64,000 nt of DNA from Rhizobium sp. NXC14 (GTDB lineage: Bacteria; Pseudomonadota; Alphaproteobacteria; Rhizobiales; Rhizobiaceae), in contig NZ_CP021030.1 in the NCBI RefSeq assembly GCF_002117485.1, positions 933,001-997,000 of the forward strand. Direction: 5' to 3'. A program made the position numbers and the translations under genes. Positions 1 through 64,000 of the stretch are shown one piece after another; position 1 is the stretch's first letter; each line of letters starts with the position of its first letter. A model generated the notes under the pieces. It ran no database searches, was not told the origin of the DNA, and saw nothing but the letters and a program-made list of their open reading frames with translations.

Positions 1-151
1 CGACCATGTAGCCCGGCCCGGCAAAGGCCGCCGCCCGGCGCCACATCGAGCTGTGACGCCCCGTTCCGACAGTGCGGTAGACATCCGACAGCGACGCCTC
101 GCCGCGTTCGTGCCGCCAGCCGCTGTTTGCATTGGGATTGAGAGCGTCCAT
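1..151 (-). CDS. mntH: Nramp-family Mn2+/Fe2+ transporter, N-terminal fragment (runs off the window start)
   Basis: The first 50 codons of a minus-strand gene are present. The stretch [13 protein letters not shown] matches the beginning of the first membrane helix in Nramp (MntH) proton-coupled divalent-metal transporters, where a GPG motif precedes the metal-binding DPGN motif (outside the window). A good ribosome-binding site, AGGTGG (159-164 on the minus strand), lies 7 bases before the ATG at 151. The gene is divergent from the S49 peptidase gene and shares a roughly 180-bp upstream region that holds a possible manganese-responsive operator (203-217). The family call rests on a short N-terminus, so it is likely but not certain. 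Confidence 0.72.
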
Positions 152-202
152 GCCATTTCCACCTAGTTATCGTCCGTGCACTATGACCGATTAGAATGAT
201 AA

Positions 203-217
203 TGCAAGTCATTCGCA
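203..217. promoter_or_regulatory. Possible Mur/Fur-type operator for the Nramp gene
   Basis: TGCAAGTCATTCGCA is an imperfect inverted repeat (TGCAA / TCGCA, one mismatch) 52 bases upstream of the Nramp start. In rhizobia the Fur-family regulator Mur represses manganese uptake genes through TGCAA-type palindromes, so the position and form fit. This is inference from similarity and position only. Confidence 0.4.
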
Positions 218-333
218 ACAAGAAAATCAATCGGGTGTTTTTCAGGAACGCGGGCATTGCGTTTGTCGTTCCAGCGCATACATGGATGCGATTGCGAAGT
301 GACGATCGTGCGACCCGAAGCGAAGGATGGGAA

Positions 334-1194
334 ATGGCCGGATTCTTGAGAAAGCTGCTGCCGAAACGGTTCCGCAGGGAGGGCCTCACCATTCCCGTCG
401 TCAGGCTGCAGGGTGCGATCATCAGCGGCGGCGGCCAGTTCCGCCCCACCCTCAATCTCGCCAATGTCGCCCCCGTCCTGGAAAAGGCCTTCGCCAAGAA
501 GGAGGCGCCGGCCGTTGCCATAACAATCAATTCGCCGGGCGGCTCGCCGGTCCAGTCCCGACTGATCTTCACCCGCATCCGCGAGCTCGCCCGCGAAAAG
601 CAGAAGAAGGTGCTGGTCTTCGTCGAGGATGTCGCCGCTTCCGGCGGTTACATGATCGCGCTTGCCGGCGACGAGATCATCGCCGACGCCACCTCGATCG
701 TCGGCTCGATCGGCGTCGTCTCCGGCGGTTTCGGCTTTCCCGAACTCCTGAAGAAGATCGGCGTCGAGCGCCGCGTCTATACGGCCGGCGAAAACAAGGT
801 GATCCTCGATCCGTTCCAGCCGGAAAAGGAAAAGGATATCGAGTACCTCAAGAGCCTGCAGCTCGAAATCCACCAGGTCTTCATCGCAATGGTGCGCGAG
901 CGCCGCGCCGGCAAGCTGACGGATGATGCGACGGTGTTTTCCGGCTTGTTCTGGAGCGGCACCCGCGGCCTCGAGCTTGGCCTCATCGATGGCCTCGGCG
1001 ACATGCGCCAGGAATTGAAGCGGCGCTACGGCCAGAAGACCCGGCTGGAACTCGTCACCGCCGGCCGCGGCCTCTTCGGCCGCCGCATTCCCGGCGTATC
1101 GCCTGTTACACTCGAAGGCGCGGGGGCAGGTCTCGCAACAGGACTTGTCGAAGCGGCGGAAGAGAGAGCATTGTGGAGCCGCTTCGGGCTTTGA
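334..1194 (+). CDS. S49 family serine peptidase (SppA/SohB-like)
   Basis: A 286-residue protein of the SppA/SohB clan, which cleaves signal-peptide remnants or membrane proteins with a Ser-Lys dyad. Visible motifs are NSPGGS, then DVAASGGYM, whose Ser is the expected nucleophile, then the SIVGSIGV strand and YTAGENKVILDPF, whose Lys is the expected general base. The length matches short single-domain SohB-like enzymes rather than the duplicated E. coli SppA. No strong N-terminal signal peptide is seen, only a basic start. I chose ATG 334 because AAGGA lies 6 bases before it; the in-frame ATG at 196 would place the start inside the divergent promoter region. It is followed 18 bases later by a small membrane protein, probably in one transcript. 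Confidence 0.9.
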   Translation: MAGFLRKLLPKRFRREGLTIPVVRLQGAIISGGGQFRPTLNLANVAPVLEKAFAKKEAPAVAITINSPGGSPVQSRLIFTRIRELAREKQKKVLVFVEDVAASGGYMIALAGDEIIADATSIVGSIGVVSGGFGFPELLKKIGVERRVYTAGENKVILDPFQPEKEKDIEYLKSLQLEIHQVFIAMVRERRAGKLTDDATVFSGLFWSGTRGLELGLIDGLGDMRQELKRRYGQKTRLELVTAGRGLFGRRIPGVSPVTLEGAGAGLATGLVEAAEERALWSRFGL

Positions 1195-1212
1195 GAGGAG
1201 CAAGAGAGGGGC

Positions 1213-1404
1213 ATGGCACAGCTTATCACGATCCTGGTCCTGGTGTTCTCAGCCTGGTGGCTCTACCGCCGCTTCGTCTCCGATGCCCGCAAGCTCGCCG
1301 AAAAATCGCGCCGCGCCGAAAAGGAACGCCAGACCGGCGCGATCGGCACGCTGGTCAAGGACCCCGTGACCGGGGAATATCGGCTGAAGCGGGATGAGGA
1401 ATAG
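1213..1404 (+). CDS. Small single-pass membrane protein, unknown function
   Basis: A 63-residue protein with one hydrophobic N-terminal segment (about residues 3-18, ITILVLVFSAWWLY), followed by a highly charged tail rich in Lys, Arg and Glu and ending in GEYRLKRDEE. It begins 18 bases after the S49 peptidase gene behind a purine-rich GAGGGGC ribosome-binding region, so the two are probably co-transcribed. A membrane-anchored partner of the peptidase is a reasonable guess but is not shown by any motif. I do not recognise a named family. Confidence 0.72.
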   Translation: MAQLITILVLVFSAWWLYRRFVSDARKLAEKSRRAEKERQTGAIGTLVKDPVTGEYRLKRDEE

Positions 1405-1456
1405 ATACAGCCTTGGATTTGCCTCATCCCGCTGCGGGTCCGCCGCGCAAACGTAG

Positions 1457-1655
1457 GTGGGCTGGGCACCCCCCTCTGTCCTGCTGGACATCTCCCCCAC
1501 AAGGAGGGAGATCGGCTGGGCGTGACGGCTTCCCCAAGCAACTGAGCATTGTGATTGTCGCTGCCGTTAGGGAGGGGGCGATGGTCAAGCCTCTTGCCAA
1601 TCTCCACCCTTGTGGGGGAGATGTCCGGCAGGACAGAGGGGGGTGCCTAGCCCAC
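1457..1655. repeat. Pair of about 60-bp inverted repeats in the 391-bp gap before glyQ
   Basis: The left arm (about 1457-1516) and the right arm (about 1596-1655) are near-exact reverse complements, each containing a CTGTCCTGCYGGACATCTCC core and CCCCCACAAGG. The roughly 80 bp between the arms show no gene. The structure is typical of intergenic palindromic elements abundant in Rhizobium. No coding sequence is supported anywhere in 1405-1795. Confidence 0.8.
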
Positions 1656-1795
1656 CATCGCTTGATTGAGGTTAGGCGCAGTTAGGTTCCGCTTCCACAT
1701 CGACGTTCGATCCCGACCGCTGCAAAACCCTTGACCCCTGCCGCCCTCCATGGCACCTGTCGCGCCGATAATTCCCAAGCCAGCGGTGCCATCCC

Positions 1796-2752
1796 ATGTC
1801 AGCTCTCCCAGACCATATGAACCCGAAGCGCTCCTTTCAGGCGCTGATCCTGACCCTGCATAGCTACTGGGCGGACAAGGGTTGCGCGGTGCTGCAGCCC
1901 TACGACATGGAGGTCGGCGCCGGCACCTTCCACCCGGCAACGACCTTGCGCGCCCTCGGCCCCAAGCCGTGGAAAGCGGCTTACGTCCAGCCCTCCCGAC
2001 GCCCGTCGGATGGCCGCTATGGCGAAAACCCGAACCGGCTGCAGCATTATTACCAGTATCAGGTCATCCTGAAGCCGAATCCGCCCAATCTGCAGGAGCT
2101 CTATCTCGGTTCGCTCGCGGCGATCGGCCTCGATCCGCTGCTGCACGACATCCGTTTCGTCGAGGACGATTGGGAAAGCCCGACGCTCGGCGCCTGGGGC
2201 CTCGGCTGGGAATGCTGGTGCGACGGCATGGAAGTCTCGCAATTCACCTATTTCCAGCAGGTCTGCGGCATCGAATGCGCGCCGGTCGCGGGCGAACTGA
2301 CCTACGGCCTCGAGCGCCTCGCCATGTATGTCCAGGGCGTCGACAATGTCTACGACCTCAATTTCAATGGCCGCGAAGGCGACGAGAAGATCAGCTATGG
2401 CGACGTCTTCCTGCAGGCCGAGCAGGAATATTCGCGTCACAATTTCGAATTCGCCAATACCGAAATGCTGCATCGCCATTTCGTCGATGCCGAGAAGGAG
2501 TGCCGGGCGCTGCTCGATGCCGGCGCGCCGGGCCAAAGCGACAATCAGCGCCTGCACAAATGCGTCTTCCCCGCCTATGACCAGTGCATCAAGGCCAGCC
2601 ACGTCTTCAACCTGCTCGACGCACGCGGCGTCATCTCGGTCACTGAGCGCCAGAGCTACATCCTGCGGGTGCGCACGCTTGCGAAGGCCTGCGGCGAAGC
2701 CTTCCTGCTGACCGACGCCGGCGGCGTCAACCTGTCGAAAGAGGCGGCATGA
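1796..2752 (+). CDS. glyQ: Glycine-tRNA ligase alpha subunit
   Basis: This 318-residue protein is the catalytic alpha subunit of the bacterial alpha2-beta2 glycyl-tRNA synthetase, which charges tRNA-Gly in the cytoplasm. Signature stretches include [43 protein letters not shown] and the class II motif region [21 protein letters not shown]. The start at 1796 is conventional; an in-frame ATG at 1817 (MNPKRSF) is the alternative. Its stop overlaps the start of the next gene by four bases (ATGA), indicating translational coupling. The partner glyS is not adjacent: it lies at 12336-14450 on the opposite strand. Confidence 0.97.
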
Positions 2753-3300
2753 CGCAAAAGCCTGCCAGCCGTATCGTCCATATCAACGGCTGGCCAGGCA
2801 CCGGGAAGCTGACTATCGGCCGCTTGCTGGCGAAAAGAATCGGCGCGCGGCTTATCGACAATCACACGCTGCTTAATCCAGCCGAAGCGCTTTTCGCCCG
2901 CAGCAACCCTCTGCATTTATCTCTGCGTGAGCAGATTCGGCGAGCTTTTTTCGACCATGCCGTGCGCGCTGATCCGGCTGAAAGTTTCGTCTTTACCGAT
3001 GCTCTTGCCGATGACGAGCATGATAGTGCGATGTTCTACTGGTATCGCGATCTGGCTGCCGCCAGAGGCGCGGATCTGGTCGCGGTTCTCCTCGATTGCG
3101 CGCCGGAGGAGAATGCCAGGCGCCTCATCTCTCCCGGCCGATCCGAGGCGCTCAAGCTGACCGATACGGCGAGGCTGCAGCAGCTCCGGGCAAACTACAG
3201 ACTGTTGCGCGGACTGGCTGAACGCACAGTTGAAATTGATACGACGGACCTTTCGCCGGCGCAGACGGCGGCTCGAATTCTCACGCATATCGGCGTTTGA
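2749..3300 (+). CDS. P-loop NTPase / small-molecule kinase-like protein
   Basis: A 183-residue single-domain protein with an early Walker A motif, GWPGTGKLT (about residues 14-22), followed by a shikimate-kinase-like fold pattern: [10 protein letters not shown], a DALADDEHD acidic stretch and a late Arg-containing lid-like region ([11 protein letters not shown]). Proteins of this kind (AAA_33 / chloramphenicol phosphotransferase-like) phosphorylate small substrates, but the substrate here cannot be read from sequence. It overlaps glyQ by four bases (ATGA) and is therefore likely translated from the same mRNA. Confidence 0.8.
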
Positions 3301-3361
3301 CGACAGCCGGGTATCCTGCGTAGTCTTTGTACAAACATTACTTCGTTGCAGGGGATTCGCG

Positions 3362-3913
3362 ATGTATATTGCGCTTGGCGTCATCGTTCTGGTCGCACTC
3401 TATGTCGTCTTCATCTACAACGGCCTGGTTCGCTCTCGGCAGATGGCGGAGGAAGCCTGGTCGGGCATCGATGTGCAGTTGAAGCGCCGCGCCGATCTGA
3501 TTCCGAACCTGATCGAGACAGTCAAGGGTTATGCCGCCCATGAAAAGTCGACGCTCGAGGAGGTGGTTGCGCTGCGCAACAAGGCGCAGGCCGTGCCATC
3601 GGGCGATGTCGCCGGCAGGGCTCAGGCGGAAGGGCTGCTCGGCCAGGCGCTCGGCCGGGTGATCGCGCTCGCCGAAGCCTATCCCGATCTCAAGGCCAAC
3701 CAGAATTTCGCCGAGCTGCAGGCGTCGCTTGAAACCATGGAAGGTGAGCTGCAGATGGCGCGGCGTTATTACAATGGCGCGGCCCGCGACCTGAACGTCA
3801 AGGTCGAAAGCTTCCCCTCCAATCTTGTTGCCGGCCAGTTCGGTTTTGCCAAGCGCGAGTATTTCGAAATCACCAACGAGGCCGATCGCGCCGTCCCCAG
3901 CGTCAAATTCTGA
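3362..3913 (+). CDS. lemA: LemA family protein
   Basis: A 183-residue protein with an N-terminal signal-anchor helix (residues 2-21, YIALGVIVLVALYVVFIYN) followed by the conserved all-helical LemA domain: NGLVRSRQMAEEAWSGIDVQLKRRADLIPNL is spread over the first 50 residues, and KANQNFAELQ and FPSNLVAGQFGF occur later. The C-terminal part is extracytoplasmic. ATG 3362 is preceded by an AGGGG ribosome-binding site; the longer upstream frame overlaps the previous gene and lacks the anchor. LemA is typically encoded beside a DUF2207 membrane protein. Here that partner is one gene further on (5306-7240), with aroA between them. Confidence 0.92.
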   Translation: MYIALGVIVLVALYVVFIYNGLVRSRQMAEEAWSGIDVQLKRRADLIPNLIETVKGYAAHEKSTLEEVVALRNKAQAVPSGDVAGRAQAEGLLGQALGRVIALAEAYPDLKANQNFAELQASLETMEGELQMARRYYNGAARDLNVKVESFPSNLVAGQFGFAKREYFEITNEADRAVPSVKF

Positions 3914-4004
3914 CGATCCGGCATTTTGCCTTTGCGAGAAAGCGGTTAAGAGCAAAGGGAGATGGCGACGCGATTTAGCCTCGCTCATGGACGGAAGACA
4001 TAGC

Positions 4005-5267
4005 ATGACACGCAAAGCCAAACTCACGATCATCCCGCCGGGCCGGCCGCTTTCGGGCCGCGCGATGCCACCGGGTTCGAAATCGATCACCAATCGCGCC
4101 CTGCTGCTCGCCGGTCTTGCCAAGGGCACGAGCCGGCTGACCGGTGCGCTGAAGAGCGACGATACCCGTTATATGGCCGATGCGCTGCGCGCCATGGGCG
4201 TTGTGATTGAAGAGCCTGACGACACGACCTTCGTCGTCACCGGTAGCGGCAGGCTCATGCCGCCGAAGGCGCCGCTCTTCCTCGGCAATGCCGGCACGGC
4301 CACACGCTTCCTGACAGCGGCTGCGGCTCTGGTCGACGGCACCGTCATCGTCGACGGCGATGAGCACATGCGCAAGCGCCCGATCGGACCGCTGGTTCAA
4401 GCGATGCGCACGCTCGGCATCGACGTCGCAGCTGAGACCGGCTGCCCGCCGGTCACCGTCAGAGGCACGGGCCGCTTTGAGGCCGATCGAATCCTGATCG
4501 ATGGTGGGCTGTCCAGCCAATATGTTTCGGCGCTGCTGATGATGGCAGCCGGCGGCGACCGTCCGGTCGACATCGAACTCGTCGGCGAGGATATCGGCGC
4601 GCTTGGCTATATCGATCTCACCACCGCGGCGATGAAGGCCTTCGGCGCCAAGGTCGAAAAGACCAGCACCGTTACCTGGCGCGTCGAGCCGACCGGCTAT
4701 CGCGCCGCCGATTTCGTCATCGAGCCTGATGCATCCGCCGCGACCTATCTCTGGGCGGCCGAAGTGCTGAGCGATGGCAAGATCGATCTCGGCGTGCCGA
4801 ACGATGCCTTCACCCAGCCGGATGCCAAGGCCTACGAGACGATCGCCAAATTTCCGCATCTGCCGGCTGAAATCGACGGCTCGCAGATGCAGGATGCCGT
4901 TCCGACCATCGCCGTGCTGGCCGCCTTCAACGAGACGCCGGTCCGCTTCGTCGGCATCGCCAATCTGCGCGTCAAGGAATGCGACCGCATCCGCGCCCTG
5001 TCAACCGGACTCAACAATATCCGCGAAGGTCTGGCCGTCGAGGAGGGGGACGATCTGATCGTCCACTCCGATCCTGCTCTCGCCGGTCAGACGTTGCCGG
5101 CCGAGATCGACACCTTTGCCGACCACCGCATCGCGATGAGCTTCGCACTTGCGGGCCTCAAGATCGACGGCATCACTATTCTCGACCCCGATTGCGTCGG
5201 CAAGACCTTCCCCGCCTATTGGCGGACGCTTGCCGCGCTTGGCGTGACCTATCGGGATAAGGATTGA
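4005..5267 (+). CDS. aroA: 3-phosphoshikimate 1-carboxyvinyltransferase (EPSP synthase)
   Basis: This 420-residue enzyme joins PEP and shikimate-3-phosphate in the shikimate pathway. Motifs are [18 protein letters not shown] (substrate-binding Lys/Ser), [15 protein letters not shown] (PEP-binding loop), RVKECDRI and [13 protein letters not shown] near the C-terminus. The NAGTATR loop resembles class I-type enzymes rather than the glyphosate-tolerant class II (CP4) type, whose loop reads differently. Rhizobia usually carry a class II aroA next to cmk and rpsA, so this may be a second, divergent EPSP synthase. ATG 4005 gives the standard N-terminus. It sits between lemA and the DUF2207 gene, 38 bases before the latter. 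Confidence 0.93.
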
Positions 5268-5305
5268 AGCAAGGCGCAGCCGGGGCAGCCGGCGGGGAGA
5301 CAGGG

Positions 5306-7240
5306 ATGGGGCGTCGGTTTTTGGGGTTTTGCTTGGCGCTGCTCCTGATGGTCGCCGCCCCGGCGGCCTTTGCAGCCGAGGTGATCGACAGTTTCGCCTC
5401 CGAGATCGCGCTCGAAAAGAGCGGCGTGATGACGGTGACGGAAACCATCACCGTCAATGCCGAGGGTAACCGGATCAACCACGGCATCTTCCGGGATTTC
5501 CCGCTCTATTTCACCGACGCCGGCGGCCGTCGCCGCAGCGTCGATTTCGACATGGTCTCGGTCACGCGCGATGGCGCGAACGAGCCCTGGCACACGGAAT
5601 CGATATCCGGCGGTATCCGCATTTATGCCGGCTCCGCCGAGGTGACGGTGACGCCGGGCCGTCATCGCTACGTCTTCACCTACCGGACCAACCGCCAGAT
5701 CCGCTACTTCGACGATCACGACGAACTCTACTGGAACGTCACCGGCAATGGCTGGATCTTTCCGATCCGGTCAGTCACCGCAACCGTGAACCTGCCGCCT
5801 GATGTCAGCGCGACCGAGACGACCTTCTTTACCGGCCCGCAGGGCGCCAGGGGAAAGAATGCCAGTGTCAGCGAAAGCGGCGCCGGCATCGTCTTTTCCA
5901 CCACCGCGCCTCTTGGCCCCAATGAAGGCCTGACCTTTGCGATCCGCATGCCGAAGGGCTCGATCGATCCGCCGAGTGAGGATATGGAAAGCACCTGGTG
6001 GCTGAAGGACAACCGCAATTATTTCATCGGCTTCGGCGGCCTGACCCTGGTTTTCGCCTATTACCTCAGATCCTGGCTGAAGGTCGGCCGCGATCCCGCC
6101 CGAGGCGTCGTCGTGCCGCGCTGGGATGCGCCAGACGGCATCTCGCCGGCGCTGGTCAACTATATCGACAATAAGGGCTTCTCGGGCGGCGGCTGGACGG
6201 CGCTTGCCGCAACCGCCCTCAATCTTGCGGTGCGCGGCTATGTCAAGCTCGAAGACCTCAAGGATTCGATCATCATCCGCGGCACCGGCAAGCCGCTCGG
6301 CAAGGAGAAATTCCGGGCCGGCGAGACAGAGCTGCTGAAGGCTGCCGGCGGCGAAGGCCGGACGCTGACGATCGACGAGGCGAATGGTGAGCGGGTGAAA
6401 ACGATCGGCCAGTCCTTCCGTTCGGCGATCGAGAGGGAGCATCGCGGCAAATATTATAATTCCAACATCGGCTACACCACCGGCGGCGTTGCGCTGAGCG
6501 CCGCCGCCCTGGTGGCGTTGTTCGTCTTCGGCTCACTGGAGCCGGATACGATCGCGCTGATGCTGATCCCGATTGGCATTTCCGTCTTTATTGCCGTCTT
6601 CATCGCCGGTTTGGTCAAGTCGCTGCACCAGGGCAGATCGCTGTTCGCCAAGGTCATGGCCGTCATCGCCGCAGCGGTCGGCGTTTTTGTCGGCATCGGC
6701 ATTCTTTCCATTATCGTCCTGACGCTTGCCTCGTCGCTGGTGGAATTGCACGAGACGCCGATGCTCTTTGCCGTCGGCGGCATCGTGCTGCTCAATGTCC
6801 TCTATTTCTTCATCATGGGCGCGCCGACCCCACTCGGCGCCAGGATGATGGACGGCATTGACGGCTTGCGACAATATCTGACGCTGGCCGAGAAGGATCG
6901 CATGAATATGGCCGGCGCCCCACAAATGTCGCCGCAGCATTTCGAGACGCTGCTGCCCTATGCGGTGGCGCTCGGCGTCGAAAAGCCCTGGTCGCGCACC
7001 TTCGAGACCTGGCTTGCGGCCGCTGCCGCTGGCGCGGCCGCAGCCTATGCGCCCTCCTGGTATTCCGGCGATTTCAACAGCGGCAGCTTCTCCGATCGCA
7101 TTGGCGGCTTCTCCTCGTCGATGGCCTCCACCATCGCGTCGACGATACCCTCGCCGCCGCCATCGAGTTCATCCTCCGGTTTTTCCGGCGGCGGCTCCTC
7201 CGGCGGCGGTGGAGGCGGCGGCGGAGGCGGGGGCTGGTAA
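5306..7240 (+). CDS. DUF2207 domain membrane protein (YciQ-like)
   Basis: A 644-residue protein with a signal peptide ([22 protein letters not shown]), a large extracytoplasmic beta-rich DUF2207 domain (about residues 25-240), a TM helix near [15 protein letters not shown], a cytoplasmic segment, a cluster of TM helices (about residues 390-510) and a C-terminal tail of nearly pure Gly/Ser ending in GGGGW. This organisation, including the Gly-rich end, is typical of the family. GGGGAGA lies 6 bases before ATG 5306, so I prefer it to the frame opening at 5264, which overlaps aroA. Function is unknown; genetic association with LemA suggests an envelope role. Confidence 0.88.
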
Positions 7241-7306
7241 GCTTTCCCGCTTGACCTTTCGGCCCTTGGCCCTTAACCGCCTGACGGAACAGGAAAGGGG
7301 TCGCGC

Positions 7307-8590
7307 ATGAAGGTTCTGTTGATCGGATCGGGCGGACGCGAGCACGCGCTCGCCTGGAAGCTGGCGCAATCGCCGTTGATGAGCGAATTCTACGCCGCCC
7401 CCGGCAATCCCGGCATTGGCGAACATGCGATCCTCGCGCCCTTGACTGTCGAGGATCACGAAGCGGTCGCCTCTTTCTGCAAGGACAAGGCGATCGACTT
7501 CGTCGTCGTCGGGCCCGAGGCGCCGCTCGTCGCCGGCCTCGCCGACCGGCTGCGCGCCGACGGCCTGGCAGTCTTCGGGCCCTCCGCCGGTGCCGCCCAA
7601 CTCGAGGGCTCCAAGGGCTTCACCAAGGATATCTGCGCCCGCTACGGCATCCCCACCGGCGCTTACCAGCGCTTCAACAACGCGCCGAAAGCCAAAGCCT
7701 ATATTCGCGCCCAGGGCGCTCCGATCGTCGTCAAGGCCGACGGGCTGGCCGCCGGCAAGGGCGTGACTGTTGCGATGACGCTCGACGAAGCGCTCTATGC
7801 CGTCGAAGACTGCTTCGAGGGCGCTTTTGGCGCCGCTGGCGCCGAAGTTGTCGTCGAAGCCTATCTCGATGGCGAGGAAGCGAGCTTCTTCTGTCTCTGC
7901 GATGGAAAACATGCGCTGCCGCTGGCGACCGCCCAGGATCACAAGCGGGTGGGCGAGGGCGATACCGGCGTCAATACCGGCGGCATGGGCGCCTATTCGC
8001 CGGCGCCTGTGATGACGGCCGAGATGGTCGAGCGCACCATGAAGGAGATCATCGAGCCGACGATTCGCGGCATGGCCGAGAGCGGTCATCCCTTCTCCGG
8101 CGTATTTTTCGCCGGACTGATGATCACGAAGAAGGGGCCGGAGCTCATCGAATACAATGTCCGCTTCGGCGATCCGGAATGTCAGGTGCTGATGATGCGG
8201 CTGAAGAGCGATCTGCTGCCGCTGCTGCTTGCCACCGCCAATGGTACGCTCGATCAGGTGAGCGCCGAATGGAGCGACGATCCGGCGCTGACGGTGGTCA
8301 TGGCTTCGAAGGGCTATCCCGGCACCTATGAGAAGAACACGCCGATCGAATTCCTGCCGGAGGCAGGCGAGGGCGAGAAGGTGTTTCATGCCGGCACGGG
8401 CATGAAGGACGGCGTGCTGGTCGCAACCGGCGGCCGCGTGCTGAACGTCACGGCATCGGGCGGCACGGTTGCCGAGGCGAAGGGCCGCGCCTATGCCCTG
8501 CTGGATAGGGTTCGGTGGGAAAACGGCTTCTGCCGGCGCGACATCGGCTGGCGCGCGATCGAGCGCGAAAAAGCCTCGAACGACGCATAA
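7307..8590 (+). CDS. purD: Phosphoribosylamine-glycine ligase
   Basis: This 427-residue ATP-grasp enzyme catalyses the second step of purine biosynthesis (PRA + glycine + ATP to GAR). Motifs are [19 protein letters not shown] at the N-terminus, [14 protein letters not shown], the ATP-grasp segment [38 protein letters not shown] and [22 protein letters not shown] supplies the ribosome-binding site before ATG 7307. Length is as expected for PurD. It is monocistronic by appearance, with the nearest gene 66 bases upstream. Confidence 0.97.
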
Positions 8591-8683
8591 ATCGTCGCGT
8601 TCCTTAAATTTTTAGCCTTTCCCCTGACGGGATGGAAACGAAGCTGCGCTATACCGCTGTCGTAGTGAGACGGAGGTGCGTTG

Positions 8684-9145
8684 ATGCGTCAGATTTTCCT
8701 CGGTGCGGCAGTCCTGCTGATGGCAGGCTCGGCGATGGCCTCCTCGATCGAGGTGATCGGCAAAACGGCAGGACGTGCCGAAGGCAGCATCGTCACTGAA
8801 CGCTGCACTGCTTGCCCGCCGCTACAGGCCGAGCAAAGCCGCAAGGACTATACGGTGCCGGAACTGAAACCCGGCGTCCTCCAGGCAAGCGAAGTTCGCG
8901 ACGTCGGCGGCGAAACGAAGATCTTCCGCACCGAAGCCTGGATGGGCGGTTCGCCCGTCGTCTTCGTCAGCAAGGCAACGCCGGAAGCCTTGGCAGCCGC
9001 CGAACCTTCGATCTCGCCCGCGCCAGGCATCGACATGAACGCAACGACTGCAGCCGTCATTGGCGGCGATGCCAAGCCGGTTGCCGCCGGCATGGTTGAG
9101 CAGCCGCCGGCTCCCGATGTTTCCGAATTCAAGCTGCGCTTCTAA
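8684..9145 (+). CDS. Small secreted protein, possibly HPE1-like domain
   Basis: A 153-residue protein with a clear signal peptide (RQIFLGAAVLLMAGSAMA, cleavage expected after AMA) and a short mature domain. The mature part carries a CTACPP Cys pair, KDYTVPELKPG and FRTEAWMGGSPVVFVSK, then a Pro/Ala-rich tail. Proteins like this are common in Rhizobiaceae, and I believe related ones are annotated as plant virulence effector HPE1-like; that label is from memory and does not establish an effector role. GGAGG sits 7 bases before ATG 8684; a TTG three bases earlier is less well spaced. Confidence 0.7.
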   Translation: MRQIFLGAAVLLMAGSAMASSIEVIGKTAGRAEGSIVTERCTACPPLQAEQSRKDYTVPELKPGVLQASEVRDVGGETKIFRTEAWMGGSPVVFVSKATPEALAAAEPSISPAPGIDMNATTAAVIGGDAKPVAAGMVEQPPAPDVSEFKLRF

Positions 9146-9573
9146 AAAACCACGGCATCAGAGGGCTGTGTGCCCTTAAGCCAATTTGAGTCGCTGCGAC
9201 AGTTCCCTGCCCCTGCCCGATCAAGGTTTCGATCGCTTGGGGTTCCACTGCGGTGGAGCGGATGCACCCTCGAAGAGAAGCGGGGGTGCATTCCTGCTTT
9301 GAGGCCCCGGCAGATCCGCAGAGCGAAAACGAGCGATATTCGACTATGAGGGGAAACTCACCGCTTGTCTTAGTAACTCAGCCCCCTGATTTTTAGGGAA
9401 ATTCGCGTCAGTTCGAATAAAATTAAAGCTTTCTTATTGAGTCACCTTCAATTCTTATTCGCCGGTCGCAGCATGTTGTTTAGCAGCGGTAGACGCGTCC
9501 TTCTCAGATGCGCTCGCACAGGCGGTAGAAGACCGCACCGGAATGTATTCGCTCATTCCCTTTGCGAGGAATC
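9146..9573. other. 428-bp intergenic region upstream of a chemoreceptor gene
   Basis: No open frame with coding character is supported. The left half contains a GC-rich inverted sequence around CCACTGCGGTGG (about 9245-9256). The right half is unusually AT-rich for this genome (about 9395-9470, with TTATTGAGTC and repeated TTCTTAT) and is a likely promoter region for the downstream chemoreceptor. No operator is assigned. Confidence 0.5.
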
Positions 9574-11397
9574 ATGAAAAATTTGAAAATATCGAAGCAG
9601 CTCATATTGCTGATCGTCGGCTTGATGGTGGCCTTTGCGATCGCGACGTCCCTGCAGATCCGCTCCTCGGTCGATGCGATTTACAAGGAGCGTTACGACA
9701 TGCTCCGGGCCGAGGTTCAGTCGGCGATCTCGGTTCTGAAGCTTTACCAGGCCAAGGTCACCGCAGGCGACATGACGTTGGAGGATGCCCAGAAGCAGGC
9801 TTACGCCACCATAAACGGCATGAAATACGATCCGGACGGTTATTTCTTCGGCTATAGCTACGATGTCCAGATGATGTTCCACTACGATGCCTCGAAGGTC
9901 GGACAGAACCTGAAGGGCCAGCCGGACAGCAAGGGCAAGCTTTACCGCGAAGAGTTGGTCAAGCTCGGCCGCCAGGGCGGCGGTCTGGTCGAATTTTATT
10001 CCACCAGCAAGCCGGGCCAGCCGGCCGGCGATTATCGCAAGACGGCCTACGGCCAGGCCTTCGACCCCTGGAAGGTCGTCGTTGTCACCGGCGTCTATAT
10101 GGATGATCTCGATGCCCAGATTAACAGCACGATCCTGACCGCGCTCTCCGGCAGCATCGTTCTCTTCGTCCTTGCCATGGCGGCTGCCTACGTCGTCATT
10201 CGCGGCATTTCTGGCCCTCTCAACAATGTCCATGCCGCCCTGAAGGCGGTCTCCGAAGAGGACGTTTCCATCACCATCCCGCATACCGGCATGAACAATG
10301 AGGTCGGCATGATGGCGAAGGCGACGCTGTCGCTGCAGGAAAAGATCCGCGAACGCCATCAGATGTCCGATCGCGAGGCGGCCCAGCAGCTGGCGCTGGA
10401 AAGCGAGCGCGAAAACAACCTGCGCCAGCAGCAGGACGAGACGGCGCTCCAGGCCCGCGTGGTGGCGACGATCGGCCAGGCGCTGGAACTGATCGCCCGC
10501 GGCGACCTTACGGTCCGCTGCGCCGATCTCGGCCAAAAATACGCCGCCCTTCGCGATAACTTCAACGATGCGCTGTCGCATCTCGAGGCCGCCATGGCCA
10601 AGGTCAGCGCCAAGGGCAGTGATATCGGCACCAGCAAGGAAGAGATCCGCCGCGCCTCCAACGAGTTGTCGCAGCGCACCGAGCGCCAGGCCGCAAGCCT
10701 GGAGGAAACATCCGCCGCCCTCGATGAGCTCACGGTTGCCGTCCGCCAGACGGCCGATGGCGCCCATGAGGCGAGCAAGCGCGTGCATGCCGTCAGTGCC
10801 GAGACCACCCACAGCGATGCGATCGTCAGCCAGGCGATCGAGGCGATGAGCGGCATCGAGAAATCGTCTTCGGAGATATCAAAGATCATTGGCGTCATCG
10901 ACGAGATCGCCTTCCAGACCAACCTCCTGGCTTTGAACGCCGGCGTCGAGGCTGCCCGTGCCGGCGAATCCGGCAAGGGTTTTGCTGTCGTCGCGCAGGA
11001 GGTGCGCGAACTTGCCCAGCGCTCCGCCGCCGCGGCAAAGGAGATCAAGGACCAGATCGCCCGCTCCTCCAGCCAGGTCGAACACGGCGTCCGTCTGGTC
11101 GGCGAGGCAGGCGAGGCGCTGAAGCGCATCTCCGACCAGATCAAGGCCGCCAACGAGATCGTCGCCAAGATCGCCCACAGCGCCTCCGAGCAGGACACGA
11201 CGCTGCGCTCGATCTCCTCGTCGGTGAACCAGCTCGACGCCGCCACCCAGCAGAACGCCGCCATGGCCGAAGAGACCACTGCATCGGCCGAGACGCTCGC
11301 CAGCGACACCGACGAATTGATCGATCTCATCCGCGGCTTCCGGGTCGGCAATGCCGGCGCTGCTCCCGTTGCACATCAGGGTCGCCGCGCGGCCTAA
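9574..11397 (+). CDS. Methyl-accepting chemotaxis protein with periplasmic cache domain
   Basis: This 607-residue receptor has TM1 at residues 8-28, a periplasmic sensor about residues 30-185 that resembles a single cache domain (sCache_2: [32 protein letters not shown] and [13 protein letters not shown]), TM2 about 190-212, two HAMP-like segments, and the signalling domain with the hairpin tip [22 protein letters not shown]. It lacks a C-terminal CheR-binding pentapeptide, ending in a basic QGRRAA. Ligands of sCache_2 receptors are usually small carboxylates, but none can be named here. GAGGA precedes ATG 9574; the TTG at 9562 lies before the ribosome-binding site. Confidence 0.93.
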
Positions 11398-11440
11398 ACG
11401 GCGCGGAGGCAACAAGCCTTTTTATCACGAAATTCTTAGC

Positions 11441-11462
11441 GGCCGTCGGTTCTCCGGCGGCC
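11441..11462. terminator. Hairpin between convergent chemoreceptor and DUF523 genes
   Basis: A 9-bp stem with one G-U pair and a TTCT tetraloop (GGCCGTCGG / CCGGCGGCC) lies between two convergent genes. It is followed by only a few T residues on either strand, so it could terminate both, but weakly. The chemoreceptor side also has a short AGGC/GCCT hairpin with TTTTT at about 11408-11424. Confidence 0.55.
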
Positions 11463-11477
11463 GTGTCATTTGGAGGC

Positions 11478-11966
11478 CTATCGTGCGATGCGCTCGATCA
11501 GCCGCTCGATCTCCCGATCGGAAAACACTTCGATGCCGGCCGCTTTCAGTGCTGCCGCCGTGACGCCGCTGCCGGCCTGCCGGCGGCCGGAAAACGTGCC
11601 GTCATAGATGAACCCAGACCCGCAGGACGGGCTGCCGTCGATGAGCAGCGCAAAGCGGCAACCGGTCTGGCGTGCGAGTGCCACGGCATTTCCGGCCGCC
11701 TGCTGGAACTCTTCCGTCACATCGCCGCCCGTCAGCTCTATAACCCGAGCCGTGCCGGCCAGAACCTCTTCGCCGGTCGCTCCATCCGCGATCTCCGCCG
11801 GCGGCCGCGGCACCGGCATGCCCGCGGATATCTCCGGACAGATCGTCACCAACCGCCCTTCGGCCCGCCATCTCTCGATCGCCGGGTGAAGCAACGGCTT
11901 CGCCCGCCCGTCATAACGGACGGCGTGCCCCACGAGGCAGGCGCTGACGAGAATCTTGTTTTGCAT
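11478..11966 (-). CDS. DUF523 family protein (YbbK-like)
   Basis: A 162-residue protein starting MQNKILVSACLVGHAVRYDG, the DUF523 signature, with later conserved features VTICPEISAGMPVPRPPAEI and LLIDGSPSCGSGFIYDG. Conserved Cys residues (SACL, ICPE, SCGS) suggest a metal or redox site, but the family has no firmly established function that I can apply. It is convergent with the upstream chemoreceptor gene and has a separate 369-bp repeat-filled gap on its 5' side. Confidence 0.88.
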   Translation of the reverse strand: MQNKILVSACLVGHAVRYDGRAKPLLHPAIERWRAEGRLVTICPEISAGMPVPRPPAEIADGATGEEVLAGTARVIELTGGDVTEEFQQAAGNAVALARQTGCRFALLIDGSPSCGSGFIYDGTFSGRRQAGSGVTAAALKAAGIEVFSDREIERLIERIAR

Positions 11967-12335
11967 GGCTGCTTGAGTAACCGCATTGGGGCGGTGATGC
12001 TAGGGTTGGATCATCGATGTATGGTGACCGACCAAAACAAACCGCACAAGCAGAGTGCTTGGCATGGATGCTCGGGTCAAGGCAGGTCAAGGCCGAGCAT
12101 GACGGAGAGATGGGCGGCACTGTTGGCAAGAAAGGACGTCTGCATCTTTCCCATGAAAAGCTGGCTGCGCTCTGGGAAACTGAATTCGAAGTCGCTGATC
12201 GTATTGCGTCTGCGGCGCCGCATTTGGCGCAGTGCTCACTCCCCACTCCGTCATCCTCGGGCTTGACCCGAGGATCCATGCGGCAAGCACAGCGTTCGCG
12301 TTAGCACTGGCGAGAGCACCCAGCTCAAAATCCGC
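11967..12335. repeat. Repeat-filled gap: two copies of a rhizobial GATCCATG/CCTCGGG palindromic repeat
   Basis: Two inverted copies of the same short repeat flank this gap: GGATGCTCGGGTCAAGG ... GAGCATGACGGAG at about 12063-12108, and TCCGTCATCCTCGGGCTTGA ... GAGGATCCATG at about 12247-12280. The second is itself a hairpin (CCTCGGGCTTGACCCGAGG). Related copies occur at about 32918-33000 and 60687-60723. No gene is seen between DUF523 and glyS. Confidence 0.7.
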
Positions 12336-14450
12336 TCACCCCGAAATCTTCGAGAAATCAGCCACCGTTCCCGTTGCCTCGCGGATCAACCGCAGCAGGG
12401 CAAGACGGTTGGCGCGGATCGCGGCATCCTCGTCGTTGACGAGCACCTCTTCGAAGAAGCGGTCGACCGGGCCGCGCAGCTTGGAAAGCGCCTCCATCGC
12501 CGAGCGGAAATCCTCCGCGGCAACGGCGTTCGCCGCATCCTCCGAGGCACTCGTTATGGCGGCGAACAGCTCCTTCTCGGCATCGAGCCTGAAGAGCGCC
12601 GGCGAAACGCCGTCGGCGATGACGGTGCCCTTCTTCTCCTCGGCGGCGAGCAGCTGCGTGGCGCGCTTGGTGCCGGCAAGCAGGTTCTCGCCGTCCTCCG
12701 AGGTGATGAAAGCCGTCAGCGCTTCGACGCGGCGCGCCACCATCAACAGGTCGTCGGCTTCAGGCGTCAGCACGGCATCGATCAGATCGTGCCGGGCGCC
12801 CTGATCGCGCAGATAGACTTTGAGACGATCATGAAAGAAGGAGAGCAGATCACCATCCTTGGTCGTCGCCAACAGCGGCAGGCGGATCCGTCGCTCGAGC
12901 AGAATGCGGACGACGCCGAGGGCTGCTCGCCGCAGGGCGAAGGGATCCTTCGAGCCCGTCGGCTTTTCGTCGATCGCCCAGAAGCCCGTCAGCGTGTCGA
13001 GCTTGTCGGCCAGCGCCAGCGTGATCGCCACCTTGTCGTCCGGCACGCGGTCTGAGGGGCCTTGCGGCTTGTAATGGTCCTCGATCGCCGCGGCGACGGA
13101 GGCGTTCTCGCCCTGCAGCACCGCATATTTGCGGCCCATCAAGCCCTGCAGTTCCGGAAACTCGCCAACGGCTTCGGTGCGCAGATCCGCCTTGGCGAGC
13201 ACGGCGGCGCGATCGACGAGAGCCGCGTCGGCGCCGATAATTTTCGCGAGCTCCGATGCCCGCGCGCGAATGCGTGCGACGCGCGCGCCTTGTGTGCCAA
13301 GCTTGGCATGGAACGTCACCTCGAGCGCGTCGAGCTTGGCCATGCGCTGGTCGAGCGGCTTCATCAGGTCGAGGCCGAATTTTGCCGCAGATGCTTTCAG
13401 CGTATCGAGATCGGGCATATCGCCCTGGTCGCGCTTCCAGAAATGCAGGGCATCCGAAAGCCGGGCGCGCACCACCTTGCCGTTGCCGTGGACGATTTCC
13501 TTGCCGCCGTCGCTCGCCTGGATGTTGGAGACGAGAACGAACCTGTTCGACAGCGTCTCTTCACCCTGCCTGCGGGTTACGAAACACTTCTGGTTGGTCT
13601 TGATCGTCAGCCGGATGATCTCCGAGGGGATGGAGAGATAATCCTCCTCGAAGCTGCCCATGAGCACCTGCGGCCATTCGACGAGGCCGGAGACTTCCTC
13701 CAGCAGGCCTTCGTCTTCCACCAGCTCGAGGCCGTTGGCGAAGGCAATGTCGCGGGCATCGTGCAGGATGATATCCTTGCGCCGCTCGGCATCGAGGATG
13801 ACCTTGGCCTTTTCCAGGCTCGCCGCATAATCGTCGAAGCGCCGCACGGTGATCGCGTCGGGCGCATGGAAACGATGGCCGTAGGTGATGTTGGAGGCGG
13901 TAATGCCGTCGATCTCGAAGGGGATGACGGTGGTCTCTTCATGTTCGGGGCCGAAGGTGCAGACGATCGACTGCAGCGGCCGCACCCAGCGCAGCGCGCC
14001 GGGCCTGGAGGAAGCCTTGCCCCAGCGCATCGATTTCGGCCAGGGGAAATCGCGGATGATGCCGGGCATCACTTCGGCGACGATCTCTTCCGTCGAGCGG
14101 CCGGGTTTGGAAATCACAGCGACGTAGAAATCGCCCTTCTTCGGGTCGCTCACCACCTGGGCCTCAGAGACGGACGAAAGGCCGGCGCCGCGAAGAAAGC
14201 CCTCGATCGCCTTCTCGTTAGCGTCGGTGCGCGGCCCTTTGCGCTCCTCGCGCACATCGGCCGAGCGCGCCGTCAGGCCGTGAATGTCGAGCGCCAGCCG
14301 TCGTGGCGTCCAGTATTCGCGCGCGCCTTCATAGGACAGGCCGGCTTCGACGAGCGCATCGGTGACGAGCTTCTTCAAGTCGCCCGCAGCCTTGCGCTGC
14401 ATGCGGGCCGGAATCTCTTCGGAGCGAAGTTCGAGAAGAAGGTTTGGCAT
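12336..14450 (-). CDS. glyS: Glycine-tRNA ligase beta subunit
   Basis: This 704-residue protein is the large tRNA-binding subunit of alpha2-beta2 glycyl-tRNA synthetase. It opens [17 protein letters not shown], the family hallmark, and contains WPKSMRWG and [12 protein letters not shown], then an HD-like region ([12 protein letters not shown]) and a C-terminal anticodon-binding domain. ATG at 14450 has AAGGAAAAG before it; the frame stays open a further 48 codons upstream but lacks family sequence. In most alphaproteobacteria glyS follows glyQ closely. Here they are on opposite strands about 9.6 kb apart. Confidence 0.96.
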
Positions 14451-14688
14451 GTCACTCTTTTCCTTGCGCCCGCGGCAGGGCGATCCAAAAACGTTGCTTC
14501 TGCTATCAAAGAATGCCGCATCTGCACAACCGCAAAAACGGAACAGAGCAATGGGGTAGTGGGCAACGGTTGGCGTTGTGCCGTGTAGCCCCAACCCGTC
14601 AACTTCCGCTGTGGAAACCCCAGTCGGGCATTGCCTTGCCGCTTTTCGCCGCTATGGTCCCGCAACTTTCGTCGACATAGGGAATCCC

Positions 14689-16998
14689 ATGGCCGCAGAC
14701 CTCCGTTTTCTCGCAGCCCGCATCTCCTCCGAAATCAATGCCCGGCCCGACCAGGCCAAGGCCGCCATCGAGCTGCTCGACGAGGGGGCCACCGTGCCCT
14801 TTATCGCCCGCTACCGCAAAGAAGTGACGGGCGGGCTCGATGACACGCAGCTGCGCGATCTCGCCGAGCGGCTGGTGTACCTGCGCGAGCTCGAGGCCCG
14901 GCGCGACACGATCGTCGAATCGATCACCGGCCAGGGCAAGATGACTGAGGAGCTGATGGCCAAGGTCGCGGGTGCCGCAACCAAGGCGGAGCTCGAGGAT
15001 CTCTATCTGCCCTATAAGCCGAAGCGGCGTACCCGCGCCGAAATCGCCCGGGAACGCGGCCTCGGCCCGCTTGCCGAGGCGATCCTTGCCGATCGCGGCC
15101 GGGAGCCAGCGGTGCTCGCTGAAGGCTTCGTCACGGCTGATGTGCCCGACGTGAAGACGGCGCTCGAAGGCGCTCGCGACATCATTGCCGAAGCCATTGC
15201 CGAAAATGCCGACCTGCTCGGCAAGTTGCGCGCCCATATGCGCCAGGCTTCGCTGCTGAAAGCCAAGGTCGTCGATGGCAAGCAGGCGGCGGGTGAGAAG
15301 TTTTCCGACTATTTCGATCACTCGGAACGCTGGGCGACCGCGCCCGGCCACCGGGCGCTTGCCATGCTGCGCGGCTGGAACGAGGAGGTGCTGACGCTGA
15401 CGATCGAGGCCGATGCCGAGGCCGCCTCGCCGAATAAGCCGGTCGAACGGATGATCGCCGCTGCCTACGAGATCGGCACGAGTCGCCCCGGCGACCGCTG
15501 GCTGATGGAGGTCGCCAGCTGGACTTGGCGGGTGAAGCTTTCCATGTCGCTGTCGCTCGATCTGATGCGTGAGCTGCGCGAAAGGGCCGAAGAGGAAGCA
15601 ATCCATGTCTTCGCCCGCAATCTGAAGGACCTGCTGCTGGCCGCTCCGGCCGGTTCGCGCGCAACGATGGGGCTCGATCCCGGCATTCGCACCGGCGTCA
15701 AGGTCGCTGTCGTCGACGGCACCGGTAAGGTGGTGGCGACATCGACCGTCTATCCCTTCCAGCCGAAGAACGACGTGCGCGGCGCCCAGATCGAACTCGC
15801 CTCGCTGATCCGCAAGCACAATGTCGAGCTGATCTCGATCGGCAACGGCACCGGCAGCCGCGAAACGGAAAAGCTGGTGGCCGACATGCTGGCCGATCTG
15901 CCGGCCCCGAAGCCGACCAAGGTCATCGTCTCGGAAGCCGGCGCCTCGGTCTATTCCGCCTCGGCGACCGCAGCGGCGGAGTTTCCCGATCTCGACGTAT
16001 CGCTGCGCGGCGCCGTCTCCATCGCCCGCCGCCTGCAGGATCCGCTCGCCGAGCTCGTCAAGATCGAGCCGAAATCGATCGGCGTCGGCCAGTATCAGCA
16101 CGATGTCGACCAGCAGAAGCTGTCGCGTTCGCTCGATGCAGTCGTGGAGGACGCAGTGAACGCCGTCGGCGTCGATTTGAACACCGCCTCGGCGCCGCTG
16201 CTCGCCCGTGTCTCCGGCCTCGGCCCGTCGATCGCAGAGGCCATCGTCCGCCACCGCGACAGCGAGGGCCGCTTCGAGACGCGGCGCGATCTGCTGAAGG
16301 TCGCACGCCTCGGCGGCCGCACCTTCGAACAATGCGCCGGCTTCCTGCGCATTCCGAACGGCAAGGAGCCGCTCGATGCCTCCTCGGTGCATCCCGAGGC
16401 CTACGGCGTCGCCAAGAAGATCGTCGCCGCCTGCGGCCGCGACCTGCGCACGCTGATGGGCGATAGCGCCATCTTGAAATCGATCGATCCGCGTCAGTTC
16501 ATCGACGAGAAATTCGGCCTGCCGACGGTGAAGGATATCATCGCCGAGCTGGAAAAGCCCGGGCGCGACCCGCGTCCGAGCTTCAAGACCGCGACCTTCG
16601 CCGAGGGCGTCCACGAGATTTCCGACCTGACGCCCGGCATGGTGCTCGAAGGCACGGTCACCAATGTCGCGGCCTTCGGCGCCTTCGTCGATATCGGCGT
16701 GCACCAGGATGGCCTGGTGCATGTGTCGCAACTCGCCGATCGCTTCGTCAAGGACCCGCATGAGGTGGTCAAGGCGGGCGATGTCGTCAATGTGCGGGTC
16801 GTGGAAATCGATGCCAAGCGCAAGCGCATCGGCCTTTCGATGCGCCGCGACGATGGTTCTTCTGCGTCTCAGGCGCGGGGTGATTCTCGCGCAAGTCAGG
16901 GCGCCCGGCCGCAGAATGAGCGCCGGCCCGCAGCTCCGAAAGCGGAGGGCCAGGGTGCTTTCGGCGCTGCACTCGCTGAAGCCATGAAGCGAAAATAA
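14689..16998 (+). CDS. tex: Tex family transcription accessory / RNA-binding protein
   Basis: This 769-residue protein has the full Tex architecture: an N-terminal helical region ([17 protein letters not shown]), a YqgF/RuvC-like fold ([18 protein letters not shown], about residue 325), helix-hairpin-helix segments ([20 protein letters not shown]) and a C-terminal S1 RNA-binding domain ([22 protein letters not shown]...[10 protein letters not shown], about residues 645-715). Tex proteins bind nucleic acid and influence transcription. ATG 14689 gives the usual start; the frame extends further upstream but overlaps the glyS promoter region. It is divergent from glyS. Confidence 0.95.
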
Positions 16999-17099
16999 GG
17001 ATTTAGCCGGTATTCTGGCAAAAATGCCACAGTTTGGCAGCGTTCTGCGCTGACTGCTAAATCCGGCGCTTGTAAGGCGAGTGAGAGCTATTAAGTTGA

Positions 17100-17117
17100 T
17101 GTGACCATCCTGTCACA
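17100..17117. promoter_or_regulatory. Inverted repeat immediately upstream of the cfa ribosome-binding site
   Basis: TGTGACCATCCTGTCACA has perfect 6-bp arms separated by 6 bp and ends 15 bases before the cfa ATG, just ahead of GAGG. A protein bound there would block translation initiation or a nearby promoter. The TGTGA-N8-TCACA spacing is two bases longer than a CRP site, so it is not called as CRP. Confidence 0.45.
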
Positions 17118-17131
17118 TTTGCGAGGCGTCC

Positions 17132-18391
17132 ATGGCGTCGGCTTTCTTATCGATCGTCCAGCAAATCATCCGCAAGGGTTCGTTGAAGCTTACCCTTGCC
17201 AACGGCGAGACCCACGTGATCGGCGACGGCACCGGCGACTTGGTGGTCGCCCGGCTTGCCGATCAGGATGCTGAAGACGCCATCCGCCGCGACCCGACGA
17301 TGAAGCTCGGCGAGATGTACATGCAGGGCCGGTTCATTCTCGAACAGGGCAACATCTACGACTTCCTGTCGCTGGTGAAGCAGAACACCACCAACGAGAT
17401 CTTCGACTTCAAGATGGCGGCGCTGCTCGTCGGCCGTATCGCCTGGCAGCAGCTGAAAAGCCGCGTGCCGATCAATCGTAACAAGCACAATGTCGCCCAT
17501 CATTACGATCTCTCGGCCAAGCTCTTCGATCTTTTCCTCGACGAGGACTGGCAATATTCCTGCGCCTATTTCAACCCGCCGGGCATCAGTCTCGACGAGG
17601 CGCAACTCGCCAAGAAACGCCATATCGCAGCCAAGCTGCTGCTTAAGCCCAACCAGCGCATCCTGGAAATCGGCTCCGGCTGGGGCGGCATGGGCATGTA
17701 TCTGGCGGAGGCGACGGAGGGAGCCGATTTCACCGGTATCACGCTGAGCGAAGAGCAGCTGAAGGTCTCCCGCTTACGCGCCGAGAAACGCGGTCTTTCC
17801 GAGCGGGTACGTTTCGAGCTGCAGGATTACCGCACCATGACGGGCAGGAAGTTCGACCGCATCGTCTCGGTCGGCATGTTCGAGCATGTCGGGATCGGCA
17901 ACTACGGCAATTTCTTCCGCAAGGTCTCGGACCTGCTCGACCACAACGGCGTCATGGTGCTGCATTCGATCGGCCGTCCGAAGCCGAGCTTTGGCACCAA
18001 TGCCTTCATCGAGAAATATATTTTTCCGGGCGGCTACATCCCTTCCGTCGGCGAGGTGCTGCCGCCGCTTGAAAAGGCCGGGCTGCTGGTCAAGGACGTC
18101 GAAATCCTGCCGATGCATTACGCCTATACGCTGCGCCACTGGCGCGAGCGTTTCGTGGCGCGCAAGGCTGAGGCGGTGGCCCTTTACGACGAACAGTTCT
18201 TCCGCATGTGGGAATTCTATCTCGCCGGTTCCGAAATGGGCTTCCGCTGGGATGAGCTGTTCATCCTGCAGATCCAGATCGCCAAGAACCAGTTCGCCGT
18301 TCCCGACAACCGCAACTACATCGCCGAGAATGAAGCCAAGCTGAAGGAATTCGAGGCGCGGCGGGCGCCGCTGGAAAAGGTGACGTTCTGA
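17132..18391 (+). CDS. cfa: Cyclopropane-fatty-acyl-phospholipid synthase
   Basis: This 419-residue SAM-dependent enzyme methylenates unsaturated phospholipid acyl chains, acting at the inner membrane. It has an N-terminal domain with HNVAHHYDLSAKLFDLFLD and YSCAYF (lipid-binding region), the SAM motif ILEIGSGWGGMGMYLAE (about residues 185-201), GITLSEEQ, and the catalytic FEHVG and RPKPSFGTNAFIEKYIFPGG stretches typical of CFA synthases. Length fits the family. GAGG precedes ATG 17132 by 5 bases. A 6+6 bp inverted repeat just before the ribosome-binding site suggests specific regulation. Confidence 0.95.
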   Translation: MASAFLSIVQQIIRKGSLKLTLANGETHVIGDGTGDLVVARLADQDAEDAIRRDPTMKLGEMYMQGRFILEQGNIYDFLSLVKQNTTNEIFDFKMAALLVGRIAWQQLKSRVPINRNKHNVAHHYDLSAKLFDLFLDEDWQYSCAYFNPPGISLDEAQLAKKRHIAAKLLLKPNQRILEIGSGWGGMGMYLAEATEGADFTGITLSEEQLKVSRLRAEKRGLSERVRFELQDYRTMTGRKFDRIVSVGMFEHVGIGNYGNFFRKVSDLLDHNGVMVLHSIGRPKPSFGTNAFIEKYIFPGGYIPSVGEVLPPLEKAGLLVKDVEILPMHYAYTLRHWRERFVARKAEAVALYDEQFFRMWEFYLAGSEMGFRWDELFILQIQIAKNQFAVPDNRNYIAENEAKLKEFEARRAPLEKVTF

Positions 18392-18425
18392 ACCGCCGCA
18401 GCGTTTGGAATGAAAGGGAATGCGG

Positions 18426-19007
18426 ATGAGCAGTGCGTTTCCCGAAATATATCTGGTTCGACACGGTGAAACCGAATGGAGCCTGTCCGGGCGCCATACC
18501 GGGCGCAGCGATATTCCCTTGACGGCGAATGGTGAAGCCGCCGCTCGAAAACTTGCCGAGCGGCTGGCCGGCCTTTCCTTTCCCGCCGTCTGGTCGAGCC
18601 CGTCGGCGCGAGCCCGCAACACCTGCGCGCTCGCCGGCTTCGGAGCGGACGCGGTGATCCGCGACGAGCTCGCCGAATGGGACTATGGCGCCTATGAAGG
18701 TGTCACGACGAAGGCGATCCTGGCGGAACGTCCCGGCTGGCAGCTCTTTCGCGACGGCTGCCCGAACGGCGAAACGGCTGCCGATGTCGGTGCCCGCGCC
18801 GATGCCGTCATCCATGCGCTTCGCCAAGCGGCAGCGCCCATCCTGATCTTTTCCAGCTCGCATTTCCTGCGCGTGCTGGCCGCCCGCTGGCTCGGCCTGC
18901 CGCCGCAGGGTGGCGCGCATTTCGTGCTCGATACCGCCAGCATCAGCGTGCTCGGTTATGAGCACGACCTGACCGAGCCGGTCATCCGCCGCTGGAACCA
19001 GAGATAG
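18426..19007 (+). CDS. Histidine phosphatase family protein
   Basis: A 193-residue phosphoglycerate-mutase-like phosphatase. YLVRHGETEWS near the N-terminus holds the phospho-accepting His (RHGE); LTANGEAAARKLAERL, SSPSARARNTCAL, the acid/base region RDELAEWDYGAYEG and the second catalytic His in FSSSHFLRVLAARWL complete the set. The substrate is not evident. AAAGGGA is correctly spaced for ATG 18426 but too close to the ATG at 18420, so I chose the former. It lies 34 bases after cfa and may be co-transcribed. Confidence 0.9.
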   Translation: MSSAFPEIYLVRHGETEWSLSGRHTGRSDIPLTANGEAAARKLAERLAGLSFPAVWSSPSARARNTCALAGFGADAVIRDELAEWDYGAYEGVTTKAILAERPGWQLFRDGCPNGETAADVGARADAVIHALRQAAAPILIFSSSHFLRVLAARWLGLPPQGGAHFVLDTASISVLGYEHDLTEPVIRRWNQR

Positions 19008-19100
19008 GGCAAATTCCATAGCTGGCGTCGGCCCGTGCGGCCCCCTCATCCAACCCTTCGGGCCACCTTCTTGGATAAGAAAAATGTAGGATATTGATGC

Positions 19101-19257
19101 CTGCCGGGCGGGTGGCCGCCCGCCCGGCAGCTGGTTGTCGGATCGTCACCTTCTTAGCCGTTTTGGGCTGTGGGGAGCAGGATCGCAACCGGCTCTTCAT
19201 CTGGCCCGTGTGGTTGCAGGAACCTTGGGGTTCGTATCCAAGACAGGGACGACGAAG
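19101..19257 (+). ncRNA. Predicted IS110 bridge RNA (target- and donor-binding loops)
   Basis: Three consecutive structures are visible. A 5' hairpin (19101-19130) has a perfect 12-bp stem CTGCCGGGCGGG. The target loop is closed by 19129-19137 with 19186-19194, then GATC/GATC; its guides are CACCTTCT (19147-19154), identical to the left target 19064-19071, and GGGGAG (19172-19177), complementary to CTCCCC at 20218-20223, separated by an AGCC/GGCT hairpin. The donor loop is closed by 19195-19201 with 19251-19257; its guides are TGGTTGC (19211-19217), identical to the right end 20212-20218, and TATCCAAG (19235-19242), complementary to CTTGGATA at 19070-19077, separated by a GAACC/GGTTC hairpin. 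This is the guide layout of the IS621 bridge RNA. Transcription is inferred. Confidence 0.85.
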
Positions 19258-20208
19258 ATGACCGATAATAGCATGATCTGTGCCGGAATCGATGTCGGCA
19301 AAAGCCATCTCGACATTGCCCTCCATCCCGGTAAGGCAAGGCTGAGGGTCACGTACGACACCGCTGGCCTGAAGGCGCTTGACGCCTTTCTTCGAGAGCA
19401 TGACGTCAGCCGCATCGGCTTCGAAGCCTCCGGCGGCTATGAATGGCGGCTGCTGGCGCATCTGCGGGCCGGCAAGCGGCCGGCGGCGCGTCTGCAGCCG
19501 GCGCAGTTGCGCTTCTTTGCCAAGAGCCGGCTCAAGCGGGCCAAGAACGATCGGCTCGATGCCGTGCTGATTGCGCTCTTCACGGCAAGTCTGGAGCAGT
19601 TGCCGGCGCTGCCGGACGCACGCTTCGACAAGTTGGCCGCCGAACTGACCTATCTGGAACAGATCGAGCAGCAGATCGCGCTGGTCAAGACCTTTGCCGA
19701 GACCGCCTTGTCGGAGGCGATCAAACGCCGCCACCTGCGCGAGGTCGCCCGCCTCGAAACCTGCCGCAAGGCCCATCTGCTGCGGCTCGAAAAGACGGTT
19801 CGCGACGATTGCGACTTGGCGCAACGGCTCGATCTGCTGATCTCCATCAAGGGGATCGGGCTGCGCAGCGCCCTGTGCTTGATCATTCGGCTGCCCGAAC
19901 TCGGCCATGCCAGCCGCGCCGAGATCGCCGCCCTTGCCGGCGTCGCACCCTATGACGACGATAGCGGAAAGTATCATGGCAGACGCCGCATCCAGGGTGG
20001 TCGCGAACGCCTGCGAAAGAGCCTATTCATGTGCGCATTCACGGCAACCCGGCACAATCCGGATCTCGCCGCTTTCTACACGCGCTTGCGTCAGAACGGA
20101 AAGGAGCACCTGTGCGCCGTTATAGCCGTCGCCCGAAAACTCATCGTTCTCGCCAACACAATCCTCTTTCGAAAGACCGAATGGACGCCACAACACCGCA
20201 AGAATTAA
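19258..20208 (+). CDS. IS110-family transposase (DEDD recombinase)
   Basis: A 316-residue recombinase. The N-terminal RuvC-like domain carries the DEDD set: Asp12 (GIDVGK), Glu56 (FEASGGY), Asp98 and Asp101 (KNDRLDA). A coiled-coil-like middle follows (about residues 120-185), then the C-terminal IS116/IS110/IS902 domain with SIKGIGLRSA, LAGVAPYDDDSG (the expected nucleophilic Ser236) and GGRERLRKSLF. Residue spacing closely parallels IS621. It looks intact. ATG 19258 follows directly after the last paired base of the predicted donor loop, and the ribosome-binding region AGGGA lies within that structure, so RNA folding may limit transposase translation. Confidence 0.93.
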   Translation: MTDNSMICAGIDVGKSHLDIALHPGKARLRVTYDTAGLKALDAFLREHDVSRIGFEASGGYEWRLLAHLRAGKRPAARLQPAQLRFFAKSRLKRAKNDRLDAVLIALFTASLEQLPALPDARFDKLAAELTYLEQIEQQIALVKTFAETALSEAIKRRHLREVARLETCRKAHLLRLEKTVRDDCDLAQRLDLLISIKGIGLRSALCLIIRLPELGHASRAEIAALAGVAPYDDDSGKYHGRRRIQGGRERLRKSLFMCAFTATRHNPDLAAFYTRLRQNGKEHLCAVIAVARKLIVLANTILFRKTEWTPQHRKN

Positions 20209-20378
20209 ACATGGTTGCTCCCCGAGGGGAGAAGGGGGCGTGCCGCGAGGTCTCAATCCCCTCTTCTCCCAAGCGGGAGAAGGTGCCCGTAGGGCGGAAG
20301 AGGGGGGCCGCACGGCATGAGTTTCATGAGTTTCACTGTGGTTAACATTGGGGTAACGACATCAGGATAAGTCTAGCG

Positions 20379-20405
20379 GCCGCCGCTCTCCGCGGCTTTG
20401 TTTTT
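20379..20405 (+). terminator. Terminator-like hairpin 21 bp before the MipA/OmpV start
   Basis: GCCGC/GCGGC (5 bp, 8-base loop) is followed by TTTGTTTTT. It lies upstream of, and points into, the MipA gene, so it could be a leader attenuator or the end of a short upstream transcript. No upstream gene is seen between the IS and this point. Confidence 0.45.
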
Positions 20406-20425
20406 GCGTTTCCTGGAGTGCAGAC

Positions 20426-21238
20426 GTGTCTCATCGATCAGTCGTATCGATTTCTTTTCTTATTGCTTTTTCATCCGTTGGTTCGGCCACCGCGCAGGAA
20501 AGCGGCCAGCATTTCTGGTCCGGCGACTGGTATCTGAGCGTTGGTGTCGCCGGCTTTTCAGCGCCGAAATTCGAGGGTTCACGGCGTTATGAATTCCGGT
20601 TCAGCCCGCTGATTTCGGCCGGCCGGCAGGGCTCGGCTCCACGCTTTTCCTCGCGCAACGACAATCCGTCCTTGGCCCTCATGGATAATGGCACCTTCCG
20701 CGCCGGTATCGTCGGCAAATTCGTGCCTTCGCGCGTTGAGGGCGACGGTCACGAGCTGAAGGGCATGAAGAAGGTCAAATGGGGAGCGGAAGCCGGTGGC
20801 TTCGTCGAAGTTTATCCGACCGATTTCCTGCGCGCCCGCGCCGAAGTTCGCCAGGGCATCCGCTCGCATGACGGCGTCGTTGCCGATCTCGCCGTTGATG
20901 CCTTCACCGATATCGCCCCCAACCTGCAACTGTCAGGCGGTCCGCGCGCGACATTCGCCACCAGCGGCTATTATGATGCCTATTACGGCGTCAACGCCAA
21001 ACAGGCGGCGGCGAGCGGGCTTGACCAATACAAGCCGTCATCGGGCATCCAGTCCTATGGCGCCGGTGCGGCTCTGACATGGAAGGCGACGGAAAACCTG
21101 TCGGCCAGCTCTTTCCTCGAATATAAGCGCCTGGCGGGTCCGGCGGCCGACAGCAGTCTCGTGCGGCAGCGCGGCTCGAAGAACCAGGTGCTCATCGGTG
21201 TCTCGGCGACCTACAGGTTCAATTTCTCTCTGCAGTGA
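20426..21238 (+). CDS. MipA/OmpV family outer-membrane protein
   Basis: A 270-residue protein with a signal peptide (VVSISFLIAFSSVGSATA, cleavage near AQE) and a predicted beta-barrel body with alternating hydrophobic strands: WYLSVGVAGFSAPKFEGSRRYEFRFSPLI at the start, FSSRNDNPSLALMDNGTFRAGIVGKF in the middle, and SKNQVLIGVSATYRFNFSL as the last strand. Family members are OMPs of uncertain function, some tied to murein synthesis complexes or antibiotic response. The start is GTG 20426, with GGAG 8 bases ahead. A terminator-like hairpin precedes the gene. Confidence 0.85.
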   Translation: MSHRSVVSISFLIAFSSVGSATAQESGQHFWSGDWYLSVGVAGFSAPKFEGSRRYEFRFSPLISAGRQGSAPRFSSRNDNPSLALMDNGTFRAGIVGKFVPSRVEGDGHELKGMKKVKWGAEAGGFVEVYPTDFLRARAEVRQGIRSHDGVVADLAVDAFTDIAPNLQLSGGPRATFATSGYYDAYYGVNAKQAAASGLDQYKPSSGIQSYGAGAALTWKATENLSASSFLEYKRLAGPAADSSLVRQRGSKNQVLIGVSATYRFNFSLQ

Positions 21239-21385
21239 TCAAATCATGTCGCCCGGAACTATGCCGCGGTTCCGGACGACATGCATCACAAAGAGCCAAA
21301 GCGCATTACAGGAATCAGATTTGATGCGACACGCTTCTGGCGCCGTCGCGATCGCTTCTTGACCGGATCGCCAGCCCGCCGCTAG

Positions 21386-22354
21386 ATGGATGGCATGCAA
21401 GATACCGGCGAGTTCAACGATCGCGTCTCCGACGCACCTTCCGATAACTGGGTTTACCGGACCCTGCCGCCATGGCTCTGGCCTTATGCGCAGCTTGCAC
21501 GCTGGGATCGCCCGATCGGCTGGGAGCTCTTGATGTGGCCGTGCTTCTGGTCGGCCACGCTCGCCTCCAATGCGGCGATCGGCCAAGGGCTTTATTCCGG
21601 CAGCCTGCTGATGTCCCACCTTTTCCTCTATTTTATCGGTGCCGTCGCCATGCGCGGCGCCGGCTGTACCTATAACGATCTCGTCGATCACGAGATTGAC
21701 ATGGAAGTGGCGCGCACCCGTTCGCGTCCGCTGCCCTCGGGCCGCGTCACCCGCGGACGCGCGAAGATCTTCATCGGCATTCAGGCGCTGGTCGGCCTCT
21801 TCGTGCTCTTGCAGTTCAACTGGTTCACCGTCTTTCTCGGCCTGCTTTCGCTCGGCATCGTGGCACTTTATCCCTATGCCAAGCGCTTCACCGACTGGCC
21901 GCAATTTTATCTCGGCCTTGCCTTTTCCTGGGGCGCGCTGATGGGCTGGGCCGGCATTCTGGGCGGCCTCTCCTTTGCCGCCATCCTGCTTTATGCCGCC
22001 TCCGTCGCCTGGACGATCGGTTACGACACCATCTATGCACATCAGGACAAGGAGGATGACGAGCTGATCGGCGTGCGCTCCACCGCGCGTCTCTTCGGCG
22101 ATAAGACGAGGCAATGGCTGATCGGCCTTTATGGGCTGACGCTGGTGCTGATGTTTGCTGCCTTCGCGCTCGCCGGCGCCAATCTCATCGCCTTTCTGGC
22201 CTTGTTCGGCGCGGCCGGCATGTTCGCCTGGCAGATTATCCGCCTTGATATCAACGATCCCGCCCAATGCCTGGCGCTCTTCAAGTCGAACAACCGCGTC
22301 GGCCTGACCATATTCGCCGGGCTGTTCTTTTCGCTGCTCTTTGCCATTCCCTGA
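21386..22354 (+). CDS. ubiA: 4-hydroxybenzoate polyprenyltransferase
   Basis: This 322-residue integral-membrane prenyltransferase attaches the polyprenyl tail to 4-hydroxybenzoate in ubiquinone biosynthesis. Both Asp-rich Mg-diphosphate motifs are present: NDLVDHEIDMEVARTRSRPL (first motif with the RTxxRP tail) and YDTIYAHQDKEDD (second). About eight or nine hydrophobic helices are visible. The start at 21386 is the first ATG of the frame; an ATG at 21395 is a close alternative. The gene is terminated by a strong hairpin at 22377-22400. Confidence 0.95.
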   Translation: MDGMQDTGEFNDRVSDAPSDNWVYRTLPPWLWPYAQLARWDRPIGWELLMWPCFWSATLASNAAIGQGLYSGSLLMSHLFLYFIGAVAMRGAGCTYNDLVDHEIDMEVARTRSRPLPSGRVTRGRAKIFIGIQALVGLFVLLQFNWFTVFLGLLSLGIVALYPYAKRFTDWPQFYLGLAFSWGALMGWAGILGGLSFAAILLYAASVAWTIGYDTIYAHQDKEDDELIGVRSTARLFGDKTRQWLIGLYGLTLVLMFAAFALAGANLIAFLALFGAAGMFAWQIIRLDINDPAQCLALFKSNNRVGLTIFAGLFFSLLFAIP

Positions 22355-22376
22355 ATGGAATGGTTCGTGAAACGAT

Positions 22377-22400
22377 AAACCCGGCGCGAGGGCCGGGTTT
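22377..22400. terminator. Bidirectional terminator between ubiA and the DUF6101 gene
   Basis: AAACCCGGC / GCCGGGTTT forms a perfect 9-bp stem with a 6-base loop, A-rich on one side and T-rich on the other, between two convergent genes. It is well suited to terminate both. Confidence 0.85.
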
Positions 22401-22447
22401 CGCTTCTTCCAGATCTTCCTGCCGAGATGGCACAGTCGCGATTTCGG

Positions 22448-23014
22448 TCAGTTGCGGGCAATGATTTCCTTGCCTTCGATCTTCATGGCGACGCCCAGCT
22501 GCCCGGTGGTGCGACGCACGAGAAAGCGCGGACGGCGATTGGCGAAGTAGGAATGACGGCGACGCGGCTTGAGGTCACTGGTGCGCAGCGCCCCGATATG
22601 GTCCTCGAGCGGCCGGGCGACGCCATCTGCCTCGACCATCAGCATCGGAATGCGGAAGGCCTCCGACCAGCTGCGCCAGTCGGCGGCGATGTCGCTGAGA
22701 TCATGGGCAACGAGCAGCGGAATGCAGAGCTCGGGATCGGCGTGGTGAAGTTCGAGCGTGACGGTGACCTCGCCGTCGCCATGGTCGATGGCGCGGGCGG
22801 CGACACCCTTGAAGACGCGCCTCGGCAGGGCAATCGAGAGCGGCAGACCGCTGGAGGGAAGGACTTTCCGCAGCACTGCGCCACGTTCGTCTATCGTGAT
22901 GCTGACATCATCCGAACAATCATGGATGGCGTAGCTGATTTGCTGCGGGAAGCGGGACGGATCGAGACGCAGCGTCGTGCCAGCCCAAACGGGCTTCAAA
23001 ACGGGATTGTTCAT
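22448..23014 (-). CDS. DUF6101 family protein
   Basis: A 188-residue soluble protein with no signal peptide or TM segment. Conserved-looking features are the N-terminal LKPVWAGTTLRLDPSRFPQQISYAI, central RVFKGVAARAIDHGDGEVTVTLELHHADPELCIPLL, and a basic C-terminal third (DLKPRRRHSYFANRRPRFLVRR). I associate this with DUF6101, common in Rhizobiaceae and without a known role. It is convergent with ubiA and shares its terminator. The ATG at 23014 is the first in frame. Confidence 0.75.
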   Translation of the reverse strand: MNNPVLKPVWAGTTLRLDPSRFPQQISYAIHDCSDDVSITIDERGAVLRKVLPSSGLPLSIALPRRVFKGVAARAIDHGDGEVTVTLELHHADPELCIPLLVAHDLSDIAADWRSWSEAFRIPMLMVEADGVARPLEDHIGALRTSDLKPRRRHSYFANRRPRFLVRRTTGQLGVAMKIEGKEIIARN

Positions 23015-23315
23015 TTCATTCTACCCTTGTCTTACCTGAGAGCCGGTTTGCGGTCTTCTCCTCGGGACTTTTCGTCCTCTATGGCCGACAATAGGCGGCC
23101 CCCCTTCCGTACTGCTTAAAAATTGCGGTTAAGAAAACTTTGCCTCCCCTGATGGTTATCAAAACCGAATCCGGCAGGGTTTCCGGAAGGTGAACGGCTG
23201 GCTGACCTGAAATGGCGCAGTCGAAAGGTAAGTCTCGGGTAAGCTTTGCGTGGCAAAATGGGCTTACCAGCAGTTTGTCGTTCTTTTAGAGATTTTGCCG
23301 AAAAGGGCGCTTTTC
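23015..23315. other. 301-bp divergent promoter region, DUF6101 / DUF1217
   Basis: No gene is seen. The region holds an inverted repeat GGTAAGC ... GCTTACC (23238-23268, 17-bp spacer) and a direct GGTAAG repeat just before it, about 50-80 bp before the DUF1217 start. These are candidate regulatory elements of unknown specificity. Confidence 0.4.
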
Positions 23316-26300
23316 ATGATCACGGCCTCCCTCGCTTACACGATCCTGTCGAAGGACATGACGTCGAGCTTGAACAAGGTCGCCTCGCAGGCGACGGTCA
23401 AGAAGGATGCCCAGTATTACGCGGACAATATCAACAAGGTCAAAGACGTCGACGACTTTCTCGGCGATTACAAGCTCTACAGCTACGCCATGAAGGCCTA
23501 TGGCCTTGAGGATATGACCTATGCCAAGGCCTTCATGAAGAAGGTGCTCGAAAGCGATCTAACGGACCCGAACAGCTACGCCAACAAGCTCTCCGATACG
23601 CGCTACCGTGAATTCGCGGCCGCCTTCAACTTCAATGCGCCCGAGAAGGACGTTCAGACCGACGCGCAGGAAGACGAGCTCATCGGCCTCTACAAGCAGT
23701 CCTTCGTCGATGCCGACAAGGCGGCGGCCACCGAGAGCACCTATTACAGCAACAATATCGACAGCGTGCAGACCGTCGACGACCTGGTCAACAACACCCG
23801 GCTGCGCACCTATGTGCTGAAGGCCTTCAAGATCGATCCCACCTATGCCTCGAAGGATTTCCTGCGGCAGGTGCTGACGAGCGATCTCAGCGACCCGACA
23901 AGTGTCGTGAACGCGCAGGGCGGCGACAAGTACAAGGCTCTTGCCGCCCAATTCAGCTTCAATGCCGACGGTACGGTCAACGGCAGCGCCCAGACCGCGA
24001 CGCAGAAGGCGTCGATCATCGAGACCTATACGCTGAATAACCAGTCCGTCATCATCGACAATTCCGTCGGTTCCGATGTCGTCTATGTCAGCAAGACGGC
24101 GGCCGAATACAACCAGGCCTATTATACTGCCAAGATCGGCACGATCACCAATGTCGACGATCTCGTCGCCGACAGTCGTCTGACGTCCTATATCAAGACC
24201 GCCTACAGCATGGGCGCCGATTTCACCGCGCCGGCGCTGCGCATGGTGTTGACCGACCCCGGCTACGCCCAGCTGATGGGCTTCACCAATGTCTACAACG
24301 CCTTCAATTTCAAGGCCGACGGCACGACATCGACAACGGCGCGTGCACAGACGATCGCCCAGTCGAACAAGCTGAAGGACGCGGCGGCAAGCACCGCCAA
24401 TTATTATAGCGTGACCTCGCGGTCGAGCAGCATCACCAATGTCGACGACCTGCTCGCCGACAGCGTTCTGGCACGCTATATCAAGGATGCCTACGGCCTC
24501 GGCAGCAGTTTCAGCAATGCCGAGCTGAAGAGCATTCTGACGGACTCGACCTATGCCGCCGCCCAGGGGCATGCCGATCTCAATGCCGACTTCAACTTCC
24601 AGGCTGACGGCTCGATCAACGGGTCGGTGATTCAGACCGACGCGCAGCGCAAGTCGACCACCGACAAATCGGCGGCGAACGCAACGCACTTCAACAGCAT
24701 GATCGGCAATGTCACCAATGTCGACGACATCATGTCAGATCCCGTCGCCGTCAGCTATCTCAGAACCAGCATGCAGATCGCCGACAGCGTCTCCGACGCA
24801 ACGCTGAGGAGCTTCCTCGTCGATCCCTCGGCGGCCAGCGCCCAGGGCTACAGCGACGTCCACGATCTGTTCAATTTCAAAACGGACGGCTCGGTCGCGA
24901 CCCTCTATGCCACGCAGAGCGCGGCGCAAAGCGCCAGCACGGCAAGCAAGGCCGACGATGCCGCCGTCTATTACCAGGCAACCATCGCCGGCATCTCCAA
25001 TGTCGACCAGCTGCTGGCCGACCGGCGGCTGAATAATTTCATCCGCAACGCTTACGGCATCCCCTCGACCGTCAGCGATGTCGATCTGCGCGCTATCCTG
25101 ACCGATCAGAGCGGCACCGGCACCTATGCCGACGTCGCTGCCGCCTTCAACTTCAAGGCGGACGGTTCGCTCGAGGACGGCATGGCGGCACAGACGTCCG
25201 CCCAGATCACCAACACGAAAATTGCCGCCACGGCGCGCACGGACGACTATTCCGCCCGTATGGCGACGATCTCCAATGTCGATGATCTCATCGCCGATCC
25301 TGCAATCACCACCTTCCTGAAGAGCACCTACAATCTGCCGTTCGATATCACGGACGCCGATCTCAGGAGCATCCTGACTGATGCGACCGCCGCCGCCGCG
25401 GCCGGCTATTCCGACCTCAATGCCGATTTCAATTTTGCCGCCGACGGATCGCTTCCCGTCGTCAGCTCGATCCAGACCGCAGATCAGGCGCAGACCACCA
25501 ACGACAACTACATGGCGCGCTATGACGACGAGCGCGACGAGGCGATCGAAGAAGTTGCCGACAATTACAAGAGCATGATGGCCGACAGCAGCAGCCTCTT
25601 GAACTTTTCCGACGTCAAGACCGTCAATGATTTCCTGCGCACCAATCGAACGGCCGATTTCACCAGGAGCAACGACAACCTGCCGGATCTCTATCATGTC
25701 GCGCTGCAGGCCTTCGGCTTGACCGATCAGGACGTGCCGCGCTCGATGATGCGCAAGATCCTGACGAGCGATGCCTACGATCCGGACGGCTATATCGCCT
25801 CGCTCAAGGACGAGCGAATTACCAATCTCGCCCGCGCCTTCAATTTCGGCCCCGACGGCAAGGCGGCCGCACCCCTCCAGGCGCTGCCCGACGCGACCAT
25901 GGCCAAATACGCCACCGACTACAAGGCGCATGTGACCATGCTGCTGAAGGCCGGCCCGGTAAAGGACAAGGCATCGAAGGACGCAACCGCCGAGGTGGAT
26001 TATTTCGCCAAGGGTATGGCGAAAGTGCAGTCGCTCGACGATTTCCTCGCTGACAGCCGCCTGACCGATCTGGTGTTGAAGGCGAACAACCTCGACCCGA
26101 AGGATTACGACAAGGCGACGCTGAAGAAGATCTTCACTTCCGATCCCGACGACAAGAAGAGCTACCTCAACACCAAGGCCGATGCGCGCTTCAAGGATAT
26201 CGTCGCTGCCTTCAACTTCGACAAGGACGGCAATCTGACCCGTGCCAAGATCGGCGCCATCCAGAACAAGGCGGCCGAGGACAATACCCAGGAGCTCTAC

Positions 26301-26651
26301 CTGCAGCAGACGCTGGAAACCCAGCAAGGCGAAAGCAACGACGGCGTCCGCCTGGCGCTCTATTTCAGCCGCAAAGCCTCCAGCATCACCTCAATCTATT
26401 CGCTCCTTGGCGACAAGGCGCTTTATCAGGTCATCACCACGGCTTACAGCCTGCCGTCACAGATATCGGGCATGGACGTCGCCAAACAGGCCGATCTCAT
26501 TAATCGTTTCGTCAAGCTCGAGGACCTCCAGGATCCGAAGAAGGTGGACAAGCTGCTGCGGCGCTTCACCGCGATGTACGACGTCCAGAACAGCACCCAG
26601 CAGTCGCCGGCCCTGCAGATCCTGACCGGCGGCGGCACGCAGCAGGCGTAA
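23316..26651 (+). CDS. Giant DUF1217-repeat protein
   Basis: A 1111-residue protein starting MITASLAYTILSKDMTSSLN, with no signal peptide. It consists of about ten diverged copies of one unit of roughly 75-110 residues. Each unit reads approximately: V(D)DLLADxxLxxYIKxAYGL, then a helix with LRxILTD or MRKILTSD, then AFNFxADGS. Units begin near KVKDVDDF, SVQTVDDL, TITNVDDL, SITNVDDL, NVTNVDDI, GISNVDQL, TISNVDDL, DVKTVNDF, KVQSLDDF and SSITSIYSL. DUF1217 proteins are typical of alphaproteobacteria and are often near flagellar genes, usually with far fewer units. ATG 23316 has AAGGG 8 bases before it; GTG 23250 has no ribosome-binding site. Possibly a secreted filament-like or surface protein; this is inference. 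Confidence 0.85.
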   Translation: MITASLAYTILSKDMTSSLNKVASQATVKKDAQYYADNINKVKDVDDFLGDYKLYSYAMKAYGLEDMTYAKAFMKKVLESDLTDPNSYANKLSDTRYREFAAAFNFNAPEKDVQTDAQEDELIGLYKQSFVDADKAAATESTYYSNNIDSVQTVDDLVNNTRLRTYVLKAFKIDPTYASKDFLRQVLTSDLSDPTSVVNAQGGDKYKALAAQFSFNADGTVNGSAQTATQKASIIETYTLNNQSVIIDNSVGSDVVYVSKTAAEYNQAYYTAKIGTITNVDDLVADSRLTSYIKTAYSMGADFTAPALRMVLTDPGYAQLMGFTNVYNAFNFKADGTTSTTARAQTIAQSNKLKDAAASTANYYSVTSRSSSITNVDDLLADSVLARYIKDAYGLGSSFSNAELKSILTDSTYAAAQGHADLNADFNFQADGSINGSVIQTDAQRKSTTDKSAANATHFNSMIGNVTNVDDIMSDPVAVSYLRTSMQIADSVSDATLRSFLVDPSAASAQGYSDVHDLFNFKTDGSVATLYATQSAAQSASTASKADDAAVYYQATIAGISNVDQLLADRRLNNFIRNAYGIPSTVSDVDLRAILTDQSGTGTYADVAAAFNFKADGSLEDGMAAQTSAQITNTKIAATARTDDYSARMATISNVDDLIADPAITTFLKSTYNLPFDITDADLRSILTDATAAAAAGYSDLNADFNFAADGSLPVVSSIQTADQAQTTNDNYMARYDDERDEAIEEVADNYKSMMADSSSLLNFSDVKTVNDFLRTNRTADFTRSNDNLPDLYHVALQAFGLTDQDVPRSMMRKILTSDAYDPDGYIASLKDERITNLARAFNFGPDGKAAAPLQALPDATMAKYATDYKAHVTMLLKAGPVKDKASKDATAEVDYFAKGMAKVQSLDDFLADSRLTDLVLKANNLDPKDYDKATLKKIFTSDPDDKKSYLNTKADARFKDIVAAFNFDKDGNLTRAKIGAIQNKAAEDNTQELYLQQTLETQQGESNDGVRLALYFSRKASSITSIYSLLGDKALYQVITTAYSLPSQISGMDVAKQADLINRFVKLEDLQDPKKVDKLLRRFTAMYDVQNSTQQSPALQILTGGGTQQA

Positions 26652-26735
26652 GGTGGTTCGAGCAACGGGAAATTGCTCCGAGTTTCCCACGATCAGCAGG
26701 CTCAAGCCAAGACAGCCATTCGTACGGACGGCTGC

Positions 26736-26909
26736 TCCTCACCCTAACCCTCTCCCCGTAAACGGGGCGAGGGGACTTGCCCTGCGATGAGGTTGTCGGG
26801 AGACGGAGAGGCTGCGGCATATCCCCTTCGCCCCGCGTGCGGGGGTCCGAAGGGCGGGTCGAGACCCGTGGCTCGACCCCGGTCGGCGCCGGCAGGCGGA
26901 TGAGGGGCA
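26736..26909. repeat. RIME-like mosaic palindromic repeat, copy A (long form)
   Basis: About 174 bp beginning CCTCACCCTAACCCTCTCCC and ending GGCAGGCGGATGAGGGG. It contains a GGGTCGAG ... CTCGACCC hairpin within a roughly 40-bp segment also found in copy B (43659-43830) but absent from copy C (62703-62822). It fills the gap between the convergent DUF1217 and FAD-dehydrogenase genes. Confidence 0.8.
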
Positions 26910-26913
26910 AACC

Positions 26914-28350
26914 TCATATTTCGAGACTGACCACCTTCCCAGGGTTCATGATACCAGCCGGATCGAAGGCGCGCTTGATGCGGCGCATCAGCTCGATTTC
27001 GATCGCCGGGCGGATTGCCGCCAGTTCGTCGCGCTTCAGCTGGCCGATGCCGTGTTCGGCCGAGATCGAGCCGCCATGGGCGAGCACCAGTCCATGCACG
27101 ATGTGGTTCATTTCGCGCCAGCGTGCGATGAAGGCGGCCTTGTCGGCGCCGATAGGCTGGGAAATATTGTAGTGAATATTGCCGTCGCCCATATGGCCGA
27201 AGGCGCAGATGCGGGCGCCCGGCATGGCTGCCATGACGACTTTCTCCGCCTCGGCCATGAAATGCGGGATCTTCGACACCGGCACGGAGACGTCGTGCTT
27301 GATTGAACCGCCTTCCGGCTTCTGCGCGTCCGACATGCTCTCGCGCATGTGCCAGATCGCCTTCTGCTGGGCGACGGAGGCGGCGATCGCGGCGTCCTGC
27401 ACCAGCCCGGTCTCGAAGCCCTGTTCCAGCACGCCGTTCATCATCCGCTCCGCCGTCTCGGCCGAATCCGAGGTCGAGATGTCGATCAGCACGTACCAGG
27501 GGTAGGCCGCATCCAGCGGATCGCGCACGCCGTCGATATGACGGGTGGTGATCTCGACGCCGAAGCGCGGCATCAGTTCGAAACCGGTGAGCGAGGTGCC
27601 GCAGAGGCTGGCGGCAAGGTTGAAAAGCGCAAGCGCATCTTCGACCGAATTGAGGCCGGCAAACGCCACCTGATGACCGAGCGGCTGAGGAAACAGCTTC
27701 AGCACCGCGCCGGTGATGATGCCGAGCGTGCCTTCGGCGCCGATGAAGAGATCGCGCAGGTCATAGCCGGTATTGTCCTTCTTCAGGCGGCGCAGGCCGT
27801 CCCAGATCTCGCCGGTCGGCAGCACCACTTCGAGGCCGAGGCAGAGCTGGCGCATATTGCCATAGGCAAGCACGGCCGTGCCGCCGGCATTGGTGGAGAG
27901 ATTGCCGCCGATGCGGCAGGAGCCCTCCGAGCCGAGCGAGAGCGGAAACAGCCGCCCATTCGCTTCGGCCGCTTTCTGCACATCGGCCAGGATCGCGCCG
28001 CCATCGGCGACCAGCACGTTGGCCACCGGGTCGACGTCGCGGATCCTCGTCATGCGTTCGAGCGACAGGATGATGTCGGCCTGCCCCGTGCGCGGCGTCT
28101 GGCCACCGACGAGGCCGGTATTGCCGGTCTGCGGCACGATCGCCGTTTTGGTCTCGGTCGCAAGCTTCATGATCTCGGAGACCTCCTCGACCGAACCTGG
28201 CTTCAGCAGGAGAGGGGAGGAGCCATGGTAGAGCCCGCGATTTTCGATCAGGTGCGGCGCCAGATCGGCCTCGCCGCGCAGCGCATATTTTTCGCCGACG
28301 ATTGCGGCGAAACGGTCGAGAAGATCGGCGGAAATTCCGGGACTGCTCAT
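26914..28350 (-). CDS. FAD-binding dehydrogenase, D-2-hydroxyacid / D-2-hydroxyglutarate type
   Basis: This 478-residue flavoprotein has the FAD_binding_4 (PCMH) domain, with PQTGNTGLVGGQTP, SLGSEGSCRIGGNLSTNAGGTAVLAYGN and DLFIGAEGTLGIITGA, and the C-terminal FAD-oxidase domain with FGHMGDGNIHYNISQP and the terminal HGGSISAEHGIGQLKR...DPAGIMNPGK. This architecture covers D-lactate, glycolate and D-2-hydroxyglutarate dehydrogenases; the HGGSISAEHGIG and GHMGDGNIHYN motifs are shared among them, so the substrate is not fixed. It starts 33 bases downstream of the Sua5 gene on the same strand, so an operon is likely. Confidence 0.92.
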   Translation of the reverse strand: MSSPGISADLLDRFAAIVGEKYALRGEADLAPHLIENRGLYHGSSPLLLKPGSVEEVSEIMKLATETKTAIVPQTGNTGLVGGQTPRTGQADIILSLERMTRIRDVDPVANVLVADGGAILADVQKAAEANGRLFPLSLGSEGSCRIGGNLSTNAGGTAVLAYGNMRQLCLGLEVVLPTGEIWDGLRRLKKDNTGYDLRDLFIGAEGTLGIITGAVLKLFPQPLGHQVAFAGLNSVEDALALFNLAASLCGTSLTGFELMPRFGVEITTRHIDGVRDPLDAAYPWYVLIDISTSDSAETAERMMNGVLEQGFETGLVQDAAIAASVAQQKAIWHMRESMSDAQKPEGGSIKHDVSVPVSKIPHFMAEAEKVVMAAMPGARICAFGHMGDGNIHYNISQPIGADKAAFIARWREMNHIVHGLVLAHGGSISAEHGIGQLKRDELAAIRPAIEIELMRRIKRAFDPAGIMNPGKVVSLEI

Positions 28351-28383
28351 CGGGTCGATCCTCTTTCGCTTTCATCGGGTCTG

Positions 28384-29358
28384 TCAGTCACGCGGAGCGG
28401 CGGCTCTTTGCAGCCGGTCGTTGATGGCTTCGCCGAGCCCGTCGTCCGGGATCGGCGAAAAGGCGATGCTCGATACGCCGCTGGCATCGGCCCGCTTCAT
28501 ATAGTCGAAAAGATTGGCCGCCGCTTCCGCCAGGTCGCCGCGTGGGCTGAGATCGAGGACGACGCGTGCCGTGTGTGCGCCTTCGACCGCCGCACCGCCG
28601 AAGGCGATCAGCGCTTCGCCCGGTTCCACTTTGGTCGCATTGAGGCGCACGCTGGCGCCCGGCGCATAATGCGAGGCGAGCATGCCGGGCGCCTCGATTG
28701 CCGCCGATGCCTTTTTCGCGCGCAGCAGCGGCTGGCCCGCGACGCGCTCGATCTCGCGCGCCGCCAGTCCGCCGGGCCGAAGCAGCCGCAGCCGGCCGCC
28801 CTCCGCCTTGACGATGGTCGATTCGACCCCGACGGCGCTCGGACCGGCATCGAGGATCAATGGAATTCTCGCCCCGAGATCGGCTTCGACATGGGCAGCA
28901 CTTGTGGCGCTGATGGCGCCTGACGTATTGGCGCTCGGCGCCGCGAGCGGCCGCCCGAAGGCACCGATCAGCGTGCCGGCAAAGCCCTTGGGCACACGCA
29001 CGCCGACGCTGTCGAGACCGGCGGTCGCCAGAGCGTGGATCGGGCTTTCAGCCTTCAGCGGCAGCACCAGCGTCAGCGGGCCGGGCCAGAAGGCTTCGGC
29101 GAGCGCCCGCGATACCGGGTCGAACTCGGCATGGTGCTCGGCCATATCGAGATCGGCCATATGGCAGATCAGCGGGTTGAAACGCGGCCGTCCCTTGGTC
29201 TCGTAGATGCGGGTGATGGCTGCCGGATTGGTGGCGTCGGCCGCAAGGCCGTAGACGGTCTCCGTCGGCATGGCGACGGCAAAGCCTTGGGAAAGAGCGG
29301 CACAGGCCGCTTCGAGCGCCGCCTGCCTGTCTGCTCTGATATCGATAATGCGTGCCAT
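28384..29358 (-). CDS. L-threonylcarbamoyladenylate synthase (Sua5/TsaC family)
   Basis: A 324-residue Sua5-type enzyme. It makes threonylcarbamoyl-AMP for the t6A37 modification of ANN-decoding tRNAs. The N-terminal YrdC domain has PTETVYGLAADA, KGRPRFNPLICH, GPLTLVLP, GVRVPKG and LAAPSANTSG; the C-terminal Sua5 domain begins after PGMLASHYAPGA. The presence of both domains argues for Sua5 rather than the short TsaC. ATG 29358 (MARIIDIR) is preferred; an in-frame ATG at 29388 with GGAA nearby is a real alternative. It overlaps no neighbour and is followed closely by the FAD-dehydrogenase gene. Confidence 0.93.
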   Translation of the reverse strand: MARIIDIRADRQAALEAACAALSQGFAVAMPTETVYGLAADATNPAAITRIYETKGRPRFNPLICHMADLDMAEHHAEFDPVSRALAEAFWPGPLTLVLPLKAESPIHALATAGLDSVGVRVPKGFAGTLIGAFGRPLAAPSANTSGAISATSAAHVEADLGARIPLILDAGPSAVGVESTIVKAEGGRLRLLRPGGLAAREIERVAGQPLLRAKKASAAIEAPGMLASHYAPGASVRLNATKVEPGEALIAFGGAAVEGAHTARVVLDLSPRGDLAEAAANLFDYMKRADASGVSSIAFSPIPDDGLGEAINDRLQRAAAPRD

Positions 29359-29426
29359 ATGCTGCCCGTCTCTGGTTCCGGCAGTCATTAGGCTTTCCGC
29401 CGCTTACGATCAATCGCCTTGTTCGC

Positions 29427-30035
29427 TCACAATTGGCGGATGATTTCGCGCAGCTGTTCGTTGCGGGCGCCGAGCAGCAGGATGTTGCGGATCGCTGCCT
29501 GCGGATCGTGGGTGCGAAAGAGCAGCCCGTTGCCGCGCACCGAGCGGTCGATCGTCATCTTTTCGGAGGACTCCTCGCCCGGCTTGATCGCGACGGCAAA
29601 ATACATCCGCGAATAGCCGACGTCGATCCGTTCGAAGAAGTTGTCGTTGTCGCCGATTTCGGAATAGAAGTTGGCGATGTAGAAAGCCCAGCTGACCTCC
29701 TCGTAGCGGGCGAATTTCGTGCGCGCTGCGGTGACGTGGCAATAGCCGAGATGCGGGCTGTCCTCCAGCGTCCGGTGGAAGATCATCTTCGGAAACTGGA
29801 TCGAGTGATGGAAGCCGTTGATGTGCTGATGCGTCTTCTCGCCGGCCGCCTGCAGCTTGCGGCCGGTCTTTGCGGCGACCTCGTCATGGGTGAGGTAGCG
29901 CCTTTCCTCGGCCAGCCAGTGGCGCCGGTCGCGGGGGATGCGGCCGGTGCGCAGGAATTCGGAATGGGCGGCGACCAGTGGCCGCTCCTGCGGCCGGATT
30001 ACTTCTTTCGCGTCGAAATAGCGGAGTCTGGCCAT
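29427..30035 (-). CDS. Conserved hypothetical protein
   Basis: A 202-residue soluble protein with no signal peptide or membrane segment. Its sequence is rich in charged and aromatic residues: MARLRYFDAKEVIRPQERP at the start, then EKTHQHINGFHHSIQFPK, AARTKFARYEEVSWAFYIANFYSE, and a C-terminal RNILLLGARNEQLREIIRQL helix. Several His residues (HQHINGFHH) could bind metal, but no known motif is complete. I do not recognise the family. It lies upstream of the Sua5 gene on the same strand, with 391 bp of non-coding sequence before the gbcA-like gene on its other side. Confidence 0.75.
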   Translation of the reverse strand: MARLRYFDAKEVIRPQERPLVAAHSEFLRTGRIPRDRRHWLAEERRYLTHDEVAAKTGRKLQAAGEKTHQHINGFHHSIQFPKMIFHRTLEDSPHLGYCHVTAARTKFARYEEVSWAFYIANFYSEIGDNDNFFERIDVGYSRMYFAVAIKPGEESSEKMTIDRSVRGNGLLFRTHDPQAAIRNILLLGARNEQLREIIRQL

Positions 30036-30438
30036 GGTTTACATGCTTTGTCGGTCTGAGGTCGAAAGCAGGATAAGAGCGTATGCTTAACGCAGCATTA
30101 AGATGCGGCCGTCGCATCGGCCGGAAGCCGGCAATGTCGTAAATGCGACAATCGCCGATACCGGAGAGCCGCCTTCTTTGCCAATCCGGTCTTTACGCAA
30201 TGTCGCAATTGACGATAATTGCCTGCAGAGTCGGAGATCGGGTCGACCGGGAAGGGCTGTTTTGAAGCCTCCGCGCTTCCTGTCGTCAATTTCGAAGCCG
30301 ATGTCGCATTACAACCAAGCGGCGGGAATGCCAGGTGATTAAATGGCGCCATGAACAATTCTCCCGCAGGAGAAGGTTAGCAGGCGCGCTTCCATAGCCT
30401 TCCGCTGAAGGCGGCAGCCGGTGCACGAGGACATGAAG
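30036..30438. promoter_or_regulatory. 403-bp divergent upstream region with repeated TGTCGCA half-sites
   Basis: No gene is seen. TGTCGTAAATGCGACA (30135-30150) is an inverted repeat with TGTCG/CGACA arms; related TGTCGCA sequences follow at 30201 and 30302. They lie upstream of the Rieske oxygenase gene and are candidate operators; the regulator is unknown. Confidence 0.4.
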
Positions 30439-31683
30439 ATGGATATTCGCAGCAACGTTTTACGTCAGCTCAAGAACCGCCGCGAGGGCTTCAGCCTCGA
30501 ACAGCCGTTCTACACCGACGAGGATTATTTCAAACTCGACATGGAGATGATCTACTATCGCGACTGGCTGTTCATGGGCCATGATTGCGAGTTGCCGAAG
30601 CCGGGCGCCTATTTCACCGTCCAGATCGGCACCTATCCGGTCGTCATCGTCCGCGGCCGTGACAATGTCATCCGCGCCTTCCACAACAGCTGTCGTCATC
30701 GCGGCTCGCGAGTCTGCACCAAGGAGCACGGCTCTTCCGTGCGTCTCGTCTGCCCCTATCATCAGTGGACTTACGATCTCGACGGCAAACTTGCCTTTGC
30801 CCGTCACATGGGCGACGATTTCGACAAAACCGGCTTCAACCTGAAGCCCGTCCACTGCGAGAGCGTCGCAGGCTATATTTTCATCTGCCTTGCCGACGTC
30901 GCCCCCGATTTCAAGCCGGTGCGCGACACGATCGAGCCCTATATGGCGCCGCATCGGATCGGCGAGACCAAGGTGGCTTTCCAGAGCACGATCATCGAGA
31001 AGGGCAACTGGAAGCTCGTCTGGGAAAACAACCGCGAGTGCTACCACTGCGCCGCCAATCACCCGGAACTCTGCCGCACCTATCCGGAAGCGCCGAGCGT
31101 CACCGGCACAGACGGCGGCGCCGACGATCCGGAGATTGCAGGCCATTGGGCGCGCTGCGAGGCAGCCGGCCTGCCGAGCAAGTTCCAGATCTCGCCGGAT
31201 GGCCAGTTCCGCACCGCCCGCATGCCGCTGATCGAGGATGCCGAAAGCTACACCATGTCGGGCAAGCCGGCCGTGCAGCGCCGGATCTCCGACGACATCT
31301 CGATCAATCGTATCGGCACGATGCTGCTCTTCCACTATCCGACGACGTGGAACCATCTGCTCGGCGACCACGCCATCTCCTTCCGGGTGCTGCCGCTCAG
31401 CGCCAACGAGACGGCGGTGACGACCAAGTGGCTCGTCCACAAGGACGCCGTGGAAGGCGTCGATTACAATCTCGAGGAGCTGACCCACGTCTGGACCGAG
31501 ACCAACGACCAGGACCGCCGGATCGTCGAAGAGAATGCCTTCGGCATCCACTCGCCCGCCTATGAGCCCGGTCCCTATTCGGCCGTGCACGAGGGCGGCG
31601 TCATGCAGTTCCTCGAATGGTACTCGAACTTCATGGTGAACCGCCTGCAGGGTGAAACGGCGAAAATCTCCGCCGTCGCCTGA
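30439..31683 (+). CDS. Rieske non-heme iron oxygenase, GbcA/Stc2-like (betaine or stachydrine demethylation)
   Basis: This 414-residue oxygenase alpha subunit has the Rieske [2Fe-2S] motif CRHRGSRVC ... CPYHQWTYD and the mononuclear-iron region ENNRECYHCAANHPEL. The overall sequence resembles the glycine-betaine monooxygenase GbcA and the Sinorhizobium stachydrine demethylase Stc2, which remove an N-methyl group using O2 and electrons from a reductase. No ferredoxin reductase (GbcB-type) gene is adjacent in this window, so the electron donor is encoded elsewhere. GAGG is correctly spaced for ATG 30439; ATG 30433 is too close to it. It is followed by a strong terminator, so it is monocistronic. 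Confidence 0.87.
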   Translation: MDIRSNVLRQLKNRREGFSLEQPFYTDEDYFKLDMEMIYYRDWLFMGHDCELPKPGAYFTVQIGTYPVVIVRGRDNVIRAFHNSCRHRGSRVCTKEHGSSVRLVCPYHQWTYDLDGKLAFARHMGDDFDKTGFNLKPVHCESVAGYIFICLADVAPDFKPVRDTIEPYMAPHRIGETKVAFQSTIIEKGNWKLVWENNRECYHCAANHPELCRTYPEAPSVTGTDGGADDPEIAGHWARCEAAGLPSKFQISPDGQFRTARMPLIEDAESYTMSGKPAVQRRISDDISINRIGTMLLFHYPTTWNHLLGDHAISFRVLPLSANETAVTTKWLVHKDAVEGVDYNLEELTHVWTETNDQDRRIVEENAFGIHSPAYEPGPYSAVHEGGVMQFLEWYSNFMVNRLQGETAKISAVA

Positions 31684-31706
31684 GCGCGCCGGTTGACCCC
31701 GCTTAT

Positions 31707-31736
31707 CCAAAAGCGGCCCGTTCCGGCCGCTTTTGG
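31707..31736 (+). terminator. Strong terminator after the Rieske oxygenase gene
   Basis: CCAAAAGCGGCC / GGCCGCTTTTGG is a perfect 12-bp stem with a 6-base loop and TTTT within the descending arm, 24 bases after the stop codon. Confidence 0.85.
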
Positions 31737-31800
31737 AACCATTTTCTCCCGAAAGCGTTGCAAGACCAAGCGGTTATCGCTGCTGAATGGAGAGAAAGAA

Positions 31801-32268
31801 ATGATCGGCCTGAGAAACAAAATTGCGACCGCGGTATTGGCCGCCGCCGTCGTGCTGACGGGCTTCGTGCCGTCGCAAGCAATACAGATGCCGGCCGCGC
31901 CGCAGGTTGAAAAAACCTCGGCTGTCGAGAACGTCCAATACTACCGCGATTATTATCGGCCTTACCGCCGCGACTACTACCGGCCCGGCTATCGCCCCGG
32001 CGCCTACTACCGCCCCGGCTGGTATGGCGGCTATCGCGGCTATTCCTACTACCGCCCCGGCTATCGCCGCTATAACGGCTACTGGTATCCGCTCGCCGCC
32101 TTCGGCGCCGGCGCGGTCATTGCTGCTCCGCGCTACGCCGCGCCCGCGCCGCACATGGGTTCGGCTCATGTCGCCTGGTGCGCGAACCGCTACCGGTCCT
32201 ACCGCGCCTACGACAACACCTTCCAGCCTTATAACGGCCCGCGCCAGCAGTGCTATTCGCCTTATTGA
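31801..32268 (+). CDS. BA14K family protein (Tyr/Arg-rich, exported)
   Basis: A 155-residue protein with a signal peptide ([23 protein letters not shown]), a low-complexity middle of YYRPxYR repeats (about residues 43-100), a short hydrophobic stretch ([10 protein letters not shown]) and the C-terminal BA14K signature [19 protein letters not shown]...QQCYSPY with two Cys. BA14K proteins are found in Brucella and rhizobia; the Brucella protein is immunoreactive and lectin-like. GGAG lies 9 bases before ATG 31801. The extreme Tyr/Arg content is normal for the family. Confidence 0.88.
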
Positions 32269-32381
32269 TAGGTCCCGAATGCTGCCCGTCACCCTTCCCC
32301 TTTCCTGCAAACGGAAGAGGGGAAGGGCCAAACATGGGGAGCGAAGTGTAGGGCCGTGGCACGAAGCAACGGCGCAACAAC

Positions 32382-32645
32382 TCAGTGAACGACGGTGATC
32401 ACCGGAATGCCTGCTTCCTTGGCGGCACGGATAAGCGCGTACCGTGCGTCCTCAGCAGGAAGGTCCCCGTGGATCGCATCCCGGCAAGCCTTCACCGCGG
32501 TCAGGTATTCTTCCCCGTCGTCGAGCGGCCAGCAAGCCGTGAGCATCTGGGCCGCCTCCCAAAGGCTCGCGACAAGCTTGTATTTTTCCGGCCCGTTCAC
32601 AACGAGCATCAGCGGGCTGAATTCTCCAGGTGTGTGCCACTTCAT
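32382..32645 (-). CDS. DUF982 family protein
   Basis: An 87-residue protein with the DUF982 pattern typical of Rhizobiaceae: VNGPEKYKLVASLWEAAQMLTACWPLDDGEEYLTAVKACRDAIHGDLPAEDARYALIRAAKEAGI. The protein is soluble and helical, of unknown function; rhizobial genomes carry many copies. ATG 32645 has GGGGAGG at proper distance; an in-frame ATG at 32672 lies before that ribosome-binding site and is rejected. It is isolated between non-coding regions, convergent with the BA14K gene. Confidence 0.85.
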   Translation of the reverse strand: MKWHTPGEFSPLMLVVNGPEKYKLVASLWEAAQMLTACWPLDDGEEYLTAVKACRDAIHGDLPAEDARYALIRAAKEAGIPVITVVH

Positions 32646-33082
32646 GACATCAGGCCTCCCCACGGTGAACATATTAGTAACCGTGCAAGAACCGTTCCGC
32701 GCGAGGTGGTGGCATGAAGCAGCTGATCACGCGGGCACCGATCTCCGGGATTGCCCGCCATCGCCGAGGCCATAAACAGATGGACGAAGCGTCGCAATGC
32801 TGACAGTGGCCGCGTCCCGCATGATGCGATAGGCGCAACGCCGCGCCATCCGCTGCGTCGGCGGCGAATTGGCAAGAACGTTAACCTACTCTCGGCCTTG
32901 AGCTGCCTTGAGCAGAGGATCCATGTCCGGTGCTGGTGGAGGAGGCCTACATGAATCCTCGGGTCAGGCCAGGTCAAGCCCTGGGATGACGGAGCGTTGG
33001 GTGAGCTCTGTGGCAAGTACCGCGACGTTTGACGGAATAGGAGCGAGCTCGCACTCCGAGAGTCACGCCGAACCTTTCACCC
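32646..33082. other. 437-bp intergenic region with a degenerate repeat copy
   Basis: No gene is supported. The segment at about 32918-33000 (GAGGATCCATG, then ATCCTCGGGTCAGGCCAGG and GGGATGACGGAG) is a degenerate copy of the short repeat also found at 12063-12108, 12247-12280 and 60687-60723. The rest shows no recognisable structure. Confidence 0.55.
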
Positions 33083-34078
33083 TCAAAGAATATCCACCCG
33101 CCGCAGCAGCCACCAGGCGAAGACGATCGAGGCGATGATCAGGATGACGGCGTATCCCGTGCCGTAATCGCCGACGGCGAAGGGCAGGTTGGCGGTGTTC
33201 ATGCCGAAGAAACCTGTCACCAGCGTCGGCGGCAGCAGGAAGGCCGTCATGATCGACAGCAGATAGAGGTGGCGGTTGGTCTCTGAGGATTGTTTCGAAT
33301 CGATTTCTTCGTGCAGCAGCCGGGCCCGGTCCTGCAGGGCATAGACATCGTGGTCGACCGTTTCCAGCCGGCTCGTCAGCCGCCGGGCCACATCGTCGAA
33401 GCCGAAGGGCATTTCGTCCTCGTCGGCTGCCCCGGCGCGGCGCATCAGCGCCAGCACGGTGCGCAGATGCCGGTGCAGCCGCACCACGGTTCGCCGGACC
33501 GGCGCCAGCCGCCGGCGCTCGTCGCGCGGCGCATTGTCGTAGACGATATCCTCGATCTGGTTGAGTTCCTCGGTGAGTTCGATGACGATCGCGATCAGCG
33601 TCCGCTGGAATTCGATCACAAGCAGTTCGAAGAGATCGACCGGTCGCGAGAATTTGCCTGGATTCTTCTCGATCAGCGTGCGCGCCCGCTCGACGCTGCG
33701 CAGCGGCTGCAGCCTTGTGGTGATGATGAAGCGGTCGGACATGGCGAAATGCAGCCAGCCGAGATTGTTGATGTCCTGGTCGAAATCGCGCTGGCAATCG
33801 ACGAGCGTGCCATAGAGCATCTGCTCGTCAACGGTCAGCGCCGCATGCGTGTCATGCGTCGTCAAGGCCGATCTCGCCTCCTCCGTCAGTCCGTCGAGCG
33901 TCTCGAGCAGGGCCGGCACACGGGCGTCGACGAGGTTGAGATGCAGCCAGTAGAAACAGTTCTCGGCGATCAGATCCGCTACCGTCGCGGTGTTGGTCAG
34001 CCGCACCGCCGTCTTTTCATCCGGCGAGAAACGATAGGCCCAGACGAAACCGGGTATGTTGACGGGCAATGTATCCAT
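33083..34078 (-). CDS. zntB: CorA-family divalent cation transporter (ZntB-like)
   Basis: A 331-residue CorA-superfamily membrane protein. A long cytoplasmic N-terminal domain (residues 1-265) is followed by two C-terminal TM helices; the first ends in the diagnostic GMN motif (LVTGFFGMNTANLPF), and the protein ends in basic RRVDIL. Sequence features such as FGMNTANLPF and the HAALTVDEQMLYG region resemble ZntB zinc transporters more than magnesium CorA, but the substrate is not certain. The ATG at 34078 opens the frame cleanly. It is divergent from the acyl-CoA dehydrogenase gene. Confidence 0.88.
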   Translation of the reverse strand: MDTLPVNIPGFVWAYRFSPDEKTAVRLTNTATVADLIAENCFYWLHLNLVDARVPALLETLDGLTEEARSALTTHDTHAALTVDEQMLYGTLVDCQRDFDQDINNLGWLHFAMSDRFIITTRLQPLRSVERARTLIEKNPGKFSRPVDLFELLVIEFQRTLIAIVIELTEELNQIEDIVYDNAPRDERRRLAPVRRTVVRLHRHLRTVLALMRRAGAADEDEMPFGFDDVARRLTSRLETVDHDVYALQDRARLLHEEIDSKQSSETNRHLYLLSIMTAFLLPPTLVTGFFGMNTANLPFAVGDYGTGYAVILIIASIVFAWWLLRRVDIL

Positions 34079-34204
34079 CGGTCGCCGATCCTTTGCGAGG
34101 GCGATATATTGTCTTCAGTTCTCCATGCCGTCCATGGGCGCCGCGGTGCAAGAAGAAAGCGCCATGCCGGTGGAATTATCGCATTGCGTCGTATGAATCA
34201 AAAT

Positions 34205-34220
34205 TGACGTTTACGTAAAA
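34205..34220. promoter_or_regulatory. LiuR-type palindrome upstream of the acyl-CoA dehydrogenase gene
   Basis: TTGACGTTTACGTAAA fits TTNACGT-NN-ACGTNAA, the form I recall for the MerR-family regulator LiuR of branched-chain amino acid and acyl-CoA catabolism. It lies 63 bases before the start codon of a matching kind of gene. The regulator assignment is inference. Confidence 0.55.
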
Positions 34221-34282
34221 ATCAACTAGCCCTTGCCGGGGGGGCTTTGCATGAGGTGCAGGCACCCGACGGAGGAGAAAGC

Positions 34283-36061
34283 ATGTACAAGGCGCCCGTT
34301 GAGGAAATCGCGTTCACATTGAAGCATGTAGCTGGCATGGGCGAGGCGATGTCGAAAGGTCTTTTTGACGATCTCGGCGAGGATCTCGTCGACGCAATCC
34401 TGGACGAGGCGGGACGTTTTGCCACAGAGGAGGTGGCGCCTCTCGCCGAGATCGGTGACCGCCAGGGCGCCCGCCTCGTCGATGGCGAGGTCCGGCTGCC
34501 GGATGGCTGGCGTGATCTCTACCGCAGCTGGATTGCAGGTGGCTGGAACGGCCTGACGGCGCCAGAGGCTTTCGGCGGCCAGGCCTTGCCTGACATGCTG
34601 AATGTCGCGGCTCTCGAAATGTGGAATTCCGGATCCATGGCCTTTGCGCTCGCTCCGACGCTGACCATGGGCGCCATCGAGGCGGTCAGCACCCATGGCA
34701 GCGCCGCGCTCAAGGAGAAATATCTGGCGAAGATGGTGTCGGGCGAGTGGACAGGCACCATGAACCTGACCGAGCCGCATGCCGGTTCCGATCTCGGCGT
34801 CCTGAAGGCCCGTGCCGAACGTAGGCCCGACGGCAGCTATCGCATATCGGGTCAGAAGATCTTCATCACCTGGGGCGAACACGACGCTGCCGACAACATC
34901 ATCCATCTGGTGCTGGCGCGGCTGCCGGATGCACCGGCCGGCACGCGCGGCATCTCGCTCTTCCTGGTGCCGAAATTCCTGGTGAACGACGACGGCTCGC
35001 TTGGGCCCCGCAACGATCTCTTCTGCCACGCGCTGGAGCACAAGCTCGGCATTCATGGTTCGCCGACTTGCACGATGATCTATGGCGACGGCCGGTTCGG
35101 CGACGAAAAGGGGGCGATCGGCTGGCTGGTCGGCGAGGAGAACAAGGGGCTCGCCTGCATGTTCACGATGATGAACAATGCGCGCCTCGCCGTCGGCATG
35201 CAGGGCGTGGCGATCGCCGAGGCCGCCACCCAGAAGGCCCTTGCCTATGCCAGGGAGCGCACGCAGGGCAGGGCGCCAGGTTCGACCGGGCCCGGCATGA
35301 GCCCGATCGTCGACCATCCCGATGTCGCTCGCATGCTCCTGACCATGAGGGCGCTGACGCAAGGGGCGCGCGCCATCTCCTATGCCTGCGCCCATGCGAT
35401 CGACATGTCGCGTCGGGCCGGCGACACCAGCCGCCACTGGAAGGAGCGCGCCGCGCTTCTGACGCCGATCGCCAAGTCGTTTTCGACCGATGCCGGCGTC
35501 GATGTCGCCTCGCTCGGCATTCAGGTGCATGGCGGCATGGGTTTCATCGAGGAGACGGGTGCGGCCCGTTATCTCCGCGACGCCCGCATTGCGCCGATCT
35601 ATGAGGGCACCAACGGCATCCAGGCAATCGACCTCGTCACCCGCAAGCTGCCGCTCTCCGGCGGCGATCAGGTCATGGGCTTTATCGGCGAATTGAAGGC
35701 GATCGCCGAGGCTGTCGAGCGCTCCAATCTCGATGGTTTCGGCGAAACTGCCGCGAGACTCGCCGTCGCGATCGCCGATCTCGACGCGGCGACCGCCTGG
35801 CTTCTGGCAGTACTTGCCGATGACAAGGCCGCCGAGGCGCTTGCCGGCGCCACCCCCTATCAGCGCCTGTTCGGCCTCGTGCTCACCGGCTGTTACCTCG
35901 CCAAGGGGGCTCTGGCCGAAAGCGGCGACGGCAAGGGCGAGGGCCGTATCGCGCTCTGCCGCTTCGCCGCTGAAAACCTGCTCGCCGAGACCGCGGCCTT
36001 GCGCGACCGGGTGGTCAACGGCGCGGCAAGCCTTGCCGCCGCCCGCATTCTGCTTGCCTGA
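34283..36061 (+). CDS. Acyl-CoA dehydrogenase (DmdC/FadE-like, long form)
   Basis: A 592-residue flavoprotein of the long acyl-CoA dehydrogenase subgroup with an extra C-terminal domain, which includes 3-methylmercaptopropionyl-CoA dehydrogenase (DmdC). Motifs are MNLTEPHAGSDLG (FAD/substrate loop), KIFITWGEHD, the catalytic-base region DARIAPIYEGTNGIQAIDLVTRKL and GGMGFIEETGAARYLRDARI. It oxidises an acyl-CoA to the enoyl-CoA; the substrate is not determined by motif. GGAGGA precedes ATG 34283; the frame opens 12 codons earlier without family sequence. An enoyl-CoA hydratase/isomerase follows 29 bases later, giving consecutive beta-oxidation steps in one operon, with a LiuR-type site upstream. 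Confidence 0.92.
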   Translation: MYKAPVEEIAFTLKHVAGMGEAMSKGLFDDLGEDLVDAILDEAGRFATEEVAPLAEIGDRQGARLVDGEVRLPDGWRDLYRSWIAGGWNGLTAPEAFGGQALPDMLNVAALEMWNSGSMAFALAPTLTMGAIEAVSTHGSAALKEKYLAKMVSGEWTGTMNLTEPHAGSDLGVLKARAERRPDGSYRISGQKIFITWGEHDAADNIIHLVLARLPDAPAGTRGISLFLVPKFLVNDDGSLGPRNDLFCHALEHKLGIHGSPTCTMIYGDGRFGDEKGAIGWLVGEENKGLACMFTMMNNARLAVGMQGVAIAEAATQKALAYARERTQGRAPGSTGPGMSPIVDHPDVARMLLTMRALTQGARAISYACAHAIDMSRRAGDTSRHWKERAALLTPIAKSFSTDAGVDVASLGIQVHGGMGFIEETGAARYLRDARIAPIYEGTNGIQAIDLVTRKLPLSGGDQVMGFIGELKAIAEAVERSNLDGFGETAARLAVAIADLDAATAWLLAVLADDKAAEALAGATPYQRLFGLVLTGCYLAKGALAESGDGKGEGRIALCRFAAENLLAETAALRDRVVNGAASLAAARILLA

Positions 36062-36090
36062 CGAGACCCCATAAGTTCCGAGGAGATCCA

Positions 36091-36843
36091 ATGACCGATC
36101 ACATCATCGTCGAGCAGCCTTCCGCCCATCCCGGCGTTCAGCTGATCCGCTTCAACCGGCCGGAAAAGAAGAACGCCTTCACACGGGCGATGTATCGCAC
36201 CATGACCGAGGCGCTCACCGCCGCCAATACGGACGCGAATATCAGAGTGACGGTCTTTCTCGGCACCGAAGGCAGCTTCTCGGCCGGCAACGACATCGGC
36301 GATTTTCTTGCCACGGCCATGGGCGGCAGCATGGGAGACGAGCTGATCGATTTCCTCTACGCGCTTGCCGGATCCGAAAAGCCGCTGGTGTCAGGGGTCG
36401 ACGGCCTGGCGATCGGCATCGGCACCACCCTCAACCTGCACTGCGACCTGACGATCGCCTCCGACCGCAGCCAGTTCCGCACGCCATTCGTCGATCTGGC
36501 TTTGGTGCCGGAAGCGGCTTCCAGCCTGATCGCGCCGCGCGTCATGGGCCACCAGCGCGCCTTTGCCATGCTGGCCGCCGGCGAGGCCTTCAGCGCCGAA
36601 GAAGCTCGCGAGGCCGGCCTCATCTGGAAGGTGACGACGCCGGACGAGGTGGAGAATGCGGCGCTGATCGCGGCCGCGAAACTCGCCGCCAAGCCGCCGG
36701 AAGCCTTGAGGATCGCCCGTGATCTCATTTGCGGCTCCCGGGAAGAGGTCATCGCCCGCATCGATGTCGAGGCCCGCCATTTCGCCGCGCGGCTGAAGAG
36801 CGCCGAAGCGCGCGCCGCCTTCGAAGCCTTCATGCGCCGCTGA
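36091..36843 (+). CDS. Enoyl-CoA hydratase/isomerase family protein (crotonase fold)
   Basis: A 250-residue crotonase. Oxyanion-hole segments GSFSAGNDIGDF and VDGLAIGIGTTL are intact. The catalytic-Glu region reads FVDLALVPEAASSLIAPRVMG, with a PE-xx-SS pattern closer to Delta3,Delta2-enoyl-CoA isomerases than to classical hydratases, so it may shift double bonds of unsaturated acyl-CoAs rather than hydrate them. It lies 29 bases after the acyl-CoA dehydrogenase gene with GAGGAG before the ATG, so the pair probably forms one transcript. Confidence 0.9.
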   Translation: MTDHIIVEQPSAHPGVQLIRFNRPEKKNAFTRAMYRTMTEALTAANTDANIRVTVFLGTEGSFSAGNDIGDFLATAMGGSMGDELIDFLYALAGSEKPLVSGVDGLAIGIGTTLNLHCDLTIASDRSQFRTPFVDLALVPEAASSLIAPRVMGHQRAFAMLAAGEAFSAEEAREAGLIWKVTTPDEVENAALIAAAKLAAKPPEALRIARDLICGSREEVIARIDVEARHFAARLKSAEARAAFEAFMRR

Positions 36844-36872
36844 ACGGCGGTCCGGCAGCAAACGGATACCGA

Positions 36873-37877
36873 TTAGACCATCGGCACGTTGAACACCTCT
36901 CCGGCCCTGAGCGGCCGGAACCGGTCCGAGGCAATCTCATGCTCGCTCATCGCCTCTTGCAACGCTCTTACCGGCGCGTCGACCGCTTCATTCGTCAGCT
37001 GGAACGTGGCGAAGTGGTGCCCGGCCACATAGGCCGCATTTGCCAGCTTCATCCCCATCACCGCCTCCTCAGGATTCTGATGCTGCCCTTTCATGAACCA
37101 TCGTGGCTCATAGGCGCCGAAGGGTAAAATCGCCAGGCGAAAACCGCCGTGTTTCCGCTGCGCCGCTTTGTAATTGATGCCGCGGTGAAAGCCCGTATCG
37201 CCGACGTGATAGATCTTGCCGGCTGGTGTCGACAGGACGAACGAGGCCCAGAGCGCCATCCGGCGATCGGCGCCGCCGCGGGCGGACCAATGATGGGCCG
37301 GCTCCGCATCGATGCTTATGCCGGCGTGCGAAATGCGCTCGCCCCAATCCATCGCTGTCGTTTGCAGATCGGGCACGGCGCGGCGCATGATCGTGTCATT
37401 GCCGAGCGGCGTCACGATCCGCGGCCGATGCTTCGCATGCAACCGTATCAGCGTTGCGATATCGAGATGGTCATAATGATTGTGCGAGACCAGCACGAGA
37501 TCGATCGGCGGCAAATCATCGAAGGCGATGCCCGGTGGAACGACGCGTCTGGGGCCGGCAAAGGTGAAGGGGCTGACCCGCTCCGACCACACCGGATCGG
37601 TGAGAATATTGAGCTCGGCGACCTGCACCAGCAGTGTTGCATGCCCGACCATGGTCACCCGCAGATCCCCGCCACCGACATGGGGATCCGGCTTGGCGGC
37701 CGGATATGGACTTGGGACCGACCGCGGCCACCGGTCACGGCCGCCGCCGAACTGCCACCGCAAGAGCTCGCGGAATCCAAGTGGCTCGATCCCTTCGGGA
37801 TTGAAGAAAAGCGTGCCGTCGAAGTGATCGGACACCGGGCCCGCATAGTAGGGATTGCGTCTTTTGGTCTTGCGCAT
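36873..37877 (-). CDS. MBL-fold metal-dependent hydrolase (NAPE-PLD/UlaG-like)
   Basis: A 334-residue beta-lactamase-fold hydrolase. The metal-binding signature is HNHYDHLD (HxHxDH), with later ligands in AEPAHHWSARGG, YHVGDTGFHRG and the final His region AGHHFATF. The layout, with the N-terminal NPYYAGPVSDHFDGTLFFNPEG segment and ADRRMALWASFVL, is that of NAPE-PLD-like or UlaG-like lactonase/phosphodiesterase relatives; the substrate is unknown. ATG 37877 (MRKTKRRNP) is chosen; the upstream extension begins with TTG and lacks support. It is convergent with the enoyl-CoA hydratase gene. Confidence 0.87.
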   Translation of the reverse strand: MRKTKRRNPYYAGPVSDHFDGTLFFNPEGIEPLGFRELLRWQFGGGRDRWPRSVPSPYPAAKPDPHVGGGDLRVTMVGHATLLVQVAELNILTDPVWSERVSPFTFAGPRRVVPPGIAFDDLPPIDLVLVSHNHYDHLDIATLIRLHAKHRPRIVTPLGNDTIMRRAVPDLQTTAMDWGERISHAGISIDAEPAHHWSARGGADRRMALWASFVLSTPAGKIYHVGDTGFHRGINYKAAQRKHGGFRLAILPFGAYEPRWFMKGQHQNPEEAVMGMKLANAAYVAGHHFATFQLTNEAVDAPVRALQEAMSEHEIASDRFRPLRAGEVFNVPMV

Positions 37878-37957
37878 TGAGAATCGGTTTCCGTGGTCGA
37901 GGACAGGAAGTTTAAGCCTGTCGGCTTGCAATCTGAATCCTATCCTCGATGAACGTG

Positions 37958-38776
37958 TCAGGCTGAGGCCGGAAACTCATTGACCTTGCGCAGCAGGCTG
38001 TCGACCAGCCGCTCGGGGAGGTAGCGGCGAAGCGAGCGGACCTGGCGCGATTGCTTGCCTGCGGAGTAGCGCAGCTTCGGCTTCTTCGCGGTTGCGGCTT
38101 TCACGACCATGTCGGCGACGACCTCGGGCGCATCGCCCGTTTCCACCCACTTGCGCATCAGCGCTTCGCTGCGGGCGCGCTCCGAAGCATAGACCGGAAG
38201 AGGTTGGTCTGCTCGTGTCAGATTTTCCTCGAAGGATGTTCTGGTGACGCCGGGTTGGACGAGAACAACACGAATGCCGAAGTTGCGCACTTCATGATCG
38301 AGCGATTCGGAATAGCCCTCGAGCGCATGTTTGGTCGAAGCATAGAAGGCATTGTAGGGAGCCGGGATGAGGCCGAGGATCGAGCTCATGTTGATGATCC
38401 GGCCGCTCTTCTGCTTCCTCATGACCGGCAGCACGGCATTGGCGACGCGCGCGACGCCGAAGACGTTGACGTCGAAAAGCCTTTGGGCCTGGGCGATCGA
38501 GGATTCTTCCGCGCCGCCGATGAGGCCGACGCCGGCATTGTTGACGACGAGGTCGAGGCGGCCGGTTTGCCGGACGATCTCCGCAACAGCCGCCTGCACC
38601 GAGGCTTCATCGGCCACGTCGCAGATCAGCATCGTTATCCCGGGCCTATTGGCCACCGGTTTGCGGCTGGTGCCGAACACGCGGTAGCCGGCCTTGACCA
38701 GCGATTGCGCCGTTGCGAGGCCGATGCCAGAGGACGCACCGGTGACGAGTGCAACGCTTCTGTTTTTGTCGGTCAT
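37958..38776 (-). CDS. Short-chain dehydrogenase/reductase
   Basis: A 272-residue classical-type SDR. The NAD(P) motif is TGASSGIG (near residue 15), then NNAG, the active site Ser (MSSILG) and Y-x3-K (YASTKHALEGYSESL). A C-terminal region after residue 195 (ERARSEALMRKWV and RYLPERLVDSLLRKVNE) resembles oxidoreductases related to retinol dehydrogenases. ATG 38776 (MTDKNRS) is used; the TTG further upstream is not. It is divergent from an HxlR regulator gene with a 13+13 bp inverted repeat between them, so it is very likely that regulator's target. Confidence 0.92.
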   Translation of the reverse strand: MTDKNRSVALVTGASSGIGLATAQSLVKAGYRVFGTSRKPVANRPGITMLICDVADEASVQAAVAEIVRQTGRLDLVVNNAGVGLIGGAEESSIAQAQRLFDVNVFGVARVANAVLPVMRKQKSGRIINMSSILGLIPAPYNAFYASTKHALEGYSESLDHEVRNFGIRVVLVQPGVTRTSFEENLTRADQPLPVYASERARSEALMRKWVETGDAPEVVADMVVKAATAKKPKLRYSAGKQSRQVRSLRRYLPERLVDSLLRKVNEFPASA

Positions 38777-38822
38777 ATTGTCAGCTTTCAAAAGGGTGGA
38801 TCATCTTTGACCGATCTGTTAC

Positions 38823-38857
38823 TATCTTTTCGATATCGTGTCACTATCGAAAAGATA
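38823..38857. promoter_or_regulatory. HxlR operator: 13+13 bp perfect inverted repeat
   Basis: TATCTTTTCGATA (38823-38835) and TATCGAAAAGATA (38845-38857) are perfect reverse complements with a 9-base spacer, between the divergent SDR and HxlR genes. The right arm ends 4 bases before the hxlR ATG. This is the expected size and symmetry for a dimeric winged-helix repressor controlling both genes. Confidence 0.75.
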
Positions 38858-38861
38858 TTGA

Positions 38862-39311
38862 ATGAAAAATAATTCGATTCCCCAATGCCCGGTCGCCCGC
38901 GGCCTTCAATCCGTCGGCGATGCGTGGAGCATTCTCGTCTTGCGCGACGCCCATACGGGCCTCACTCGCTTCGACCAGTTCAGGAAGAGCCTCGGCATCG
39001 TGCCGACCATGCTGACCAAGCGTCTCAAGGCGCTGACGGAGGACGGTCTGCTGGAGAAGCGGCTCTATTCCGAACGGCCGCCTCGCGAAGAATATGTCCT
39101 CACCGAAGCCGGGCGCGATTTTCTGCCTGTGCTGATGATGATCGGGGCTTGGGCACACCGCCATTGCGATGGCGAACTCGCCCGCTATATCGACGTCGAG
39201 TCAGGAGCAGAGATCGAGCCGATCGCAATCGATGCCGTGACCGGCGCAAAGCTTGGAACGCGACCACTGCGCATGAGCTTGCAGCCGGAAAGCGAGCCTG
39301 GCGACCGATAA
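38862..39311 (+). CDS. HxlR family transcriptional regulator
   Basis: A 149-residue winged-helix protein with the HxlR pattern: CPVARGLQSVGDAWSILVLRDAHTGLTRFDQF, then the recognition region GIVPTMLTKRLKALTEDGLLEKRLYSERPPREEYVLTEAGRDFLPVL. The early Cys (NSIPQCPVARG) is the residue that senses electrophiles or oxidants in several family members, so redox or aldehyde sensing is plausible. The start at 38862 follows directly after the operator arm, with only a weak AAAAGATA before it, consistent with tight self-repression. The divergent partner is an SDR that may detoxify the inducer. Confidence 0.9.
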   Translation: MKNNSIPQCPVARGLQSVGDAWSILVLRDAHTGLTRFDQFRKSLGIVPTMLTKRLKALTEDGLLEKRLYSERPPREEYVLTEAGRDFLPVLMMIGAWAHRHCDGELARYIDVESGAEIEPIAIDAVTGAKLGTRPLRMSLQPESEPGDR

Positions 39312-39358
39312 AATGTTCTCGACGCTCCGGAATCGCGATCGCGCCGGGGCGAAGCGGC

Positions 39359-40609
39359 CTATTTCTCCAGCGTCGCCACGACCTCGACATGCGAGGTCCA
39401 GAGGAACTGGTCGATCGGTGTTACCCCGGTGATGCAGTAGCCGCCCTCGACGAGGATCGCGAGGTCGCGCGCCAGCGTCAGCGGGTTGCAACTGACGGCC
39501 GCGATCTTCTTCACGGCTGAGCGGGCAAGCTCCCTGCACTGAAACTCCGCGCCAGCGCGCGGCGGATCGAAGACGACGGCGTCGTAGGGCTTGAACTCCT
39601 GCGTCATCACAGGACGGCGGAAGAGATCGCGCTTTTCGACGCTCACCGGCTTCAGCCCCTGTGTCTTGCGGGCGGCCTGGTCGAGTGCGGCGAGCGCCGC
39701 TGCCTCGGCCTCGACCGCATGCACGCGGCCGATCCGCGCCAGCCTCAGCGAAAACGTGCCGGCGCCGGCAAAAAGATCGGCGATCCGCTTGGCCTTGCCG
39801 ACATGGGCGAGCACCAGCTCCGCCATCGCCTCTTCCGCCGGCTTGGTCGCCTGGGCGAAGCCGCCGGCCGGCGGCGAAACCTCGACGCCGCCGAAATCGA
39901 TGATCGGCTTGGCCGGCTCGACGAGGATTTCGCCGTTCAGCGTCACGCGGGCGATGCCGCGCAGGCCGAGCACGGTTTCGATCGCCTTGCGCCGCTGCGG
40001 GTCGGAGAGTTTCTTGATCTCGTCGATCGCCAGATCGAGACCGGAGAGCGTTTCCAGCACGGCGACCCGGAAGGGTTCGGCATTGGTCGCGAGCGAGGTG
40101 GCAATCGCCTTGATCGCCGGCAGCCGGGCGACGATCCCTGCCGACGAGATCGGACATTCCTCGATGGCGACGATATGATGGCTTTCGGCCTGGTTGAAGC
40201 CGATCAACATATCCTTCTCGGTCTTGCGCGCCGCAAACACGACGCGCCGGCGTTCGCCCGGCCGGGCCGGAACGATCTCGCCGACCTCCGGCGTCAGCCC
40301 TTTGGATTTCAGCGCATCGACGACCAGCTGCCGCTTGAAGGCGCGGTAGGGGCCATCCGCCAGGTGCTGCAGCGTGCAGCCGCCGCAGGTGCCGTTGATG
40401 CCATCAGGGCCGAAATGCCGGCAGGCCGGCTCCTGCCGGTCGGGCGAGGCCGTCGCGATCGACATGATCGTGCCCTGGTTTTTGACACGGGCGATCGCCA
40501 CCGTTTCCCCCGGCAGGGAAAAGGGCACATAGACCGGCCCGCCGGCGCTGCCGGCAATGCCGTCGCCCTGGGCGCCGAGCTTCTCGATGGTAACGGTTTC
40601 GGTGCTCAC
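39359..40609 (-). CDS. RNA m5U methyltransferase, RumA/TrmA family
   Basis: A 416-residue SAM-dependent uracil-C5 methyltransferase of the RlmD/TrmA family. The N-terminal TRAM domain (ETVTIEKLGAQGDGIAG ... LPGETVAIARV) and the Fe-S Cys cluster CRHFGPDG...CGGCTLQHL resemble the RlmD (RumA) type, not TrmA. The SAM motif is LFAGAGTFSLRL, followed by FDPPRAGAE and the catalytic Cys in AVSCNPLTLARD. The start overlaps the end of tlyA by four bases. Whether the target is 23S rRNA U1939 or another site cannot be read from sequence. Confidence 0.93.
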   Translation of the reverse strand: MSTETVTIEKLGAQGDGIAGSAGGPVYVPFSLPGETVAIARVKNQGTIMSIATASPDRQEPACRHFGPDGINGTCGGCTLQHLADGPYRAFKRQLVVDALKSKGLTPEVGEIVPARPGERRRVVFAARKTEKDMLIGFNQAESHHIVAIEECPISSAGIVARLPAIKAIATSLATNAEPFRVAVLETLSGLDLAIDEIKKLSDPQRRKAIETVLGLRGIARVTLNGEILVEPAKPIIDFGGVEVSPPAGGFAQATKPAEEAMAELVLAHVGKAKRIADLFAGAGTFSLRLARIGRVHAVEAEAAALAALDQAARKTQGLKPVSVEKRDLFRRPVMTQEFKPYDAVVFDPPRAGAEFQCRELARSAVKKIAAVSCNPLTLARDLAILVEGGYCITGVTPIDQFLWTSHVEVVATLEK

Positions 40610-41352
40610 GGTTTCAATCCTGCCAGAAGAAATTCCTGATTGCCGTCGCCGCCGGCAATCGGGGAGGGGATGAGGCCGAGGCTATTCCAGCCCATGTCCT
40701 CGGTGAACCAGCGCTCCAATTCCGCAGCGACGGCGGGAGCAGACGAGGGGTCCTTCAACAGTCCGCCCTTGCCGATCGCCTCGCGCCCGGCCTCGAACTG
40801 GGGCTTGACCAGCAGCACGGCGACAGCACCCGCCGCAGCGAGATCGAGCGCCGGAGCCAGCGCCAGCTTCAGCGAGATGAAGGAGACATCGGAGACGATG
40901 AAGGTGGCGGGCTCGCCGATATCGTCGGCGCTGAGACTGCGGGCGTTGAGGCCTTCGCGGTTCGTCACCCGCGGATCGCCGGATAGCCGCGGATGCATCT
41001 GCCGATGGCCGACATCGATTGCGGTGACGTGCCGGGCGCCCCTGAGCAGCAGCACTTCGGTGAAGCCGCCGGTGGAGGCGCCGATATCGAGACAGTGATG
41101 GCCGGCCGGATCGAGCCGGAAATGGTCGAGAGCGGCCGCAAGCTTCAGCGCGGCGCGCGAGACGTAAGCCTGTGCCGGGTCGTCGATCTCGATATCGGCA
41201 TCGTCGCCGAAGAGCGCGCCGGCCTTGGTTACCACCTCACCGGCGATCCGGACCGTGCCGCGCTGCACGGCGTCGCGCGCCCGAGAGCGGCTGGCAAAGA
41301 GGCCGCGGGAGACGAGAAGCTGGTCGAGGCGTTGGCTGTTTTGATCGGACAT
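40606..41352 (-). CDS. tlyA: TlyA family rRNA 2'-O-methyltransferase / hemolysin-like
   Basis: A 248-residue TlyA protein: an S4 domain at the N-terminus (RLDQLLVSRGLFASRSRARDAVQRGTVRIAG), an FtsJ-like methyltransferase fold with CLDIGASTGGFTEVLL (SAM motif) and the catalytic KPQFEAGRE / SDVSF region. TlyA 2'-O-methylates cytidines in rRNA in some bacteria. ATG 41352 fits the family; the upstream extension does not. Stop and start overlap with the rumA-like gene by four bases, so the two are coupled. In related genomes dxs usually sits directly upstream; here a chemoreceptor lies between. Confidence 0.92.
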   Translation of the reverse strand: MSDQNSQRLDQLLVSRGLFASRSRARDAVQRGTVRIAGEVVTKAGALFGDDADIEIDDPAQAYVSRAALKLAAALDHFRLDPAGHHCLDIGASTGGFTEVLLLRGARHVTAIDVGHRQMHPRLSGDPRVTNREGLNARSLSADDIGEPATFIVSDVSFISLKLALAPALDLAAAGAVAVLLVKPQFEAGREAIGKGGLLKDPSSAPAVAAELERWFTEDMGWNSLGLIPSPIAGGDGNQEFLLAGLKP

Positions 41353-41616
41353 CGGCTGTGAATGACCGGCAAAGCCGCCGCTTGCAAGCATTTTATTCCT
41401 GCCGGTTGCAGGGCAATTCCTGCGATCCGCGATTTAAACAAATTTAAAGCCTGTCCGCATAGGGTCGGCACGATTGCAGCGGTTGGTCCGAACCGCTTCG
41501 TGCCATGAAGGCGCAGGCGTCTTCCGCCGATCATGTTTCCAATTCCAAGTCTCTGCGGTTGCGCCTTGCGCGCGACTGTCTCTCGCCGCGCCGACTGTCG
41601 CCAGGAGAACTCACCG

Positions 41617-43560
41617 ATGTCTGTTAAAAACATATCCTTGAATGGGAAGCTTGCGGCCACGTTCGCAGCCCTCATTCTGATCTTCGTGTCCGTTTCGTCT
41701 TTCGTCTATTCCAAGGCGACGGCATCGGCGGCCGCCTCCACCGAGCAGGAAAAATCGGAGCTGCTCGTCAACCAGATCGACGATGCGCTGCAGGCCATGC
41801 TCGAGCAGGCGGTCAACCTGCGCGGCTTCATTCTCTTCCGCAGCGACAGCACCTATGGCGATGTCTTCGCCAATCGCGAGCGCATGCTGAAGGCAATCGC
41901 CGCCGCCAAGCAGACCGCGGCCGGCGAGCCGCAGCTGGTCGAGATGATCGACGGCATGCAGAAGGCGGCCGACCTTTATTTCCATGAACTTGCCGAACCG
42001 CAGACCAAGGCGCGCAAGGAAACCGACATGCCGATCGAAGAGGTCGTCAAGATCGGCGTCAACGCCGCCAAGGGTCAGCTCGACGGTTTCCGCCAGGCGT
42101 CCGCCAAGATCAAGGCGACCGCCCGCGAAAAGTCGAATGCGCTCGCTGCGATCCGGGCTGATGCCAACAGCGATCTGACGACGACGCTGCTTGCCGGTGG
42201 CATCGTCGCCTCGCTTGCCGCCGCCCTTCTTGCCTGGCTGATGTCGCGCACCATCGTCCGCCCGGTCGTCGGCATGACCGCTGCCATGGACCGGCTCGCC
42301 GGCGGCCAGAACGATATCGAGGTTCCGGCTGTCGAACGCGGCGACGAGATCGGCCGCATGGCCAAGTCGGTCCTGGTCTTCAAGCAGGCGGCGATCGAGA
42401 AGCTGCGTCTTGCCGGGGAAACCGACCGCATGCGCGACGATGCAGAGCGCCAGCGCCAGGCAAGCGATGAGCAGAAGGCGCGCGAAGAAGGCGAGCTCCG
42501 CTATGCCGTCGACGCTCTCGCCGGTGGCCTTGCCGGCCTTGCCGTCGGCGATGTCGCTGCCCGCATCCAGACGCCGTTCGCGCCGCAATATGACAGCCTG
42601 CGCAACGACTTCAACCACGCCGTCGAAAAGCTGCAGGCGGCACTTCAGTCAGTCGGCCGCAATGCCTCGGCGATCAATGCAGGCGCTGGCGAAATCCGCT
42701 CGGCTGCCGACGATCTTGCCCATCGCACCGAGCAGCAAGCCGCAGCCGTCGAAGAGACCGCTGCAGCGCTCGAGCAGGTGACGACGACGGTGCGCGACAG
42801 CGCCAAGCGCGCCGAGGATGTCGGCAATCTCGTCGAGCGCACCCGCCTCGGCGCCGAAAAATCCGGCGATGTCGTCCGCAAGGCGGTCTCGGCCATGCAG
42901 CAGATCGAAAAATCCTCCGGCGAAATCTCCAACATCATCGGCGTCATCGACGACATCGCCTTCCAGACCAACCTCCTGGCGCTGAACGCCGGCGTCGAAG
43001 CGGCACGCGCCGGCGAGGCAGGCAAGGGCTTTGCAGTCGTCGCCCAGGAAGTGCGCGAGCTGGCGCAGCGTTCCGCCAAGGCTGCAAAGGAAATCAAGGA
43101 CCTGATCACCAATTCCGGCACGCATGTGCAAACCGGCGTCACGCTGGTCGGCGAGACCGGTAAGGCGCTGGAAGCCATCGTCGCCGAGGTGCAGGAGATC
43201 AACCGCAACGTCAACGCGATCGTCACCGCCACGCGCGAACAGTCGATCGGCCTGCAGGAGATCAATACCGCCGTCAACAACATGGATCAGGGCACGCAGC
43301 AGAATGCGGCGATGGTCGAGCAGCAGACCGCTGCAAGCCATGCGCTTGCCCAGGAAGCAAGCGCCCTGGACGAGCTGCTGCGCCAGTTCAAGCTCGGAAC
43401 CGAGCTTGCCGCTCCGGTCCAGAGGACGGCAGCCGCAACGCCGGCCTCGCGCCCCATCGCGTCACCGGCCCGCGCACTCGCCAGCAAGGTCACCAAGGCC
43501 TTCGGCGGCAAACAGGCGAGCGCTGCGGTTGCGGTTCAGGAGGACTGGACGGAGTTCTGA
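41617..43560 (+). CDS. Methyl-accepting chemotaxis protein with C-terminal CheR-binding pentapeptide
   Basis: This 647-residue receptor has TM1 near residues 10-30, a periplasmic helical domain about 30-190 (4-helix-bundle type: [22 protein letters not shown]), TM2 near 190-210 and a HAMP domain ([39 protein letters not shown]). A long linker follows, then the signalling tip [27 protein letters not shown]. It ends in DWTEF, which fits the xWxxF peptide that tethers CheR, after a flexible Ala/Thr-rich linker. The ligand is unknown. AGGAG precedes ATG 41617. It sits on the plus strand between tlyA and dxs, interrupting a common gene order. Confidence 0.94.
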
Positions 43561-43593
43561 GAGCGCGCTTTCGGAAGGAAAGGCTAAGGAAGA

Positions 43594-43623
43594 GGGCGGC
43601 GCAGTGATGTGCTGCCCTTTTTT
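43594..43623 (+). terminator. Terminator after the chemoreceptor gene
   Basis: A 10-bp stem with two G-U pairs (GGGCGGCGCA / TGTGCTGCCC) and a GTGA tetraloop is followed directly by TTTTTT, 34 bases after the stop codon: a textbook intrinsic terminator. Confidence 0.9.
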
Positions 43624-43658
43624 ATTGAGAAGATTGGCATAGGTGCGAGCAGGAACCG

Positions 43659-43830
43659 CCCCTCACCCTTACCCTCTCCCGTAAATGGGGCGAGGGGACG
43701 TGCCCTGCGAAAGGTTAATGGAGAACGGAGAGGGTGCGGCATGGTCCCTTCGCCCCGTTTACGGGGGTCCGAAGGACGGGTCGAGACCCGTGGCTCGACC
43801 CCGGTCGGTGCCGGCAGGCGGATGAGGGGC
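43659..43830. repeat. RIME-like mosaic palindromic repeat, copy B (long form)
   Basis: About 172 bp beginning CCCCTCACCCTTACCCTCTC and ending GGCAGGCGGATGAGGGG. It is closely similar over its length to copy A (26736-26909), including the GGGTCGAG ... CTCGACCC hairpin. It lies between the convergent chemoreceptor and dxs genes. Confidence 0.8.
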
Positions 43831-43852
43831 GGCGCAACCCTCAAAAATTTGC

Positions 43853-45769
43853 CTACCCCGCAACCCCAACCGCAACACCGCGCCCTAGCGCCCGGAACAC
43901 CGTCGAAACAATCCCGGCGCGATCCAATCCCGCATGGGCATTCATCGCTTCGGGCTTGGCCTGCTCCATCCAGATGTCGGGCATGACGAGCGAACGGATC
44001 TTCAGGCCGTTGTCGAGCAGGCCTTCGCTCGAAAGGTACTGCATCACCTGGCTGCCGAAGCCCCCGACCGAGCCTTCCTCGACGGTGATCAGCATCTCGT
44101 GGTGGCGGGCGAGCTGGCGGATCAGGTCGTGGTCGAGCGGTTTGGCGAAACGCGCGTCGGCGACCGTTGTCGACAACCCGGCGGCGTCGAGATCCTCGCC
44201 GGCAAGCAGACAGTCGGCAAGCCGGGTGCCGAAGGAGAGCAGCGCCACCTTGGTGCCTTCCTTGACGATGCGGCCCTTGCCGATCTGCAGGATTTCGCCG
44301 CGCGCCGGCATGTCGACGCCCACACCTTCGCCGCGGGGATAGCGGAAGGAGATCGGGCCGGCGTCATAGGCGGCGGCCGTGCGCACCATATGTTTGAGTT
44401 CAGCCTCGTCGGCCGCCGCCATCACCACGAAGCCGGGCAGGGTGGCGAGGAAGGCTGTGTCGAAGGAGCCGGCATGGGTCGGCCCGTCGGCGCCGACGAA
44501 GCCGGCGCGGTCGATCGGGAAACGCACCGGCAGGCCTTGGATCGCCACGTCGTGCACGACCTGGTCGTAGGCGCGCTGAAGGAATGTGGAGTAAAGCGCG
44601 GCGAACGGCTTGTAGCCTTCCGCCGCGAGGCCGGCGGCGAAGGTCACGGCATGCTGTTCGGCGATACCTACGTCAAAACAGCGCGACGGAAAGGCCTCGG
44701 CGAGTTTGTCGAGGCCGGTGCCATTCGGCATGGCGGCGGTGATGCCGACGATCTTGTCGTCAAGTGCGGCTTCCTGCACCAGCGCTTCGGCAAAGACGCT
44801 GGTATAGCTCGGCGCATTCGGCTTGACCCGCGCCTGCGCGCCGGTGATGACGTCGAACTTGTTGACGCCATGGTATTTGTCGGCCGCGGCTTCCGCCGGC
44901 GGATAACCCTTGCCCTTCTGGGTGACGACATGGATCAGCACCGGTCCGCGGGCGTTATCGCGCACATTGCGCAGCACCGGCAGCAGGTGGTCGAAGGAGT
45001 GCCCATCGATCGGGCCGATATGATAGAAGCCCATCTCCTCGAACATGGTGCCGCCGGTGACGTAGCCGCGCGCATGCTCGACGGCGCGGGTGATTGCCCG
45101 GTCGATGTTCTTGCCGAGATAGGCCGTCAGTTTCTTGCCGAAATCGCGGAAACCCATATAGGTGCGCCCCGAGGCGAGGCGGGCGAGATAGGCACTCATC
45201 GCCCCCGTCGGCGGGGCGATCGACATGTCGTTGTCGTTGAGAATGACGATGAGGCGGGCGTCGAGGGCGCCGGCATTGTTCAGCGCCTCATAGGCCATCC
45301 CGGCCGACATCGCCCCGTCGCCGATGACGGCGATGACGCGCCGGTCGGTCTTCTCCAGATCGGCGGCGATCGCCATGCCGAGGCCGGCCGAGATCGAGGT
45401 CGAGGAATGCGCCGCCCCGAACGGATCATATTCGCTTTCGGCCCGGCGGGTGAAACCGGAAAGGCCGTTTTCCTGGCGCAGCGTGCGGATGCGGTCGCGC
45501 CGGCCGGTGAGGATCTTGTGCGGATAGCATTGGTGGCCGACATCGAAGATCAGCCGATCGTTGGGCGTATCGAAGACGCTGTGGATGGCGATCGTCAGCT
45601 CGACCACGCCGAGGCCGGCGCCGAGATGACCGCCGGTGCGCGACACCGCATCGATCATTTCGTCCCGGACTTCGCGGGCAAGCTGCGGCAGCTCGCGATC
45701 CTCGAGCTTGCGCAGGTCGGCTGGATAGATGACCTGGTCGAGCAGGGGAGTCTTCGGCAGTTGTGTCAC
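43853..45769 (-). CDS. dxs: 1-deoxy-D-xylulose-5-phosphate synthase
   Basis: This 638-residue thiamine-diphosphate enzyme condenses pyruvate and glyceraldehyde-3-phosphate at the entry to the MEP isoprenoid pathway. Motifs are [16 protein letters not shown], the TPP motif [25 protein letters not shown]-like [16 protein letters not shown], and the transketolase-type [22 protein letters not shown]. Full length. It is not directly joined to tlyA or xseB as in many relatives: unrelated genes lie on both sides. Confidence 0.97.
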
Positions 45770-46033
45770 GGGCGGGTGCTCTTTCTTGCTTTTCCTCGTT
45801 TCGCTTTATTCGATTAGATCGGGGCAAAACAAGTGCATTTCAGGAACCGAAGGTTTTCACCTTAGAGCATGGCGGAAAAAAGTGTGAGCGGTTTCGGAAG
45901 ATATCACTTTCTATTTCTGTGAGTTGCATTTGCCTGATTTTGCCCGGGCGATCGAATGCGCGAAGCGCTGGCGAACAGCTTGAATATGACACGGAATGGT
46001 AGCAATGTTGCCGGACTGACTGGGGGACGGGTC
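45770..46033. repeat. Short degenerate rhizobial repeat before the phospholipase-D-like gene
   Basis: About 45861-45912 contains TAGAGCATGG, CGGAAAAAAGTGTGAGCGGT and TTTCGGAAGATATCA, which looks like a degraded copy of a common short Rhizobium intergenic repeat (typical form: AGAGCATGATG ... AAAGTGTGAGCGGTTTTCGG). The rest of the gap shows nothing clear. The repeat assignment is from memory. Confidence 0.4.
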
Positions 46034-48013
46034 ATGGGAACGATTGTTGCAGCGCATGCCTACGTGAATAACGAGGTCGCCTATGTGGCCTGGGACATCG
46101 ATGCCAAGATCGACGGGTGCCTCGGGTTCGAAGTCGTCCGCGTTTATCTCGACGAACAGGGTAACGTGTCGATAAGGTCCGACGGCAGCGAGGACCGGGT
46201 GACCTGCGCCGCCTGGATCGCCTTCAAGGGGCAGCGTAATCCGCATTGGCTGCCGCAGACGACGTCGCTCTGGCCGGTGCAGAAGCTGTCCTGGCGCGAC
46301 CTGACGCTGCGCAAGCGCCGCAACGAGATGAAGCGCCGACCGGACGAGGTCCGCGTGCGCTATGAAATCCGCCCGCTCGGCGACCTGAAGCCGGGCATGC
46401 AGGCCGCGCCCGATCCGACGCCTGAGATCGTCGAAATCAACAAGCGGGATGAAAATGGCCGGCCGATCAAAAAGCTCGACGGCACCTTCGAGAAGATCGC
46501 GGTCAAGGCCTATGAGGGGCCTCCGCGGCCGCTCGGTTATCTCGGGCCGGCCGTCGCCTCCAATCCGGTGCATGTGACGCGCAAGCGTGGCCAGTTCGAG
46601 TCCACCTTCACCAACGGCATCCTCGCCGCCCAGTGGCTGCGAAACGTGCTCTTGGAAGACGGCGTCAAACAGCCGAACGAGCTGATCGACATGATCTCCA
46701 ATCCGGAAAACGGCATCCGCAAATATCTTGCCGGCGATGTCATTCCCATGCTCAAGGACTTCATGAATGCGCCTGGCCGGTTCCTTGTCGCGCTCTACGA
46801 GCTCGAGGATGAGGAACTGCTCGACCTGCTGCTTGCCAACAAGGACAAGCTCAGCCTCATCCTCGCCAATACCGGAAAGGTCGGTGACAACTGGGATGTG
46901 CGCAATGCCCATGCACGTAACGCGTTGATCGAGGCCGGCGCTGAGATTCACCACCGCATGTTCAACAATTCGAGTCAGATCGGCCACAACAAGTTCGTCG
47001 TCCATATTCCGCCTGGCGGCGCGGATCGCAGCGTCTTCACCGGCAGCACCAACTGGACGGCGACGGGCCTTGCCGGCCAATCCAACAATGCGCTGATCGT
47101 CAGGAACGATGCCGTTGCCGCGGCCTATGTCTCCTATTGGGAGCGGATGCTGGAAGACAATGCAACGCTGGAAGAGCCGGTCGAATTCGATGACGGTATG
47201 CCCGACAACCAGCAGAGCAAGGCGTTCCGTCGCTCGAACGAGACGCCGTCCATTGTGCCCACCGGCAATGGCGCTTCGGTGGAAGCATGGTTCTCGCCGA
47301 ACATGCAGAGCCGAAGGAAGCGCAAGGATACACCGCCCGACCTTCGCGAGGTCTACCGGCTGATGCGCCGCGCCGAGCATGCGGTGCTGTTTCTGGCCTT
47401 CTATCCCGGACAGTCCGGCAAGGATTGCATCGTCGGCGAGGCGATCGACATCGGCCTCAAGGATCAGAAGCTGATCGTCACCGGCGCCGTTTCCAGCCCC
47501 CAGGCCATGCCCAACTATGTCCCCAGCAAAAAGAACGATCCCGACGACGAGGACGACGATGTCCACGCCATCTCGCCGCATACGTTCGACGAGGCCAACG
47601 TCTCGATCGTCCGCGCCTCGCGCATCGACGACCGGCAACTGCTGGCGGATTTCGGCGCGGAGGAACTGACGGCCAAGAAGGTCGGCGCCATCATTCACGA
47701 CAAGGTGCTGGTGATCGATCCCTTATCGGATGACTGCGTCGTCGTCCTCGGCAGCCATAATCTCGGTTTCAAGGCCTCCTACGCCAATGATGAGAACATG
47801 CTGATCGTCAAAGGCGACCGCGCCCTTGCCGAGGCCTATGCGGTGCATATCCTCGATGTCTACGACCACTACCGGTTTCGTGCGGTCGAGGCGGAACTGA
47901 AGCGTCAAGGCAAGAAAGGCTGGTCGGGCTTCCTCAACGTCGACGACAGTTGGCTGGACGGCTACGTCAATCGCACGAAGGGGGCGCTGACGCGCTATTT
48001 CGCGGTGGGCTGA
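46034..48013 (+). CDS. Phospholipase D-like protein with two HKD motifs
   Basis: A 659-residue protein with two PLD active-site motifs: His318-Asn-Lys (GHNKFVVHIPPGG...FTGSTNWTATGLAGQSNN) and His555-Asp-Lys (IHDKVLVIDPLSDDCVVVLGSHNLGFKASYANDEN). Each is followed by the expected GSxN. The PLD catalytic pair is therefore complete. The N-terminal third (residues 1-210) is an uncharacterised domain; a Lys/Asp-rich linker (RRKRKDTPPD, KKNDPDDEDDD) separates regions. No signal peptide is seen. It could hydrolyse phospholipid or nucleic acid; effector or toxin roles are possible but no secretion neighbour is present. ATG 46034 follows GGGGGACGGG. It is divergent from dxs. Confidence 0.85.
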   Translation: MGTIVAAHAYVNNEVAYVAWDIDAKIDGCLGFEVVRVYLDEQGNVSIRSDGSEDRVTCAAWIAFKGQRNPHWLPQTTSLWPVQKLSWRDLTLRKRRNEMKRRPDEVRVRYEIRPLGDLKPGMQAAPDPTPEIVEINKRDENGRPIKKLDGTFEKIAVKAYEGPPRPLGYLGPAVASNPVHVTRKRGQFESTFTNGILAAQWLRNVLLEDGVKQPNELIDMISNPENGIRKYLAGDVIPMLKDFMNAPGRFLVALYELEDEELLDLLLANKDKLSLILANTGKVGDNWDVRNAHARNALIEAGAEIHHRMFNNSSQIGHNKFVVHIPPGGADRSVFTGSTNWTATGLAGQSNNALIVRNDAVAAAYVSYWERMLEDNATLEEPVEFDDGMPDNQQSKAFRRSNETPSIVPTGNGASVEAWFSPNMQSRRKRKDTPPDLREVYRLMRRAEHAVLFLAFYPGQSGKDCIVGEAIDIGLKDQKLIVTGAVSSPQAMPNYVPSKKNDPDDEDDDVHAISPHTFDEANVSIVRASRIDDRQLLADFGAEELTAKKVGAIIHDKVLVIDPLSDDCVVVLGSHNLGFKASYANDENMLIVKGDRALAEAYAVHILDVYDHYRFRAVEAELKRQGKKGWSGFLNVDDSWLDGYVNRTKGALTRYFAVG

Positions 48014-48046
48014 ATTCCCGAAGCTGACGGTGGCGATCCCGCGCCG

Positions 48047-48970
48047 TCATCCCTCCGGCAGAGGCACGAATTCTTCTTCGTCACCCGGCACGATATCGAA
48101 GCGGCCGGTGCGCCATTCCTCCTTGGCCTTTTCGATCCGCTCCTTCGAGGACGCCACGAAATTCCACCAGATATAGCGTTTCGAATTCAGCGCCGCGCCG
48201 CCGAAGAGCATTAGATGACAGCCGTCGCCGCCGGTTTCCAGCGTGATAGGATCGCCGGGCCGGAAGACCAGCAACTGATCGGCGGCGAAGCGATCGCCTG
48301 CGATGACCACCTCGCCCGACAGCACGTAGACGGCGCGCTCCTCATGGCCGGCGCCGAAGGGAAAGCGGACGCCCGGCTGCAGGTTGAGATCGATATAGAG
48401 CGTGTCGGAGAACGTGCCGACCGGCGATGTCATGCCTTCGAACGAACCGATGACGACCCGGCCGCGCACCCCTGATGTTTCGATCAGCGGCATGTCGGTC
48501 TTTTCCGTATGGGCGAAGGAAGGATCGATCTCCTCCTTGTCGTCGGGCAACGCGAGCCATGTCTGCAGCCCGGACATCAGCAACGGATGGCCGCGCAGAT
48601 TGTCCGGCGTGCGCTCGGAATGGACGATGCCGCGGCCGGCCGTCATCAGGTTGATGTCGCCTGGACGGATGACCTTTTCCGTGCCGAGGCTGTCGCGATG
48701 GCGGATCTCGCCGTCGAACAGATAGGTGACGGTGGAAAGGCCGATATGCGGATGCGGCTTGACGTCGAGCGCCTCATTGGGCTTCAGGATCGCCGGTCCC
48801 ATGCGGTCGAAGAAGATGAACGGCCCGACCAGCCGCCGCTGCCGCGTCGGCAGCGCGCGCCGCACCTGGAAGCCGCCGATATCGCTGCTGCGCGGAATGA
48901 TCAGGTTCTCGATCGCATCGCAGGCGAAGGCATCGCCGGGCAGGGGATCTTTACCGGGAAAGAAGGACAT
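48047..48970 (-). CDS. Pirin family protein
   Basis: A 307-residue bicupin. The pirin N-terminal cupin shows DRMGPAILKPNEALDVKPHPHIGLSTVTYLFDGEIRHRDSLG and GDINLMTAGRGIVHSE, whose His and Glu are metal ligands; the C-terminal domain has GHEERAVYVLSGEV and WWNFVASSKERIEKAKEEWRTGRF. Some pirins are quercetin dioxygenases, others redox or metabolic regulators; the role here is open. It ends 33 bases after the plus-strand PLD-like gene (convergent). Confidence 0.93.
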   Translation of the reverse strand: MSFFPGKDPLPGDAFACDAIENLIIPRSSDIGGFQVRRALPTRQRRLVGPFIFFDRMGPAILKPNEALDVKPHPHIGLSTVTYLFDGEIRHRDSLGTEKVIRPGDINLMTAGRGIVHSERTPDNLRGHPLLMSGLQTWLALPDDKEEIDPSFAHTEKTDMPLIETSGVRGRVVIGSFEGMTSPVGTFSDTLYIDLNLQPGVRFPFGAGHEERAVYVLSGEVVIAGDRFAADQLLVFRPGDPITLETGGDGCHLMLFGGAALNSKRYIWWNFVASSKERIEKAKEEWRTGRFDIVPGDEEEFVPLPEG

Positions 48971-49059
48971 GAGGGATCTCCGCTTGCAGGGACGTCGACC
49001 ACAGATAGTCCCTGCAGCGCCGCGCGTCCAACAGGATGTGCCGAAGAGGCTCCATGATG

Positions 49060-49827
49060 TCAGATTGCGGTGAAGCCGTTATCGACGAAGAGATGAGCGC
49101 CATTGACGAAGCTCGATTCATCGCTGGCGAGATAAAGGGCGGCGCGCGCCACGTCTTCCGGTTCGCCGATCCGTCCCTGCTGCGCGGCGATGGCGGCATC
49201 CGAAACATCGACGCCGAGCGCCTGCAGGTCGGCGACCTCGCGCAGCCCGTGCGGCGTGCGGATGAAACCGGGGCAGACGGCGTTGCAGCGGATGTTTCGG
49301 TCGCGGAACTCGACGGCGATGGCGCGGGCAAACATGTGCACCGCGCCCTTGGTGGTGTCGTAGAGCACTTCCATCGGGGTGGCGGCGACCGCCGAGATCG
49401 ACGAGGTGCAGACGATCGATCCGCCGCCGGCGGCGATCATCTTCGGCAGCACCGCCTTGGTCATCAGGAACATCGAGCGCACATTGACGGCGTGCAGCCA
49501 GTCCCATTCCTGAAGCGTCGTCTCCAGGAAAGGCTTGATGACGATGGTGCCGGCATGATTGAAGAGGACCGTCACCGCGCCATAGCGTTCCTCGACGCCG
49601 GCCACGGCGGCATTGACGGCGGCTTCGTCCGAGACATCGGCCGTCCAGCAGTCGGCCTCGCCGCCGGCATCACGGATTTGCTTCACGGTCTCGGCGGCCG
49701 CCTGACCATTGCGGTCGATGATCGCAACGCGCGCGCCTTCGGCCGCAAACAGCTTCGAGGCAGCACCCCCCATGCCGGTCGCGCCGCCCGAGATGATGGC
49801 GATTTTGCCCTTCAATCTGTCCGTCAT
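49060..49827 (-). CDS. Short-chain dehydrogenase/reductase (classical SDR)
   Basis: A 255-residue classical SDR of the FabG-like type: SGGATGMGG (cofactor loop), DVSDEAAV (NAD-type Asp, as in IIDRNG), NHAG, active-site Ser (CTSSISA) and YDTTK (Y-x3-K), then NAVCPGFIRTP and the C-terminal RIGEPEDVARAALYLASDESSFVNGAHLFVDNG. The IDRN Asp after beta-2 favours NAD(H) over NADP(H). The substrate is unknown. It lies 89 bases upstream of the pirin gene on the same strand and could share its transcript. Confidence 0.92.
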   Translation of the reverse strand: MTDRLKGKIAIISGGATGMGGAASKLFAAEGARVAIIDRNGQAAAETVKQIRDAGGEADCWTADVSDEAAVNAAVAGVEERYGAVTVLFNHAGTIVIKPFLETTLQEWDWLHAVNVRSMFLMTKAVLPKMIAAGGGSIVCTSSISAVAATPMEVLYDTTKGAVHMFARAIAVEFRDRNIRCNAVCPGFIRTPHGLREVADLQALGVDVSDAAIAAQQGRIGEPEDVARAALYLASDESSFVNGAHLFVDNGFTAI

Positions 49828-49914
49828 TGTTTGTCCCCTGATGGTTCCGGAAGGGGATCATAGATCGACCGGAAGCCGATCGCCAAGCGTCTTCAAGTGC
49901 CGCGTTCGCTACGC

Positions 49915-50166
49915 TCAGGCGCCGTCCAGCGGCTCGACGCCCTGTGGCCTGCCGGCGCGGTCGAGCCTGATCTTCTCGATGCGGTTCTCGGCCGCCGAAA
50001 GCAGCGTCTCGCAATGTTTCTTCAGCGCTTCGCCGCGCTCATAGATTTCGATGGATTCATCAAGCGCCACGTCGCCGCGTTCCAGCCGGGCAACGATGCT
50101 TTCGAGTTCGGCGACCGCCTTTTCGAAGGAAAGGCCTGATACTTCAGGCTTGGCGCTGTCAGTCAT
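49915..50166 (-). CDS. xseB: Exodeoxyribonuclease VII small subunit
   Basis: An 83-residue protein with the XseB signature: [55 protein letters not shown]. XseB binds XseA to form ExoVII, which degrades single-stranded DNA from both ends. xseA is not in this window. ATG 50166 follows AAGGGTTGAGA; the TTG at 50172 is less likely. It starts 2 bases after the HDAC-like gene stop, so translation is coupled. It normally precedes dxs in rhizobia, but here an SDR and a pirin gene intervene. Confidence 0.93.
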
Positions 50167-50168
50167 TC

Positions 50169-51104
50169 TCAACCCTTCATCATTCTCAGAATATGCATGC
50201 CCGCCGATTCGGCCAGCCCTTCGAGATCATAACCGCCTTCGAGCAGGCTGACGACCCGGTTCTTCGCGTGCCGGTCGGCCAGTTCCAGAACTCTGCCCGT
50301 CGCCCAGTCGAAATCCTCACCCGTCAGATTAATCTGCGCCAGCGGATCACGGTGATGCGCGTCGAAGCCGGCGGAGATGATGATCAGATCCGGCCGGAAA
50401 TCGTCGAGCGCCGGCAGCACGCGCGATTTGAACGCTTCGCGGAAATGGTCGCTGCCGACATTCGGCGAAAGCGGCGCATTGACGATGGTATTGTGCTTGC
50501 CCTTCTCCTCCTTAGCGCCGGTGCCGGGATAGAGCGGCATCTGATGCGTCGAACAGAACAGCACCGAGGCATCGTCCCAGAAGATATCCTGGGTGCCGTT
50601 GCCGTGATGCACGTCCCAATCGACGATGGCGACGCGCTCGGCGCCGTGCCTCTTCTGCGCATGGCGGGCGGCGATCGCCGCATTGTTGAAGAAGCAGAAG
50701 CCCATCGCCGTCATCTTCTCGGCATGGTGCCCGGGCGGACGGGCGGCGACGAAGACATTGTCGGCCTGGCCGGAAAAGACGTCGTCCACCGCCGCCATCG
50801 CGCCGCCGATGCCGGTCAGCGCCGCCTGCAGGCTCTTGACGCTGGCATAGGTATCGGCTTCGAGCTGGTTGATCCGATCCTCTTCCTCGGGAATCTCCCT
50901 TATGACAGCGGCAAGATGCTCCTCCGGATGGGCAAGCAGCACCGCATCCTCGCTCGCCTGCGGCGCCTGCCGGCGCTCCAGCCGTTCGAAATTCGGATGC
51001 TCCAGCGCGACGTTGATGGCGCGGATCCGGTCCGACCGCTCGGGGTGTCCGGCGGGCGTCACATGTTCCAGGAAGATCGGGTGTTCGTAAAGACGGGTGC
51101 TCAT
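50169..51104 (-). CDS. Histone deacetylase family protein (class II-like)
   Basis: This 311-residue deacetylase has the metal and catalytic motifs [22 protein letters not shown] (His-His charge relay), [16 protein letters not shown] (Zn ligands Asp and His), [13 protein letters not shown] (third Zn Asp) and [13 protein letters not shown] (catalytic Tyr region). Bacterial members act on acetylated small molecules such as polyamines or on proteins; there are no histones here. It leads the xseB gene with 2 bases between them. The ATG at 51104 is the first in frame. Confidence 0.94.
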
Positions 51105-51370
51105 GGAGACACTCTATCGGCCGCTTCTATCATGTTCCACAGCAGATGGGGCATCGCCCGCCGATTTCAACAAGTGCTCCCGCGGCGCTTGCCCACGCTC
51201 GGGGACGCGAACCGTTGCTCGCAATATTTGCTCCGATCGCATCGTCATACCCGCGGCGCGCCTTCGAGAACCTGCAAGCCAGGCTCTAACGCTTTGAATC
51301 AAATCTGTTTCGATCCAATGAATTATGCAGTAATGTCGGTTTGGGGGAATGTTGTAAGGCAGTATTGTTG
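51105..51370. other. 266-bp divergent region with no recognised feature
   Basis: No RNA gene, operator or clear repeat is seen. An AACGCTTTGAATC stretch at about 51288-51300 is of a type often repeated in Rhizobium intergenic DNA. The region must carry promoters for the HDAC-like and thioesterase-like genes. Confidence 0.35.
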
Positions 51371-51772
51371 ATGAGTGAGTCAAAGCGTCCTGGGGTGACG
51401 GAAATACGCGTGCCGTTTCGCGATGTCGATATGAACGGCAAGATGTTCCTGGCTTCCTATATTTCTTACGCTGAATCCGTCATTGCGAGCTTCTGGTCGG
51501 CACGGCCCGATGTAGACGACGAACCGCTCTATAGCGCCAGCAAGATCTCCTGCATGCTTCACCGCCCGCTGCACCATGACGAGCCGGCAATCTTCACCGC
51601 CGCCATCGACAAGATCGGGGTGCGCTCCATCGGCTTTTTGGTTTCGATCGACACGGGGGAGGAGCGCGCCGCCGAGGTCGAGATCATCTGGCAGGCCCGC
51701 AACAGAGAGGACGAGCAGCCGGCCTCCCTGCCGGAGGAAACGCGCGACTGGCTGTATGGGTTTTTGGATTAG
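51371..51772 (+). CDS. Hotdog-fold thioesterase (4HBT-like)
   Basis: A 133-residue single hotdog domain: EIRVPFRDVDMNGKMFLASYISYAESVIASFW carries the D-x-D-x-NG-x pattern seen in 4-hydroxybenzoyl-CoA thioesterase-like enzymes (FRDVDMNGKMF); the rest forms the beta-sheet (HHDEPAIFTAAIDKIGVRSIGFLVSIDTG). It would hydrolyse an acyl-CoA or similar thioester; the substrate is unknown. ATG 51371 (MSESKRPG) has only a distant AAGG, so the exact start is less certain. A terminator-like hairpin follows at 51867-51893. Confidence 0.8.
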   Translation: MSESKRPGVTEIRVPFRDVDMNGKMFLASYISYAESVIASFWSARPDVDDEPLYSASKISCMLHRPLHHDEPAIFTAAIDKIGVRSIGFLVSIDTGEERAAEVEIIWQARNREDEQPASLPEETRDWLYGFLD

Positions 51773-51866
51773 GGGCGTTGCGGCAGGTAGCGATGAAGGA
51801 CGAGCGAGAGACCGGTCGGTGGGACGCCGACGACGTCGTGACGTTCATGTATGGAACACAGAGCCG

Positions 51867-51893
51867 CGCAGCTTCTGGCGCTGCGGCATTTTT
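51867..51893 (+). terminator. Terminator-like hairpin after the thioesterase gene
   Basis: CGCAGC / GCTGCG (6 bp, 7-base loop) followed by ATTTTT. It lies 95 bases after the stop codon in the 290-bp gap before matR (convergent). The remainder of 51773-52062 shows nothing else. Confidence 0.6.
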
Positions 51894-52062
51894 GGAAAGC
51901 ACTTCTCTCGGCCTGGCGCAATAAGAAAAACACTTTCTTTTCCCCGCATCGTGGAGATGAACCTCAAGAGTAAGAGCCCGGTGCTTCGGTTTTTACGCAG
52001 ATGGTTTTCTTGATCTCCGCGATGCGGCTCGGCTTTCCGCCGGCTGAAATTTGGGGCTCTCG

Positions 52063-52713
52063 TCACCTCGACGCCATGCTGGCCACCAGATCGCTGAACC
52101 TCTCGCCCTGAATGCCGACATGCGTTCGCAGCAGGCGGCGGGCGGCATCTCCATCTCCGGCAAAGATCGCGTCGACGATGGCGCAATGTTCCGAGAAGGA
52201 GGTCGACAGGCGATTGCGCACGCGCAGCTGGAGGCGGCGGTACGGCCGCAGGCGTCGATGCAGTTGCTGGCATTGCTCCTCAAGGAAATCGCTGCGGCTT
52301 GCCGCGTAGATCGCCTTATGGAATTCCTCATTGTCGTAATAATAGGCATCGCTGTCGCCGGCGCCGGCCGATTGTTCGCATCGGCTGTGGGTGGCGGTGA
52401 TCGCTTCCCGGGAGGCCTTGTCCAGCCGGCGCGCGGCGAGCGATCCCGCCAGGCCTTCGAGTTCCGCCATCACCTCGAACATCTCATAGATCCGGTGCGG
52501 CCCGGGATCTATCACGATCGCACCGCGGCGCGGGCGCATTTCGATCAGCCCGATGGCGTCAAGCTGCATCAACGCCTCGCGCACCGGCGTTCGCGAAACG
52601 CCGAACCGATTGGCAAGCACCGTTTCATCAAGCCGTTCACCGGGGGCGAACTCGTAGGAAAGTATCGCGTTTTCAATCTCATCCCGAAGCCACCGGCCGG
52701 CATTCTCTGACAT
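52063..52713 (-). CDS. matR: GntR-family regulator of malonate metabolism
   Basis: A 216-residue FadR/FCD-type regulator: winged helix with APGERLDETVLANRFGVSRTPVREALMQLDAIGLIEMRPRRGAIV (residues about 20-65) and an all-helical FCD effector domain with NEEFHKAIYAASRSDFL and FSEHCAIVDAIFAGD, carrying the usual metal-binding Asp/His set. It is divergent from matABC, exactly as in R. leguminosarum bv. trifolii, where MatR controls malonate genes. ATG 52713 has AAGGA upstream; two earlier ATGs are less well placed. A near-perfect operator lies 28 bases upstream. Confidence 0.92.
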   Translation of the reverse strand: MSENAGRWLRDEIENAILSYEFAPGERLDETVLANRFGVSRTPVREALMQLDAIGLIEMRPRRGAIVIDPGPHRIYEMFEVMAELEGLAGSLAARRLDKASREAITATHSRCEQSAGAGDSDAYYYDNEEFHKAIYAASRSDFLEEQCQQLHRRLRPYRRLQLRVRNRLSTSFSEHCAIVDAIFAGDGDAARRLLRTHVGIQGERFSDLVASMASR

Positions 52714-52741
52714 TTGTCTCGCATCCTTCATACACAAGCGC

Positions 52742-52761
52742 CATTCTTGTATACACGAATG
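52742..52761. promoter_or_regulatory. MatR operator (20-bp near-perfect palindrome)
   Basis: CATTCTTGTATACACGAATG is symmetric except at one base pair (positions 6 and 15). Its core, TCTTGTA/TACACGA, matches the operator I recall being reported for R. leguminosarum bv. trifolii MatR. It lies between divergent matR and matA, placed to control both. Confidence 0.85.
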
Positions 52762-52878
52762 TTGACGCCGTGTACGAAAGATGACACTCTACATACTACC
52801 GATGAAGCCCGGCGATGGGAAGCAGATGGTCTGAATGGCCGCACAATACGGCTGGTCTTCGGAAGAGAGGAGAATGGC

Positions 52879-54303
52879 ATGCCCGAGGCGTCTTTCTTCA
52901 CCGACATGCTGCAAAGCATCACGGATCACGGTCGCCAGCTTTTGTTTTCCGGCTCGCGCAACACACAGGCCGCCGCCAAAGCCGATCTTCAGACCCTCTG
53001 TGAAATGCTGCTGTCGAGCCGGGGCGAAGCATCCGGCATGGCCCTTGCGGCCGAGATACTTGATCGCTGGGAGGCCCTCGACAGCGAAGGCGCGCAGGCA
53101 TTCCTCCAGATGCTTCACGAAAAATTCGGGCCTGATGCGAGCAAGCTCGACCAGGCGATTGAACGCTACCGCACCGACAAGAGTTCGGCCGCCGTTATTG
53201 CGCTCCACCAGGCAGCCGAGCCGCGGCGGCAGGAGCTTCTGCGCCGGTTGAATCACGCGCCGAACGGCACCGCCACGCTCGTTCGCATGCGTCAGCAACT
53301 GCTTGCTTCCAAAGACCGATCAGAAGCCTATGACGCGCTTGATGCCGACTTCACACATCTGTTCGGCTCCTGGTTCAATCGCGGCTTCCTGACGCTGCGA
53401 CCCATCGACTGGTCGACGCCGGCAAACATCCTGGAGAAGATCATCAAATACGAGGCCGTGCATGAGATCGCCAGCTGGGAGGAGTTGCGCCGTCGCTTGG
53501 CGCCGGCCGACCGTCGATGCTTTGCCTTTTTCCACCCGCGACTGGCCGACGAGCCGCTCGTCTTCGTTGAGGTGGCGCTTACCCGATCCGTGCCGAAGGC
53601 GATCGCCGATGTGCTCGATGAGGGCAGGGAGCAGATCAATGCCGACGAGGCGACGACGGCCGTCTTCTATTCGATCTCCAACTGCCAGGATGGCCTGCGC
53701 GGGATCTCCTTCGGCAATTTCCTGATCAAGCAGGTCGTGGAAGACCTGCGCCGGGACCTGCCCGGCCTGAAGAATTTCGTCACACTGTCGCCGGTCCCGG
53801 GCCTTGCCCGTTGGCTTGCCAAGGTCCGCGCCTCGGCAGACGGTCTGGTTCTATCCGAAGCGGCCCTGAAAACGCTGGCCTTGCTCGACGATCCGAACTG
53901 GCCCGGCAAGGAGAACGGCGCGGCCGAAGTGGAGCGCGTATTGCTGCCGCTTGCGGCGCGCTACTTCCTGACCGAGCGGACGCCGAAGGGCCGTCCCGTC
54001 GATCCCGTTGCCCGCTTCCATCTCGGCAATGGCGCGCGGCTTGAACGATTGAATTTCCTCGGCGACCGCTCGCCCAAGGCTATCCAGCAGGCGCACGGTC
54101 TGATGGTCAATTACCTCTACAAGCTCGACGACATCGTCGCCAACCACGAGGCGCTGGCGCAGCGCGGCGAAGTGATCGCCTCGCCCGCCGTCAAAAACCT
54201 GCTCAGCCAGAGCGATGACGGCCGCCGCGGCGGCCATGGCCAGCAGGGCTCTCGAGCATTCGTACAACTGATGAATTCCACGCTTGGAGGAGGGCGAAAG
54301 TGA
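52879..54303 (+). CDS. matA: Malonyl-CoA decarboxylase
   Basis: This 474-residue enzyme converts malonyl-CoA to acetyl-CoA and CO2. MCD-family features include SWEELRRRLAPADRRCFAFFHPRLADEPLVFVEVAL, SISNCQDGLRGISFGNFLIKQV (catalytic Ser region, GISFGN) and NFVTLSPVPGLARWL; a C-terminal HLGNGARLERLNFLGDRSPKAIQQAHGLMVNYLY carries the conserved His/Tyr. GAGGAG precedes ATG 52879; the open frame extends far upstream but without family sequence. It is the first gene of the malonate operon, overlapping matB by four bases (GTGA). Confidence 0.95.
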   Translation: MPEASFFTDMLQSITDHGRQLLFSGSRNTQAAAKADLQTLCEMLLSSRGEASGMALAAEILDRWEALDSEGAQAFLQMLHEKFGPDASKLDQAIERYRTDKSSAAVIALHQAAEPRRQELLRRLNHAPNGTATLVRMRQQLLASKDRSEAYDALDADFTHLFGSWFNRGFLTLRPIDWSTPANILEKIIKYEAVHEIASWEELRRRLAPADRRCFAFFHPRLADEPLVFVEVALTRSVPKAIADVLDEGREQINADEATTAVFYSISNCQDGLRGISFGNFLIKQVVEDLRRDLPGLKNFVTLSPVPGLARWLAKVRASADGLVLSEAALKTLALLDDPNWPGKENGAAEVERVLLPLAARYFLTERTPKGRPVDPVARFHLGNGARLERLNFLGDRSPKAIQQAHGLMVNYLYKLDDIVANHEALAQRGEVIASPAVKNLLSQSDDGRRGGHGQQGSRAFVQLMNSTLGGGRK

Positions 54304-55814
54304 GCAACCATCTTTTCGACGCCATGCGGGCCGCCGCGCCCGGCGACGCAGCGTTCATCCGGATCGATAGCACCCGCATATGGACCTATGACGACGCCTT
54401 CGCTCTTTCCGGCCGCGTCGCCGGCGCGATGGACACGCTCGGCATCCGCCCCGGCGACCGGGTTGCGGTGCAGGTCGAAAAAAGCGTCGAGGCGCTCATC
54501 CTCTATCTCGCCTGTCTTCGCAGCGGTGCCGTCTACCTGCCGCTCAACACCGCCTATACGCTGGCCGAGCTCGACTATTTCATCGGTGATGCGGAGCCGC
54601 GTCTGGTGGTCGTCGCCCCGGCCGCCCGGGAAGGCGTGGAGTCCATCGCCAAACGCCACGGCGCGATCGTCGAAACGCTCAATGCCGACGGCAGCGGCTC
54701 TTTGCTCGATCTTGCGCGCGACGAGCCGGCCGACTTTGTCGATGCCTCGCGCGCCGCCGATGATCTGGCCGCGATCCTCTACACCTCGGGAACAACGGGC
54801 CGTTCGAAGGGAGCGATGCTCACCCATGGAAATCTGCTCTCCAACGCCCTGACCCTGCGGGACTACTGGCGCGTCACATCAGATGACCGGCTGATTCATG
54901 CCCTGCCGATCTTCCACACGCACGGGCTCTTCGTCGCCACCAACGTCACGCTGCTCGCCGGCGCCTCGATGTTCCTGCTGCCGAAGTTCGACGCCGATGA
55001 GGTCGTTTCGCTGATGCCGCAGGCAACGATGCTGATGGGCGTGCCGACCTTCTACGTGCGTCTCCTGCAAAGCCCGCGCTTCGACAAACAGGCGGCGGCC
55101 AACATTCGCCTGTTCATCTCAGGCTCGGCGCCGCTGCTGGCAGAGACGCATACCGCGTTCCAGGCGCGGACAGGCCACGCGATTCTCGAGCGCTACGGCA
55201 TGACCGAAACCAATATGAACACGTCGAACCCCTATGACGGAAAGAGGATTGCCGGGACGGTGGGCTTGCCGCTGCCTGACGTGACGGTGCGGGTGACCGA
55301 TCCCGCCACCGGACAGGTGCTGCCGCCTGAAGAAACCGGCATGATCGAAATCAAGGGGCCGAACGTCTTCAAGGGCTATTGGCGCATGCCGGAGAAAACC
55401 GCGGCCGAATTCACCGCCGACGGTTTCTTCATCAGCGGCGATCTCGGCAAGATTGATCGGGACGGCTATGTCCACATCGTCGGCCGCGGCAAGGATCTGG
55501 TGATTTCGGGCGGCTACAACATCTATCCGAAAGAGGTCGAGAGCGAGATCGACCAGATCGACGGTGTCGTCGAAAGCGCTGTGATCGGCGTGCCGCACCC
55601 GGATTTCGGCGAAGGCGTCACCGCCGTCGTCGTGCGCAAGCCTGGCGCCGTCCTGGATGAAAAGAGCATTGTCAGCGCCCTCCAAGACCGCCTCGCGCGC
55701 TACAAGCAACCCAAACGCATCATCTTCGCCGACGACCTGCCGCGCAACACGATGGGCAAGGTTCAGAAGAACATCCTGCGGCAGCAATACGCCGATCTTT
55801 ACACCAGGACGTAA
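54300..55814 (+). CDS. matB: Malonyl-CoA synthetase
   Basis: A 504-residue ANL-superfamily ligase that activates malonate with ATP and CoA. Motifs are the AMP-binding P-loop YTSGTTGRSKGAML, LPIFHTHGLF, GSAPLLAETHTAFQARTGHAILERYGMTETNMN and the C-terminal hinge/lysine region GDLGKIDRDGYVHIVGRGKDLVISGGYNIYPKEVES ... PRNTMGKVQKNIL. The start is GTG 54300, behind GGAGGAGG, and overlaps the matA stop. Together MatA and MatB turn imported malonate into acetyl-CoA. Confidence 0.96.
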   Translation: MSNHLFDAMRAAAPGDAAFIRIDSTRIWTYDDAFALSGRVAGAMDTLGIRPGDRVAVQVEKSVEALILYLACLRSGAVYLPLNTAYTLAELDYFIGDAEPRLVVVAPAAREGVESIAKRHGAIVETLNADGSGSLLDLARDEPADFVDASRAADDLAAILYTSGTTGRSKGAMLTHGNLLSNALTLRDYWRVTSDDRLIHALPIFHTHGLFVATNVTLLAGASMFLLPKFDADEVVSLMPQATMLMGVPTFYVRLLQSPRFDKQAAANIRLFISGSAPLLAETHTAFQARTGHAILERYGMTETNMNTSNPYDGKRIAGTVGLPLPDVTVRVTDPATGQVLPPEETGMIEIKGPNVFKGYWRMPEKTAAEFTADGFFISGDLGKIDRDGYVHIVGRGKDLVISGGYNIYPKEVESEIDQIDGVVESAVIGVPHPDFGEGVTAVVVRKPGAVLDEKSIVSALQDRLARYKQPKRIIFADDLPRNTMGKVQKNILRQQYADLYTRT

Positions 55815-55906
55815 GGCGACCGCCCTCTGGGAGGAGGCGTGTCGGCATCCGCATCAAACTTGAACGCAACAGCTACGGCGCTGGAGGCACCGGAGGGAGG
55901 GGAATC

Positions 55907-57256
55907 ATGGGTATTGAAATACTGGCCATAGGCCTGCTGGTCGCGATGTTCATCATTGCGACGATCCAGCCGATCAACATGGGCGCGCTCGCTTTTGCCG
56001 GCGCCTTCGTCCTCGGCTCCATGACAATCGGCATGAAGACCGGCGATATTTTTGCCGGCTTCCCGAGCGATCTGTTCCTGACGCTCGTCGCCGTCACCTA
56101 CCTCTTCGCCATCGCGCAGATCAACGGCACCATCGACTGGCTGGTCGAATGCGCCGTGCGCCTGGTGCGTGGACGCATCGGCCTGATCCCCTGGGTTATG
56201 TTCCTCGTCGCCGCCGTCATCACCGGTTTCGGCGCGCTTGGGCCGGCCGCAGTAGCCATTCTCGCCCCTGTGGCCCTGAGCTTTGCCATTCAGTACCGCA
56301 TTCACCCGGTGATGATGGGTCTCATGGTGATCCACGGCGCCCAGGCAGGCGGCTTTTCACCGATCAGCATCTATGGCGGCATCACCAACCAGATCGTGGC
56401 GAAGGCCGGCCTGCCTTTCGCTCCGACGTCGTTGTTTCTCTCGAGCTTTTTCTTCAACCTGGCGATATCAGTGCTGGTGTTCTTCGCCTTCGGCGGCGCA
56501 AAGGTCATGAAGCACGCGCCGGCAACATCACCTGGCCCCTTGCTCGAACTGCATCCCGAGGGCGTGTCGGCCTCGATCAGGGGCCACGGCGGCACGCCGG
56601 CAAAGCCGATCCGGGACCATGCCTACGGCACGGCGGCCGATACGGCGGCGACGCTGCGTCTGAACAATGAGAGAATCACCACCCTGATCGGCCTGACGGC
56701 GCTCGGCATCGGCGCCCTGGTTTTCAAGTTCAATGTCGGTCTGGTCGCCATGACCGTCGCCGTTGCGCTGGCGCTGCTGTCCCCGAAGACCCAGAAGGCG
56801 GCCATCGACAAGGTCAGCTGGTCGACCGTGCTTTTGATTGCCGGCATCATCACCTATGTCGGCGTCATGGAGAAGGCCGGTACGGTCGACTATGTCGCGA
56901 ACGGCATATCCAGTCTCGGCATGCCGCTGCTGGTGGCGCTCCTGCTTTGCTTTACCGGCGCCATCGTCTCGGCCTTTGCATCCTCGACCGCGCTGCTCGG
57001 CGCCATCATCCCGCTTGCGGTTCCGTTCCTCATGCAGGGACATGTCAGCGCCATAGGCGTGGTCGCGGCCATCGCCATCTCGACGACGATCGTCGATACC
57101 AGCCCCTTCTCCACCAATGGCGCCCTCGTGGTTGCCAATGCGCCGGATGACAGGCGAGAGCAGGTCCTCAAGCAGTTGCTGATCTATAGCGCGCTGATTG
57201 CGATTATCGGCCCGATCGTCGCCTGGTTGGTGTTCGTCGTGCCGGGGCTGGTTTGA
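55907..57256 (+). CDS. matC: Malonate/dicarboxylate carrier
   Basis: A 449-residue integral-membrane carrier. The N-terminal MatC domain (IEILAIGLLVAMFIIATIQPINMGALAF ... FAGFPSDLFLTLVAVTYLFAIAQINGT) and later helices (GAIVSAFASSTALLGAIIPLAVPF, DTSPFSTNGALVVANA) fit the DASS/ArsB-like ion-transporter fold, about ten or more TM segments with a hydrophilic loop near residues 205-250. It imports malonate in R. leguminosarum bv. trifolii. It starts 92 bases after matB with GGAGGGAGG, in the same operon. Confidence 0.94.
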   Translation: MGIEILAIGLLVAMFIIATIQPINMGALAFAGAFVLGSMTIGMKTGDIFAGFPSDLFLTLVAVTYLFAIAQINGTIDWLVECAVRLVRGRIGLIPWVMFLVAAVITGFGALGPAAVAILAPVALSFAIQYRIHPVMMGLMVIHGAQAGGFSPISIYGGITNQIVAKAGLPFAPTSLFLSSFFFNLAISVLVFFAFGGAKVMKHAPATSPGPLLELHPEGVSASIRGHGGTPAKPIRDHAYGTAADTAATLRLNNERITTLIGLTALGIGALVFKFNVGLVAMTVAVALALLSPKTQKAAIDKVSWSTVLLIAGIITYVGVMEKAGTVDYVANGISSLGMPLLVALLLCFTGAIVSAFASSTALLGAIIPLAVPFLMQGHVSAIGVVAAIAISTTIVDTSPFSTNGALVVANAPDDRREQVLKQLLIYSALIAIIGPIVAWLVFVVPGLV

Positions 57257-57349
57257 CGGCCACCGCCGAACCCATCGCTTTCCGCCCCGGACCATCGCCC
57301 GCGGCGGCGAAAAACCTGAACGGCGTGGTGTGCGGGCGGGGCGGCCGGC

Positions 57350-57736
57350 TCAGTATTCCGAACCGCTTCTATTGCTTAGATCGTGACGTTCCGTGCCATT
57401 CAATGGTGGATTGAAGACGCTGACGAGGATGAGATCCTCATCCTTGCCACCCCGCAAATAGTGCCGATCGTGTTTGTCGAGAACGTAGATATCGCCGGCG
57501 CGGATGGGGAAGACATTGCCGTCCATATCCTCGACCTCGCCTGCTCCCTGGATGCAGTAGCAGGCCTCCAGATGGTTGCGGTACTGCAGCAGGGCTTCGG
57601 TGTTGGCGCGAACAACGGTGTGGCAGACGGTAAACCCCATCCCGTCATCCCTGGTCAGCAGACGATGGCTTGTGCCATTGCCCCAATCGACGAAACGCTC
57701 GGTCTGCTCGACTTCTCTCAGGCTTCTCACAAACAT
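57350..57736 (-). CDS. Ectoine synthase-like cupin (solitary EctC)
   Basis: A 128-residue cupin with the EctC pattern: [35 protein letters not shown], then [46 protein letters not shown] and [12 protein letters not shown]. These include the metal-binding Glu, Tyr and His positions in HLEACYC and DKHDRHYL. True EctC cyclises N-gamma-acetyl-DABA into ectoine, but no ectA or ectB is in the window, so the substrate is uncertain. GAGGAG precedes ATG 57736. It is divergent from a LysR regulator and may be its target. Confidence 0.87.
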
Positions 57737-57968
57737 GTTCGTCTCCTCGCGAATGGCTGAGATGTTTTGATCTCCGTGATCCATTAGGCACTGCAGCCGC
57801 GACTCTTTCAAATGATCTAATTTGAGAGACTTGTTAGAATATTCTACATATAATCTGGCGCGGGCCGAGGGCGATCGGATATTCTCCGGCATGTTCCGAG
57901 TGATACTAAAAGATTCGACATATCGGGCGGCCAATGGATCCTGCTGCTTATGTGAGGAATTCGAACAT

Positions 57969-58862
57969 ATGCAACTGCCGCCGCTGAACGCATTGAGAGC
58001 CTTCGAAGCAACCGCCCGGCTCATGAGTCTTTCAAAGGCCGGAGACGAACTGCACGTGACCCATGCCGCGATCAGTCACCAGATCAAACATCTGGAGACA
58101 TGGATGGGACGCAAGCTGCTGCAAAAATCCGGACGCGGCGTTGCACTGACGCCGGCGGGCGCCGAATATTACCTGGCCGTTTCGGGCTCGCTGGTCGCCA
58201 TCGCCCACGCCACCGGCAACGTGCGCAGAGACCACAATATGCGTTCGATAACCGTGGGATGCATTCCTTCGATCGCGTCGCGCTGGCTGGTTCCGGCACT
58301 TCCATCTTTTCGGGAGAGCGATCCTGATCTTGATGTCAGGATCGTCTATGCAAAAGCGGAAGAGCGCTTCGATGATGAAAGCCTGGATGTTCTCATTACC
58401 ATGGGAGAAGACGTGTCAGGGGGACGGGAGAGCCGCCTGCTTTTCTCCAGGCGCAACCAGCCGGTGGCCAGCATTCATTATCTGGCAAGGCGAAACTGGA
58501 TGGCCGACGGCGTTCCCTTTGCGGCAGCCGAACTGCTGCACGATGAATCCATGGACGGCTGGAAAGAATGGTTCCGAAAGGCTGAGATAACGGCGCCCGA
58601 CCCGCTTCGCGGGCCGATATTCCAGGACTTCAACATTCTTGCCACGGCGGTAATCGCTGGGCATGGCGTCGCACTATGCCCTGTCGAAGTGTTCCGGCGA
58701 GAGATCGATCGCGGCGACCTCGTTGTGCTCTCGGACATTTCGACGGCAGAGACTCAAGGCTATTACCTGATCACCAGCTCCTGGGCGAAGAAGCCGGTTC
58801 GCCGCTTTGCGGAATGGTTCACGGCGGAGTGTCGATCCGGCGGCCCGCCGACCATGGAATAG
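57969..58862 (+). CDS. LysR-family regulator (GcvA-like)
   Basis: A 297-residue LysR-type regulator. The N-terminal winged helix is [59 protein letters not shown], with a type-2 periplasmic-binding fold afterwards ([27 protein letters not shown] ... [29 protein letters not shown]). The NALRAFE opening is typical of the GcvA group. Start 57969 has GAGGA ahead. It is divergent from the EctC-like gene over 232 bp, so it probably regulates it; the shared region (57737-57968) contains no clear T-N11-A palindrome that I could fix. Confidence 0.9.
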
Positions 58863-59006
58863 GCTGGAAACCACGGGGCCTGGCTCGTTTTGACCCGAGC
58901 TGAAATGTCATGAAAGTTTCATATTGGTGCTATTGCGGCGATTGAAAAATAATCTACACTTTTGATCAGGAAACGCGATTTCCTGAAGCAAACGAAAGGA
59001 AACTGA

Positions 59007-59216
59007 TTGGATTCATATCTTCTGACGACCATGCTCGTTGCAGGCCTCCTCGCTTTCGCCGTAACCGCGGTAAAAGCCGGAACAACTGCCCAGACCACCG
59101 CAAATACCAGGCGCAGTCCCGATTCGGGTGGCGATGGCGGAATTGGGTTCGAGGTCTCTGATGACGGGGGCTGCGATGGCGGCGACGGAGGTGGCGGGGA
59201 CGGTGGAGGAGACTAG
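59007..59216 (+). CDS. Micro-protein: TM helix plus Gly/Asp-rich tail (TTG start)
   Basis: A 69-residue protein beginning at TTG 59007, with AAAGGA 6 bases ahead. One hydrophobic segment (YLLTTMLVAGLLAFAVTAV, residues 4-22) could be a signal anchor; after a Thr-rich stretch the protein ends in a Gly/Asp-rich tail with one Cys (SDDGGCDGGDGGGGDGGGD). A good terminator follows 27 bases after the stop, supporting a real transcript. I do not recognise the family. The tail could bind cations, by composition only. Confidence 0.65.
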   Translation: MDSYLLTTMLVAGLLAFAVTAVKAGTTAQTTANTRRSPDSGGDGGIGFEVSDDGGCDGGDGGGGDGGGD

Positions 59217-59243
59217 ATCAAACGGAAATCGATAGCATGCCCG

Positions 59244-59264
59244 ACCGCCTCAAGGCGGTTTTTT
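59244..59264 (+). terminator. Intrinsic terminator after the micro-protein
   Basis: ACCGCC / GGCGGT (6-bp stem, TCAA loop) followed by TTTTT. Confidence 0.88.
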
Positions 59265-59458
59265 GTTGCCCGAACTCCACTCCGTACCAGGCCTCCAAAT
59301 AGGCCGGAATGTCAGGCCCGCTCGAGGATTGCGGAACTGATCTGACGGACGAATAGACGGACGGATCCAACACGCAATCCAATTTATGGGTCGTCACAGG
59401 AAACTTGAGCCCTATGTCTGTCGAGGCGGGCTGGGCGAAGGTGTTGGAGACAATCAAT

Positions 59459-60598
59459 ATGGCTAAATCTGCGGCGGGAAACCCGTATATTTACGGGATC
59501 GACGCACTGCGTTTTGCATGTGCCCTGATGGTGACAGTGTTCCATCTCGGATTTACTTCCTGGGCCTCGCCTTTATATCTCAGACCGTACAAAATGCCGA
59601 CGATCGAGAATGTCGCCCAGCCCGGATGGGTCGGCGTCGAATTGTTCTTCGTCATATCGGGCTTCGTCATCGTCAATTCCGCCGCTTCCGCCAGTGCCCT
59701 GTCATTTCTCAGGGGGCGTATTCTGCGGCTCTATCCGGCGGTATGGATCTGCGCATCGCTGACGCTGATCGTCATTGCCACACAGGACGTCAACTGGCGC
59801 ATCCTCATGAACTATCTGCGCTCGATCACGCTCTATCCCGTGGGGCCCTGGATCGATGGCCAGTATTGGACCCTGGCATGCGAGATTTGCTTCTACGCCA
59901 TCGTCTTCATCATGTGCGCGACCGGGCAGAAGACGAGGATGTCCGCCCTGGCGCTCGGCCTGTCGCTGGCCAGCGCGGCTTTCATCGCGCTGTCTTACGC
60001 CGTTCCCGATGCAGCCATACAGGACATGTTCACCGAGACCGCCTGGCGGGCCATCCCCTTTTACTACGGCTGCCAATTTGCCGTCGGCATCTATATCTGG
60101 CTGCTGTCCCAAGGCCGGATGAGTGGGATATCCTGGCTGGGCTTCTTCTGCGCCTTGGCGGCGGGGGGCGCCCAGATCTACATGGCCGGAGAGAACAGCA
60201 GCGACCGCACGCTCGCCGCAGCGGGTCATTCTTTCTCCTCCTTTCCCGCAATCGCAATCTGGCTGGCTGGATTGATATCGATCGTCGCAAGCGTCGGCTA
60301 TGCCAAGCGGATCAGCCGTCTGCCAACCTTGTTGCTTCGATCGGTGAAAACCTTCGGCGCGATGACCTATCCGCTCTATCTCCTGCATCTCGCCATCGGC
60401 GTCCAGCTTCTCGACTGGCTGACCGCCCGCGGAATGGCGCCGCTGCTGGCACTGGCTTTGGCCGTCGCGATCATCTGCGCCATGTCGCTTGCCGTATGCA
60501 AATGGGGAGAGCCGCCGATGCGGACCCTTTTGCGAGGATTGCTCGATCGACTTGGGCAACGGGCTGCCGTTTTTCTGGCGAGGGAGTCTCGGGTCTAG
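59459..60598 (+). CDS. Acyltransferase family 3 membrane protein
   Basis: A 379-residue integral-membrane O-acyltransferase (OafA/NodX/ExoZ superfamily). The N-terminal signature YIYGIDALRFACALMVTVFHL contains the conserved RxxA...H; VGVELFFVISGFVI and RLYPAVWICASL follow, and about ten TM helices are visible. Such enzymes acylate polysaccharides or lipids (acetyl or succinyl groups); the acceptor is unknown. GGAGA is 8 bases before ATG 59459; ATG 59414 with AGGA further away would add 15 residues and cannot be excluded. It appears monocistronic. Confidence 0.88.
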   Translation: MAKSAAGNPYIYGIDALRFACALMVTVFHLGFTSWASPLYLRPYKMPTIENVAQPGWVGVELFFVISGFVIVNSAASASALSFLRGRILRLYPAVWICASLTLIVIATQDVNWRILMNYLRSITLYPVGPWIDGQYWTLACEICFYAIVFIMCATGQKTRMSALALGLSLASAAFIALSYAVPDAAIQDMFTETAWRAIPFYYGCQFAVGIYIWLLSQGRMSGISWLGFFCALAAGGAQIYMAGENSSDRTLAAAGHSFSSFPAIAIWLAGLISIVASVGYAKRISRLPTLLLRSVKTFGAMTYPLYLLHLAIGVQLLDWLTARGMAPLLALALAVAIICAMSLAVCKWGEPPMRTLLRGLLDRLGQRAAVFLARESRV

Positions 60599-60686
60599 GG
60601 GTAAAATTGAGGAGAGGGAGTAGGCCCGAGGCGCAATGATGTCCGAATTCCCCCTTCTCGGCTCTTGCCTCGACCTTGACCCCACT

Positions 60687-60770
60687 CTCCGTCCTGCTCG
60701 GGCTTGCCCCGAGCATCCATGCGACATCCTCTAATACGCAGTGGCCACCTTCGGTGGAAGGCGGCCACTG
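60687..60770. repeat. Repeat copy and hairpin 3' of bioY
   Basis: About 60687-60723 holds a copy of the rhizobial short palindrome (GTCCTGCTCGGGCTTGCCCC, then GAGCATCCATG). Next to it 60739-60770 is a hairpin, CAGTGGCC / GGCCACTG, with an alternative inner fold CCACC / GGTGG; it lies 25 bases after the bioY stop on the minus strand and may serve as its 3' end. Confidence 0.6.
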
Positions 60771-60794
60771 ACGGTACGGATAGGCCCTAAACGC

Positions 60795-61358
60795 TCAAGC
60801 GCGCGCCGGCAGCAGGGGATAGCCGACCATGACCGCGCGGCCGAGGAGGGCGGCGACGACGGCCTTGATCACATCGCCCGGGATGAAGGCCATGGAGCCG
60901 ACGAAGGCTTTCGTGAAGCCGAGGCCTGCGACGGTGGCGAGATAGGTGATGCCGAAGGCGTAGAGCACGACGATGCCGCCGATCATGGCGGCGAGGAAGA
61001 AGCTCACCGTCTGCACCAGGCCGGATTGCCCATGGTTGACCAGGCGCTCGCTGAGATAGCCGGTGACGAAGGCGCCGAAGATCCAGCCGACGAGGAAGCC
61101 CGCTGTCGGCGAGGCGAAGATCGCCAGGCCGCCGCGGCCGCCGGAAAGCACCGGCAGGCCGATCGCGACGAGCAGCAGCACGATCAGCACGGCGATCGCG
61201 CCGCGCCGGGCGCCGAGCACGACGCCGGCCATCATGACGCCGAGCGACTGGGCGGTGATCGGCACCGGAATGAAGCCGAGCGAGATCGGCGGCAGCAGGC
61301 CGAGCGCCACGATGATCGCGGCAAAGAGGGCGGTAAGGACGAGGTCGCGGGTGCTCAT
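60795..61358 (-). CDS. bioY: Biotin ECF transporter S component
   Basis: A 187-residue, six-TM substrate-binding subunit. BioY features include LLPPISLGFIPVPITAQSLGVMMAG (biotin-binding front) and the internal positions SGGRGGLAIFASPTAGFLVGW; the GGRGG and PTAG motifs are typical. GGAG is 7 bases before ATG 61358 (another ATG is at 61361). It is the last gene of bioMNY, 24 bases after bioN. BioY gives the system its biotin specificity. Confidence 0.96.
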   Translation of the reverse strand: MSTRDLVLTALFAAIIVALGLLPPISLGFIPVPITAQSLGVMMAGVVLGARRGAIAVLIVLLLVAIGLPVLSGGRGGLAIFASPTAGFLVGWIFGAFVTGYLSERLVNHGQSGLVQTVSFFLAAMIGGIVVLYAFGITYLATVAGLGFTKAFVGSMAFIPGDVIKAVVAALLGRAVMVGYPLLPARA

Positions 61359-61382
61359 CATGAACTCCGTATTAAAAGATCG

Positions 61383-61991
61383 TTAACTTCCATGCCGCCG
61401 AATGCGGCGCGCGTCAATCGCCGCGGCGACATTATCCGCGTCCTTCAGCGTCAGAATGATCAGCGGCGCAAGCATACTTGTCGGCCGGACCTTCAGCCCA
61501 CGCGCCCTGTGCGCCTCGCGGATCGCCTGGTAACGGTTGACGATCTCAGGCACGAAGCGCAGCACCAGTCCGAGAGCAAGGCCGATATCATCGGCCTGAA
61601 CCCCGCCGGTGCGTTCGAGCGGGCTGGCAAGCGCCGTCACCTCGTCGATGAACTCGGTAATTGAAGTCGTCGCCGTCACGCTGGCGGCGAGAAGCATCAG
61701 CGCCGTCAACCGTAGCACGGGCACGAGCGCCGCCTGCCAGGGATTGAAGATGAAGTTGAAGAGGGCGACGACCGCAATCGTCATGAAGATCGGCCGCAGC
61801 CGTCGCAACGCCTCGCCGAGCGGCAGGCCGACCGTGCCGTAGAGCACCGCCGCCACCAGCACGGCGCCCGAGAGCAGGAGGAGATTGTGGCCGATGAACA
61901 GCAGGATGGCGAAGGCCGTCAGCGACAGGAGCTTTGCCCGTGGCGAAAGCCGGTGCATCGGGCTGTTGCCTTCGACGTAGAGCGATTGCAT
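61383..61991 (-). CDS. bioN: Biotin ECF transporter T component
   Basis: A 202-residue coupling protein with five or so TM segments. The EcfT motifs that grip the ATPase are visible: REAHRARGLKVRP and IDARRIRRHG (the ARG/ARR type). It is one base into the bioM stop codon (TGATG overlap), so it is translationally coupled. BioN transmits ATP-driven movement to BioY. Confidence 0.94.
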   Translation of the reverse strand: MQSLYVEGNSPMHRLSPRAKLLSLTAFAILLFIGHNLLLLSGAVLVAAVLYGTVGLPLGEALRRLRPIFMTIAVVALFNFIFNPWQAALVPVLRLTALMLLAASVTATTSITEFIDEVTALASPLERTGGVQADDIGLALGLVLRFVPEIVNRYQAIREAHRARGLKVRPTSMLAPLIILTLKDADNVAAAIDARRIRRHGS

Positions 61992-62665
61992 CAGGCGGCG
62001 ATCTCCCGATAGCGGGCGACCGCTTCGGCCGCAGGCGCATCGGCGGCAAGCCGCCCTTCGTGAAACACGAGCACCCGATCGAAACCGGCAATCAGCTCAA
62101 GGTCGTGGGTGATGACGATGGCGCTTTCCGGCAGTCCGGCGATGATCCTCTCGACCAGAGCCCGGTTTTTGAGATCGAGCTGGTTGGTCGGCTCGTCAAG
62201 GATGAGAATGCCCGGGCCGGTCGCCAGCACCGAGCAGAGCGCCGCCAGCTGGAGCTCGCCGCCGGAAAGCTCGTGCGCCCGGCGATCGGCTAGCGCCTCG
62301 GCGCCGAAGCGGGCCAGCACGCCTTGGACCCTTGCCTCGATCTCAGCCTTGCTGAAGCCGCGCCGCTTCAGCCCGAAGGCGATGTCGTCCTTGACGATCG
62401 GTAGGATGATCTGGTTCTGCGGCGACTGGAAGATGAAGCCGACATCGGCGCCAACAGTCTTCTCGTCGGCCGTGTCGCGGCCGTTGACCATGACGCGGCC
62501 AGTGGTCGGCTTGGTCAGCCCATTGATCAGCCGCGCAAAGGTTGTCTTGCCCGAGCCATTCAGTCCGATGATGCCAATCCGTTTGCCGGTGATGCCGAGC
62601 GTCAGCGGCTCGAGCGCCACCCGCGCCCCGAAACTGACACCGGCGCCTTCGAAGCGAATATCCAA
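61991..62665 (-). CDS. bioM: Biotin ECF transporter ATPase
   Basis: A 224-residue ABC ATPase: Walker A GLNGSGKTT, Q-loop FIFQSPQNQIIL, signature LSGGELQLAALCSVLA, Walker B ILILDEPTNQLDL and switch His VITHDLEL. I place the start at TTG 62665, with GAGGGA 5 bases before; no in-frame ATG fits nearby, and the longer upstream frame runs through a palindromic repeat (copy C). BioM is dedicated to this bioMNY operon, first described in R. etli. Confidence 0.94.
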   Translation of the reverse strand: MDIRFEGAGVSFGARVALEPLTLGITGKRIGIIGLNGSGKTTFARLINGLTKPTTGRVMVNGRDTADEKTVGADVGFIFQSPQNQIILPIVKDDIAFGLKRRGFSKAEIEARVQGVLARFGAEALADRRAHELSGGELQLAALCSVLATGPGILILDEPTNQLDLKNRALVERIIAGLPESAIVITHDLELIAGFDRVLVFHEGRLAADAPAAEAVARYREIAA

Positions 62666-62702
62666 ACTAATTCCCTCGCATTTTCTACCGGAGGGGTTGC
62701 CG

Positions 62703-62822
62703 ATGCCCCTCATCCGCCTGCCGGCACCTTCTCCCCGTAAACGGGGCGAAGGGACCATGCCGCGCCCTCTCGGTTCCCCGCGGGCCCCTCGCAGGGCACA
62801 TCCCCTCGCCCAGTGAGGGGCA
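62703..62822. repeat. RIME-like mosaic palindromic repeat, copy C (short form, inverted)
   Basis: About 120 bp, mostly the reverse complement of copies A and B, but lacking their roughly 40-bp GGGTCGAG...CTCGACCC segment. It contains CACCTTCTCCCC (62725-62736), which is exactly the target encoded by the IS110 bridge-RNA guides. Confidence 0.8.
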
Positions 62823-62919
62823 GCCATTGGCGCCAACCCGACAGCACTGCTTCTACAAAGAGCAAATCTCGCTGTCGATATCGGGTGGCTAGGAAGATTT
62901 TCCGCGTTATGATGGATGC

Positions 62920-64000
62920 ATGACGAATCTGCTGTCCAATTCCGATGCCCGCCGTGTCTTTCTTGCCAAGCAGGGCCTCAGCGCCTCACCGAACCGTGCC
63001 TTGACCAAGGCCGGCCTGCTGCAGTTGATCCACGATCTCGGCTTCGTCCAGGTGGACAGCATCCAGACGGTGGAGCGGGCGCATCATCAGATCCTGTTTT
63101 CCCGCAACCAGACCTATCGGCGCGAGCATCTGAAGGCACTGCTCGAAAAGGAGCGCGCGCTGTTCGAGCACTGGACGCACGACGCCTCCATCCTGCCCAG
63201 CGCCTTCTTCGTCTATTGGAAGCACAAGTTCCGCCACCAGGAGAAAGTCCTCGTCGAGCGCTGGCGCAAGTGGCGCGGCGAGGGTTTCGAGGCGGCTTTC
63301 GAGGAGACCTATGAACGTGTGCGGCGCGACGGCGCGATGCTGGCGCGCGATGTCAAGGCCGATGGCCACGTCTCCGGCGGCTGGTGGAACTGGCATCCGA
63401 ACAAGACGGCGCTCGAATATTTCTGGCACACCGGCAAGTTCGCCATCGCCGGCCGCTCGAATTTCCAGAAGATCTATGATCTGACCGAGCGCGTTATCCC
63501 CGCTGAATTCCGCGAGCCGGAGGTGAGCCGCGAAGACTTCGTCGATTGGGCCTGCCGCAGCGCGCTTGCCCGCCTCGGTTTCGCCACCCACGGCGAAATC
63601 GCAGCCTTTTGGAACCTGGTCTCGCCCGACGAGGCCAAGGCCTGGGTATCAGCCCATCGTGACGAGCTGACCGAAGTGCTGATCGAACCGGCGCCCGGCG
63701 GCAAGCCTCGCCCCTCCTGGGCCTTTGCCGACTTTCTCTCGACGCTTGACACCTATCCGGACGCTCCGCCGCGCATCCGCGTACTCAGCCCCTTCGACCC
63801 GATGATCCGCGACCGCAGTCGCACCGAACGCCTGTTCGGCTTCTTCTATCGCATCGAGGTCTTCGTGCCCGAAGCCAAGCGCGAATATGGCTATTACGTC
63901 TTCCCGCTGCTCGAAGGCGACCGCCTGATCGGCCGCATCGACATGAAGGCGGACCGCAAGAAATCGACCCTCGATGTCAGGCGGCTTTGGCTGGAACCGG
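62920..64000 (+). CDS. YcaQ-like winged-helix DNA-binding protein, N-terminal part (runs off the window end)
   Basis: An open frame of 360 codons continues past the window end. The protein opens MTNLLSNSDARRVFLAKQGL and continues LIHDLGFVQVDSIQTVERAHHQILFSRN ... LFEHWTHDASILPSAFF, the pattern of the HTH_42 / YcaQ family. Some members are DNA glycosylases that unhook interstrand crosslinks. Family motif positions are N-terminal and clear; the C-terminus is missing. The start ATG 62920 lies close to a GGATGGATG region with no strong ribosome-binding site, so a nearby alternative start is possible. Confidence 0.85.
   Translation, partial: MTNLLSNSDARRVFLAKQGLSASPNRALTKAGLLQLIHDLGFVQVDSIQTVERAHHQILFSRNQTYRREHLKALLEKERALFEHWTHDASILPSAFFVYWKHKFRHQEKVLVERWRKWRGEGFEAAFEETYERVRRDGAMLARDVKADGHVSGGWWNWHPNKTALEYFWHTGKFAIAGRSNFQKIYDLTERVIPAEFREPEVSREDFVDWACRSALARLGFATHGEIAAFWNLVSPDEAKAWVSAHRDELTEVLIEPAPGGKPRPSWAFADFLSTLDTYPDAPPRIRVLSPFDPMIRDRSRTERLFGFFYRIEVFVPEAKREYGYYVFPLLEGDRLIGRIDMKADRKKSTLDVRRLWLEP

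Follow-up and report, generated by a model that had tools for sequence, protein, structure and literature searches.

What leads an IS110 element to its insertion sites, and does the long noncoding leader of its recombinase gene hold the answer? The locus that raises this question lies on the forward strand of a 64-kb stretch of the Rhizobium sp. NXC14 genome (the window, to which all positions refer unless a locus is named). We regard it as almost certain that the element is a complete rhizobial insertion sequence of the IS110 group, IS621-like, whose left end gives rise to a bridge RNA steering insertion into a palindromic repeat. The gene at 19258..20208 encodes a recombinase of 316 aa that carries both Pfam domains of the group, DEDD_Tnp_IS110 (PF01548) and Transposase_20 (PF02371), and scores 157.1 bits (cut-off, 140) against the NCBIfam model NF033542, named "IS110 family RNA-guided transposase." Residues 8-303 align to the IS621 structure 8wt6 with 64.5 bits, and the ISCro4 structure 9t56 aligns nearly as well. 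The IS621 alignment, together with family motifs, points to D12, E56, D98, D101, and S236 as candidate catalytic residues, in keeping with a DEDD recombinase that has the conserved C-terminal serine of IS110 proteins. The left noncoding end (19072..19257, 186 nt) contains the bridge RNA region and the right end (20209..20217) is only 9 nt long, both boundaries being set by eight copies with differing outer flanks; a long noncoding end 5' of the gene and a short right end make up the IS110-group layout. Rfam, at gathering thresholds, gave no match anywhere in the 64-kb window. Our covariance model R1 matches 19072-19260, the window being one of the eight sequences behind it. No sigma70-like promoter at the end junction was distinguishable from shuffles in nine elements, the E. 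coli consensus being used, from which rhizobial promoters may differ.

The NXC14 genome holds eight copies of the element, 98.5 to 100% identical in DNA, and one remnant. Six copies have an unbroken gene, and in two (L007 and L008/L009) it is broken into two reading frames. The covariance model, at an E value of ≤0.001, recovered the identical nine genome places, its scoring covering 150 of the 1,114 first-look candidates. All eight copies are preceded by CAyCTTCT and followed by CTCCCC, with a 2-bp CT core at both ends and identical guides; beyond these letters, the sequence differs from copy to copy. In the window, the element interrupts a palindromic repeat, the left half of which (CCCCCTCATCC...CACCTTCT) lies at 19041..19071 and the right half (CTCCCCGAGGGGAGAAGGGG) at 20218..20237, so that it is flanked by CACCTTCT on the left (left target, 19064-19071; CT core, 19070-19071) and by CTCCCC on the right (right target, 20218-20223; second CT core, 20218-20219). 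The same repeat surrounds all eight copies and is uninterrupted in relatives. The 12-mer target, CACCTTCTCCCC, is found 65 times in the genome, versus once for the reversed control, and between 59 and 100 times in each of four genomes of the same genus. This repeat, absent from the sequence-only reading of the locus, is what matters most for its interpretation; it is a candidate RIME1 (Rhizobium-specific intergenic mosaic element). A free exact target 12-mer within an intact repeat is present in the window itself (62725-62736), an open site for the element. In a remnant (L017, 1579-1872 of that locus, minus strand), the initial ~287 nt of the element are fused at a CT to the right target half, CTCCCC; the deletion may have been made by the recombinase, as the letters at its inner breakpoint, CACCG^CT, look like a pseudo-target.

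Related genomes were searched for the corresponding empty sites. The left flank of copy L006 led to 24 loci in relatives; the right flank is also present in 22, and none of these has the element in between. At this site, the repeat reads as an uninterrupted CACCTTCTCCCC in 7 of the 22 relatives and as CATCTTCTCCCC in 4, and in genome G332 both flanks align around a repeat with a single CT. For the window copy, relatives offered 12 loci with the same gene, of which 6 were read. Genome G359 carries the repeat uninterrupted and identical across the junction, with its left side aligned over 1.5 kb at 89 to 90% and its right side matched weakly, by short stretches (25 to 26 nt) about 1.35 kb further on. 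L122 and L123 have no repeat at this place, and L124 to L126 show other arrangements. At the site of copy L003, a clean empty site was seen in none of the 24 relatives compared.

The leader contains four short segments that match the flanks and the ends of the element, each at the position given by the sequence-only reading and each occurring once in 19078-19257. The left target guide, CACCTTCT (19147..19154), equals the left target at 19064-19071, and the right target guide, GGGGAG (19172..19177), is the reverse complement of CTCCCC at 20218-20223. On the donor side, TGGTTGC (19211..19217) equals 20212-20218, where the left donor TGGTTG (20212-20217) lies inside the right end, and TATCCAAG (19235..19242) is the reverse complement of CTTGGATA at 19070-19077; with the ends joined, the donor of the element would read TGGTTGCTTGGATA. 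The two target guides thus come first and the two donor guides second, the left one leading in each pair, which is the order of the IS621 bridge RNA, as had been claimed, with the target guides corresponding to the target flanks and the donor guides to the joined ends. The same reading had held chance matches to be very unlikely, and the controls agree: the ordered four-guide score is 29 of 29, compared with a mean of 20.0 and a maximum of 24 in 5,000 dinucleotide shuffles and a best score of 24 among 1,404 further tiles of 180 nt, taken from both strands of the window.

Among elements of at least 82% identity, the target guides are constant. All 22 leaders that were read without assuming the guide contain CACCTTCT and GGGGAG. 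Of 18 distinct left contexts, found with a search pattern that required the guide, 14 match it fully, 3 read CATCTTCT, and 1 reads TCCCTTCT, leaving 4 that mismatch an unchanged guide (3 by one letter and 1 by two). The right flanks listed for these elements all start with CTCCCC, and the copies that the right-flank pattern overlooks do so as well. Flanks that change under an unchanged guide had been named beforehand as the observation that would speak against the bridge RNA; the close family does so only mildly, in these 4 of 18 contexts, and the guides of diverged elements follow their flanks. Since neither the guide nor its target varies much in the close family, this family alone cannot separate recognition of the repeat by the protein from pairing by an RNA.

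The diverged elements allow this separation. Relatives were found at 33 to 97% identity. Counting the NXC14 genome itself, they occur in 23 of 297 genomes of the family (E ≤ 1e-40), 7 of 148 of the genus (E ≤ 1e-60), and, at E ≤ 1e-55, 3 of 397 of the order and 1 of 385 of the class; one contig scan gave 16 loci, 28 plasmid records matched (three were fetched), and one scan of viral contigs contained no relative. In these elements, the loop letters change along with the flanks: L067 has CCATGAG for the flank CTCATGG, L079 has CGTAG for CTACG, L038 and L039 have GGATGAG for CTCATCC, and L078 has CCGGCACC and GGAGAAG, with a core located 3 bp from that of the window element within the repeat. 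Over 23 elements, own flanks scored 306 of 368, compared with 278 for the best of 100,000 swaps. This test left out duplicates, the fragments L015 to L018, and five elements whose left boundary is missing or unset (L044, L048, L050, L053, and L061); it contained a faulty row (L045, a duplicated contig start) and a right flank shifted by hand by 2 nt (L078). Without that row and that shift, own flanks scored 291 of 352 over 22 elements (swap maximum, 263), the own flank being best or tied in 19 elements and another element's flank better in 3. In the nine elements of the clade, the score of 121 of 144 was equalled by 1 of 100,000 swaps. The right target alone gave a mean of 6.32 of 7 over 31 elements (swaps: mean, 5.32; maximum, 5.87), in a test that includes the five omitted elements, counts the near-copies L001/L021 and L072/L074/L075, and allows the match anywhere in the leader.

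The donor side behaves similarly. Elements ending in TGGTTG, ACAGAT, ACAGTCG, ACGGATA, or CCGTTG each have a copy of that end in their own second loop, and the donor guides of 11 distinct end pairs scored a mean of 13.18 of 16 (swaps: mean, 11.01; maximum, 12.82), or 13.08 over 12 pairs with the faulty L045 row (swap maximum, 12.5). Left ends were set by eye through end motifs, some being backed by several copies, and the best match fell outside the expected loop for L049 in the target test and for L039 in the donor test. Guides therefore covary with both targets and donors across relatives, as in an IS621-type system; for the flanks, this is the outcome that the proposed comparison of homologous copies had called for.

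The proposed RNA comprises a 5' hairpin of up to 12 bp with the loop TGGCCG (19101..19130), a target-binding loop (19130..19193) with a closing stem at 19130-19137/19186-19193 and an inner hairpin at 19156-19159/19166-19169, and a donor-binding loop (19194..19258) with an inner hairpin at 19220-19224/19229-19233. The donor closing stem, 19194-19201/19251-19258, has seven pairs and one mismatch, as first described, and takes in the A of the gene's ATG. The 12-bp hairpin (19101-19112/19119-19130) and the 9-bp target stem with one G-U pair (19129-19137/19186-19194) of the earlier description can both be drawn, but they share A19129 and G19130, and T19194 also belongs to the donor stem; therefore, the three helices cannot all form at full length simultaneously, a conflict that the earlier description does not mention. 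The unconstrained minimum free energy fold, only moderately better than that of shuffles (-78 kcal/mol; z, -2.07; equalled or bettered by 5 of 200), includes the 5' hairpin, at 11 bp, and the target stem. Folding, which had been suggested as a check, thus yields these two helices, but the left target guide is partly paired to the right one and the donor loop differs from that of the guide model.

Comparison of ten leaders, four of them near that of the window, provides a further view of the four proposed helices. They are paired in 93.2% of cells, which drops to 30 to 56% when helix partners are slid, and both partners are changed in 9 of 24 pairs, versus 2.7 in shuffles; a measure of further pair types was equalled by 41 of 500 shuffles. 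The target loop accounts for most of these changes (5 of 8 closing pairs and 3 of 4 inner-hairpin pairs), compared with 1 of 7 closing pairs and none of 5 inner-hairpin pairs in the donor loop, where pairs are mostly invariant. The two-loop secondary structure is thus conserved across the ten leaders, and the covariation of stems that had been looked for was found, chiefly in the target loop. Structural support is supplied by the target loop, through its stem and inner hairpin; that for the donor inner hairpin, whose near-invariant pairs are little tested by the comparison, is weak. Taken together, protein family, guide covariation, and stem covariation bear out the initial proposal of an IS110 bridge RNA that has one pair of guides for the target and another for the donor.

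Other explanations for these observations have to be weighed. The protein alone might recognize the repeat, with guide-like letters owing to shared ancestry or chance and involving no RNA pairing. The near constancy of guide and target in the close family is compatible with this explanation, but where targets differ between elements, the loop letters follow the flanks, on the target side as well as on the donor side, making it highly improbable. We find it harder still to credit that the leader serves chiefly as a 5' UTR regulating the transposase, acting through an sRNA or structural control as reported for ISPpu9, with any guide function lost or secondary, because the four matches and their covariation would be left unexplained. 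There is some basis for regulation: the donor stem (19251-19258) can close on the start codon, so the structure could control translation, and control by UTR and sRNA has been reported for ISPpu9 (PMC8450116). Such regulation may be true in addition to the guide function.

The near identity of the copies could also suggest that they arose from segmental duplication of one insertion instead of repeated guided insertion. Yet the outer flanks differ in each copy, the repeat alone being common to them; in named relatives, the same element sits at still other places; and orthologous empty sites exist for one copy and, in part, for the window copy. A duplication origin is accordingly very hard to sustain.

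The anatomy of the element, its boundaries, the empty sites, the matches of guides with flanks and ends, and the cross-element covariation are observations; that the left end is transcribed, that the protein binds the RNA, that a circle forms, and that strands are exchanged, we infer from IS621. By analogy with that element, the excised form would be a circle with joined ends, TGGTTG-CT-TGGATA, from which the left end would be transcribed into the bridge RNA. One loop of this RNA would pair with both strands of the intergenic repeat at CACCTT-CT-CCCC, and the other with the joined ends of the circular form. The recombinase would then grip both duplexes, and strand exchange at the CT core would let the circle enter the repeat.

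The same genome contains a second IS110 element (L010 to L014; five copies found), 34% identical to the first, which enters the same repeat at another bond, GCCC^CT^CATCC. Its target loop contains GGCCCCT and GGATGAG, and its donor loop ACAGAT and CATGCAAG. One copy of the repeat bears both elements (L013/L007), at two bonds. The bond of the second element, with variant left letters, is also that of L038, L039, and L049, and the S. meliloti element L078, 45% identical, has another address within the same kind of repeat, CCGGCAC^CT^TCTCCCC, two extra right-end bases making its exact bond less sure. Together with CACCTT^CT^CCCC of the window element, these addresses suggest that the rhizobial palindromic repeat family is probably a common landing strip, on which natural reprogramming has directed different IS110 bridge RNAs to three or more distinct CT bonds. 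If so, the shared repeat would offer a natural series for following the drift and sliding of bridge RNA guides.

Other relatives show further arrangements. In L040, the loop TGGATTCCT equals the left flank in 9 of 9 letters, and the left core is CT and the right one CC, as is also the case in L041, L043, and L059. An IS110 group at 33 to 34% identity (L048, L051, L054, L057, and L061) is located at the 3' foot of hairpins that, as judged by eye, resemble intrinsic terminators. The leaders of L048, L051, L054, and L057 have AAAAAAG in the loop, close to right flanks resembling CTTTTTT; a contig end truncates L048 in its left flank.

Bridge regions were also encountered without a transposase. 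A query with the bridge region matched 90 records in one search and 77 in another, 75 of the latter from Sinorhizobium. Solo regions are present in Sinorhizobium plasmids and in Rhizobium sullae (L076, 2501-2692; L077, 2501-2693; and L081 to L088); tblastn found no transposase in L076 and L077, and the annotation lists of the remaining fetched loci contain none. Of the ten fetched, six have plasmid-borne groES and/or groEL annotated upstream and three are unannotated, and one solo copy has lost its 5' hairpin. The possibility of an orphan bridge RNA in the Sinorhizobium plasmids, where the bridge region alone matches at 75%, was considered and set aside: pairwise identity is 0.72 to 0.90 in the solo region versus 0.85 to 0.98 in the immediate flanks and 0.40 to 0.72 farther downstream, so the region is not conserved above its immediate flanks and we take it as a fossil. 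Matches in draft genomes without a transposase lie mostly at contig ends and were likewise discarded. In genome G429, two matches without a transposase (L105 and L112) have scores similar to that of the fossil in Rhizobium sullae (107.3 bits).

The element joins a family that is already described. The high novelty first attributed to it is not supported, since IS110 bridge RNAs are in print, as are IS110 insertions in REP-like repeats, those of ISRm19 in Sinorhizobium among them (PMC11208160, PMC11187229, PMC1525189). Bridge RNAs have been reported as general in IS110 (PMC11208160). In the open-access papers since 2024 that our search covered, none among the matches listed unites IS110, bridge RNA, and Rhizobium. 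The element resembles IS621 of E. coli, as portrayed in PMC11208160, in its DEDD recombinase with a C-terminal serine, the long left end that contains its bridge RNA, the succession of 5' stem-loop, target loop, and donor loop, its CT core, its insertion into REP elements, and its left guides equal to the top strand and right guides pairing with it. It differs in a distant protein (the 64.5 bits to 8wt6), in its target and donor letters, and in a right target match that spans 6 nt, core included, whereas IS621 has a four-base RTG (PMC11208160). The seekRNAs of IS1111/IS110 elements (ISEc21) are also upstream noncoding RNAs matching both target strands, and natural reprogramming has been reported for them; what is described there is target matches and RNAs of 70 to 100 nt, whereas the window element has a longer two-loop region with donor guides, known from DNA (PMC11187229).

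The association of IS110 elements with REPs was reported in 2006, including ISRm19 of Sinorhizobium meliloti, likewise a rhizobial IS110 element, with four of four copies in REP sequences; it is presented there, in the passages concerning it, without an RNA guide (PMC1525189). L078 may be ISRm19. The two elements of NXC14 are also reminiscent of ISPpu9 and ISPpu10 of Pseudomonas putida, two different IS110 elements on one repeat family in one genome, except that the latter share one REP bond, while those of NXC14 use different bonds of one repeat (PMC1525189).

The window element is thus a well-supported further member of the IS621-type bridge RNA systems and leaves the picture of the family unchanged. 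It provides a compact candidate for a rhizobial bridge RNA recombinase (316 aa), with all four guides and the target readable, and its relatives at 43 to 83% identity, several of them with other targets, are material for genome engineering and for deriving the rules by which guides change in nature. The element further offers an RNA-guided account of the crowding of IS110 elements in REP-like repeats, the association printed in 2006 (PMC1525189).
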